A DNA stretch of 40,294 nucleotides from NCBI GenBank assembly GCA_014381465.1, contig JACNLP010000032.1:1-40294 (forward strand). The letters are read 5' to 3'. The stretch comes from Flavobacteriales bacterium. GTDB taxonomy: Bacteria; Bacteroidota; Bacteroidia; Flavobacteriales; BACL11. The notes beneath the pieces were generated by a model, which worked only from the letters and a program-made list of their open reading frames with translations, was not told the origin of the DNA and did not search any database. A program made the position numbers and the translations under genes. This document shows, one piece after another, positions 1 to 40,294 of the stretch. Numbering within the stretch: position 1 is the stretch's first letter; every line of letters starts with the position of its first letter.

Positions 1-78
1 ATAATTCTCAAAAAATAGCTAACCGGTGAGCAGTATGTTATTGTCGGTGGAAATTATTTTACTAGATAAAGAAAGTAA

Positions 79-230
79 TCCTATCACTATTTTTATCTTT
101 TTCCTGTCATTTTGATAGGATTAATCGTGCTTTTATGATAGGAAAAACATTTTGCGTATCATATAATTTTAATTTGCGTATCATTTTTTAGGCATTTTGA
201 TATGTATTTCATACTTTTGTGATACGCAAA
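79..230. promoter_or_regulatory. Cluster of six TGATA-core operator-like sites upstream of the Fic-domain gene
   Basis: Six short sites share a TGATA core in both orientations: TCCTATCA at 79-86, TGATAGGA at 113-120 and 136-143, TTTGCGTATCA at 151-161 and 173-183, and TGATACGCAAA at 220-230. The last site directly follows a TACTTTTG box (212-219) that matches the Bacteroidota -7 consensus TAnnTTTG, so a bound protein would cover the expected transcription start. The downstream protein begins with a winged-helix-like region, so autoregulation is a reasonable inference, but binding is not shown. Confidence 0.5.
212..219 (+). promoter_or_regulatory. -7 box TACTTTTG of the Fic-domain gene
   Basis: TACTTTTG fits the Bacteroidota sigma-factor -7 motif TAnnTTTG and lies 18 bases before the ATG at 238. 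No clear TTG -33 element sits at the usual distance. The box abuts an operator-like site at 220-230. Confidence 0.45.
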
Positions 231-237
231 AAAGAAA

Positions 238-1188
238 ATGACTACTCAATTAAGTAAAAATCAAATATTAATAACTGAATTATTAAAGAGAGAATCCTTG
301 CTTTCTTCTTCTGAAATTCATGATCAATTGAATTTTAGTAATTCTCTTTTAACCACTAAAAGAATGCTCTCTAATTTGGTAAGTAAAAAATTAATCTCCA
401 CCTCAGGAAAAGGAAGAGGAACAAAATATAGCATTAGTAAGAGTTATAATTTATTCTTCCCTATAAATTTGGAGGAATATTACTTAACAGATGTAGATGA
501 GAGAAAAATAATAACTCATTTTAACTTATCACTAATGAAGGATGTTTTGCAAAACGCTCCTATATTTAACAAACAAGAAATTGAGGAATTATATAGCCTA
601 CAAAGCACTTATCAGAAAAACATAAGTGACTTAAGCAAAAATGAATACAACAAAGAGTTAGAGCGATTGGCAATTGACCTGAGTTGGAAATCTTCACAAA
701 TAGAAGGAAACACCTATTCTTTATTAGAAACAGAACGACTCTTAAAAGAAAAAGAAACTGCCTCTGGAAAAAAGAAAGATGAGGCGGTAATGCTATTAAA
801 TCATAAAGACGCATTGGATTTTATAGTTGAAAATCCTAATTATGCAATTCCACTAAGCATCTCAAAAATTGAAGACATCCATAGCATACTCATAAAAGAA
901 TTAGCAGTGGACAAAAATATCAGAAAAAGAAGAGTAGGTATTTCTGGCACCAATTACAAACCATTGGATAACGAATATCAAATAAGAGAAGCTTTGGAAA
1001 ATTGTTGTAATTTAGTAAATAATAAAAGTTGTGTCTTTGAAAAAACATTACTTGCTTTATTGTTAATTTCCTACATTCAACCTTTTAATGATGGAAATAA
1101 AAGAACTGCTCGAATTATTAGTAATGCTATCTTAATTAATAATAATTACTGTCCTCTTTCCTTCAGAACGGTAGATTCTATTGAATAA
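238..1188 (+). CDS. Winged-helix/Fic-domain protein with Gln in place of the catalytic His, C-terminally truncated
   Basis: Residues 1-70 look like a winged-helix DNA-binding domain and residues about 140-316 are a Fic domain. Fic enzymes usually transfer AMP or another nucleotide-derived group to protein hydroxyls. The core motif is at 281-292 (QPFNDGNKRTAR), where canonical Fic proteins have HPFxxGNxR; the catalytic His is therefore Gln281. The class II autoinhibitory motif (S/T)xxxE(G/N) is present as S152-xxx-E156-G157. Both features suggest either a catalytically dead regulator or a variant chemistry. The frame stops at TAA 1186-1188, but family-like sequence continues in another frame to 1289, so the gene is truncated or mis-assembled. 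The ATG at 238 follows a plausible -7 box and operator-like repeats. Its native target is unknown. Confidence 0.8.
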   Translation: MTTQLSKNQILITELLKRESLLSSSEIHDQLNFSNSLLTTKRMLSNLVSKKLISTSGKGRGTKYSISKSYNLFFPINLEEYYLTDVDERKIITHFNLSLMKDVLQNAPIFNKQEIEELYSLQSTYQKNISDLSKNEYNKELERLAIDLSWKSSQIEGNTYSLLETERLLKEKETASGKKKDEAVMLLNHKDALDFIVENPNYAIPLSISKIEDIHSILIKELAVDKNIRKRRVGISGTNYKPLDNEYQIREALENCCNLVNNKSCVFEKTLLALLLISYIQPFNDGNKRTARIISNAILINNNYCPLSFRTVDSIE

Positions 1189-1196
1189 AAAAAAAA

Positions 1197-1289
1197 GCCC
1201 TGCTTTTGTTTTACGAACAAAATAATATTACCGCTTTTAAAAACATATTTTGCAGTCAGTTTAAATTTGCTGTGGAAACTTACTTCTAA
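1197..1289 (+). pseudogene. Severed C-terminus of the Fic-domain gene, out of frame
   Basis: After the stop at 1186-1188 and a run of ten A (1187-1196), reading from GCC at 1197 gives ALLLFYEQNNITAFKNIF and continues to SQFKFAVETYF and a TAA at 1287-1289. This hydrophobic and charged stretch resembles the normal end of Fic proteins of this type, following the conserved DSIE segment. It is in a different frame from the main ORF. Restoring the gene needs both removal of the TAA and a length change in the A run, so simple slippage does not rescue it. It is either a real lesion or a homopolymer sequencing error. Confidence 0.6.
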
Positions 1290-1290
1290 A

Positions 1291-1340
1291 ATGAAAATAA
1301 ACACCATCATATTAGATGATAATTTGGAACACCTATCTTA
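1291..1340 (+). pseudogene. Detached N-terminus of the LytTR response regulator, out of frame
   Basis: ATG at 1291 opens MKINTIILDDNLEHL, a typical receiver-domain start with the acidic pair (DD) that binds Mg2+. In this frame the sequence becomes unrelated to the family after about 1336. The family-like sequence continues in the frame of the 1316 ORF from ATT TTA GAA (1340 onward). Removing one T from TCTTATTTTA (1336-1345) would join the two as HLSILEKL. The normal start is therefore 1291 and the gene is frameshifted or misread here. Confidence 0.6.
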
Positions 1341-1975
1341 TTTTAGAAAAACTTCTTTCGGAAATAGAAGAAGTGGAACTCATCCAAAAATTTACAAACC
1401 CTACCAAAACAAAGGAATGGTTGCAAAAAAATAAAGTAGATTTATTAATATCAGATATAGAAATGAATCACCTTAACGGATTAGAATTAATAAACCAATT
1501 AGAAAAACCCCCATTTGTTATATATGTAAGTTCCTACCCTAAATATGCCGCTAAAAGTTTCGAACTTGAACCCTTACATTATTTAGTAAAACCAATAAAT
1601 GAAATTGATTTACGCATAGCAATTGAACGAGCAAAGAATAAAATACTAAAGAAAGAAGTAGAAGAATATATTATTATTAAAGAAGGGCATGCTCTTTTTC
1701 ATAAAATTAGTCTTTCGGATATATTATTTATAGAAGCGGACAATGATTATGTAAAAGTAATTTGTAAAAAGAAGGAATATAGAACCCACTGCACCTTAAA
1801 AGAAATAGAAAATAGATTAGGAAGCAATTTCATAAAAACACATAGAAGTTATCTGGTAAACCAAAGCCATATTAATAAAATAAATGGAACTTTTGCAGAA
1901 ATAAAAAACTACACTATCCCTGTTTCTAGGGCTTACAAACAAACTGTTTATGATAGATTAGGGATTAAGAATTAG
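1316..1975 (+). CDS. LytTR-family response regulator (N-terminus frameshifted)
   Basis: This is a two-component response regulator that would bind DNA through a LytTR domain. In this reading, residues 1-105 are a receiver domain lacking its first strand, with phospho-acceptor Asp47 (LLISDIEM), a conserved Lys92 in VKP, and the usual SS segment at 72-73. Residues about 119-215 are the LytTR domain (IIIKEG, FIEADNDYVKV, KTHRSYLVN). The first residues, MIIWNTYL, are read in the wrong frame; the true N-terminus is at 1291 in another frame. Its 3' end overlaps the convergent histidine kinase gene by 11 bp. That kinase is the likely partner, although such pairs are normally co-directional. Confidence 0.82.
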   Translation: MIIWNTYLILEKLLSEIEEVELIQKFTNPTKTKEWLQKNKVDLLISDIEMNHLNGLELINQLEKPPFVIYVSSYPKYAAKSFELEPLHYLVKPINEIDLRIAIERAKNKILKKEVEEYIIIKEGHALFHKISLSDILFIEADNDYVKVICKKKEYRTHCTLKEIENRLGSNFIKTHRSYLVNQSHINKINGTFAEIKNYTIPVSRAYKQTVYDRLGIKN

Positions 1976-3599
1976 GCAAAACAACACTAACAATACTTCC
2001 TTTTTCTGAACTGTCAATTAATAATATTCCTTTATTTAATGTTGTGAATTCCTTGCACAAATCCAAGCCTAATCCCAAACCCTTGGATTGATGATTACAG
2101 CCAAATCCGCACCCTTTATCAATAATATCAATTTGTGTTTTATTTTCAGAGTTAAAAATAGCTATTACAATTTCAGAATTTTCAGGAGAATATTTAATGG
2201 CATTGTGCAAGATGTTTCTAATCACAATTCGGATTGTATTTTCATCTGCAAATGCAATCCAATCATCTGAAAAATCTTTACTAATTTTTATTTTCTTTTC
2301 AGTTATTTGCGTTTTTAGTAATTGAATTGTTTCTTCAATCATTTCATTTAAGTCTAAGATCTTAGGATGCAACTCAATCTTATCCAAATGCTCTGCCGAC
2401 CAGCTAAATAAAGTATCAAATTCCAATAATAGATTAGTTGATCCTTGTTCTATCTTTTGCAAGTTTTCTATTTTTTTACTTTGAGACAACATTTTAATAG
2501 AGGCAATCACTCCTCTTAAATCATGTGAAATAATAGAAAATAACCGTTCTTTTGCTTTATTTGATTCGGTTAGTTTCCTGTTTAATTTAGCGGTTTTTCT
2601 TATAAAATAAATAACAACAACAAAAAGTAAAAAGAATGTAATGATGATAATATTTCTTATTTTTTTCTCTTGTCTTAGGGTTATTATTTTCTTTTCTGTT
2701 TCAAATAATTTCTTTTGTTTTTCCAGCTCTTGCAAAGCAATCCTATTGTGTGGGTGCAAATATTGTTTTTTTAAGGAATCGGCTATTGACATAAATTTAT
2801 AGGCTTTTTCAAAATCTTTTTTAGCCAAATAAACCTGAGAATAATTATAAGTGTAATGATGATTTACCTCATCATCATTTAAAAGCGGGGCAACTTCTTC
2901 TGATTTTTTACAATGATATAAGGCACTATCAATTTCACCCTCTTTTAAAAAGAATCCTACTAAGGTTGCATGATATTGAAAATTTTGCAACAAAGCATTC
3001 GGAAGCTTTGGCATTACCATTTTTGCTGAATCCAAATATAGTTTTGTTACTTCTGGAGAATTTCCTCTACTAATGTAATAATAGTTGGCTAAATATTGAT
3101 TATTTTGTATTTGTTTTGCAAAACGAATTCCTTCTTTAAACCTTCCTTTTACTTTATAAAAAATAAATAATACACGATTATTATTACAAGTTAAAGCGAG
3201 TTGCTCCGCCTTATCAAAATAAATATAAGCCGTTTTTTGGTCTTGTGTTTTTATGTACAATAAACCTAAATTTAAGTTTAAATCTGCCTTTAAACTATCA
3301 TATTCCTCATACTCATTTAACAATAATAATCCTTTAGTATAAGTCAAAGCAGCTTCATCCCACTTTCCATAAGTTTGATACCTTACTCCTAAGTTATTGT
3401 AAGATGAAGCAAGCTCAGGAATTTCAGAGGCATTATTAAAAACAGCAATAGCATCTTGCAATACAATTATTGCACTATCTCTGTTCCCATTTTGGTTATG
3501 TTTTTCAGATAATTCCCAAAAGTGATTTGCATTTTTTGTTTGCGATAAAAGGACTAAGGGCATTAGCAATAAAAGTAATACAGTTTTTATTTTCCACAC
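1965..3599 (-). CDS. TPR-containing membrane sensor histidine kinase
   Basis: The 544-residue protein has a signal peptide (residues 1-20), TPR-like helical repeats at about 25-290 expected in the periplasm, a coiled stretch, and a transmembrane helix at about 315-335. The kinase core follows: phospho-acceptor His359 in SHDLRG, the N box around Asn466 (NILHNAIKY), G1 box DKGCGFG at 494-500, and G2 box GLGLGL at 507-512. All catalytic boxes are intact. It probably phosphorylates the convergent LytTR regulator whose end it overlaps by 11 bp; that pairing is inferred from position only. A TAACTTTG box lies just upstream of the ATG. The input signal cannot be read from the sequence. Confidence 0.88.
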   Translation of the reverse strand: MWKIKTVLLLLLMPLVLLSQTKNANHFWELSEKHNQNGNRDSAIIVLQDAIAVFNNASEIPELASSYNNLGVRYQTYGKWDEAALTYTKGLLLLNEYEEYDSLKADLNLNLGLLYIKTQDQKTAYIYFDKAEQLALTCNNNRVLFIFYKVKGRFKEGIRFAKQIQNNQYLANYYYISRGNSPEVTKLYLDSAKMVMPKLPNALLQNFQYHATLVGFFLKEGEIDSALYHCKKSEEVAPLLNDDEVNHHYTYNYSQVYLAKKDFEKAYKFMSIADSLKKQYLHPHNRIALQELEKQKKLFETEKKIITLRQEKKIRNIIIITFFLLFVVVIYFIRKTAKLNRKLTESNKAKERLFSIISHDLRGVIASIKMLSQSKKIENLQKIEQGSTNLLLEFDTLFSWSAEHLDKIELHPKILDLNEMIEETIQLLKTQITEKKIKISKDFSDDWIAFADENTIRIVIRNILHNAIKYSPENSEIVIAIFNSENKTQIDIIDKGCGFGCNHQSKGLGLGLDLCKEFTTLNKGILLIDSSEKGSIVSVVLPNS

Positions 3600-3634
3600 T
3601 TTTTTAGATGTTTTTTAAAAGGAATAATTTTATT

Positions 3635-3642
3635 CAAAGTTA
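3635..3642 (-). promoter_or_regulatory. -7 box TAACTTTG of the histidine kinase gene
   Basis: On the minus strand TAACTTTG matches TAnnTTTG and lies 35 bases before the kinase ATG. No -33 element is obvious. Confidence 0.4.
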
Positions 3643-3704
3643 GTAAATAATTTTATTTTTTTAATGATGAAACTTTATTTTCATAAAATTATAAAAAGAA
3701 AAGA

Positions 3705-3722
3705 CCTGACCTTTTGGTTAGG
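3705..3722. terminator. Hairpin terminator between the repeat protein gene and the histidine kinase gene
   Basis: CCTGACC (3705-3711), a TTTT loop, and GGTTAGG (3716-3722) form a 7-bp stem with one wobble or mismatch. T-rich runs flank it on both strands (ATTTTTTG to the right; TCTTTTCTTTTT reading left). It can act in either direction. The leftward transcript of the 3780-4817 gene is the obvious client. Confidence 0.55.
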
Positions 3723-3736
3723 ATTTTTTGTTTTTT

Positions 3737-3781
3737 AAAAACAACCACACGATAAAATCGTGCGGGAGCTGGGGTTGTTTT
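3737..3781 (-). terminator. Long hairpin abutting the stop codon of the repeat protein gene
   Basis: AAAACAACC (3737-3745) pairs with GGTTGTTTT (3773-3781), and inside it CACGAT (3748-3753) pairs with ATCGTG (3757-3762). The structure begins at the stop codon of the minus-strand gene and is followed on that strand by a T-rich run, so it probably ends that transcript. It could also be a remnant of a small dispersed palindromic element. Confidence 0.45.
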
Positions 3782-4817
3782 ACTCTATAACTATTCTTTT
3801 CTCTACTGTTCCATCATCATTGATGTAGAAAAGAGGAGTGTTTTTAGCAGGGCTAGTTTCTCTACCTAACACATCAATTACTTTTAACAACTTAGTTGAA
3901 TTACCTGCTGTATTTAAAACTCCTGAGGTAGATAATGGAGAGTAATAGAAATTATAATAGCCATCATGGTCAGAAGTACTTATTGGATTATAATATATTT
4001 TCTCATATTCTGACACAAACTCATTACGACTAAAAGGGTACGCAATATTATTTGTTAAAAGCGACAAATCATATGTGAAATTATTACTAATGTAATAAAC
4101 CCAAGCAACACCATTCCAATCGTAATGTGTTGAAGTAATCATATTATTATTTACATCATAAGAATATTCAATCTTTCCCTGTAAAGTAAGCAGTGAATCA
4201 CTGTAAAACAAACATAAGTTGTTATTATTATTTGCATCATAAGTATACTCTGATTTACCTTGACTATCCCATATAGATAATATAGTATCCCAATAAAAAC
4301 TCTCTCGTAAAATCAAATTATTATTAATATCATAAGTAAACTCACTTTTAGCAGATATCTCATAAGAGGATATTACAGTATTCCAATCGTAATGTGTTGA
4401 AATAATAAGATTATTATTTATATTATAAGTATATTCATTTTTCTCTACTTCCCAAACAGATAAAGAAGCATTCCATTCAAACCTCTCCCGTAAAATTAAA
4501 TTATTATTAATATCATAAGTGTATTCAGTGTAATTATCTAATTGCCAAACAGATAAAGAATTATTCCAATAAAACACTTCCAATAAAACTAAATTATTAT
4601 TAGCATCATAAGTATTTTCAATCTTTCCCTGTAAGGTAAGCAGTGGATCACTGTAAATCAAACATAAGTTGTTATTATTATTTGCATCATAAGAAAACTC
4701 TATTTTTTGTTCAACCTGATTGTTATAATAAGTTATAATACTATCCATTTTATGAGTATAGGTTTGCCCAAACCCAATCATAGGCAAGCAAAGTAATATA
4801 AAAAATAGTTTTTTCAT
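3780..4817 (-). CDS. Secreted YD-like repeat protein with T9SS-type C-terminal signal
   Basis: The 345-residue protein starts with a signal peptide (MKKLFFILLCLPMIGFGQ). It then carries about seven repeats of roughly 35 residues with the pattern YTYDxNNNLxLxExFxWN..LSVWE, similar to YD or RHS-type repeats but short. The C-terminus (LLKVIDVLGRE ... LFYINDDGTVEKRIVIE) resembles a type A T9SS sorting domain, so it is expected on the cell surface or secreted. Two segments reading YDANNNNNLCLxYSDxLLTLQGKIE are almost identical, also in DNA, which points to a recent internal duplication. A TAGATTTG -7 box precedes the ATG. Function is unknown; the repeats suggest binding or a structural role. Confidence 0.78.
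   Translation of the reverse strand: MKKLFFILLCLPMIGFGQTYTHKMDSIITYYNNQVEQKIEFSYDANNNNNLCLIYSDPLLTLQGKIENTYDANNNLVLLEVFYWNNSLSVWQLDNYTEYTYDINNNLILRERFEWNASLSVWEVEKNEYTYNINNNLIISTHYDWNTVISSYEISAKSEFTYDINNNLILRESFYWDTILSIWDSQGKSEYTYDANNNNNLCLFYSDSLLTLQGKIEYSYDVNNNMITSTHYDWNGVAWVYYISNNFTYDLSLLTNNIAYPFSRNEFVSEYEKIYYNPISTSDHDGYYNFYYSPLSTSGVLNTAGNSTKLLKVIDVLGRETSPAKNTPLFYINDDGTVEKRIVIE
4167..4243 (-). repeat. Internal repeat copy A (77 bp) in the YD-like protein gene
   Basis: This 77-bp stretch differs from positions 4617-4693 at only three bases. It encodes the YDANNNNNLCLFYSDSLLTLQGKIE unit. Neighbouring repeat units are much less alike in DNA, so this pair is a recent duplication or a product of gene conversion. 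Confidence 0.8.
4617..4693 (-). repeat. Internal repeat copy B (77 bp) in the YD-like protein gene
   Basis: Second copy of the 77-bp unit at 4167-4243, with three mismatches. It encodes YDANNNNNLCLIYSDPLLTLQGKIE near the N-terminus of the protein. Confidence 0.8.
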
Positions 4818-4831
4818 AATTTTAATTTTTA

Positions 4832-4839
4832 CAAATCTA
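4832..4839 (-). promoter_or_regulatory. -7 box TAGATTTG of the YD-like repeat protein gene
   Basis: On the minus strand TAGATTTG matches TAnnTTTG, 14 bases before the ATG. It lies just outside the palindromic element at 4848-4954. Confidence 0.4.
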
Positions 4840-4847
4840 ATAAAAAA

Positions 4848-4954
4848 TTGTCATACCGAACTTTATGTGAGGAAACGCTTTTTGTTCGGCAAAGCCAATC
4901 TACAAATTCTAATAACAGAAACTGAAGATCTTTCACATTCGTTCAAGATGACAA
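4848..4954. repeat. 107-bp intergenic element with imperfect terminal inverted repeats (MITE/REP-like)
   Basis: The ends TTGTCATACCGAAC (4848-4861) and GTTCAAGATGACAA (4941-4954) are inverted repeats that match at 11 of 14 positions. The right part (GATCTTTCACATTCGTTCAAGATGACA) recurs in similar form at about 21207-21235. The element sits exactly against the stop codon of the bcp gene. No ORF is inside. It is probably a small non-autonomous dispersed repeat; it could also act as a terminator. Confidence 0.5.
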
Positions 4955-5401
4955 CTATTTAATTATCTGAGCAGTATGCTCTTTCGTTTTTACTTTCGTA
5001 ATAATATCTTCTATTATTCCATTTTCATCAATAACAAATGTAGTTCTGTGTATGCCATCATATTCCTTACCCATGAATTTTTTAGGTCCCCAAACACCAT
5101 AAGCATTTAGCACTTCCTTGCTTTCATCCGAAATAAGCGGGAAAGGTAATTCGTGCTTTGCAATAAATTTTTGGTGTCTTTCTGGGCTATCAGCCGAGCA
5201 ACCTAAAACCACATAGCCCTTATCCAAAAGCAATTGGTAGTTATCCCTCAAATTACACGATTGAACCGTACAACCTGGAGTCATATCCTTTGGGTAAAAG
5301 TACAATACTACCTTTTTTCCTTTAAACTGCTCTAATGTAATCTGCTCTCCATTTTCATCAATGGAATTTATTGTTGGGGCTTTATCTCCTATATTTAGCA
5401 T
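4955..5401 (-). CDS. bcp: Thioredoxin-dependent peroxiredoxin (BCP/PrxQ type)
   Basis: The 148-residue protein has a complete AhpC/TSA thioredoxin fold and reduces hydrogen peroxide and organic peroxides in the cytoplasm using thioredoxin. The signature FYPKDMTPGCTVQSC contains the peroxidatic Cys44 and a resolving Cys49 five residues later, the arrangement of the BCP/PrxQ subgroup. Length is normal for the family. It lies downstream of hmgA and hpd on the same strand, 67 bp after hpd, with a hairpin between. Whether it shares their transcript is uncertain. Peroxide defence beside two oxygenases is plausible but not proof of a joint role. Confidence 0.92.
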   Translation of the reverse strand: MLNIGDKAPTINSIDENGEQITLEQFKGKKVVLYFYPKDMTPGCTVQSCNLRDNYQLLLDKGYVVLGCSADSPERHQKFIAKHELPFPLISDESKEVLNAYGVWGPKKFMGKEYDGIHRTTFVIDENGIIEDIITKVKTKEHTAQIIK

Positions 5402-5420
5402 AGTTTGTAGTTGGTTGTAA

Positions 5421-5460
5421 GTGGTTTGTAGAATGTAATAATCAAAAAACTACAAACCAC
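5421..5460. terminator. Perfect 11-bp inverted repeat between hpd and bcp
   Basis: GTGGTTTGTAG (5421-5431) and CTACAAACCAC (5450-5460) are perfect inverted repeats around an 18-nt loop that contains a run of six A (T on the minus strand). It could be an attenuator or terminator separating bcp from hpd, or a binding site. The flanks carry further GTTTGTAG-like copies. Confidence 0.4.
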
Positions 5461-5468
5461 AAACAATG

Positions 5469-6623
5469 TTAAAGTGTTCCTCTTCTTTCTTGTTCTGCTT
5501 CAATTGATTCAAACAATGCTTTAAAGTTTCCTTTTCCAAAAGATTGCGCTCCTTTTCTTTGGATTATCTCAAAAAATAAAGTTGGTCTGTCCGTTAATGG
5601 TTTTGTAAAGATTTGCAATAAATACCCTTCATCATCTCTATCTACCATTATTCCGTGTTCTTTTAAAATATTCATATCCTCCTCAATTTTTCCTACTCTA
5701 CCACCTACAGTATCATAATAAGTTCCTGGAACATATAAAAACTCGACTCCTCTCTTTTTCATTTCAGAAACTGTAAAAACAATATCATCAGTTGCAACAG
5801 CAATATGTTGGCAACCTGGCCCTCCATAAAAGTCTAAATATTCCTCAATCTGAGATTTCTTTTTTCCTTCTGCTGGCTCATTAATTGGAAATTTAATTCT
5901 CCCATTTCCATTGGTCATTACTTTACTCATTAAAGCAGTAAACTGAGTAGAAATATCTTTATCATCAAAAGTAATAAGGTTTGCAAAGCCCATAGTTTCA
6001 TTATAGAACTTTGCCCAAGTATTCATCTCCCCCCATCCTACATTCCCTACCATATGGTCAATGTATTTTAGTCCGCAAGAAGTTGGGTTATAATGCGATT
6101 CCCATTTTTCAAATCCTGGACGGAACACTCCTTTGTAATTTTTGCGTTCTACAAAAATATGAACAGTATCTCCATAAGTATGAATTCCTGCTCTTACTAC
6201 TTCTCCATCTGCATCTTTCTCAGTTTTGGGTTCAAAATATGATTTTGCTCCTCTTTTAGTTGTTTCCTCCCATGCTTTTTTTGCATCATCTACCCAAAGA
6301 GCAATTACTTTCACTCCATCACCATGTTTTTTAATATGATCAAAAATCTCATTGTCCTCTCCTGGCATAGGTGTAGTAAAAACCAATCTGATTTTATCCT
6401 GAACTACAACATAAGATGTTCTATCCTTGACTCCTGTTTCTAAACCTGCATAAGCAAGAGATTGAAACCCAAGAGCTGTTTTGTAAAAGTGTGCTGCTTG
6501 TTTCGCATTTCCCACATAATATTCTACATAATCCGTTCCTAAAATTGGCAAAAAGTCATCTGCCTCAGGGAATATTTTTTCTAATCCGTAATTAAAATTT
6601 TCTACTTTGGTTAAATCTTTCAT
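5469..6623 (-). CDS. hpd: 4-hydroxyphenylpyruvate dioxygenase
   Basis: This non-heme Fe(II) enzyme converts 4-hydroxyphenylpyruvate, oxygen and water to homogentisate and CO2, the second step of tyrosine breakdown. The 384-residue protein has two vicinal-oxygen-chelate halves. The metal ligands are visible as His190 (KYIDHMVGN), His273 (GCQHIAVAT) and Glu352 (LFFEIIQR). The C-terminal region that closes over the active site (SFGKGNFKALFESIEAEQ) is present. It lies 46 bp downstream of hmgA on the same strand, so the two are probably co-transcribed from the promoter in front of hmgA. The ATG at 6623 gives the usual family length. Confidence 0.96.
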   Translation of the reverse strand: MKDLTKVENFNYGLEKIFPEADDFLPILGTDYVEYYVGNAKQAAHFYKTALGFQSLAYAGLETGVKDRTSYVVVQDKIRLVFTTPMPGEDNEIFDHIKKHGDGVKVIALWVDDAKKAWEETTKRGAKSYFEPKTEKDADGEVVRAGIHTYGDTVHIFVERKNYKGVFRPGFEKWESHYNPTSCGLKYIDHMVGNVGWGEMNTWAKFYNETMGFANLITFDDKDISTQFTALMSKVMTNGNGRIKFPINEPAEGKKKSQIEEYLDFYGGPGCQHIAVATDDIVFTVSEMKKRGVEFLYVPGTYYDTVGGRVGKIEEDMNILKEHGIMVDRDDEGYLLQIFTKPLTDRPTLFFEIIQRKGAQSFGKGNFKALFESIEAEQERRGTL

Positions 6624-6669
6624 TTCTTTATTTTTTTAAGTGGCTAGTTACACCATACTACAAACTAAT

Positions 6670-7824
6670 TTATCTCCAACTTTTATAATAATCATCAACT
6701 TCTAACTTAAGTGCCTCCTCTGTAATCATAACAGGACTGAATGGATCAATCATAACTGCTAACTCCTGAGTTGCCGTTTTCCCTACACTTCTTTCAATTG
6801 CACCAGGATGAGGCCCGTGAGGAATTCCTCCAGGATGCAAAGTAATCTGTCCTTTTTCAATATTATTTCTACTCATAAAATCTCCATCAACATAATACAA
6901 CAATTCTTCTGCATCAATATTAGAATGATGATAAGGTGCTGGAATTGCTTCTGGATGATAATCGTACATTCTTGGAACAAATGAACAAACAACAAAGCCT
7001 GCTGCCTCCCATTGTTGATGAATTGGAGGTGGTAAATGAACTCTACCTGTTATTGGCTCAAAATCAAAAATCGAAAATGCATAAGGATAATGGAATCCAT
7101 CCCAACCAACTACATCAAATGGGTGGTTTTCATGCGTGTATTCCCAAAGAACTCCTTGTTTTTTTGATAATACCTTAAACTCTCCTTGTTCATCATGAGT
7201 TTGAAGACCCTCAGGCAATCTGAAATCACGCTCACAAAATGGAGAATATTCCAAAAATTGTCCAAAATGGTTTCTGTATCTTTTTGGAGTTAAAATTGGT
7301 GAGAATGACTCTACAAATAATAATCTGTTTTCTTGAGTATCAAAATCAATTTGATAAGTTACTCCTCTTGGGATAATCAAATAATCGCCATATTTGAAAT
7401 CAATATTCCCGTACATTGTTCGGAGCTTTCCACTTCCTTCATGCACAAATAACATTTCATCTGCATCAGAATTTCTAAAGAAATAATCCTTTGAAAAAGA
7501 TTTAGGACGAGCCAAACCAATATGCAAATCAGAATTTGCAAAAAGAACTTTTCTACTCTCTAAATAATCTTCTTCTTGTGGAATAGAAAACCCTTTAAAA
7601 CTCATTGCTTTCATGTTTTTTTCAATCGCAATTTTTGGGGAAGTATCTTTTACTTTTTTGATTTCTGAAACCACAGTGGGTGGGTACAAATGATAAATTA
7701 AAGAGGACATACCTGCAAATCCTACTGTCCCAAAAAGCTCCTCTTGATACAGACTTCCATCCTCTTTTTTAAAGGTAGTATGCCTCTTGTGAGGTATTTT
7801 TCCTAATGTATGGTATCTTGGCAT
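6670..7824 (-). CDS. hmgA: Homogentisate 1,2-dioxygenase
   Basis: It opens the aromatic ring of homogentisate to give maleylacetoacetate, the step after Hpd. Taking the ATG at 7824 (MPRYHTLGK), the protein has 384 residues. A cupin-like fold with Fe(II) ligands His300, Glu306 and His336 can be placed by the spacing known from the human enzyme (PYHHSN, AEELLYY, PHGPHPG). An upstream in-frame TTG at 7842 would add six residues but overlaps the TATATTTG -7 box, so it is rejected as the start. The gene heads a leftward operon with hpd and perhaps bcp, divergent from the fumarylacetoacetase gene. No separate maleylacetoacetate isomerase gene is seen here. Confidence 0.95.
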   Translation of the reverse strand: MPRYHTLGKIPHKRHTTFKKEDGSLYQEELFGTVGFAGMSSLIYHLYPPTVVSEIKKVKDTSPKIAIEKNMKAMSFKGFSIPQEEDYLESRKVLFANSDLHIGLARPKSFSKDYFFRNSDADEMLFVHEGSGKLRTMYGNIDFKYGDYLIIPRGVTYQIDFDTQENRLLFVESFSPILTPKRYRNHFGQFLEYSPFCERDFRLPEGLQTHDEQGEFKVLSKKQGVLWEYTHENHPFDVVGWDGFHYPYAFSIFDFEPITGRVHLPPPIHQQWEAAGFVVCSFVPRMYDYHPEAIPAPYHHSNIDAEELLYYVDGDFMSRNNIEKGQITLHPGGIPHGPHPGAIERSVGKTATQELAVMIDPFSPVMITEEALKLEVDDYYKSWR

Positions 7825-7839
7825 ATTGTTATTTTTATG

Positions 7840-7847
7840 CAAATATA
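7840..7847 (-). promoter_or_regulatory. -7 box TATATTTG of the hmgA-hpd transcript
   Basis: On the minus strand TATATTTG matches TAnnTTTG and lies 15 bases before the hmgA ATG. A TTG occurs about 20 bases upstream on the same strand. The 72-bp region up to the divergent start at 7913 must hold any shared control site. Confidence 0.55.
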
Positions 7848-7899
7848 AGATTTAAAACACAAACAAAAGATGATTTTTGTCAACTCTAATTAAAAATGA

Positions 7900-7907
7900 T
7901 ATTTTTG
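7900..7907 (+). promoter_or_regulatory. -7 box TATTTTTG of the fumarylacetoacetase transcript
   Basis: TATTTTTG matches TAnnTTTG and is five bases before the ATG at 7913. A TTG at 7877-7879 is 20 bases upstream, an acceptable -33 element. The very short leader leaves little room for a Shine-Dalgarno site, which is normal in this phylum. Confidence 0.55.
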
Positions 7908-7912
7908 CATAG

Positions 7913-8890
7913 ATGAAACTTCTTACCTATAAATTAAAAAAATCCGAAAAAAAACAAATTGGTGTTTTGCATAATGCCAAAGTATTTAATTTAAACGATT
8001 ATTTTGGAGATATTTCACTTATTGATTTATTCCAAATTGAAGATTATCAAAATAAAATTGCTAGCCATATCTGTAATGTAAATTGCATAAAACATAATAT
8101 TGAAGATGTTACCGTTTTACCCACTATCCCAAAACCTACTTCTTTTAGGGACGCTTATGCTTTTAGGCAACATGTAGCAACCTCTCGTAAAAATAGAGGA
8201 GTAGACATGATTCCTGAGTTTGATGAGTTCCCGGTATTTTATTTTTCTAACCACAATGCAATGTTTGCTGATGGAGAAGAAATTGAATTAATGCTCGACC
8301 ATTTTCACAGATTAGATTATGAATTAGAATTTGCAATTGTAATCGGTAAAGGAGGAAAAAATATATTATCCAAAGATGCAGACAAACACATTGCTGGATT
8401 TTGCATACTAAATGATATTAGTGCCAGAAGGTTGCAAATGGAAGAAATGAAACTAAATTTAGGACCTGCAAAAGGAAAAGATTTTGCGAATGTAATTGGT
8501 CCTTACTTAGTTACTCCTGATGAATTAGAAAGTAAAAGTATAGCTACTCCTTTTGGGAAAAAATACGATTTGCAAATGAGCTGTTATGTAAATGGAGAAC
8601 TATTATCAGAAGGAAATGCAAAAAACATGAACTGGACCTTTGCCGAAATAATTGAACGAGCATCTTATGGAGTAGAGCTTTTCCCTGGAGATGTAATTGG
8701 TTCAGGAACGGTAGGAACAGGGTGTTTATTGGAATTAAACGGAACAGGGAAAAGAGCAAATCCGGATTATGAAGAAAGATGGATACAAGAAGGAGATGAA
8801 ATTGAAATGCTGATTGAGGGCTTAGGAAAAATTACAAACAAAATAGTAAAAGCAAAAACTGAACACTCTATTTTAAAATTGAAGAAATGA
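7913..8890 (+). CDS. Fumarylacetoacetate hydrolase family protein, probable fumarylacetoacetase
   Basis: It most likely hydrolyses fumarylacetoacetate to fumarate and acetoacetate, the last step of tyrosine degradation. The 325-residue protein carries the FAH-fold hallmarks: the acidic metal-binding stretch LDYELEFAIVIGKGG and the core ND(I)SARxLQxEE ... LGPAKGKDFANVIGP, then SCYVNGELLSEGNA and GTVGTGCLLEL. It is shorter than eukaryotic FAH (about 420) and matches the compact bacterial type. Divergent placement from hmgA and hpd strongly supports this substrate over other FAH-family reactions. It overlaps the next gene by 4 bp (ATGA at 8887-8890), so the two are translationally coupled. Confidence 0.87.
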   Translation: MKLLTYKLKKSEKKQIGVLHNAKVFNLNDYFGDISLIDLFQIEDYQNKIASHICNVNCIKHNIEDVTVLPTIPKPTSFRDAYAFRQHVATSRKNRGVDMIPEFDEFPVFYFSNHNAMFADGEEIELMLDHFHRLDYELEFAIVIGKGGKNILSKDADKHIAGFCILNDISARRLQMEEMKLNLGPAKGKDFANVIGPYLVTPDELESKSIATPFGKKYDLQMSCYVNGELLSEGNAKNMNWTFAEIIERASYGVELFPGDVIGSGTVGTGCLLELNGTGKRANPDYEERWIQEGDEIEMLIEGLGKITNKIVKAKTEHSILKLKK

Positions 8891-9726
8891 TAAAAACATT
8901 AGACATAACTAAAGGGGAAGTAGAAGGATTGTATGGGATTTTATCAGCTGCTGTAACGCCAAGACCCATTGCATTGGTAAGTACAGTTGACAAAAATGGA
9001 AAACCAAATTTAGCCCCTTTTTCTTTCTTTAATGTCTTTTCTGTAAACCCTCCTATTATGGTTTTTTCTCCAGTAAAAAGTGGAAGATTCGGGACCAACA
9101 AACACACCTTAGAAAATGTAACGGAAGTAAAAGAGTGTGTGATCGCATTAGTCACTGAAGATATAGCACAACAAGTTTCATTAGCATCTTGTAGTTTTGA
9201 TAAAGGTGTAAATGAATTTGATAAATCAGGACTAACAGAAATAAAATCAGACTTAATTACGCCAAGTAGAATTTTAGAATCTCCAATAAACTTTGAATGT
9301 AGAGTAAATGATATTATAACATTAGGAGATGAGGGTGGAGCAGGAAATTTAGTAATTGCTGAAATTTTGAAAGTTCATATCAATGAAGATATTTTAGATA
9401 ATGAAGGGACTATTGATCCCTTTAAAATGAGAATTGTAAGCAGATATGGAGCTAATTGGTACGGGAAAACAACTAAAGACTCTCTTTATGAAATTGCAAA
9501 ACCTATCTCAAGAACAGGAATGGGAATTGATAAATTACCTGAAAATATTAAAAATTCAACTATTTTAACTGGGAATGAATTGGCAATTTTAGCATCAGCA
9601 GAAAATATTCCAACTAAAATTGAGTTAAATGCAAGAGAAAATAAAACAGAAGAAGAAAAACATATATTTGCAAAAGAATTATTAAGCCAAGGAAAATCAG
9701 AAGATGCTTGGCAAATACTAATATAA
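8887..9726 (+). CDS. Flavin reductase-like FMN-binding domain protein
   Basis: The 279-residue cytoplasmic protein has the flavin-reductase-like split-barrel domain at about 10-190: [32 protein letters not shown] and NPPIMVFSP are characteristic. Such proteins bind FMN and either supply reduced flavin to a partner monooxygenase or act as flavoredoxin-like electron carriers. The C-terminal about 80 residues are outside the core domain ([20 protein letters not shown]...). It is coupled to the fumarylacetoacetase gene by a 4-bp overlap, which points to a role tied to aromatic catabolism. The exact partner is unknown and no monooxygenase lies in the window. Confidence 0.85.
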
Positions 9727-9745
9727 ACTAACTAAAAAGAAAACT

Positions 9746-10345
9746 ATGTCATTCGAATTACCAAAATTACCTTACGCTTATGATGCGTTAGAACCAAATA
9801 TTGATGCAAGAACTATGGAAATACACCATTCAAAACATCATAATGGATATACAAATAACCTGAACAATGCAATTGCAGGAACAGATTTAGAAGGAAAATC
9901 TATTGAAGAAATTTGTGCAACTCCAGGATTAAGTGGAGGTGCTAGAAACAATGGTGGAGGTTACTACAACCATAATATGTTTTGGACATCAATGAGCCCA
10001 AATGGTGGAGGGAATCCTACAGGAGCTATTGCTGATGCAATAAATGCTAAATTTGGATCTTTTGAAAACTTTAAAGATGAATTCTCAAAAGCAGCTGCTA
10101 CAAGATTTGGGTCAGGATGGGCTTGGCTTGGAGTGAATAATGGAGAATTAAAAGTATCCTCAACAGCCAATCAGGATAATCCTTTAATGGATGATCAATG
10201 TGGTTGTACTCCTATTTTATGCTTAGATGTATGGGAGCATGCTTACTATTTAAACTACCAAAACAGACGCCCAGACTACATCAATGCATTCTTTAATGTT
10301 ATCAATTGGGATGAAGTAAATAAAAGATACACTGCAGCTTTATAA
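9746..10345 (+). CDS. Iron/manganese superoxide dismutase
   Basis: It converts superoxide to hydrogen peroxide and oxygen in the cytoplasm. The 199-residue protein is complete: SOD alpha-hairpin domain ([13 protein letters not shown]...IHHSKHH) and C-terminal metal domain. Metal ligands are His27, His76 (YYNHNMFW), Asp161 and His165 in [11 protein letters not shown]. It is unusually Cys-rich around the metal site ([13 protein letters not shown]: Cys152, Cys154, Cys159) where related enzymes mostly have G or other small residues. The sequence alone does not decide between Fe, Mn or cambialistic use. It follows the flavin-reductase gene by 19 bp, probably in the same transcript. Confidence 0.95.
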
Positions 10346-10400
10346 TAATTGTAAAGGGGGACTTCTAAAAATAGATAATTTTCAAAAAACAAAAATAACT

Positions 10401-10408
10401 TACCTTTG
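10401..10408 (+). promoter_or_regulatory. -7 box TACCTTTG of the metal-efflux gene cluster
   Basis: TACCTTTG matches TAnnTTTG, 42 bases before the ATG at 10450. No clear -33 TTG is seen. It probably drives the HYC_CC_PP gene and the following efflux genes. Confidence 0.45.
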
Positions 10409-10449
10409 CCTTGTAAAATATTTTTTTTATTTTAGCGTTATAGCAACCT

Positions 10450-10872
10450 ATGAAAAAGGTTTTCTCCATATTATTAGCTTGTATTTTTCTATTTTCAAAT
10501 ATAGGGTTTACTATTAGTAATCACTATTGTGGCGGTAGCATTGCTGAGAGTGCATTATCAATTGGGAAAAGTGATGTTGGATGCGGAATGGAGACAGATG
10601 GCAAAATGAAATGCCAAAAAAAATCTCATCAAAACTCATATTCTAAAACACCTTGCTGTGCTGATGAATATCTTCAGTTCAACATAAATGAAAATTACAC
10701 TACATTTACCACAGTAGAAGAAAATATAAATATTACATTTATTGCTGCTTTTGTGGTTTCTTGTAGTAACTTGTATTATTTTAATAACTCCAAAATATTA
10801 GAGTATTTAGCGTACTCGCACCCCCCTCCGAAACAGAATGCACAGGCACTGTTTCAGTCTTTTCTTCTCTAA
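10450..10872 (+). CDS. HYC_CC_PP family small secreted or membrane protein next to metal efflux genes
   Basis: The 140-residue protein begins with a signal peptide or membrane anchor (MKKVFSILLACIFLFSNIGFTIS). It then has the three motifs that name this Bacteroidota family: HYC (NHYCGG, about residue 25), CC (TPCCADEYLQ, about 75) and PP (SHPPPKQNAQ near the end). A Cys/Met/His-rich middle (VGCGMETDGKMKCQKKSHQ) could bind a soft metal. A hydrophobic stretch at about 96-112 is a second membrane segment. Biochemical function is unknown in the family as far as I know. Position directly upstream of the Cus-like efflux genes suggests periplasmic copper sensing, handling or delivery. Confidence 0.8.
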   Translation: MKKVFSILLACIFLFSNIGFTISNHYCGGSIAESALSIGKSDVGCGMETDGKMKCQKKSHQNSYSKTPCCADEYLQFNINENYTTFTTVEENINITFIAAFVVSCSNLYYFNNSKILEYLAYSHPPPKQNAQALFQSFLL

Positions 10873-10969
10873 TAGAATTTGATTTATCTAACAGCTAATG
10901 CTGTGGCTATTTTTGTATAATTATTATTAAAATAATTTATACTTTTCACAAAATTAATCAAAATCTATC

Positions 10970-13900
10970 ATGTTAAATAAACTTATTCGTTACTTTCTTC
11001 ACAATCGGCTTATCACCTTAATTGTGCTCTTATTTTTTATAGGACTTGGAATAATAACTTCACCTTTTGGATGGAAAACATCTTTCCTTCCCTCCGACCC
11101 TGTTGCTGTAGATGCAATTCCTGATATTGGTGAAAATCAACAAATCATTTTTACAAAATGGATGGGGAGGTCTCCTCAGGATATTGAAGACCAAATAACC
11201 TATCCTCTTACTACTTCTTTACTTGGAATTCCCGGAGTAAAATCAATTAGAAGTTCTTCAATTTTTGGCTTTTCAAGTATTTATATTATTTTTAATGAGG
11301 ATGTAGAATTTTATTGGTCACGCTCCAGAATATTAGAAAAACTAAATTCTCTTCCTGTAGATTTATTGCCTGAAGGTGTCCAGCCTGCCTTAGGGCCAGA
11401 TGCAACTGCTCTTGGGCAAGTATTTTGGTACACTATTGAAGGAAGAGATAAAGATGGGAACCCAACTGGAGGATGGGATTTACACGAGATTAGAACTGTA
11501 CAGGATTTTTATGTAAAATATGGCTTAAATGCTGTTGATGGCGTTTCTGAGGTAGCTTCCATTGGGGGTTATGTGCAAGAATATCAAATAGATGTAAATC
11601 CTGATATATTAAAATCGTATAATATTCCTTTGCATAAAGTAATGCTTGCTGCCAAAAAATCAAACAGAGATGTGGGAGCAAAAACCATAGAAATTAACAA
11701 AGCCGAATACTTAGTTAGAGGATTAGGGTACATAAAATCGGTTGAAGATTTAGAGAAAGCAGTGGTTGATGTTTATGATAATGTGCCAATTCGAATTAAA
11801 GATATTGCTGTAGTTACTCTTGGCCCTTCTTCAAGAAGAGGTTTGTTAGATAAAGATGGGGCAGAAGTAGTTGGTGGAGTAGTAGTAGCTAGATATGGTT
11901 CTAATCCATTGCAAGTAATAAATAATGTAAAACAAAAAATACAAATACTTGCAAGCGGATTGCCAAAAAAGATGCTACCAAATGGAATAGAAAGTCAATT
12001 AACTATTATTCCATTTTATGATAGAACTCAATTAATACAAGAAACCTTAGGGACACTTGAAGAAGCGCTCTCATTGGAGTTGCTAATTGTTATTTTAGTG
12101 GTTATTGTTATGGTGCTTAATTTAAGAGCATCAATTCTTATTTCTAGTTTGCTGCCTATTTCAGTGCTGATGGTATTTATTGGTATGCGTTATTTCAATG
12201 TAGATGCTAATATTGTAGCACTTTCAGGAATTGCTATTGCTATTGGAACTATGGTAGATTTGGCCATTGTTCTTTCCGAAAACATACTAAAACATATTAA
12301 AGAATCACCCACATCACAAAAATTAATTGACACTATTTATAATGCGTCAGCAGAAGTAAGTTCGGCAATTGTAACAGCAGTTTCTACTACAATTGTTAGT
12401 TTCATTCCTGTTTTTACCATGCAAGCTGCTGAAGGTAAACTTTTCAGACCTTTAGCATTTACAAAAACCTTTGCTCTAATTGCGGCTTTAATTGTTGCAT
12501 TGCTTATTTTACCCACAATTGCGTATTGGTTATTTGGCATTAAAATTAATAAATCATCAAAAGGGAAGCTACTTAACTCTTTATTAATTTTAGGGGGTTT
12601 TCTTATTGCTGTTTGGGCTTCTGTTTGGGGAGGAATTACCTTAATAGCATTTGGTTTTTCTTGGTTTATTAAGAAATATGTAAAGTATAAGAATTGGGTA
12701 ATAAATAACCTTTCTATAGTAATTACACTCCTTTCTGTAACATGGTTATTAGCGAACTATTGGATGCCTCTTGGTGCTGGAAAATCTTTTTTCATGAATT
12801 TTCTTTTCGTTAGTTTTTTACTGGTTTTAATTTTAGGATTTTTTGGATTGCTTGAAAAGTATTATGTAAGTATACTCAACTACTGTCTAGCAAATAAAAA
12901 ACGCTTCTTATTTATACCAGCTATAATTATATTTTTTGCGATAAATACTTGGATTGGTTTTAATAATACTTTTGGTTTTGTTGCCAAAGGATTTGATACA
13001 GTTGGTGTTAATATTCGAACTACAAGTTTATGGTCAGGATTCTTACATACATTCCCAGGAATTGGAAAAGAATTTATGCCATCACTTGATGAAGGAAGTT
13101 TTCTACTAATGCCAACCTCAATGCCACATGCAGGAATTGAACAAAATAAAAAAGTAGTGCAGCAATTAGATATGTTATTAGCAAATATTCCTGAAGTGGA
13201 ATTAGCAGTTGGTAAAATGGGGCGTGTAGAATCTGCACTTGATCCTGCTCCTATTTCAATGTATGAGAACATCATTAATTATAAATCAGAATATTTAGTA
13301 AATAAAAAAGGACATAGAGAACGGTTTAAAGTAGATAATGATAATCATTTCATCCTTACTTCAGGTGATACAATTGCAAATGAAGAAGCTATATTAGAAG
13401 GTATTTCTTATTCTGATTTAATTATTGATAGAAGTGGTTTGTACTTTAGAAATTGGAGGAATGAAATTAACTCTCCTGATGATATTTGGAACGAAATAGT
13501 TAGAGTTACAAAAATTCCTGGAGTTACTTCTGCCCCAAAATTACAACCTATTGAAACTAGATTAGTGATGTTGCAAACTGGAATGCGTGCTCCAATGGGA
13601 ATTAAAGTATATGGCCCTGATTTAGAGACAATAGAAGATTTTGGAAGGCAGTTAGAAGGCATTTTAAAAGAAGTGCCATCTGTGAAAAAGGAAGCTGTAT
13701 TTGCTGATAGAATTGTAGGTAAACCCTACATTCATTTAAACATTGATAGAGATGCAATTGCTAGATATGGGCTAATTATTGAAGATGTCCAAAGAACTAT
13801 TGAAACTGCAATTGGAGGCATGCAAGTAACTACTACTGTAGAAGGTAGAGAAAGGTTTCCTGTGCGTGTTAGGTATCCTAGAGAGTTACGAGATGACCCT

Positions 13901-14770
13901 GAAGCATTAAAGAAAATTTATATTTCTACACCAACAGGTGCTCAGGTACTTCTAGGTGATTTAGTAAACATTGAATATTTGAGAGGCCCTCAGATGATTA
14001 AAAGTGAAGATACCTTTTTGGTTGGATATGTTTTGCTAGACAAAAAAGATGGATATGCTGAAGTAGATGTTGTGGAACAAGCACAAAGGTTTATTCAAAA
14101 CAGAATAGAAACAGGAGAACTTGTTGTTCCTGCTGGGATTAGTTATAAATTTTCAGGAAGTTATGAAAATCAAATTAGAGCAGAAAAAAGACTTTCTATT
14201 ATCGTGCCATTAGTACTGATTATTATATTTTTAATTCTGTATTTTCAATTCAAATCTGTTTCAACTTCATTAATGATTTTTACTGGAATTGCTATGGCTT
14301 TTAGTGGTGCTTTTCTAATGTTGTGGCTGTACGGACAAGATTGGTTTTTAAATTTCTCATTCTTTGGAGCTCATATGCAAACGCTATTTCAAATTGATAC
14401 CATTAATTTAAGTGTTGCTGTTTGGGTTGGTTTTATTGCCCTTTTTGGTATTGCTACTGATGATGGTGTATTAATAGGAACTTACCTTGATCAAAGCATG
14501 GAACGCAATAAACCAAAATCTTTAATTGAAATGAAGCAAGCTGTAATTGAAGCTGGGAAAAGAAGAATTAAACCTGCTGTAATGACATCAGCAACAACAA
14601 TTATTGCACTCCTTCCTGTACTGACATCAACTGGCAGAGGGGCGGACATTATGATACCTATGGCAATACCTGCTTTTGGCGGAATGATTGTTGCAGCTAT
14701 CACCTATTTTATGGTCCCTGTGCTCTATTACATGAGGGAGGAGCGAAAATTTAAAAATAATTTATCATGA
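10970..14770 (+). CDS. cusA: Heavy-metal RND efflux transporter, CusA/CzcA family
   Basis: This inner-membrane proton-driven pump is the central part of a tripartite exporter. The 1266-residue protein has the RND layout: TM1 at 12-31, large periplasmic loop, TM2-6 at about 367-525, second loop, and the last helices from about 1077. The heavy-metal RND motif MVDLAIVLSEN in TM4 supplies the charged proton-relay residues. Met-rich segments in the second loop (LLMPTSMPHAG, DPAPISMYEN) favour Cu/Ag. The protein is longer than the about 1050 residues of E. coli CusA: residues about 525-640 add several extra hydrophobic helices, and the second loop has an insert around 790-850. The stop overlaps the next ATG by 4 bp. 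Confidence 0.92.
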   Translation: MLNKLIRYFLHNRLITLIVLLFFIGLGIITSPFGWKTSFLPSDPVAVDAIPDIGENQQIIFTKWMGRSPQDIEDQITYPLTTSLLGIPGVKSIRSSSIFGFSSIYIIFNEDVEFYWSRSRILEKLNSLPVDLLPEGVQPALGPDATALGQVFWYTIEGRDKDGNPTGGWDLHEIRTVQDFYVKYGLNAVDGVSEVASIGGYVQEYQIDVNPDILKSYNIPLHKVMLAAKKSNRDVGAKTIEINKAEYLVRGLGYIKSVEDLEKAVVDVYDNVPIRIKDIAVVTLGPSSRRGLLDKDGAEVVGGVVVARYGSNPLQVINNVKQKIQILASGLPKKMLPNGIESQLTIIPFYDRTQLIQETLGTLEEALSLELLIVILVVIVMVLNLRASILISSLLPISVLMVFIGMRYFNVDANIVALSGIAIAIGTMVDLAIVLSENILKHIKESPTSQKLIDTIYNASAEVSSAIVTAVSTTIVSFIPVFTMQAAEGKLFRPLAFTKTFALIAALIVALLILPTIAYWLFGIKINKSSKGKLLNSLLILGGFLIAVWASVWGGITLIAFGFSWFIKKYVKYKNWVINNLSIVITLLSVTWLLANYWMPLGAGKSFFMNFLFVSFLLVLILGFFGLLEKYYVSILNYCLANKKRFLFIPAIIIFFAINTWIGFNNTFGFVAKGFDTVGVNIRTTSLWSGFLHTFPGIGKEFMPSLDEGSFLLMPTSMPHAGIEQNKKVVQQLDMLLANIPEVELAVGKMGRVESALDPAPISMYENIINYKSEYLVNKKGHRERFKVDNDNHFILTSGDTIANEEAILEGISYSDLIIDRSGLYFRNWRNEINSPDDIWNEIVRVTKIPGVTSAPKLQPIETRLVMLQTGMRAPMGIKVYGPDLETIEDFGRQLEGILKEVPSVKKEAVFADRIVGKPYIHLNIDRDAIARYGLIIEDVQRTIETAIGGMQVTTTVEGRERFPVRVRYPRELRDDPEALKKIYISTPTGAQVLLGDLVNIEYLRGPQMIKSEDTFLVGYVLLDKKDGYAEVDVVEQAQRFIQNRIETGELVVPAGISYKFSGSYENQIRAEKRLSIIVPLVLIIIFLILYFQFKSVSTSLMIFTGIAMAFSGAFLMLWLYGQDWFLNFSFFGAHMQTLFQIDTINLSVAVWVGFIALFGIATDDGVLIGTYLDQSMERNKPKSLIEMKQAVIEAGKRRIKPAVMTSATTIIALLPVLTSTGRGADIMIPMAIPAFGGMIVAAITYFMVPVLYYMREERKFKNNLS

Positions 14771-15999
14771 AAAAATATATGAAATTAGTATATATAATTC
14801 TGTTTTTCCCATTTATTATTCAAGCACAAACATTTGATGATTACCTGGTAGAAGCGGCAGAAAACAATCCTGCATTAAAAGTGAAATACGCAAATTTTGA
14901 AGCAGCTTTACAAAAGGTTGAACAAGTAAAAACACTAAACGACCCAACATTTTCATTTGGTTATTTTATTAGTCCTGCTGAAACACGACTAGGCCCTCAG
15001 AAAAGTCGATTAAGTTTATCTCAGAAGTTGCCTTGGTTTGGCACATTATCAGCAAAAGGAAATGCTGCTCGGTTTTTAGCTGAAGCAAAATATCAAGAAT
15101 TCTTAGATGCTAAAAATGATTTGTATTTTAAGGTAAAGTCAGCTTATTACCCATTAGTAAAATTGCAAAAAGATTTACAACTTCAAAAAGAAAACCGAGA
15201 AATTCTTTTCACTTTTAAGCAACTTTCAACCACTGCTTTTAAAAATGGTAAAAGCAGTATGTCAGATGTAATACGAGTAGATATTATGATTGATTTAAGC
15301 AATACTACTATTTTATTGTTAGAGGATAAAATCAAACCTCTAAGTACTCGGTTTAATAAGTTGCTTAATAAAGATGAAAATTCAGTCATAAAAATTCACA
15401 ACACATTAGATGAGCCTTTATTAATAAAAGAGTATGGAAAAGATAGTTTAGTCTTAAAAAACCCGATAATAGAGAGTTTTGCTTTGAAAATAAAATCAGC
15501 ACAACAAGAAGTAAGACTAGCTAAAAAAAGTGGGCTTCCTAATTTTGGAATAGGACTTGATTATGTAATACTTGATAAGAGAACTGATATGAATGTTTCT
15601 GAAAATGGAAGAGATATTATTATGCCAATGTTAAGCATGAGTTTACCTTTATATAGAGGTAAATATAAAGCTGCAAGAAAACAAGCGCAATTTAAAGAGG
15701 CGTCATTAATTTCTGCTAAAAAGAACTATGAAAATAAGTTAGTTAGTAATTATGAATCATCTTTATTTTTACTAAAAAAAGAACAGGAGCTAATTAAGTT
15801 ACACCAGAAACAAATAATTAAAACACAACAAATAATTTCACTTCTTTTAACAGAATATAGCAATTCTGGAAAGGATTTTGAGGAAGTGTTAAGAATGCAA
15901 CAACAATTATTAAAATATAAAATTTCAGAAGTAAATGCAGTAAATAATTATCTTATTGCTTTTGCTAAACTAGATTATTTAACTTCAAAAACAGAATAA
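14767..15999 (+). CDS. TolC-family outer-membrane efflux protein
   Basis: This is the outer-membrane channel of the tripartite metal exporter. The 410-residue protein starts with a signal peptide (MKKYMKLVYIILFFPFIIQAQ) followed by two outer-membrane efflux repeats of long helices and short beta segments. The conserved opening DDYLVEAAENNPALKVKYANFEAALQ and the segment DPTFSFGYF...RLSLSQKLPW are typical of CusC-like Bacteroidota proteins. There is no lipobox Cys. It overlaps the pump gene by 4 bp and ends 1 bp before the adaptor gene, so the three parts of the pump are one translationally coupled unit. Confidence 0.9.
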   Translation: MKKYMKLVYIILFFPFIIQAQTFDDYLVEAAENNPALKVKYANFEAALQKVEQVKTLNDPTFSFGYFISPAETRLGPQKSRLSLSQKLPWFGTLSAKGNAARFLAEAKYQEFLDAKNDLYFKVKSAYYPLVKLQKDLQLQKENREILFTFKQLSTTAFKNGKSSMSDVIRVDIMIDLSNTTILLLEDKIKPLSTRFNKLLNKDENSVIKIHNTLDEPLLIKEYGKDSLVLKNPIIESFALKIKSAQQEVRLAKKSGLPNFGIGLDYVILDKRTDMNVSENGRDIIMPMLSMSLPLYRGKYKAARKQAQFKEASLISAKKNYENKLVSNYESSLFLLKKEQELIKLHQKQIIKTQQIISLLLTEYSNSGKDFEEVLRMQQQLLKYKISEVNAVNNYLIAFAKLDYLTSKTE

Positions 16000-16000
16000 A

Positions 16001-17728
16001 ATGAAAACACTAAATAAAAAAAATATCTATATCATATTAGCAACCTTATTTGCAGGAATACTAATTGGTGCTTTATTTTTTGGAGAAAATTCAAAAGATG
16101 CTTCTTCCAAAAATCAAGAACAAGTAAAAAATACAATTTGGACATGTTCCATGCATCCTCAAATTAGACAAGCAGAATTTGGACTATGTCCTCTTTGTGG
16201 AATGGATTTAATTCCTTTGGATGATGAATCATCAGATGGAGATCCTATGGAAATTAGAATGTCGCCATCAGCAATGCAAATAGCTAATATACAAACATCA
16301 GTTATTAGTAAGCAAAAAGCAATAAAAGAAATAAGGGTAAACGGAAAAGTAAAAGCTGATGAAAGAGAAGTATTTTCTCAATCCTCTCATATTTCTGGGA
16401 GAATAGAAAAATTGCTGATAAATTATACTGGAGAATATGTAACGAAAGGGCAGGAAATAGCTTACATCTACTCTCCAGAATTAGTATCCGCACAAGAAGA
16501 GCTTTTGGAGGCTTATAAAATGAAAAATGTACAAGCTGAATTGTACATGGCTGCAAGGGAAAAGTTAAAAAATTGGAAACTAACAGAACAACAAATAGAT
16601 GGCATAATACAATCTGGAGTACTTATAGAAAATTTTCCTATATTATCAGATTTAACAGGAGTAGTACTTACAAAACGAGTGAATCTAGGAGACCATATTA
16701 AGCAAGGTCAGTCTCTTTTTGAGGTAGCTGATTTGGATAAAGTATGGATACTTTTTGATGTGTATGAAAGTGATTTGTATTGGGTTAAAAAAGGAAATGA
16801 AGTTAGTTTTACAATTCAATCCATTCCTGGAGAATCATTTAAAGGGAATATTACATTTATTGATCCTATTATTAATCCGAAAACTCGTGTTGCCACTGCA
16901 AGGGTTGAGATTGATAATAGAGGAAGAAATCTAAAACCTGATATGTTTGCTTTAGGGGAAATCAGTAGTAAAATGAAAAATAATACACAAGAAATAATTG
17001 TCCCTAAATCAGCAGTAATGTGGACTGGAGAACGCTCAGTAGTGTACTTAAAAACTCCATCTGTTTCAGGAGTCAGTTTCCTAATGCGAGAAGTAATACT
17101 TGGTGCATCATTAGGTGGCAGTTATATTATTAAAGAAGGGTTAAAGGAAGGGGATGAAATTGCAACTAATGGAACATTTAGTATTGATGCAGCCGCACAA
17201 TTAGCTGGAAAACCAAGTATGATGAATCCATTTGAGAAAGAAGATATATATGAAGAAAAGGAAATTGTAAAGATTGCAATTAATGCAAAATCTAAACAAA
17301 CGCTTTCTCCTATTTTTGATGATTATTTTTCATTGAAAAATGCATTATCTTCAGATAATTTTGAACAAAGTGAAGAAATTGTATTAGCACTTTTAAAAAC
17401 TTTAAATAAAGTAAATATGAGTGTTTTTACAGGAGAATCACATAATGTATGGATGCAATTTAGCAAGCAAACCACAACAATTTTAAAGCAGATGAAAAAA
17501 AGTGAAAATATAAAAAAACAAAGAACTCATTTTATTAAATTATCAAAAGAATTTATTGTACTAATTCAGACTTTTGGAGCAGTTGATAAAACAATTTATC
17601 AGCAATTTTGCCCTATGGCAAACAATAACAAAGGAGCAGATTGGTTAAGTAATAGTAAAGAAATAAAAAATCCCTATTTTGGTAAGTCAATGCTGAAATG
17701 TGGAGAAATAAAACAAACAATTAAATAA
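16001..17728 (+). CDS. cusB: CusB-like periplasmic adaptor with heavy-metal-binding domain and C-terminal DUF3347-like domain
   Basis: It links the pump to the TolC channel and probably loads metal. The 575-residue protein has an N-terminal membrane anchor (residues 8-28) and a heavy-metal-binding domain at about 46-73 with WTCSMHP and LCPLCGMDL (Cys49, Met51, His52, Cys63, Cys66). The adaptor core follows at about 95-410: lipoyl-like halves IEKLLINYTGEYVTKGQ and VVLTKRVNLGDHIKQGQ, a helical hairpin between, then barrel domains. A C-terminal about 150-residue helical domain (FDDYFSLKNALSSDNFEQ ... QFCPMANNNKGADWLS) matches DUF3347, which occurs in copper-related Bacteroidota proteins. The CxxC, CPM and MxC groups indicate Cu(I)/Ag(I). 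Confidence 0.9.
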   Translation: MKTLNKKNIYIILATLFAGILIGALFFGENSKDASSKNQEQVKNTIWTCSMHPQIRQAEFGLCPLCGMDLIPLDDESSDGDPMEIRMSPSAMQIANIQTSVISKQKAIKEIRVNGKVKADEREVFSQSSHISGRIEKLLINYTGEYVTKGQEIAYIYSPELVSAQEELLEAYKMKNVQAELYMAAREKLKNWKLTEQQIDGIIQSGVLIENFPILSDLTGVVLTKRVNLGDHIKQGQSLFEVADLDKVWILFDVYESDLYWVKKGNEVSFTIQSIPGESFKGNITFIDPIINPKTRVATARVEIDNRGRNLKPDMFALGEISSKMKNNTQEIIVPKSAVMWTGERSVVYLKTPSVSGVSFLMREVILGASLGGSYIIKEGLKEGDEIATNGTFSIDAAAQLAGKPSMMNPFEKEDIYEEKEIVKIAINAKSKQTLSPIFDDYFSLKNALSSDNFEQSEEIVLALLKTLNKVNMSVFTGESHNVWMQFSKQTTTILKQMKKSENIKKQRTHFIKLSKEFIVLIQTFGAVDKTIYQQFCPMANNNKGADWLSNSKEIKNPYFGKSMLKCGEIKQTIK

Positions 17729-17747
17729 TAACCTTAAAACAATAAAC

Positions 17748-18167
17748 ATGAAAAAGAACATTTTAAAAATCACATTAATTGGTGCAATCGCTCTAATGAG
17801 TACAGAATCATTTTCGACTAATTCGTTTTCCGATAACAGGATAATAGTTGCAAATAATACAAAAACAGAAACATTTAAAGTTTTTGGGAATTGTGGTATG
17901 TGTGAAAGAACTATTGAAAGCTCCCTTGCAAATATTAAAGGTATTGAAAAAGCGGATTGGAATAAAGAAACAAAAATGATGAAAGTTATCTTTGATGAAA
18001 AGCAAATTAGTTTGGATGAGATTAAACAAAAAATTGCTGAAGTAGGGTATGACACTGATAAATTCAGAGCAACAGAAAAAGTATATAATAATTTGCCTGG
18101 CTGTTGCCAGTACGATAGACCTGCAAAAAAGAAAAGTCATAATTCTCATAATGGACATAAACATTAG
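17748..18167 (+). CDS. Periplasmic heavy-metal-associated (HMA) domain protein
   Basis: The 139-residue protein has an N-terminal signal peptide and one HMA domain at about 41-105. The metal site is GNCGMCERTIE (Cys49 and Cys52), followed by the standard pattern GIEKADWN...KVIFDEKQISLDEIKQKIAEVGYDT. After the domain come NLPGCCQYDRPAKKK and a His-rich tail (HNSHNGHKH), both able to bind Cu or Zn. It follows the adaptor gene by 19 bp and is likely part of the same operon. A role as periplasmic Cu(I) chaperone handing metal to the CusB-like adaptor is inferred, by analogy with CusF in position but not in fold. Confidence 0.88.
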   Translation: MKKNILKITLIGAIALMSTESFSTNSFSDNRIIVANNTKTETFKVFGNCGMCERTIESSLANIKGIEKADWNKETKMMKVIFDEKQISLDEIKQKIAEVGYDTDKFRATEKVYNNLPGCCQYDRPAKKKSHNSHNGHKH

Positions 18168-18182
18168 AAACAATTAAATAAA

Positions 18183-18330
18183 ATGAAAAAGCAAATTTTA
18201 ACAATCGGAACAGCAATGCTATTTATTGCATGAACAGTATTTTTTACATTTGTTAAAATCATTACCTAAAATTGCAGAGATTGTAGGAAATGGAGCTTAT
18301 TATTTATTGGCAGAAATGAGTAAAACATAA
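18183..18330 (+). pseudogene. Fused gene remnants at the end of the metal-efflux cluster
   Basis: ATG at 18183 gives MKKQILTIGTAMLFIA and then TGA at 18231, a signal-peptide start that ends at once. Overlapping in another frame, 18202-18330 encodes a tail reading LLHEQYFLHLLKSLPKIAE and ending NGAYYLLAEMSKT with TAA. It has no start of its own and looks like the C-terminus of an unrelated protein that I do not recognise. The simplest reading is a deletion that joined the 5' end of a further exported protein gene to the 3' end of another gene. The following 118 bp lead into the exbB promoter. Confidence 0.45.
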
Positions 18331-18403
18331 AATGAACACGCACATTAAATTATAGCAGTTGTTAAATTTAAAAGAGATATCAGGCCGCTTTATAATATTT
18401 TTA

Positions 18404-18411
18404 TAAATTTG
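18404..18411 (+). promoter_or_regulatory. -7 box TAAATTTG of the exbB operon
   Basis: TAAATTTG matches TAnnTTTG and lies 37 bases before the ATG at 18449, in an AT-rich leader. Confidence 0.5.
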
Positions 18412-18448
18412 CCACACTTAAATTAATAATCAATCAAATTAAAAGAAA

Positions 18449-19249
18449 ATGAAAAACAAATTAAAGTTATTTACATTAGTAGGGTTATTCCTGATGGGAT
18501 CTTACACAATTTTCGCTCAAGATCAAGTAGATACAAATACCGCTACTGAACAAACAACAGAAGAAGTTGTTGAAGAAACTGCTGTAGTTGAGGAAACAAT
18601 AACTGAAGCTCAGGAAGAAAATAAATCTTTCCACCAAGTTATAAAACAAAAATTTATTGAAGGTGGCCCATCTTTTATGGGAGTAGTTTTGCTTTGCTTA
18701 ATCTTAGGATTGGCATTGGCTATTGAAAGAATTATTTACCTTAATATGGCTACAAGCGATTCCTCAAAATTATTAAATGATGTGGAAGGGGCTCTTCAAT
18801 CTGGTGGAGTAGATGCGGCAAAAGAAACTTGTAGAAATACAAAAGGTCCTGTTGCGTCTATTTTTTATCAAGGATTAGATCGTTCTGGGGAAGGCATTGA
18901 CATGGTGGAGAAATCAGTTGTTGCTTATGGCTCGGTTCAAATGGGGCTGTTGGAAAAAGGACTTTCTTGGATTGCACTATTTATTGCCTTAGCGCCAATG
19001 CTTGGTTTTATGGGAACAGTAATTGGTATGATTGGTGCTTTTGATGCTATTGAAGCGGCTGGAGATATTTCTCCATCATTAGTAGCAGGAGGTATTAAAG
19101 TAGCACTTTTAACAACTGTTTTCGGACTTATTGTTGCGATTATTCTGCAAATATTCTACAATTATATTGTTTCTAAAATTGATAGTATTGTAAACGATAT
19201 GGAAGATGCTTCTATCTCTTTAATTGATTTATTAGTAAAAAATAAATAA
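18449..19249 (+). CDS. exbB: ExbB/TolQ/MotA-family proton channel protein
   Basis: It is the channel subunit of an inner-membrane energy-transducing complex that uses proton flow to drive TonB-type outer-membrane transport or a similar task. The 266-residue protein has a signal-like N-terminus (MKNKLKLFTLVGLFLMGSYTIFA), a Glu/Thr-rich spacer at 25-60, then three membrane helices: about 75-93, about 172-195, and about 212-235. The MotA/TolQ core motifs are clear (GLLEKGLSWIALFIALAPMLGFMGTV, then GGIKVALLTTVFGL). The N-terminal extension is common in Bacteroidota homologues. Three further membrane-protein genes follow within a few bases. No tonB gene is next to it. Confidence 0.93.
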   Translation: MKNKLKLFTLVGLFLMGSYTIFAQDQVDTNTATEQTTEEVVEETAVVEETITEAQEENKSFHQVIKQKFIEGGPSFMGVVLLCLILGLALAIERIIYLNMATSDSSKLLNDVEGALQSGGVDAAKETCRNTKGPVASIFYQGLDRSGEGIDMVEKSVVAYGSVQMGLLEKGLSWIALFIALAPMLGFMGTVIGMIGAFDAIEAAGDISPSLVAGGIKVALLTTVFGLIVAIILQIFYNYIVSKIDSIVNDMEDASISLIDLLVKNK

Positions 19250-19251
19250 GC

Positions 19252-19578
19252 ATGGATTTGATTAATATCGGTATAATTATTACTTACATTATGATTATTG
19301 GTGCCGCATTAGCGGTGGTAGGATTTTCTGTAATGCAAATGATGAAAAGCCCTAAAAATTCCAAAAAAACACTTTATACAGTTGGAGGATTAGTAATTGT
19401 TTTGATACTTGCTTACTTCCTTGCTTCTTCAGAAGTATTACCTTCTTATGAGAAATATGGCATTGATTCAGCTTCTGCAAAAAGAGTTGGAATGGGGCTA
19501 AATGCTTTTTATTTTTTAGCTATTGGTGCAGTTTTAGTAGTTCTTTATACTGAGTTCGGAAAAGCATTTAAAAAATAA
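19252..19578 (+). CDS. Small three-helix membrane protein between exbB and exbD
   Basis: The 108-residue protein has three hydrophobic segments, at about 6-28, 44-60 and 85-102, with a positively charged loop (KSPKNSKKT) between the first two. I recognise no named domain. It starts 2 bp after exbB and its TAA overlaps the ATG of the first exbD by one base (19578), so its product is made together with the ExbB/ExbD subunits. A co-conserved accessory subunit of this Bacteroidota-type complex is the likely role, but the function is not established from sequence. Confidence 0.78.
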   Translation: MDLINIGIIITYIMIIGAALAVVGFSVMQMMKSPKNSKKTLYTVGGLVIVLILAYFLASSEVLPSYEKYGIDSASAKRVGMGLNAFYFLAIGAVLVVLYTEFGKAFKK

Positions 19579-20129
19579 TGGCAAGAAGCAATCGAGAACT
19601 TCAAGAGATTAATGCGGGCGCAATGGCAGATATTGCCTTTTTGCTTTTAATATTCTTTTTAGTAACTACCACAATGGATGTAGATACTGGTATTGCCAGA
19701 AAACTACCGCCAATGCCAGAAGAAGAGCAGATAGAAGATGATTCGCAAATTCATGCTAGGAATATTTATGTGGTGCTTGTAAATTCCAACAATCAACTTT
19801 TGGTGGAAGGTGTTCCAATGGATATCTCGCAACTAAAAGATGGTGCAAAAGCATTTATTAATAATAATGGTTTAAGTCCTGAACTGTCGGACAATCCAGA
19901 AAAGGCAATTATCTCTTTGCAAAACGATAGAGGGACTTCTTATAAAACATATATTCAAGTGCAAAATGAATTGACTGCTGCCTATAATGAGTTAAGAAAT
20001 ACAGCCGCTTTATCTGAATTTGGCTCTCGGTATTATGATTTGTCAAAAAGCCAGCAAAGAACAATCAGAAAAAAATATCCGCAAAAAATATCGGAAGCAG
20101 AACCAAAAAATGTAAGTGATAATGAGTAA
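19578..20129 (+). CDS. exbD: ExbD/TolR-family biopolymer transport protein (first copy)
   Basis: The 183-residue protein has a short cytoplasmic N-terminus, one membrane helix at about 17-35 containing the functional Asp (AMADIAFLLLIFFLVTTTMDVD), and a periplasmic domain. In ExbD/TolR/MotB proteins this Asp takes part in proton translocation. The C-terminal part is longer than in proteobacterial ExbD (about 140) and ends in a charged tail. The gene overlaps the following exbD-like gene by 8 bp. Two ExbD-type proteins per ExbB operon is common in Bacteroidota and implies a hetero-oligomer. Confidence 0.92.
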   Translation: MARSNRELQEINAGAMADIAFLLLIFFLVTTTMDVDTGIARKLPPMPEEEQIEDDSQIHARNIYVVLVNSNNQLLVEGVPMDISQLKDGAKAFINNNGLSPELSDNPEKAIISLQNDRGTSYKTYIQVQNELTAAYNELRNTAALSEFGSRYYDLSKSQQRTIRKKYPQKISEAEPKNVSDNE

Positions 20130-20589
20130 ATTTAAAAGAAAATCAAAAGGAGGGTCGCCAGGCATTTCAACAGCATCTCTGCCGGATATTGTATTTATGT
20201 TATTGTTCTTTTTTATGGTAACAACTGTAATGCGCGAAACCACTCTGTTTGTAGATGTAACTACTCCAAAAGCAACTGAAATAAGAAAAATGGAGAAGAA
20301 ATCATTGGTAAGTTATATTTATATCGGCTCTCCTGTAAAACGCTTGCAATCTTCTTACGGAACAAAACCAAGAATACAACTAAATGATGCCTTTGCCGAA
20401 ACTGCCGATATTCAAGAGTTTATTGCTACCGAAAGAGAATCGCATGACGAAAAAGAAATTCCTTATATGACGGTTTCTATAAAGGGGGATGAACAGGTGA
20501 AAATGGGAACAGTTATTGATGTAAAACAAGAGCTCAGGAAAGCAAATGCTCTGAAAATAAATTACTCCACAAGAAAAGGAACTTACTAA
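20122..20589 (+). CDS. exbD: ExbD/TolR-family biopolymer transport protein (second copy)
   Basis: The 155-residue protein starts at ATG 20122 (MSKFKRKSKGG); an upstream in-frame GTG at 20116 would add two residues and is less likely. A positively charged N-terminus precedes one membrane helix at about 17-38 with the conserved Asp (SLPDIVFMLLFFFMVTTVM). The periplasmic domain follows, with PYMTVSIKGDEQVKMGTVIDVKQELR matching the ExbD C-terminal pattern. It overlaps the first exbD by 8 bp, so the pair is translationally coupled. It is the last gene of the operon; the next 680 bp have no intact gene. Confidence 0.9.
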   Translation: MSKFKRKSKGGSPGISTASLPDIVFMLLFFFMVTTVMRETTLFVDVTTPKATEIRKMEKKSLVSYIYIGSPVKRLQSSYGTKPRIQLNDAFAETADIQEFIATERESHDEKEIPYMTVSIKGDEQVKMGTVIDVKQELRKANALKINYSTRKGTY

Positions 20590-21274
20590 GTTAGATATTA
20601 GTATTGAGATTTTAGACAATGCTGTGTTCAACTGATAAATGCAACACAATATTTATTTAGTTTTTGTTGAGGGATGAGAGACTTAAATTTTCTTACAGCC
20701 CTATTATTTATTAAATTTTCTACTTCTTTTATCCTTTGATGACTGATTTTTCTAAGATCAGTTTTCTTAGAAAAAAATCTTCTTATAAGTCCAATTCTAT
20801 TCTCTATTGTTCCTTTGTCCTGAGTCAAGTTCAGGATAGTAAAATACCACTTTCCAAAGTAACCCACTTCTCCCTCTTATATTTGTTTGGGACAGGCACT
20901 CCAAGGAGGAGAATATTAGCAGTTAATCAATTCCCCTCTTGGGAGGGGATTAAGGGGTGGGTATCTATAGATTGCTTCACATTCATTCTCAATGACAAGA
21001 ATATATAAACCCCCCTCCTAATTTAGGAGGGGGTGGGGGTGGTATATTTTATTTATACCCCTCTCCTTTTTTCAAAAGGTGTCTCCCCTAAAACAGGGGA
21101 GAAGTTTTGTCGTCTATCATCTAATATCTAAAAGCCTAGCAGTCTGTTCTGAACTTGATTCAGTAGTCTAATTTCTGTCTTTCACTTATAAAAACTTTCA
21201 AAAACGAGATCCATTCACATTCGTTCAGGATGACATCTTTTCATCTAATATCTCATATCTAAAAGTGTAGCGGT
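20590..21274. repeat. Repeat-rich intergenic stretch with G/C-rich hairpins and dispersed palindromic units
   Basis: No intact gene lies here. Besides an IS30 transposase remnant there are several palindromes. TCCTGA/TCAGGA is at 20818-20836 and TCCCCTC/GAGGGGA at 20932-20949. A nearly loop-free 11-bp hairpin CCCCCTCCTAA/TTAGGAGGGGG is at 21011-21033, and TCTCCCCT/AGGGGAGA is at 21082-21102. Two of them are followed by a GGGGTGG-type tail, so they are related units. The right part holds a copy of the GAGATC..TTCACATTCGTTCAxGATGACA unit also seen at 4925-4954. The sentence-like repeat CATCTAATATCT...AAAAGnnTAGC appears at about 21118-21140 and 21243-21271. Confidence 0.55.
20628..20825 (-). 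pseudogene. C-terminal remnant of an IS30-type transposase
   Basis: Read on the minus strand, this encodes SQ/TQDKGTIENRIGLIRR, then FFSKKTDLRKISHQRIKEVE and NLINNRAVRKF...QQKLNKYCVAFIS with a stop. That is the end of the DDE integrase domain of IS30-family transposases found in Bacteroidota, including the catalytic Glu region (KGTxENRIGLIRRFF). Everything upstream, including the first two Asp residues of the DDE triad and the N-terminal helix-turn-helix, is missing. The break at about 20820-20836 coincides with a TCCTGA palindrome. No terminal inverted repeats were found. It is an inactive relic. Confidence 0.7.
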
Positions 21275-22024
21275 CTAATCTCTATCTTTTTCCTCAAAAG
21301 TTTTAATGGAATGCTCCACCGCTTGATTGATTTGGTTCAATTCTTTGGCAGTAAAATCACGATAAGTACCAATTGGTATATCTAATTTGATGTTCATTAT
21401 TCTTACCCTTTTCAGCTTCTTTACATCATATTCTAAATATTCACACATCCTTCTAATCTGGCGATTAAGCCCTTGTGTAAGTATAATTTTGAATTTCTTT
21501 TTATCCGTTTGTTTCACAAAACACTTACGAGTAACGGTATCCAAAATTGGCACTCCATTTGCCATAGCTTCAATAAATTCTTTGGTAACTGGTTTGTGTA
21601 CGGTAACTTCATATTCCTTTTCATGATTGTTACGAGCACGCAAAATCTTGTTTACAATATCGCCATCATTAGTTAGGAAAATAAGTCCTTCTGAGGGCTT
21701 ATCCAACCTTCCGATAGGGAAAATACGAGTAGGATAATTAATATAATCAATTATATTATTTTTTTCTCGCATCTGATCGGTTGTACAAACTATGCCTACA
21801 GGTTTATTAAAAGCAATATAAACCATCTTCTTCTTTTTGGCTCTGTGCACCACCTTTCCGTTTACACTTACCTCATCTTCATCCGAAACTTTGGTCCCCA
21901 TAAGTGGAACCTCCCCATTTATTTTTATCCTCCCTTGATCAATCAACTTATCAGCAGCACGCCTTGAGCAATATCCGATTTCAGATAAAAATTTATTTAT
22001 TCTTGTAAGTTTTTTATTATCCAT
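21275..22024 (-). CDS. rluF: 23S rRNA pseudouridine synthase (RluF-like)
   Basis: It converts uridine to pseudouridine in 23S rRNA (position 2604 in E. coli numbering for RluF). The 249-residue protein has an N-terminal S4 RNA-binding domain (residues about 6-62, INKFLSEIGYCSRRAADKLIDQGRIKING) and an RsuA/RluB-type catalytic domain. The catalytic Asp108 lies in IGRLDKPSEGLIFLTNDG. The later motifs KEYEVTV, LTQGLNRQIRRMCEYLEYDVKKLKRVRI are standard and fit RluF better than RluB or RluE. Its ATG follows the stop codon of the membrane-protein gene with no gap, so the two are coupled. The C-terminus ends with a charged tail. Confidence 0.9.
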   Translation of the reverse strand: MDNKKLTRINKFLSEIGYCSRRAADKLIDQGRIKINGEVPLMGTKVSDEDEVSVNGKVVHRAKKKKMVYIAFNKPVGIVCTTDQMREKNNIIDYINYPTRIFPIGRLDKPSEGLIFLTNDGDIVNKILRARNNHEKEYEVTVHKPVTKEFIEAMANGVPILDTVTRKCFVKQTDKKKFKIILTQGLNRQIRRMCEYLEYDVKKLKRVRIMNIKLDIPIGTYRDFTAKELNQINQAVEHSIKTFEEKDRD

Positions 22025-22879
22025 TTATTGAATTTTTTGCTTTTTTATTTCTCTTATGTAGTACCAAGTAAAAACAAAAAACAGTACAAAAATGATTGCA
22101 ACCTCTGCTACATATTCAGTTGGTGCAACCCATATTTCATTTAGCAAATTCCACCTACCCATTACTTCAACAAAATTCCAGAAAATAATTACAGTAGGAA
22201 CTGCATACCTAATGGCATAATCAAACTGCTGAATTTTTATCAATTTTAAAAACAAGTAGATGGACCAAAATAATGAACCAAAAGCCACAACAAAAGTCAT
22301 AGGGTGATTAGATCCTGCAATATCTTCATCATACACCAAAAGAAGAACTATGTAGAACATCCAAAGAATCATTATTGTTTCAATAAATGTAGTAACTGCA
22401 ATAAATTTTTCTGCTCTTTCTAATGCTTTAGTTTTAACTTTAATCCCAAATACTTTTTGAAACCAGTTAAAAAATTGACATCTTGTTTGTGATGATAAAA
22501 AGAACATGGTAAATACTGAAAGTAATCCTAAAGAAGACATCATTACTAAATATTCTGGCTTAGTAGCCACCTCACCATCTTCCATCAGTGGAGAGATGTT
22601 TAATTTTTGAGCAATCCACACAAAAGAGAACTCTACCCAGCCTGTCCAAACAAGAATTCCACCTAGCAAACCAACTAAAGTTGCTATTTTTTTATTTTCA
22701 TCTTTTACTATTCCTAAAAAAACAAGGGAAACGCCCAATATACCAATTCCAAAGGCTGCTAGTAGCATATTATTATGAAAATAATGCTCTGTTAAAACCA
22801 TAATAGCATGACCAATTGGCATAAGCAAAAGCACTATTATAAAGGAAAATATTCCGTATTTATATTTTGATAAATTCAT
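22025..22879 (-). CDS. Multi-pass membrane protein of unknown function
   Basis: The 284-residue protein has about seven or eight hydrophobic helices, beginning with YGIFSFIIVLLLMPIGHAIMVL and including ILGVSLVFLGIV, TLVGLLGGILVWTGWVEFSF, YLVMMSSLGLLSVFTMFFL and a final VAEVAIIFVLFFVFTWYYI. Conserved-looking polar residues inside helices are His19, Trp and Glu in GWVEFSFVW, and a Cys near residue 133. I do not recognise a family. It is immediately upstream of rluF (stop TAA adjoins the ATG), and a TAAGTTTG -7 box lies in front of it. The coupling to an rRNA modification gene gives no clear functional clue. Confidence 0.75.
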   Translation of the reverse strand: MNLSKYKYGIFSFIIVLLLMPIGHAIMVLTEHYFHNNMLLAAFGIGILGVSLVFLGIVKDENKKIATLVGLLGGILVWTGWVEFSFVWIAQKLNISPLMEDGEVATKPEYLVMMSSLGLLSVFTMFFLSSQTRCQFFNWFQKVFGIKVKTKALERAEKFIAVTTFIETIMILWMFYIVLLLVYDEDIAGSNHPMTFVVAFGSLFWSIYLFLKLIKIQQFDYAIRYAVPTVIIFWNFVEVMGRWNLLNEIWVAPTEYVAEVAIIFVLFFVFTWYYIREIKKQKIQ

Positions 22880-22883
22880 ACTG

Positions 22884-22891
22884 CAAACTTA
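22884..22891 (-). promoter_or_regulatory. -7 box TAAGTTTG of the membrane protein-rluF transcript
   Basis: On the minus strand TAAGTTTG matches TAnnTTTG and is only four bases before the ATG at 22879, which would give a nearly leaderless transcript. Confidence 0.4.
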
Positions 22892-22972
22892 TGATTATTA
22901 TCCGAATAATAATTATTAACAAATCATCTTAAAAACTATAAGTGACTAATGCTTATCAACTGCTAATTATTA

Positions 22973-22980
22973 TAAATTTG
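22973..22980 (+). promoter_or_regulatory. -7 box TAAATTTG of the S46 peptidase gene
   Basis: TAAATTTG matches TAnnTTTG, 17 bases before the ATG at 22998. It is divergent from the membrane protein-rluF promoter. Confidence 0.5.
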
Positions 22981-22997
22981 CACAACTAATAAATTAT

Positions 22998-25421
22998 ATG
23001 AAAATGACAAAGAAATTTTTATCAATCGTAATGGCAGGATTCTTCTCATTTACAGCTATTGCTGATGAGGGAATGTGGTTGCCACAACTTTTACAAGCAA
23101 TGAATGAGAGCGACATGCAAGCTGCTGGACTTCAACTTACTGCTGAAGACTTATACTCTGTAAACAATTCTTCTTTAAAAGATGCTATCGTTTCATTAGG
23201 TGGTTTCTGTACTGGAGAAATGATTTCTGCAGAAGGATTAATGCTAACAAATCACCATTGTGGATTTGATGCGATTCAAACTCACTCAAGTGTAAGAAAC
23301 GATTATTTAAAAGATGGTTTTTGGGCTATGAGCCGAGATGAAGAGTTAAAAAATGAGGGCTTAACTGCAACTTTCCTGATAAGTATTGAAAGTGTAACCG
23401 ATAGAGTTTTAGCAGGTTTTGATACACTTAACTTATCAGAAGCTGATAGAAAAGTAAAAATAAAAGAAGCAATTAAAAAGATAGTTGAAAAAGCTACTGA
23501 AGGAACGCATTATAGTGCTAGAGTAAAATCATTTTTTGGTGGAAACGACTATTATCTTTTAATTTCTGAAACCTTTAAGGATGTAAGATTAGTTGGTGCT
23601 CCTCCATCAGCAATTGGTAAGTTTGGTGGCGATACCGATAACTGGATGTGGCCAAGACATACTGGAGATTTTTCTTTATTCAGAGTATATATGGCTGAAG
23701 ATGGAACACCAGCAGAATACTCAAAAGAGAATGTTCCTTACCGACCAAAACACCATTTACCAATACAGCTTAATGGGGTTGAAAATGGCGACTATACTAT
23801 GATTTTTGGCTATCCAGGAAGAACGGATAGATACCTAACTTCTTATGGCGTGAAAGAGGCTTTAGACATTACAAACTCAACTATTGTTGATATCAGAAGT
23901 GAGAAATTAGCAATTATGAAAGCTGGTATGGATGCAAGCAAAAGAACTAAAATTCAGTATGCTGCAAAATATGCTCAAACTTCTAACTATTGGAAATACT
24001 TTATCGGACAATCAAAAGGATTAAAAAGAATGCGAGTGTATGATAAGAAAAAAGAGATTGAAGATAATTTTAGAGTTTGGGTTGCAAATGGAGATGCCCA
24101 AAGGCAAGAAAAATATGGGAAAGCCCTTGACTTAATAGAAGACGCTTTTTTTGCTAACAGAAAATTTACTGTTGCCCGAACTTACCTTAATGAAGCTATT
24201 TTTCAAGGAGCTGAGATAATGTATTTTTCGTTTATGATAAATAATATGATAAGTGCTTTACCTAAAGAAGATGGAAAAGAAAGGAGAGAACAACTTAGGG
24301 ATATAAAAAATACAGCAAAGGATTTTTACAAAGATTATAACCCTACAATTGATCAAGAATTGCTTGCATCACTTTTAGAAATGTATTATTATAATGTCCC
24401 AAAAAGTCAACATCCTGATGTTTTTAAAAAAATAGAAAAACAACTTTTTGGTTTTAAAAAATTGGATTTTGATTATTTTGCTAAAACTGTTTTTAGAAAA
24501 TCAATATTTGCTAATCGTACAAAATGTTGGAGCTTTTTAGAAAATCCAACTACTTCTAAAATTGAAAAAGACCCTGCATATAAAACGATAATGTCAATTT
24601 ACAATTTCTATTTAGCTAATCATTATCCAAAAAGAAAAAAGGTAAGGGCCGATTTAGAAAAAGGAAACCGACTTTTTATTGCAGGACTTAGAGAAATGAA
24701 TCCAGATATTAAATATTATCCAAATGCAAATTCTACTATGCGGCTTACTTACGGTAATGTTGGTGATTACGCTCCTGGAAACGCTATGCATTTCGATTAT
24801 TACACCACTATTGATGGGATAATTGAAAAAGAAGACCCTACAAATGATGAGTTTATTGTGCCTGAAAAATTGAAACAATTATATGAAGATGGGGATTACG
24901 GAAGGTATGCTGATGAGGAGGGAAATTTAAGGATTAATTTTATTTCTAATAACGATATTACTGGTGGAAATTCTGGCTCTCCCGTTATAAATGCTTGGGG
25001 GGAGTTGGTAGGAACTGCCTTTGATGGAAATTGGGAAGCAATGAGTGGAGATATTGCTTTTGAAAATAAAGTACAAAGAACTATTTCTGTTGACATCAGA
25101 TATACTATGTTTATTATTGATAAGTTTGCTGGAGCAAGCCATCTTATTAATGAAATGACAATTGCACCAAACCACCCACGAGCTTTGAGCAAAGAAGAAG
25201 AACAAGCTCTAAAAGCGGAAGAGGAACGAAAAACACAGGAAGAAGACCCTTATACTATTGTGCAAAAATTAGGAACTATTAACTATCTAGGAAAAGATAT
25301 TCCTGTAATTAATATGGCGTCTTTTGGTTCTGCTTTTGATATGGCTGTTGATCAGTTTGGCTCTAGTAATGATATCTTATTTTCTTGGAGAGGAAATATT
25401 TACACTACTGAGAAAAGATAA
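22998..25421 (+). CDS. S46-family dipeptidyl-peptidase, DPP7-like, with extra C-terminal segment
   Basis: This exported serine exopeptidase removes dipeptides from peptide N-termini, feeding amino-acid-using Bacteroidota. The 807-residue protein has a signal peptide (to about residue 22), then the S46 start DEGMWLPQLL. The catalytic triad is visible: His86/His87 in TNHHCGFDAIQ, Asp224 in RHTGDFSLF, and Ser659 in GGNSGSPV. Eighteen residues after the Ser, the specificity position is Gly (AFDGNWE); Gly marks DPP7 (hydrophobic P1) whereas DPP11 has Arg (acidic P1). Normal members end near INEMTI, here at about residue 722. The extra 85 residues are a Glu/Lys-rich linker followed by a small globular-looking segment with no T9SS signal that I recognise. 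Confidence 0.93.
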   Translation: MKMTKKFLSIVMAGFFSFTAIADEGMWLPQLLQAMNESDMQAAGLQLTAEDLYSVNNSSLKDAIVSLGGFCTGEMISAEGLMLTNHHCGFDAIQTHSSVRNDYLKDGFWAMSRDEELKNEGLTATFLISIESVTDRVLAGFDTLNLSEADRKVKIKEAIKKIVEKATEGTHYSARVKSFFGGNDYYLLISETFKDVRLVGAPPSAIGKFGGDTDNWMWPRHTGDFSLFRVYMAEDGTPAEYSKENVPYRPKHHLPIQLNGVENGDYTMIFGYPGRTDRYLTSYGVKEALDITNSTIVDIRSEKLAIMKAGMDASKRTKIQYAAKYAQTSNYWKYFIGQSKGLKRMRVYDKKKEIEDNFRVWVANGDAQRQEKYGKALDLIEDAFFANRKFTVARTYLNEAIFQGAEIMYFSFMINNMISALPKEDGKERREQLRDIKNTAKDFYKDYNPTIDQELLASLLEMYYYNVPKSQHPDVFKKIEKQLFGFKKLDFDYFAKTVFRKSIFANRTKCWSFLENPTTSKIEKDPAYKTIMSIYNFYLANHYPKRKKVRADLEKGNRLFIAGLREMNPDIKYYPNANSTMRLTYGNVGDYAPGNAMHFDYYTTIDGIIEKEDPTNDEFIVPEKLKQLYEDGDYGRYADEEGNLRINFISNNDITGGNSGSPVINAWGELVGTAFDGNWEAMSGDIAFENKVQRTISVDIRYTMFIIDKFAGASHLINEMTIAPNHPRALSKEEEQALKAEEERKTQEEDPYTIVQKLGTINYLGKDIPVINMASFGSAFDMAVDQFGSSNDILFSWRGNIYTTEKR

Positions 25422-25442
25422 GCCTTCTCACATATAATAAAG

Positions 25443-25470
25443 AAGCCCTAGCAATTTGGTGGGGCTTTTT
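25443..25470 (+). terminator. Rho-independent terminator after the S46 peptidase gene
   Basis: AAGCCC (25443-25448) pairs with GGGCTT (25462-25467), followed by a run of T. It lies 22 bp after the peptidase stop codon and in the correct orientation. Confidence 0.75.
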
Positions 25471-25494
25471 TTATATTTACCAAAAATTAAAACT

Positions 25495-25929
25495 ATGAAA
25501 AATATCATTATAATGATTATACGATTTATTTCTACATCAATCCTTGGAATATTAGTAGGTATGATTGCAATGATGGGGATGCATTATTTGAGTATGGTAT
25601 TTTATCCTTTACCTGAGGGAGTAAGTCTGGAAGATGCTAACGCATTAAATGAATACATGAAGACTGCTCCTTTTGGTGCGCTTATAATGGTGATTGTATC
25701 TCATTCTGCAGGTGCTTTTATAGCAGGAGTAGTTGGAAAGTTTTTAGCTAATATCTCATTATGGAAACAACAAAATTCGTTTAAACTTCAAGCTTTATTT
25801 ATAGGCTTATTGTTCACTTATTTTGGTTGGTTAAATCTTCAAGAATTAACACACCCTAGTTGGTTTAAAATTGATTTGTTCTTTTATGTTCCTGCTGCAT
25901 TTATTGGAACAAAATTAGTTTCAAAGTAG
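25495..25929 (+). CDS. Small four-helix membrane protein, unknown function
   Basis: With the ATG at 25495 the protein has 144 residues. A TTG 39 bases upstream is in frame but lies inside the terminator hairpin and is rejected. Four hydrophobic segments are visible: about 4-24, 60-80 (FGALIMVIVSHSAGAFIAGVVG), 97-112, and 120-140. Short loops carry LPEGVSLEDANALNEYMKTA and ELTHPSWF. It resembles small uncharacterised integral membrane proteins of Bacteroidota; I assign no function. It stands alone between a terminator and the 3' end of ribE. Confidence 0.7.
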   Translation: MKNIIIMIIRFISTSILGILVGMIAMMGMHYLSMVFYPLPEGVSLEDANALNEYMKTAPFGALIMVIVSHSAGAFIAGVVGKFLANISLWKQQNSFKLQALFIGLLFTYFGWLNLQELTHPSWFKIDLFFYVPAAFIGTKLVSK

Positions 25930-26162
25930 GCTAACCTTTTCTGATCTTTCCAATCAAGTTTTCAATGGGAGGTTGTAATAGCTTTATGGCACTAATAAAA
26001 GAGTAGACTTATTATTATCAGCAAAAAGCTTGCTTAACAATTAGATGATTGCTTAAAAAAAGAAGTGTTCCTCTCAAGTATAAAAGTAACATTAGTACTA
26101 GTTTCTACAGAATGTAAAAATAGAAAAAAATTCTGGATGAGAGGATTACCCTCCCCCCTCAT
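25930..26162. other. Gene-free intergenic stretch
   Basis: These 233 bp hold no ORF with recognisable similarity. They are AT-rich with a short C-rich run (CCCTCCCCCCTC at 26149-26160) just before the ribE stop codon. No clear hairpin terminator was found for either convergent transcript. Short minus-strand peptides look faintly like transposase tails, but not convincingly. Confidence 0.4.
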
Positions 26163-26750
26163 TTACATATCCCTCATAAACATCTTTGATATATATTTCC
26201 CTAAAATATCAAACTCAATATTTACGGTATCACCAATTGCTATATTTTGAAAATTAGTATGCCAAAAAGTATAAGGAATAATGGCTACTGAAAAAGAAGT
26301 GTCTTTGGAGTTTACCACAGTTAAGCTTACGCCATTCACACAAACTGAACCTTTATCCACCGTCATATTATCAGATTCTTTATGAGAAAAAGTAAAAATA
26401 TGTGAACCATTTTCTTCACTAATTGCTGTGCATTTTGCACTTTGGTCCACATGTCCTTGTACCATATGTCCATCTAATCTTCCTCCCATTTGCAAGCATC
26501 TTTCCAAATTTACTTTACTGCCCACTTCTAATAATCCTAGGTTAGATTTATCCAAAGTTTCCTTAATAGCGGTAACGGTATACACAGCATCCTTAATATC
26601 CACCACAGTAAGGCACACCCCATTATGCGCTACACTTTGGTCTATTTTTAATTCATTTGTAATGCTCGATTTTAATGAAATATGCAAATTACTCCCCTCC
26701 TTTTTAAGGGCTACAACCTCTGCTATTTCTTCAATAATTCCTGTAAACAT
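26163..26750 (-). CDS. ribE: Riboflavin synthase, alpha subunit
   Basis: It makes riboflavin from two molecules of 6,7-dimethyl-8-ribityllumazine, the last step of vitamin B2 synthesis. The 195-residue protein has the expected two lumazine-binding half-domains: MFTGIIEEIAEV ... SVAHNGVCLTVV, then GHMVQGHVDQSAK ... GSVCVNGVSLTVV. The N-terminal MFTGII motif and the internal duplication are diagnostic, and length is normal. Its ATG directly adjoins the stop codon of the large T9SS protein gene on the same strand, so it is translated from the end of that long transcript. No other riboflavin gene is in the window. Confidence 0.95.
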   Translation of the reverse strand: MFTGIIEEIAEVVALKKEGSNLHISLKSSITNELKIDQSVAHNGVCLTVVDIKDAVYTVTAIKETLDKSNLGLLEVGSKVNLERCLQMGGRLDGHMVQGHVDQSAKCTAISEENGSHIFTFSHKESDNMTVDKGSVCVNGVSLTVVNSKDTSFSVAIIPYTFWHTNFQNIAIGDTVNIEFDILGKYISKMFMRDM

Positions 26751-29372
26751 TTAGTCAGCTTTTTTTGTATTTCCTCTTATCAAACTTACTGTTCCCCTTA
26801 TTTGGGAAGAGATAATTCCATTTAATTTTAATTCATTTATAGTGCAAACATAAAAATAAACTCCTTCTGAGCAATCACTCTTTTTACCTCTTTTTTGTCC
26901 GTTCCAATTAATTTCCGCATCAGTAGTTTCAAAAACCATTTTCCCCCAACGGTTAAATATTTTCATATCAACACTTTCAATATGTTTGTTTTTAATGGGC
27001 ACAAAAAGATCGTTCACATTATCTGCATTTGGTGAAAATACATTTGGCAACTCATATTCTGGACAATTTTCTACACAAATTTGATTGCTAATAATGCTCT
27101 CATTTCCAAAAGAATCAGTGGCTGTAACCACATAACAGCCCGCAAGTGAATTCAGATTTTCATAAAAATAATAACTGCTATCCATTGTAGTAATAAACTT
27201 TTTATCGTTTCCACTTAACAGATAAATAGTATAAATTTCTGTATCCTCTAAGCAAATGCTATCACTCTCTAAATAAAAATGTAATTGAGAGTTTTTACAA
27301 TCCTCCACAATGCTGATTTCAGGAGGACAAGGAGGGGTGCTATCTGTTGGAAAGGCGCATGAATTATTACTCAAATTTATAAGCGGACTAATGGTTTTTG
27401 TACCAGAATATCTGCCAATTGCTTTTACAAAATAACAATAGGTTTCTCCATTTTTTAGTCCATCATCCAAATAAAAATTATCAATTATTGTAGCGATAGA
27501 ATCAAAGACAACAGCATTCGGATTTTTCCTAAAAATAACAAAGGCAGTGTCTTGCCAAGGGCTTGTGCTTTCAATATTTATTGCTATTGCATTATCTTGC
27601 GGATTTAAAGTGAGCCACTGAGATGAGGAGGTTGATTCCCCCACCAAAGTCCCATCTAAAAGTTGAATTTTATAAAAATATTGCTTGCTGTTTGCCGTAA
27701 TTCCACCATCAAAATAAATGGTATCATTTATGCCGCTTGAAGTATAAATGAGATTAAAATTTTGCCCATCATCTGATCGAGATAATTCATAATAAGCATT
27801 GCTAGAAAAGCTAATGTCTTTGGGTTTGCTCCAAGCTATATAGATTGCATTTATAGAATCTGGATGATGCACACTCACATTGGTAATTAAAGGGCTAAAA
27901 TTCAAAAGTTCTGCACATGCTTCTTCCGACACAATACTTTCTGCTCCATCCAAAAATTTTGTCACTATTCGATAACAATAATTAACCCCTTCCCCAAGGC
28001 CATTTCCATTATTATCATCTACAAAAGTAGTATTGTTAAGTCCGATTACCTTTCTTATAAACTGAAACCCATTTCCACTTGCCATGCCCACTGTGCAGCT
28101 ATCCAAAGCCAAATTGCTTGTCGCCTCTTTTCGGTAAACTAAGTAGGAAGTCGCATTGCTACAAATACTCGCATCCCAAGAAATAGCAATGGCTTTTTGC
28201 ATTTGCATCACGCTATCTATTTTTACATTTTCAACAGCAGGAGCAATTATTTTTATTTCCACCGATTGCATAGTAGAAAGTGCCACAGCTGAATGGGATT
28301 GCTCTTTCACTTTCAACACCAACTGAAAGGGGTTTTTTCTCACATCTGCACAAAAAGTAGGTATATTTAAAGTCGTTGAAATAGATTGTGTATCTGTAAT
28401 TTCAGAAAAGGTAAAAAGCCCAGAAGAGCCAGATAATTTTATTTTTTGAAAAGCAGTATCTACAATGGTGCTGCCAAAAGGAATAGCACTACTTCCCCAA
28501 TAAAAATTCCCGAAATTATCGGTAAAAATACTGTCTTCATCCCAAGCTAAAATGGGTATCTTTAAAGTATCTCCTGCTATTACACAAAAGCTTGGCTGCA
28601 CTTCAATTTTAGGAGGGGAATTGTTAATGGTATTTGGTGCGACTGTAATCTGCATATCACGCACAATACTGCCTACTTTCACTCCATTTCTCCACTCTTC
28701 AATCAAGATTGCAATATTATATTCACCCACCATTGTTGGGCTGTCCCAAATTAAATTTCCACTAGCATCAATACTTAAACTATTGGAAGCATCAGGAAAC
28801 TGATAGCCAATAATATCATTTCCATTTTCTCCTTTAGAAGAAATTATAGTGTAACTTAAACTATCTCCATCTGAATCAAAGGCGGAAGGATTGTGAATAA
28901 AAGGAATACCAACTACCGCTTTATCAATTGGGGAATTAAGTAAAATAGGCGAACTATTATTTCCAATAAGTGGGTTTATCATCAAAATACTTTCCAAATA
29001 AAAGGACACATCTACAGAATTTGGGATATTCACAACTCCAGCATTTCTGTTAGGGTCTTCCATGGCAATAATGTATGTGCCTACTGCCGGAAAAGTATGC
29101 ACCCCAATATATTCGTTTTTTGAGATATTTGTTCCTACCAATGTTTCAGAAATTCTAGGAAATGTATCTTGGGTATTGTCCGAAAAAGAAAAATACAATT
29201 CCGTTCTTTGTTGGTGAGCCATTGTGCTAGGGTCGGTAAAGGTGATAAGCGTAATTTCAAAAGTTAGCGGTCCTATTTGTTTGTATGTTATCTCACCAGC
29301 CCTATTATGGGTTGCCTTTAACTGCAGTGCAGAAAAACAAACTAAAAATAATATACAGAGTTTTTTTAGCAT
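26751..29372 (-). CDS. Large surface protein with gliding-motility-type (T9SS type B) C-terminal domain
   Basis: The 873-residue protein has a signal peptide (MLKKLCILFLVCFSALQLKA) and the opening THNRAGEITYKQIGPLTFEI, common in Bacteroidota gliding or adhesin-type proteins. The middle is a chain of Ig/fibronectin-III-like beta domains (for example DSDGDSLSYTIISS and AISWDASICSNATSYLVYRK). The last about 95 residues are the CHU_C/type B sorting domain: LPNVFSPNADNVNDLF, IFNRWGKMVFET, WNG, GVYFYV. It is expected to be exported through the T9SS to the cell surface. It overlaps mqnC by one base and adjoins ribE, so it sits inside a cofactor-biosynthesis transcript. Its ligand or role is unknown. 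Confidence 0.88.
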   Translation of the reverse strand: MLKKLCILFLVCFSALQLKATHNRAGEITYKQIGPLTFEITLITFTDPSTMAHQQRTELYFSFSDNTQDTFPRISETLVGTNISKNEYIGVHTFPAVGTYIIAMEDPNRNAGVVNIPNSVDVSFYLESILMINPLIGNNSSPILLNSPIDKAVVGIPFIHNPSAFDSDGDSLSYTIISSKGENGNDIIGYQFPDASNSLSIDASGNLIWDSPTMVGEYNIAILIEEWRNGVKVGSIVRDMQITVAPNTINNSPPKIEVQPSFCVIAGDTLKIPILAWDEDSIFTDNFGNFYWGSSAIPFGSTIVDTAFQKIKLSGSSGLFTFSEITDTQSISTTLNIPTFCADVRKNPFQLVLKVKEQSHSAVALSTMQSVEIKIIAPAVENVKIDSVMQMQKAIAISWDASICSNATSYLVYRKEATSNLALDSCTVGMASGNGFQFIRKVIGLNNTTFVDDNNGNGLGEGVNYCYRIVTKFLDGAESIVSEEACAELLNFSPLITNVSVHHPDSINAIYIAWSKPKDISFSSNAYYELSRSDDGQNFNLIYTSSGINDTIYFDGGITANSKQYFYKIQLLDGTLVGESTSSSQWLTLNPQDNAIAINIESTSPWQDTAFVIFRKNPNAVVFDSIATIIDNFYLDDGLKNGETYCYFVKAIGRYSGTKTISPLINLSNNSCAFPTDSTPPCPPEISIVEDCKNSQLHFYLESDSICLEDTEIYTIYLLSGNDKKFITTMDSSYYFYENLNSLAGCYVVTATDSFGNESIISNQICVENCPEYELPNVFSPNADNVNDLFVPIKNKHIESVDMKIFNRWGKMVFETTDAEINWNGQKRGKKSDCSEGVYFYVCTINELKLNGIISSQIRGTVSLIRGNTKKAD

Positions 29373-30496
29373 TAGTAATCAATTTCTTGAATTTTCATTT
29401 GTTTTGGTTTACGCCTTTTTTTATACATTTGGTTTCGTAATTCAGGAGTAAAGCCTGCTTCCAATATACAGGTTTCAATATTTTCTGAGGTAAAACGGTG
29501 AGGAGCACCTGCTACCGAAACTACATTTTCTTCTATCATTATGGAGCCCATATCATTAGCCCCTCCATGAAGAGTAAGTTGAGCCGTATCCGCCCCAACG
29601 GTAAGCCAAGAGGTCTGAATATTTTTAATATTCGGAAGCATAATTCTGCAAATTGCTACCATTCTTAAATACTCATCAGCCGTTACATTATTATTTATTC
29701 CTTTTACTCTTTGCAAGAGTGTTCCATCATCCATAAATGGCCAAGCAATAAATGCTAAAAATCCATTTTCACCTTCAGGTTTTTGTTCTTGTACCTCTCT
29801 TATTCTTACCAAGTGATCAAAGCGCTCTTCCAATGTTTCTATATGTCCAAACATCATAGTTGCAGAAGTTGTAAGGCCAATTTGGTGTGCAGCTTTCATG
29901 ATATCTAACCATTCTTGCCCTGTGCATTTTCCTTTGGAAATTAATCGCCTGACTCTATCACTTAAAATCTCTGCACCTGCCCCTGGCATACTGTCCATTC
30001 CTGCCTTTTTAAGGGCTGTTAATGCTTGCCAATGAGATATTCCGTCAATTTTACAAATATGAGCTACTTCCGGAGGTCCTAATGCGTGCAACTTTATTTC
30101 TGGATAAAGTGCTTTTAATTCCCTAAAAAGTTTGCAGTAATATTCTAATCCTAAATCAGGATGATGACCTCCTTGTAAAAGCAATTGATCACCACCAAAT
30201 TTAATGGTTTCCTCAATTTTTGTTTTGTAAGTTTCAATATCGGTAATATAAACTTCTTCATGCTTTGGATGACGAAAAAAATTACAAAACTTACAATTTG
30301 CAGTACAAGCATTTGTAGTATTTACATTTCTATCAATCTGCCATGTTACCGTATTTCCAGGCACTTGCATTTGTCGTAATTCATTAGCCACCCACATCAA
30401 TTCGGCAGTAGGAACATTTTCAAATAAAAACTGCCCCTCTTTAGCTGATAAAAATTCTTTTTTTAATGCCTTTGCTATCAATTGCTTACTCTCCAT
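29372..30496 (-). CDS. mqnC: Cyclic dehypoxanthinyl futalosine synthase (radical SAM)
   Basis: It catalyses radical cyclisation of dehypoxanthinyl futalosine in the futalosine route to menaquinone. From ATG 30496 the protein has 374 residues; a TTG-started upstream extension is rejected because it crosses the -7 box. The radical SAM cluster motif is CxxxCxxC at Cys64, Cys68 and Cys71 (TNACTANCKFC). Further MqnC-type motifs are WQIDRNVNTTN, GGHHPDLGLEYY, PGAGAEILSDRVR, TSATMMFGH and FLAFIAWPF. MqnE, the paralogue, has a different core, so MqnC is preferred. It implies that this organism respires with menaquinone made by the futalosine route. Its TAA overlaps the next ATG (TAATG). Confidence 0.93.
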   Translation of the reverse strand: MESKQLIAKALKKEFLSAKEGQFLFENVPTAELMWVANELRQMQVPGNTVTWQIDRNVNTTNACTANCKFCNFFRHPKHEEVYITDIETYKTKIEETIKFGGDQLLLQGGHHPDLGLEYYCKLFRELKALYPEIKLHALGPPEVAHICKIDGISHWQALTALKKAGMDSMPGAGAEILSDRVRRLISKGKCTGQEWLDIMKAAHQIGLTTSATMMFGHIETLEERFDHLVRIREVQEQKPEGENGFLAFIAWPFMDDGTLLQRVKGINNNVTADEYLRMVAICRIMLPNIKNIQTSWLTVGADTAQLTLHGGANDMGSIMIEENVVSVAGAPHRFTSENIETCILEAGFTPELRNQMYKKRRKPKQMKIQEIDY

Positions 30497-30505
30497 AAAA
30501 ATTAT

Positions 30506-30513
30506 TAGTTTTG
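30506..30513 (+). promoter_or_regulatory. -7 box TAGTTTTG of the pepA-pdxA transcript
   Basis: TAGTTTTG matches TAnnTTTG, 24 bases before the pepA ATG at 30538. Confidence 0.45.
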
Positions 30514-30519
30514 CGACTT

Positions 30520-30527
30520 CAAAATTA
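30520..30527 (-). promoter_or_regulatory. -7 box TAATTTTG of the mqnC transcript
   Basis: On the minus strand TAATTTTG matches TAnnTTTG, 23 bases before the mqnC ATG. It overlaps the core region of the divergent pepA promoter, so the two promoters may interfere. Confidence 0.45.
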
Positions 30528-30537
30528 CACAATTTAT

Positions 30538-31959
30538 ATGAAGACACTAATTAAAAAGAAAACAACAATTTCTGATAAGGATAATTTAATTCTATTATGT
30601 GATAAAAAAAGCAGTTTAAAAAGCTTTGATTTCTCTAAATCAGAACTTAGCTTTATTGCAAAACAGCAAAAAGACAAAAAGGAAATTGTCACTATCAATC
30701 AGTACAATAAATTGGTTTTTGTTGTTGTTCCAAAAAAAGAAAAAAACACCAATCAATACCAAGAAAATTGTAGAATGCTTGGTGACCAATTGCAAGGCAG
30801 TTTAAAAGATGAAAAGTCCGTACTTATTATTGATGTAAAAGGAAATCAAAGGGAAGTTTTGGCAATAGCTGAGGGAATGGCACTATCTAACTATACTTTT
30901 ACAAAACACAAAACAGAGGAAAAACCAAATAAATTAGAGACTCTCTATTTATGTAAAAATTCCAACAAAAAAGATATTGATGAATTGCAAAACATTATTG
31001 ATGCTGTTTATTTAACCAGAGATTTAGTAAACGAACCATTTTCACATCTCACAGCAAAAGATTTAGCAAATTCGGCAAAAAAAGGAGGGAAAAATAGTGG
31101 ATTCAAAACTACTGTTTTTAACAAAAAGAAAATAGAATCTTTAAAAATGGGAGGGCTTTTGGCGGTAAATAAAGGAAGTATTGACGAACCCACTTTCACT
31201 ATTATGGAGTGGAAGCCAAAAAATGCAAGCAACAAAAAACCTATCGTTTTAGTAGGTAAAGGTATTGTATATGATACTGGTGGTTTGAGCTTAAAACCAA
31301 CTGCCAACTCTATGGATTTAATGAAAACAGATATGGGTGGAGCAGGAACAGTAATTGGAGCAATGTATGCTATTGCAGCAAACAAATTGCCTATTTATGT
31401 TATTGCATTAATCCCTGCAACCGACAATCGTCCTTCTGGAAATGCTTATGCGCCTGGGGATGTAATTACTATGCATGATGGCACAACTGTTGAGGTATTA
31501 AATACTGATGCTGAAGGTAGACTAGTACTTGCTGATGCTCTTAGTTTTGCCAAAAAATACAAACCAGAATTGGTGATTGATTTAGCAACCTTAACAGGTG
31601 CAGCAGCTTATTCTATTGGCCATTTTGGAATTGTAAGTATGCATAGAAATACAGAAAAAGAGCATGCTAATTTGAAAAAAATTGGAGAGCAAACACATGA
31701 ACGCTTAGCAGAAATGCCTTTTTGGTCGGATTATGATCAGCTAATAAAATCAGATGTTGCAGATATAAAAAATCTAGGAGGTCCAGCAGGCGGTGCTATT
31801 ACAGCAGGAAAATTTCTGGCTCATTTTGTAGATTATCCTTGGATACATTTAGATATTGCAGGACCTACTTTTATAAAAGCAAAATACGGATATAGAGGAA
31901 AAGGAGCAACAGGAATGGGAGTAAGATTATTGTATCAATTCATAAAAAACAGAGCGTAA
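30538..31959 (+). CDS. pepA: Leucyl aminopeptidase (M17 family)
   Basis: This cytosolic two-metal aminopeptidase removes N-terminal amino acids from peptides. With the ATG at 30538 (MKTLIKKKT) it has 473 residues; the in-frame TTG at 30511 overlaps the promoter and is rejected. The N-terminal half is the variable domain. The M17 catalytic half contains LVGKGIVYDTGGLSLKPT (metal-binding Lys and Asp), MKTDMGGAGTV and the family signature NTDAEGRLVLADAL. Near the end GGPAGGAITAGKFLAHFV is conserved. Its stop overlaps the pdxA start (TAATG at 31957-31961). Together with the DPP7-like peptidase it fits a peptide-using lifestyle. Confidence 0.93.
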   Translation: MKTLIKKKTTISDKDNLILLCDKKSSLKSFDFSKSELSFIAKQQKDKKEIVTINQYNKLVFVVVPKKEKNTNQYQENCRMLGDQLQGSLKDEKSVLIIDVKGNQREVLAIAEGMALSNYTFTKHKTEEKPNKLETLYLCKNSNKKDIDELQNIIDAVYLTRDLVNEPFSHLTAKDLANSAKKGGKNSGFKTTVFNKKKIESLKMGGLLAVNKGSIDEPTFTIMEWKPKNASNKKPIVLVGKGIVYDTGGLSLKPTANSMDLMKTDMGGAGTVIGAMYAIAANKLPIYVIALIPATDNRPSGNAYAPGDVITMHDGTTVEVLNTDAEGRLVLADALSFAKKYKPELVIDLATLTGAAAYSIGHFGIVSMHRNTEKEHANLKKIGEQTHERLAEMPFWSDYDQLIKSDVADIKNLGGPAGGAITAGKFLAHFVDYPWIHLDIAGPTFIKAKYGYRGKGATGMGVRLLYQFIKNRA

Positions 31960-32993
31960 TGGTAAAAATAAAAGTGGGTATTTCTGTTGGGGACTTAAAT
32001 GGAATAGGAATGGAGGTTATCATCAAAACTTTCTTAGATAATAGAATGATGGAACTTTGTACGCCTATTGTTTTTGGGGGAGCGAAAACCGCTTCTTATC
32101 ACCGAAAAGCATTAGAAATAAAAGATTTTAGCTTTAATATTATCAATAAAATAAAAGAGGTAAATGCTAAAAGAGCAAATTTGTTGAATTGTTGGAATGA
32201 AGAAGTGGAAATCAAATTTGGTGAGGCAACTGAAATTGCTGGAAAGTATGCTTTCAAATCTTTAACAGAAGTTACGGATTCTTTGAAAAACAAGGAAGTA
32301 GATGTTTTAGTTACAGCCCCAATAAATAAAGCAAATATTCAAAAAAATGAAAGCTCATTTATAGGACATACCGAATATTTAGGGCAGCAATTTGATGGCG
32401 ATTCTTTAATGATAATGCTCTCTGATACCATGCGAATTGCTTTCGTAACAGGACATATTCCTCTCTCGGAAGTGGCGGCATCCCTTTCTGAAGAAAAAAT
32501 ATTTACGAAAATAGAACAATTATCACAATCCTTAATACAGGATTTTGGAATTTCAAAACCAAAAATTGCAGTTATCGGTTTGAATCCTCATGCAGGTGAA
32601 AATGGCATGTTGGGAAAAGAAGAAAAGGAGATTATTTCCCCAACTATTTCAAAAGCAAAAAAGCAAAACATTTTAGCTTTTGGTCCGTATTCTGCCGATA
32701 GTTTTTTTACAAAAGACAATTTAAAGAACTTTGATGGGGTTTTGGCCATGTATCACGATCAAGGGCTTACGCCTTTTAAAACCCTTTCTTTTTCAGAAGG
32801 AGTGAATTATACAGCCGGACTTTCCATTATAATATTTTTTTTCAAGCAGAAGACGGCATACGATATTGCTGGAAAGAATTGTGCAGATGAGAAATCATTC
32901 AGAAATGCAGTATATATGGCATGCGATATTTACAGAAAAAGAGAAGAATATAAAGGGTTAATTTCAAATCCTTTACTCTCACAAAACAGTTAA
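31959..32993 (+). CDS. pdxA: 4-hydroxythreonine-4-phosphate dehydrogenase (sequence corrupted by adapter artefact)
   Basis: It oxidises 4-phosphohydroxy-L-threonine in the DXP-dependent route to pyridoxal 5'-phosphate. The 344-residue protein shows the family pattern: GISVGDLNGIGMEVI, VTAPINKANI, FIGHTEYLG, GLNPHAGENG and MYHDQGLTPFK, which include the metal-binding His residues. After GLSII the family has RTSPDHGTAxDIAG. Here seven residues read IFFFKQK before TAYDIAG, because the DNA at 32835-32864 is poly-T plus the Illumina P7 oligonucleotide. The replacement keeps the reading frame and length. In the living organism the gene is very probably intact. It is coupled to pepA by a one-base overlap. 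Confidence 0.92.
   Translation: MVKIKVGISVGDLNGIGMEVIIKTFLDNRMMELCTPIVFGGAKTASYHRKALEIKDFSFNIINKIKEVNAKRANLLNCWNEEVEIKFGEATEIAGKYAFKSLTEVTDSLKNKEVDVLVTAPINKANIQKNESSFIGHTEYLGQQFDGDSLMIMLSDTMRIAFVTGHIPLSEVAASLSEEKIFTKIEQLSQSLIQDFGISKPKIAVIGLNPHAGENGMLGKEEKEIISPTISKAKKQNILAFGPYSADSFFTKDNLKNFDGVLAMYHDQGLTPFKTLSFSEGVNYTAGLSIIIFFFKQKTAYDIAGKNCADEKSFRNAVYMACDIYRKREEYKGLISNPLLSQNS
32835..32864 (+). other. Illumina P7 flow-cell oligonucleotide sequence embedded in pdxA (artefact)
   Basis: Eight T at 32835-32842 are followed by CAAGCAGAAG (32843-32852) and ACGGCATACGAT (32853-32864). Together these are the 22-nt P7 oligonucleotide, which on flow cells carries a 5' poly-T spacer. The translation FFFKQKTAYD is what this artefact produces in frame. 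The native sequence probably ended in GCATACGAT too (TAYD), which explains where the oligonucleotide could anneal. It is not biological sequence. Confidence 0.95.
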
Positions 32994-33004
32994 GAAAAAT
33001 ATAG

Positions 33005-33012
33005 TATATTTG
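33005..33012 (+). promoter_or_regulatory. -7 box TATATTTG of the yceD-rpmF-plsX-fabH transcript
   Basis: TATATTTG matches TAnnTTTG, 24 bases before the ATG at 33036 and just after the pdxA stop codon. Confidence 0.5.
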
Positions 33013-33035
33013 CACCCTTTTTAAAAACAAAAAAG

Positions 33036-33554
33036 ATGCCTAAAAATTGTATAAGGATAGCAGGGCTAAGTGAAGGTGAGCATGGGCAGGAGTTTGAGAT
33101 AAGAAATAAGTTCTTTCAGAAATATAAAGAATCGGAAGTTAAGACAGGAGAGTTTATTGTAAAAATAGTAGTAGTTTTAAGAGGATTGGATAGAAAACTT
33201 ACAATAAACATAGAAGGGAAAATTACAAATCTGTTGTGTGATTATTGTGCTAAAAAGTTAAATTGTGTAATTTCAACAACATCAAATTTTGTAATAAAAG
33301 AGAATGAAGAGGAAATAGAAAGTACAGATGAAATAATTTATGTACTGCCAAATCAACATCATTTAGATTTAAGTCAGTTGATTTTTGAGATGGTAAACCT
33401 TTCTATTCCAAATAAAAGAACACACAGCAAAAGTGAGCAAGAAAAAGGAGAATGCGACAAAGGAATGCTACAATTGATGGAAAAATATGCTACAAAAACA
33501 AATAAAGAAATAGACCCAAGATGGGAGGTATTAAATAAATTAAAAGTAAAATAA
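33036..33554 (+). CDS. YceD/DUF177 family protein
   Basis: The 172-residue protein belongs to the DUF177 (YceD) family, which is found almost always just upstream of rpmF and has been linked to 23S rRNA accumulation and L32 assembly in other organisms. Visible features are the central beta-rich region (FIVKIVVVLRGLDRKLTINIEGKI) and the Cys pair LLCDYCAKKLNC that fits a metal site, followed by acidic NEEEIESTDEIIYVLP and the conserved HHLDLSQLIFEMVNLSIPNKRTH. The final KEIDPRWEVLNKLKVK motif is typical (family: DPRWAALKKL). Gene order yceD-rpmF-plsX-fabH supports the call. Confidence 0.88.
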   Translation: MPKNCIRIAGLSEGEHGQEFEIRNKFFQKYKESEVKTGEFIVKIVVVLRGLDRKLTINIEGKITNLLCDYCAKKLNCVISTTSNFVIKENEEEIESTDEIIYVLPNQHHLDLSQLIFEMVNLSIPNKRTHSKSEQEKGECDKGMLQLMEKYATKTNKEIDPRWEVLNKLKVK

Positions 33555-33555
33555 A

Positions 33556-33741
33556 ATGGCACATCCAAAGCGAAAAATATCAAAGCAAAGAAGAGATAAA
33601 AGAAGAACACACTACAAAGCATCTACTTCTACAATGTACTCTTGCCCTAATTGCGCAACTCCAGTATTATATCATAGAGTTTGTGAAGAATGCGGACAGT
33701 ATAGAGGAAAACAAGCTATTGCTCAGCAAGCAAACGCCTAA
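33556..33741 (+). CDS. rpmF: 50S ribosomal protein bL32
   Basis: The 61-residue protein starts MAHPKRKISKQRRDKRRTHYKA, the universal bL32 opening. It is the zinc-binding form: Cys30 and Cys33 (CPNC) with Cys43 and Cys46 (CEEC) make a four-Cys site. It lies 1 bp after the YceD gene and 48 bp before plsX, the classic order in which ribosome assembly and fatty-acid/phospholipid synthesis are co-transcribed. Confidence 0.97.
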   Translation: MAHPKRKISKQRRDKRRTHYKASTSTMYSCPNCATPVLYHRVCEECGQYRGKQAIAQQANA

Positions 33742-33789
33742 ATTCCAATTATTTTGTAGTTTTAACCCCTAAAAAACTACAAGCTATTT

Positions 33790-34728
33790 ATGAGAATTGG
33801 CATAGATATAATGGGAGGAGATTTTGCTCCCCAAAAAACTGTTCATGGAGCAATTCTTGCTTTAAATGAACTTCCTAAAAATATTGAAATCACACTTTTT
33901 GGTAGAGAGCAGGAGATTATTTCTGAACTAAAACAGCATAATGTTAGTGCAGATAAATTTGAAATAATTGACTGCTCTGAGATTATTAATATGGGTGAAC
34001 ATCCTACTAAAGCCTTTAAGTCAAAACCAGATTCTTCAATAGCAAAAGGGTTTAAATATTTAGCAAAAGGGGAAATTGATGGCTTTGCATCTGCTGGAAA
34101 TACAGGCGCTATGTTTGTTGGCGGATTTTATTCGGTAAAAGCAATTACCGGAATTTTACGCCCAGCTATTTCTACTCTTATTCCTAGAGAAGATGGTGGA
34201 GTAACTGTACTACTTGATGTGGGGGCTAATGCCGATTGCAAACCAGATGTATTATATCAATTTGGCATTTTGGGATCACTTTTTTCTAAATATGTTTGCG
34301 GTATTAAAGATCCAAAAGTAAGTTTGCTAAATTTGGGAGAAGAAAAAACCAAAGGGAATTTACTTACACAAGCTACTTACCAAATGATGGAAAATAATAT
34401 GGATTTTAATTTTGCGGGAAATATAGAAGGGAGAGATATTTTTGATTCGGATACAGATGTTATTGTTTGTGATGGATTTACAGGAAATATTGTGCTTAAA
34501 GAAGCAGAAGGAATTTTTTCCATCATGAAAAAAAGGGACTTGCTTGATGATTATTTCAAGAGATTTAATTACGAAAATTATGGCGGAACGCCTATTTTAG
34601 GTTTAAATAAAACCGTTATTATTGGGCACGGAATTTCTAATGAAATTGCAATTAAAAATATGATAATTTTAACAAAAGATGTTGTAGAAGCAAAGCTGAA
34701 CGATAAAATAAAAGAAACCTTAAACTAA
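33790..34728 (+). CDS. plsX: Phosphate acyltransferase PlsX
   Basis: It converts acyl-ACP and phosphate to acyl-phosphate, the acyl donor for phospholipid synthesis by PlsY. The 312-residue protein begins with the diagnostic [13 protein letters not shown] and continues with [36 protein letters not shown] and [18 protein letters not shown], all PlsX signatures. Length is close to the usual 310-340. Its stop overlaps the fabH start by one base (TAATG around 34728), so the two are coupled. Confidence 0.96.
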
Positions 34729-35729
34729 TGACAAAAACAAGAGCCGCAATAACAGGTATTCAAGGCTATGTGCCAGATCATATCCTAACTAATAAGGAAT
34801 TGGAAACTATGGTGGACACCAATGATGAGTGGATTGTAAGTAGAACAGGGATAAAGGAAAGAAGAATTTTAAAAGGAGAGGGAAATGGGTCTTCTGTTTT
34901 AGGAGCTGAGGCGATAAAAGGGCTTTTGGCAAAAACAAATATTTCTGCTGATCAGGTGGATTTAATTATTTGTGCCACTGCAACCCCTGACATGATTTTT
35001 CCGTCAACAGCTTGTATAATTGCCGATAAAGTTGGTGCAACAAATGCTTTTGCTTACGATTTGATGGCGGCTTGTTCGGGTTTTTTGTATGCACTTGCTA
35101 CTGCATCCAAATTTATTGAAACGGGCACTTATAAAAAGGTAATTGTTGTTGGAGCTGATAAAATGTCATCCATTGTGGATTATACCGATAGGGCAACAGG
35201 TATTATTTTCGGAGATGGTGCAGGGGCAGTAATGTTAGAGCCATCAGAAGATGGTTTAGGGATACAAGATGCTATTTTAAGAAGTGATGGTTCTGGAAGA
35301 GAATTTCTGCACATGAAAGCAGGAGGATCGGCAAAACCAGCAAGCCATGAAACGGTAAATGCTAGGGAACATTTTGTTTTTCAAGATGGGCAGCCTGTTT
35401 TTAAAGCAGCTGTAAAATCCATGGCAGATGTTTCGGAAGAAATAATGAAGAAAAATAATTTATCGGCAGATGATGTAGCTTGGCTTGTTCCTCATCAAGC
35501 AAATAAAAGAATTATTGATGCAACTGCCAGAAGAATGGGAGTGGGAGATGATAAGGTAATGCTCAATATTCAAAAATACGGAAACACTACAAATGGAACT
35601 ATTCCTCTTTGCCTTTGGGAATGGGAAAATCAACTTAACAAAGGGGATAATATTATATTAGCCGCTTTTGGGGGAGGATTTACTTGGGGTTCTATATATC
35701 TGAAATGGGCATACGATTCAAATAAATAA
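34728..35729 (+). CDS. fabH: 3-oxoacyl-ACP synthase III (KAS III)
   Basis: It starts fatty-acid synthesis by condensing an acyl-CoA primer with malonyl-ACP. The 333-residue thiolase-fold protein has the KAS III triad Cys116 ([12 protein letters not shown]), His256 (VPHQANKRI) and Asn286 ([11 protein letters not shown]). The N-terminal [13 protein letters not shown] and the GDGAGAVML segment are standard. Coupled to plsX by a one-base overlap and followed by the acetyl-CoA carboxylase subunits, it forms part of a fatty-acid initiation block. Branched-chain primer use is common in this phylum but cannot be read from the sequence. Confidence 0.96.
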
Positions 35730-35730
35730 T

Positions 35731-35738
35731 TACTTTTG
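35731..35738 (+). promoter_or_regulatory. -7 box TACTTTTG of the accB-accC transcript
   Basis: TACTTTTG matches TAnnTTTG, 20 bases before the accB ATG and immediately after the fabH stop codon. Confidence 0.45.
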
Positions 35739-35757
35739 TACTTTAAAAAAAAATAAG

Positions 35758-36243
35758 ATGAATTTAAAAGACATTCAAGAATTAATAAAGTTTGTTGCAA
35801 AATCTGGTGCAACAGAGGTGGATTTAGAAATAGATAATATTAAGATTTCAATCAAATCCCCCGCAAAGAAAAGAAGGGGAGTAACAGAAGAACCTATTAC
35901 GGTTATTCAGCAAGCCCCTGCCCAGGCGGTAGTAGCACCTCCTGTACCGGCTCCAATTGAACCTACCAAAAAAGAAGTCGAAAAACAAGATGAAAATGCT
36001 AATTATGTAACCATAAAAGCCTCTATGATTGGTACTTTTTATAGAAGTTCAGGGTCAGACAAAGATGCATTTGTAAATGTTGGAGACGAAATAAAAACCG
36101 GAAGTGTTATCTGCATTATTGAGGCTATGAAATTATTTAACGAAATTGAATCAGAAATATCTGGTAAGATTGTGAAAGTGTTGGTGGATGATAATACGCC
36201 TGTTGAGTTTGATCAGCCACTATTCTTGGTTGATCCTTCTTAA
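35758..36243 (+). CDS. accB: Biotin carboxyl carrier protein of acetyl-CoA carboxylase
   Basis: It carries the biotin that shuttles CO2 from AccC to the carboxyltransferase. The 161-residue protein has an N-terminal helical region (MNLKDIQELIKFVAKSGATEVDLE), a Pro/Ala-rich linker at about 52-72, and a C-terminal biotinyl domain. The biotinylated Lys125 lies in IEAMKLFNEIE, and GTFYRSSGSDKDAFVNVGDEI is the typical domain start. It precedes accC by 27 bp, the usual pairing. Confidence 0.96.
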   Translation: MNLKDIQELIKFVAKSGATEVDLEIDNIKISIKSPAKKRRGVTEEPITVIQQAPAQAVVAPPVPAPIEPTKKEVEKQDENANYVTIKASMIGTFYRSSGSDKDAFVNVGDEIKTGSVICIIEAMKLFNEIESEISGKIVKVLVDDNTPVEFDQPLFLVDPS

Positions 36244-36270
36244 TTTTTTTAAAATAAATACAAAATCAAA

Positions 36271-37605
36271 ATGTTTAAAAAGATTCTAATTGCCAACAGA
36301 GGTGAGATTGCGTTAAGAGTTATTCGAACTTGCAAGGAAATGGGCATAAAAACAGTTGCGGTTTATTCTAAAGCAGATGCTGATAGTTTGCATGTTCGTT
36401 TTGCAGATGAGGCAGTTTGTGTTGGCCCTGCCCCTAGTGCAGAATCCTATTTAAAGATTCCAAATATTATTGCTGCTGCCGAAATTACCAATGCGGATGC
36501 CATTCATCCCGGTTATGGTTTTTTAGCGGAAAATGCTAATTTCTCCAAAATATGTGCTGAAAATGGCATCAAATTTATTGGGGCATCTCCCCGTATGATA
36601 ATAAACATGGGAGATAAAGCATCTGCAAAGGAAACCATGAAAAAGGCAGGGGTGCCTACGATTCCTGGCTCCAAAGGGATTATCAAGAATTTTGAAAATT
36701 GTAAAAAATTAGCCAAAGAAATCACTTATCCAGTAATGTTAAAAGCAACAGCTGGTGGTGGTGGAAAAGGCATGCGATTAGTTTGGGAAGAAGAAAATTT
36801 AAAAGATGCTTGGGATAGTGCAAGGCAAGAATCCAAAGCAGCTTTTGGAAATGATGGCATGTACATGGAAAAATTCATTGAAGACCCAAGGCATATTGAA
36901 ATTCAAATCATTGGCGATAGCAGAGGTAAGGCATGTCATCTTTCGGAAAGAGATTGTTCTATTCAAAGAAGACATCAAAAATTGATGGAAGAGATCCCAT
37001 CTCCTTTTATGACTAAAAAATTGAGAAAAGAAATGGGGGAAGCAGCCATAAAGGCGGCTGAGGCAGTAAAATATGAAGGAGTGGGAACGGTAGAATTTTT
37101 AGTAGATAAGCACAGAAATTTCTACTTTATGGAAATGAATACTCGTATTCAGGTAGAACACCCCATTACTGAAGAAGTAATCAATTATGATTTAGTAAGG
37201 GAGCAAATAAAAGTGGCTGCTGGCATTCCTATTTCAGGGAAAAATTATGAGCCGAAACTACACGCCATTGAGTGCAGAATAAATGCGGAAGATCCTTATA
37301 ATGATTTCCGTCCAAGTCCTGGCAGAATTACTAATTTTCATACTTCTGGAGGGCACGGCATACGAATAGATACGCATGTGTATGCCAATTATGTGATACC
37401 ACCTTATTATGATTCTATGATTGTAAAACTGATTGCTGTTGCACAAACAAGGGAAGAAGCTATTGCTAAAATGGAAAGGGCTTTGGAAGAATTTATAATT
37501 GAGGGAGTAAAAACAACTATTCCATTTCATCAGGCACTGATGAAAGATGAGAATTTCCGAGCAGGAAATTATACCACAAAATTTATGGAAGATTTTGAGT
37601 TGTAA
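36271..37605 (+). CDS. accC: Biotin carboxylase subunit of acetyl-CoA carboxylase
   Basis: It carboxylates biotin on AccB using ATP and bicarbonate, the first half-reaction of malonyl-CoA formation. The 444-residue protein has the three biotin-carboxylase parts: N-terminal domain ([25 protein letters not shown]), ATP-grasp with the glycine-rich loop [12 protein letters not shown] and metal-binding [16 protein letters not shown], and the C-terminal domain ([21 protein letters not shown]). Length matches the stand-alone enzyme (about 445-450), so this is not a pyruvate or propionyl carboxylase fusion. No accA or accD is present in the window. Confidence 0.97.
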
Positions 37606-37729
37606 TCAGCAGAAAAATAGATATTAGTAATTTATACTATAGAAAATAAATTCAATAAACCTTTCCCCCTGTTTTTTGGAAGAAGATAACTTTGAAAAAG
37701 TAGAGGAATATACAACGCCATTTCAGAAG

Positions 37730-37770
37730 AAGTAAACGCTTGCAAATTATTAGTTTCCAAGCGCTTACTT
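37730..37770. terminator. 13-bp hairpin immediately after tRNA-Leu, between convergent transcripts
   Basis: AAGTAAACGCTTG (37730-37742) and CAAGCGCTTACTT (37758-37770) are inverted repeats with a single mismatch that is a wobble in RNA. TTTG follows on the plus strand and CTTCTTCTG on the minus strand. It lies 3 bp beyond the 3' end of the minus-strand tRNA, so it may end that transcript as well as rightward accC read-through. Confidence 0.6.
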
Positions 37771-37773
37771 TTG

Positions 37774-37857
37774 TGCCCAGAGCCGGTCTCGAACCGGCAC
37801 GGGTTTAACCCCACTGGTGTTTGAGACCAGCGCGTCTACCAATTCCGCCATCTGGGC
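37774..37857 (-). tRNA. tRNA-Leu (anticodon CAA)
   Basis: Reading the minus strand from 37857, the acceptor arm GCCCAGA pairs with TCTGGGC, with A as discriminator. The D arm is GGCGGAATTGGTAGACGC. The anticodon stem CTGGT/ACCAG encloses the loop CTCAAAC, giving anticodon CAA (reads UUG). A long class II variable arm (TGGGGTTAAACCCGT) and the T arm GCCGGTTCGAGACCGGC complete it. CCA is not encoded. All stems are intact, so it should be functional. Confidence 0.95.
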
Positions 37858-37947
37858 AAATGGTTGGCGAAAATAATTAAACTCTTTCTCTTAGACAATC
37901 ATTTATCTTTTATTTAATAAAAATTAGTTAAAATGATGCAATAACTC

Positions 37948-37955
37948 TATATTTG
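37948..37955 (+). promoter_or_regulatory. -7 box TATATTTG of the prs-rplY-pth transcript
   Basis: TATATTTG matches TAnnTTTG, 26 bases before the prs ATG at 37981. Confidence 0.5.
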
Positions 37956-37980
37956 CAGCCCTTTTTCAAAGAGGAAAATT

Positions 37981-38916
37981 ATGGACAAACCACTTAGATT
38001 TTTTGCAGGAAGTGCAACAGAAGAATTAGCAAATGAGATTGCAAATGCTTATGGGATAAAACTAAGTAGGCGTAAAATAGTGCAGTTTTCTGATGGAGAA
38101 TTTGAACCCTCTTTTGAAGAAACCGTAAGGGGTGCTGAAGTATTTTTGATTCAATCTACTACACCACCTTCTGATAACTTGATGGAACTTTTACTTATGA
38201 TTGATGCGGCAAAAAGAGCTTCTGCAAAAAATATTATTGCAGTAATGCCATATTTTGGTTATGCCAGGCAAGATAAAAAAGGCAAACCAAGAGTACCTAT
38301 AGGTGCAAAATTGGTTGCTAATTTACTTACAGCCGCAGGAGTAGATAGAATTATGACAATGGATTTGCATGCCAATCAAATTCAAGGTTTTTTTGAAGTT
38401 CCTGTTGATCATTTATTTGCATCAGAAATATTTATTGAAGATATTAAGAAATTAAATTTACCTAACTTGGTAGTTGCATCTCCTGATATGGGTGGCTCAA
38501 AAAGAGCAAATACTTATGCCAGCTTCTTACAGTCGGGATTGGTTATTTGTTATAAAGATAGAAAAGAAGCAAATAAGATTGGTGAAATGTTGCTTATTGG
38601 TGATGTGCAAGGCAAAGATGTTATAATAATTGATGATATGGTAGATACTGCCGGCACCCTTACCAAAGCTGCAAATTTAATGATAGAAAAAGGGGCAAAT
38701 AGCGTAAGGGCATATTGCACCCATGGTGTACTTTCCGGTAAAGCGTATGAAAACTTGGATAATTCAAAAATTGCGGAATTGGTAATTACAAATACCATTC
38801 CAAAAAAACATAAAAGCAAAAAAGTAAGAGAAATTTCAGTGGCAAAATTATTTGCCCAAACTATTGAATCAGCAATAAAAAATGAGTCAATTAGTGATAA
38901 ATGGAAAGAAAAATAA
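37981..38916 (+). CDS. prs: Ribose-phosphate pyrophosphokinase
   Basis: It makes PRPP from ribose 5-phosphate and ATP for purine, pyrimidine, His and Trp synthesis. The 311-residue protein has the class I Prs signatures: the start LRFFAGSATEELANEIANAYG, MPYFGYARQDKK, the metal-binding DRIMTMDLHANQIQGFF, and the PRPP loop VIIIDDMVDTAGTLT. Length and order are normal. It leads the prs-rplY-pth group, a conserved arrangement in many bacteria. Confidence 0.97.
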   Translation: MDKPLRFFAGSATEELANEIANAYGIKLSRRKIVQFSDGEFEPSFEETVRGAEVFLIQSTTPPSDNLMELLLMIDAAKRASAKNIIAVMPYFGYARQDKKGKPRVPIGAKLVANLLTAAGVDRIMTMDLHANQIQGFFEVPVDHLFASEIFIEDIKKLNLPNLVVASPDMGGSKRANTYASFLQSGLVICYKDRKEANKIGEMLLIGDVQGKDVIIIDDMVDTAGTLTKAANLMIEKGANSVRAYCTHGVLSGKAYENLDNSKIAELVITNTIPKKHKSKKVREISVAKLFAQTIESAIKNESISDKWKEK

Positions 38917-38949
38917 ACAACAAATTATAAACCAAAACAAATTTAAAAA

Positions 38950-39603
38950 ATGAAAACACTAGCAATTAGTGCGAAACTAAGAAATGGAACTGGGAAAACA
39001 GATTCCAAAGCACTAAGAAATCAGGGTAATGTACCATGCGTACTTTACGGGGGAGAAAAGCAGGTGTGTTTCTATGCTCATGAAAATGATTTTAGAAATC
39101 TTGTGTACACCCCAGATGTATTTATTGTAGAACTAGATATTGAAGGTGAAAAGTATCGGGCGGTAATGCAAGACTTGCAGTTCCATCCAGTTACAGATAA
39201 ACTTCTTCATTTAGATTTTCTGCAAATTTTTGAGGATAAGGAAGTTACTGTTACTATTCCTGTTCATCTTAAAGGAAATGCTGTTGGAATTAGAAATGGT
39301 GGTATTCTGTTTTTCAGAAGAAGAAAAATTATTACAAGAGCAATTCCAGGAAATCTTCCAGATTATATCGAAATCAACATTGAAGATGTAGAAATCGGTC
39401 AATCTATTTTTATAAAAGATATAAGAGATGAAAAGTTTACTTTCTTGGCACCTGACAATGCGGTAGTTATGGGAGTAAGAATAGCACGAGAACTTATAAT
39501 TGAAGAAGATGAAGAAGAATTAGAAGGGGAAGAAGGAGAAATTGCTGAAGGAGAAGAAGGAGCAGTAGCAGAGGGAGCGGAAGAAAAACCTGCAGCTGAA
39601 TAA
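38950..39603 (+). CDS. rplY: 50S ribosomal protein bL25 (Ctc form) with acidic tail
   Basis: It binds 5S rRNA in the large subunit. The 217-residue protein is the long TL5/Ctc form: an N-terminal L25 domain (LAISAKLRNGTGKTDSKALRNQGNVPCVLYGG) to about 92, a C-terminal TL5 domain to about 185, and a strongly acidic Glu/Ala/Gly tail (from IIEEDEEELEGEEGE). The tail codes as a purine-rich GAA/GAG run in DNA. It ends 2 bp before pth. Confidence 0.95.
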   Translation: MKTLAISAKLRNGTGKTDSKALRNQGNVPCVLYGGEKQVCFYAHENDFRNLVYTPDVFIVELDIEGEKYRAVMQDLQFHPVTDKLLHLDFLQIFEDKEVTVTIPVHLKGNAVGIRNGGILFFRRRKIITRAIPGNLPDYIEINIEDVEIGQSIFIKDIRDEKFTFLAPDNAVVMGVRIARELIIEEDEEELEGEEGEIAEGEEGAVAEGAEEKPAAE

Positions 39604-39605
39604 AA

Positions 39606-40163
39606 ATGAAATACTTAATCGTAGGATTAGGTAACCCTGGTGGAGAGTACGAAAATACTCGCCATAATATAGGTTTCAAAGTATTGGATGCATTAGCATC
39701 CAATACTTCTTTTAAGGAAGAGCGTCATGCCAAAACGGCTATTATTAAACATAAAGGCCGTTCTTTTTTTCTTATTAAGCCAACTACTTTTATGAACTTG
39801 AGCGGAAAAGCAGTGAATTATTGGCTGCAACAGCTGAAAGTTGACATTAAAAATTTATTAGTAATAACTGATGACATTGCTCTTGATTTTGGAACTTTAC
39901 GATTAAGAGGAAAGGGAAGTGATGGTGGGCATAATGGACTAAAAAATATTCAATCTGTTTTAGGAAGAAATGATTTTGCTAGGTTAAAATTTGGTGTTGG
40001 AAATGATTTCTATAAAGGTAGGCAAGCTGATTATGTACTTAGCAATTGGACTGCCGATCAAGAACAAGAGCTTAGCGAACGCATTGAACAGGCTGCAAAA
40101 ATAGGACTCTCTTTTGGCTCGATAGGTCTAACAAGAACTATGAGTGAATTTAACGGCAAATAA
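39606..40163 (+). CDS. pth: Peptidyl-tRNA hydrolase
   Basis: It releases tRNA from peptidyl-tRNA that drops off ribosomes. The 185-residue protein has the Pth core: Asn10 in VGLGNPGGEYENTRH, the catalytic His20, then KPTTFMNLSGKAVNYW (substrate-binding Asn) and ITDDIALDFGTLRLRGKGSDGGHNGLK with the conserved Asp. Length is normal. It follows rplY by 2 bp, as in many genomes, and ends directly against the convergent glycyl-tRNA synthetase gene. Confidence 0.96.
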   Translation: MKYLIVGLGNPGGEYENTRHNIGFKVLDALASNTSFKEERHAKTAIIKHKGRSFFLIKPTTFMNLSGKAVNYWLQQLKVDIKNLLVITDDIALDFGTLRLRGKGSDGGHNGLKNIQSVLGRNDFARLKFGVGNDFYKGRQADYVLSNWTADQEQELSERIEQAAKIGLSFGSIGLTRTMSEFNGK

Positions 40164-40294
40164 CTAAGCCAAATATTTAGCAATATTCACCTTTTCAGCA
40201 ATAATTGAATGTAGTTTTTCAACTGAAACTCTTTCTTGGGTCATAGTATCTCTATCTCTTAAAGTAACTGTATTGTCTTCTAAAGTTTGATGAT
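40164..40294 (-). CDS. glyS: Glycyl-tRNA synthetase, C-terminal end (partial)
   Basis: The minus strand from the window edge encodes about 42 residues: HQTLEDNTVTLRDRDTMTQE, then RVSVEKLHSIIAEKVNIAKYLA, with TAG at 40166-40164. The TLEDNTVTxRDRDTM motif is the end of the anticodon-binding domain of the single-chain (alpha2) glycyl-tRNA synthetase that charges tRNA-Gly. The rest lies outside the window. Its stop codon is directly next to the pth stop codon, tail to tail. Confidence 0.8.
   Translation of the reverse strand, partial: HQTLEDNTVTLRDRDTMTQERVSVEKLHSIIAEKVNIAKYLA

What the first reader, a model, noticed from the sequence alone, without database searches (positions are those of the whole stretch)
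79..230. Six TGATA-core sites form an operator cluster over the Fic gene promoter
Two kinds of site share TGATA: TGATAGGA (79-86 inverted, 113-120, 136-143) and TGATACGCAAA (151-161 and 173-183 inverted, 220-230). The last directly follows a TACTTTTG -7 box and would cover the transcription start. Such density just upstream of a winged-helix protein suggests cooperative autoregulation.
Basis: partly seen in the sequence, partly recalled or inferred. Interest (0 to 1): 0.5.

Follow-up and report, generated by a model that had tools for sequence, protein, structure and literature searches.

The report
Double operator of a Fic gene
The repeated DNA words in front of this bacterial gene are two back-to-back landing pads for a DNA-binding Fic-family protein, one matching the gene's own protein and one matching a different branch of the same family, which makes it a good natural example of how a self-controlling gene changes its DNA address.

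Summary
They form two separate four-site operators in tandem. The proximal one (151-230) has sites TGATACGC, TGATACGC, TGATATGT, TGATACGC, spaced exactly as in the promoters of relatives of the gene (inverted-inverted-direct-direct; 22, 14, 22). TGATACGCAAA occurs nowhere else in the 1.98-Mb genome. Of 108 distinct relatives' promoters, 95 carry this architecture with the core TGAGC. A few carry other cores, changed together at all sites, and residues 37, 38 and 41 at the start of the predicted recognition helix change with them. This is strong comparative evidence for an autoregulatory operator read by the protein's own winged helix. The last site abuts the -7 box, so repression is most likely; binding was not tested. 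The distal operator (79-143, TGATAGGA) has the sequence and tighter spacing of another subfamily, which has no member in this genome. It is a relic or a target of such a relative. The Fic active-site His is Gln in 107 of 107 aligned relatives. The window's gene is frame-broken near its end. Self-repression by an HTH-Fic protein is known (CccR, PMC9755527): a new variant of a known kind.

The parts
79..86 (-). distal operator, site I1 (TGATAGGA)
   Evidence: exact match
   Evidence: 23 bases from I1, 3-base gap to D1
113..120 (+). distal operator, site D1 (TGATAGGA)
   Evidence: exact match
128..135 (+). TGCTTTTA, weak -7-like sequence before distal D2 (2 mismatches to TANNTTTG)
   Evidence: read from sequence
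136..143 (+). distal operator, site D2 (TGATAGGA)
   Evidence: exact match
151..161 (-). proximal operator, site I1 (TGATACGCAAA)
   Evidence: only 3 copies in the genome, all here
173..183 (-). proximal operator, site I2 (TGATACGCAAA)
   Evidence: 22 bases from I1
   Evidence: gap 14 from I2, 22 bases before D2: the family geometry
212..219 (+). TACTTTTG, Bacteroidota-type -7 box (TAnnTTTG), ends just before D2
   Evidence: exact; same place within 1 mismatch in 64 of 98 promoters
220..230 (+). proximal operator, site D2 (TGATACGCAAA), expected over the transcription start, 18 bases before ATG
238..1188 (+). wHTH-Fic gene; frame ends early at the A-run 1187-1196
   Evidence: Pfam Fic 8.9e-13; family C-terminus continues in another frame at 1191-1286, E 3.9e-11
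256..435 (+). predicted winged helix, residues 7-66
   Evidence: AlphaFold2 model, mean pLDDT 88.2
346..384 (+). predicted recognition helix, residues 37-49; residues 37, 38, 41 follow the operator core
1078..1113 (+). Fic motif QPFNDGNKRTAR, Gln at the catalytic His position
   Evidence: Q281 in 107 of 107 aligned members

Best explanation
The proximal operator (151-230) is the autoregulatory operator of the adjacent wHTH-Fic gene. Two protein units, or two dimers, bind a palindromic array of four half-sites (I1-22-I2-14-D1-22-D2) through the N-terminal winged helix. The last half-site lies on the start region just downstream of the -7 box, so bound protein shuts its own promoter. In this lineage the half-site changed from the family's TGAGC to TGATAC at all four places (TGATAT at D1), together with the start of the recognition helix (residues 37-38 Leu-Leu; Tyr-Ala is commonest in relatives). 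The distal operator (79-143, TGATAGGA) belongs by sequence and spacing to a second subfamily (recognition helix P-T-L-N-R). Here it is either the remains of a lost gene or a site through which such a relative would silence this promoter. Shown: sites, geometry, conservation, covariation. Inferred: binding, repression, oligomeric state, role of the distal operator.
For: TGATACGCAAA is unique to this promoter in the genome. 108 distinct relatives' promoters: 95 of 108 have consensus TGAGC; geometry exactly 22/14/22 in 77 of the 102 read in the 14-gap class, the window's proximal operator included; most D2 sites start 10-30 bases before ATG. With an unrestricted word search, 89 of 108 promoters score 16-18 of 18 against 9 of 324 shuffles. 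Variant cores appear at several sites of the same promoter: window TGATA 4 of 4; L024 and L103 TGTCC 4 of 4 each; L037 TGATAGGA 4 of 4; L040 3 of 4. Within-promoter agreement beats all 5000 re-pairings, both for 98 promoters and for the 12 whose D2 is not TGAGC. Residue 38 is Ala in 87 of 94 TGAGC users and 0 of 8 variants, Fisher 2.9e-8; residue 37 Tyr 76 of 94 v 0 of 8; residue 41 Lys 94 of 94 v 5 of 8. These residues start a predicted recognition helix. A -7 box within 1 mismatch ends at D2 in 64 of 98. In 395 class genomes I counted 28 TGAGC four-site palindromes in the listing; 21 lie at a family gene (coordinates) and 3 more at decayed ones. TGATAGG operators with a 3-5 base centre gap precede L037, L040 and L041 and a truncated wHTH gene in L185.
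Against: No binding or expression data. The site reader maximises agreement between sites, which inflates agreement figures. Fisher and permutation tests treat related sequences as independent. 4 of 28 palindromes have no family gene found: one precedes an HTH-HipA pair, three have nothing recognisable, one of these near a contig end. L038, L091 and L114 fit no class clearly, and L129, a viral-contig relative, was only read by eye. The window gene is frame-broken near its end, so it may be decaying or misassembled. The window lies at a contig end, so what is upstream of base 1 is unknown.
Confidence: 0.85

Rival explanations
1. The distal TGATAGGA operator is a relic: an earlier resident Fic gene of the TLNR subfamily was lost and only its operator stayed when the present operator plus gene came to lie behind it.
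For: No second family member in the genome. Its -7-like sequence and its I2 site are imperfect. Operators outlive decayed genes elsewhere: L137, L138, L139, L142 and L185.
Against: No trace of a second gene between the operators, which are 7 bases apart. Tandem operators elsewhere keep a preferred helical phase, which the window's shares.
Confidence: 0.45
2. The distal operator works: it is bound by the same protein with lower affinity, or by an incoming TLNR relative, and acts together with the proximal operator.
For: 10 of 97 promoters have a second operator upstream (0 of 1940 shuffles). The offsets to the proximal one are 6, 17, 17, 18, 18, 28, 28, 30, 30, 31, clustered by about one helical turn (p 0.0025 against uniform 5-60); the window is at 18.
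Against: The window's is the only heterotypic case among the 10 and the only one with a 3-base centre gap and 23-base spacing. The offsets include related loci. No TLNR protein is in this genome.
Confidence: 0.4
3. The sites are bound by an unrelated regulator or are a chance cluster.
For: One TGAGC four-site palindrome precedes an HTH-HipA pair, so an unrelated HTH protein may use a similar array.
Against: The array travels with this gene family across many genera, and its core changes with the gene's own predicted recognition helix.
Confidence: 0.07

Closest known systems
CccR of Yersinia pseudotuberculosis (PMC9755527; abstract and passages seen)
   Same: Fic protein with an HTH that represses its own gene by binding palindromes near -35 and -10; the inhibitory Ser/Glu pair is also present
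   Different: HTH is C-terminal; catalytic His present and it AMPylates FtsZ; secreted by T6SS. Here the wHTH is N-terminal, Gln replaces His, and the operator has four half-sites at fixed spacing
CbFic2 of Coxiella burnetii (PMC10628234; passages seen)
   Same: Fic with a DNA-binding winged helix and an N-terminal inhibitory helix
   Different: C-terminal wHTH, canonical HPFDDGNGR motif, and the authors discuss non-specific DNA binding
HTH-fic fusions proposed as regulators of fic (PMC2686095; passages seen)
   Same: Predicts that fused HTH domains may regulate fic expression, by analogy with Phd-Doc
   Different: The passages seen name no operator, no specificity code and no tandem operators
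Clade D2 of the Doc subfamily with His replaced by Gln (PMC4454073; passages seen)
   Same: Motif Qx[F/Y]x[D/E][G/V]NKR matches the window's QPFNDGNKR
   Different: Described as usually single-domain; DNA binding is not mentioned in the passages seen

Membership tests
Fic/Doc (PF02661) | Fic domain above curated cut-off | tested here: met
   49.3 bits, cut-off 24; Foldseek best hits human FICD, BT_2513 and SoFic
Fic/Doc (PF02661) | catalytic His of HxFx(D/E)GNxR | tested here: not met
   Gln in 107 of 107 aligned members
[quoted passage not shown] class described in the abstract of PMC3667792) | tested here: met
   SSQIEG; S152, E156, G157 in 107 of 107
Self-repressing HTH-Fic proteins (CccR-like) | HTH or winged helix in the protein | tested here: met
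   model H7-18, H24-31, H37-49, E53-56, E63-66; weak Penicillinase_R match
Self-repressing HTH-Fic proteins (CccR-like) | palindromic sites over own promoter | tested here: met
Self-repressing HTH-Fic proteins (CccR-like) | binding and repression | not testable with these tools
   needs gel shift and reporter
Doc clade D2 (His to Gln) | Qx[FY]x[DE][GV]NKR | tested here: met
   QPFNDGNKR at residues 281-289
Doc clade D2 (His to Gln) | usually single-domain protein | tested here: not met
   N-terminal winged helix
Two-gene type II toxin-antitoxin operon | conserved partner gene next to the toxin | tested here: not met
   no recurrent neighbour in 508 flanking ORFs of 80 loci; largest cluster 8 loci at scattered positions

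The most novel reading that the evidence does not exclude
A large solitary family of Fic proteins with the catalytic His replaced by Gln has turned the Fic fold into a dedicated self-controlling transcription factor. Operator word and recognition helix switch together, and heterotypic tandem operators, as in this window, let one lineage silence another, much like immunity groups of phages.
Probability: 0.2. Interest if true: 0.7.

Novelty: new variant of a known kind. Interest (0 to 1): 0.5.

Why it matters
It gives a natural protein-DNA specificity series: about a hundred homologous regulators, one architecture, several apparently separate changes of operator word, each accompanied by changes at two or three residues at the start of the predicted recognition helix. 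That makes a recognition code directly testable. It also gives a first function to propose for Fic proteins whose catalytic His is Gln: DNA-bound self-regulation, not the usual chemistry. The tandem operators raise the question of cross-silencing between related solitary genes.

Tried and rejected
One six-site cooperative cluster: rejected, because the two site types fall into two complete four-site sets with different spacing.

Regulon: TGATACGCAAA sites elsewhere in the genome were sought; there are none. TGATAGG pairs in 395 class genomes gave mostly chance matches: 58 of 395 genomes had one, with controls often similar. I followed three plausible places: L185 held a truncated wHTH gene, while L186 and L187 held no family gene.

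Synteny in the genus: the neighbouring kinase gene is found only in this genome, 1 of 4, so no empty-site comparison was possible. The family is in 1 of 52 genomes of the same taxonomic family.

Conserved neighbours (an operon or defence-island reading): none recurrent. PADLOC models SoFic and PDC-S04 match only at Fic-domain level.

More TLNR members: a phylum search with L040 at E up to 1e-80 gave 7 of 395 genomes. The best, L146/L184, is a TGAGC user, so no new TLNR member came from it.

RNA hairpin reading of the inverted repeats: not folded. Set aside because the inverted arms lie upstream of the -7 box and would not be transcribed from it.

Literature: searches found no paper on this operator or on an operator of a Bacteroidota Fic gene. 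The library holds only open-licence papers.

Rows dropped before counts: of 41 matching genomes, three short or weak matches (G403, G422, G318) were not analysed further. 118 loci became 108 distinct promoters of at least 110 bases; 98 of these scored at least 23 for the tests; 97 had enough upstream DNA. Eight variants entered the residue test; other unclear readings (L038, L091, L104, L114, L117) were left out.

A first script read minus-strand loci in the wrong orientation; it was redone with orientation found by tblastn, and only the later results are used.

Full report
WHAT IS THERE. The six reported sites are exact. Two more complete them: TCCTGTCA at 102-109 and TGATATGT at 198-205. Read together they are two four-site operators. 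Each has two inverted sites (I1, I2) followed by two direct sites (D1, D2). The proximal one has spacing 22, gap 14, spacing 22. The distal one has 23, gap 3, 23. TACTTTTG at 212-219, a Bacteroidota-type -7 box (motif recalled), ends directly before the proximal D2, and the ATG follows 18 bases after the start of D2.

CHANCE. TGATACGCAAA occurs only at these three places in the 1,976,464-base genome. TGATAGGA is common, with 69 copies, but the spaced pair occurs only here in this genome.

THE GENE. 238-1188 encodes a winged helix plus a Fic domain. The model (mean pLDDT 88.2) has helices 7-18, 24-31 and 37-49 and a two-strand wing, then the Fic helices. The nearest solved folds are human FICD and BT_2513. 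The catalytic His of the Fic motif is Gln in 107 of 107 aligned members, and the inhibitory S/E/G residues are kept in 107 of 107. The window's frame stops at an A-run (1187-1196), and the family's C-terminus goes on in another frame. This may be decay or a sequence error.

RELATIVES. It stands alone: no recurrent neighbour was seen.

THE OPERATOR IS A FAMILY TRAIT. Of 108 distinct promoters, 95 have consensus TGAGC. In the 14-gap class 77 of 102 have exactly 22/14/22 spacing, the window's proximal operator included. An unrestricted word search scores 16-18 of 18 in 89 of 108 promoters against 9 of 324 shuffles. A -7 box within one mismatch ends at D2 in 64 of 98. A spaced TGAGC pattern run over 395 class genomes gave, by my count of its listing, 28 four-site palindromes. 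By coordinates 21 sit at family genes; 3 more sit at decayed family genes; one precedes an HTH-HipA pair; for three no gene was recognised.

SPECIFICITY CHANGES TOGETHER WITH THE PROTEIN. Variant promoters keep the geometry but change the word at several sites at once: TGATAC here, TGTCC in L024 and L103, TGACC in L033 and L036 (in L033 read one base out of register and in L036 one site unlike). Agreement within promoters exceeded all 5000 re-pairings. Residue 38 is Ala in 87 of 94 TGAGC users and 0 of 8 variants (Fisher 2.9e-8; 87 of 94 against 0 of 5 without the TLNR proteins, 1.1e-5). Residue 37 is Tyr in 76 of 94 against 0 of 8, and residue 41 Lys in 94 of 94 against 5 of 8. These residues begin the predicted recognition helix. 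In a tree of the Fic part alone, the window protein lies in a supported branch of 92 rows, 86 of them TGAGC users. The TGTCC pair groups with two TGAGC users (93/79), L033 with one (99/79) and L036 with L039 (100/99), so the word has probably changed several times.

THE DISTAL OPERATOR. TGATAGG operators with a centre gap of 3-5 precede the genes of L037, L040 and L041, whose recognition helix reads P-T-L-N-R, and a truncated wHTH gene in L185. L040 lacks a recognisable I2. The window's distal operator matches this class, yet no such protein is in the genome. Tandem operators occur in 10 of 97 promoters (0 of 1940 shuffles). The offset to the proximal operator clusters at about 6, 17-18 and 28-31 bases, one helical turn apart (p 0.0025); the window is at 18. 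Only the window's pair is of mixed type. So it may be a relic or a working site for a relative; the data do not decide.

COMPARISON. Kinch et al. (PMC2686095, passages) proposed that HTH domains fused to fic may regulate fic. CccR (PMC9755527, passages) shows self-repression through palindromes. CbFic2 (PMC10628234, passages) binds DNA. A His-to-Gln Doc clade is described in PMC4454073 (passages). None of the passages seen describes this operator, its specificity changes or mixed tandem operators. Verdict: a new variant of a known kind.

Noticed in passing
window 1187-1196: Run of ten A at which the Fic reading frame stops early; the family's C-terminal stretch continues in another frame.
   Followed up: partly
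L021 2747-3835: A second, SoFic-type Fic gene (Fic_N, Fic, SoFic-like_C) near a family member, with its own repeats of the type TGATATATCA and a -7 box before it.
   Followed up: no
L134 1997-2063 and 2158-3731: A TGAGC four-site palindrome upstream of an HTH plus HipA pair: an unrelated toxin-antitoxin-like pair with the same array.
   Followed up: partly
L144 2007 and 2235-3286: A TGAGC array match upstream of a two-gene pair whose second protein is a Fic.
   Followed up: no
L137, L138, L139, L142: TGAGC arrays in front of decayed family genes: operators outlasting their genes.
   Followed up: yes
L129 4001: A relative on a viral contig with repeats TGAGGAG 22 bases apart and helix Y-A-T-I-G-R: possibly a further specificity.
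   Followed up: no
L020: A family member with an internal TAG near the start of the recognition helix.
   Followed up: no
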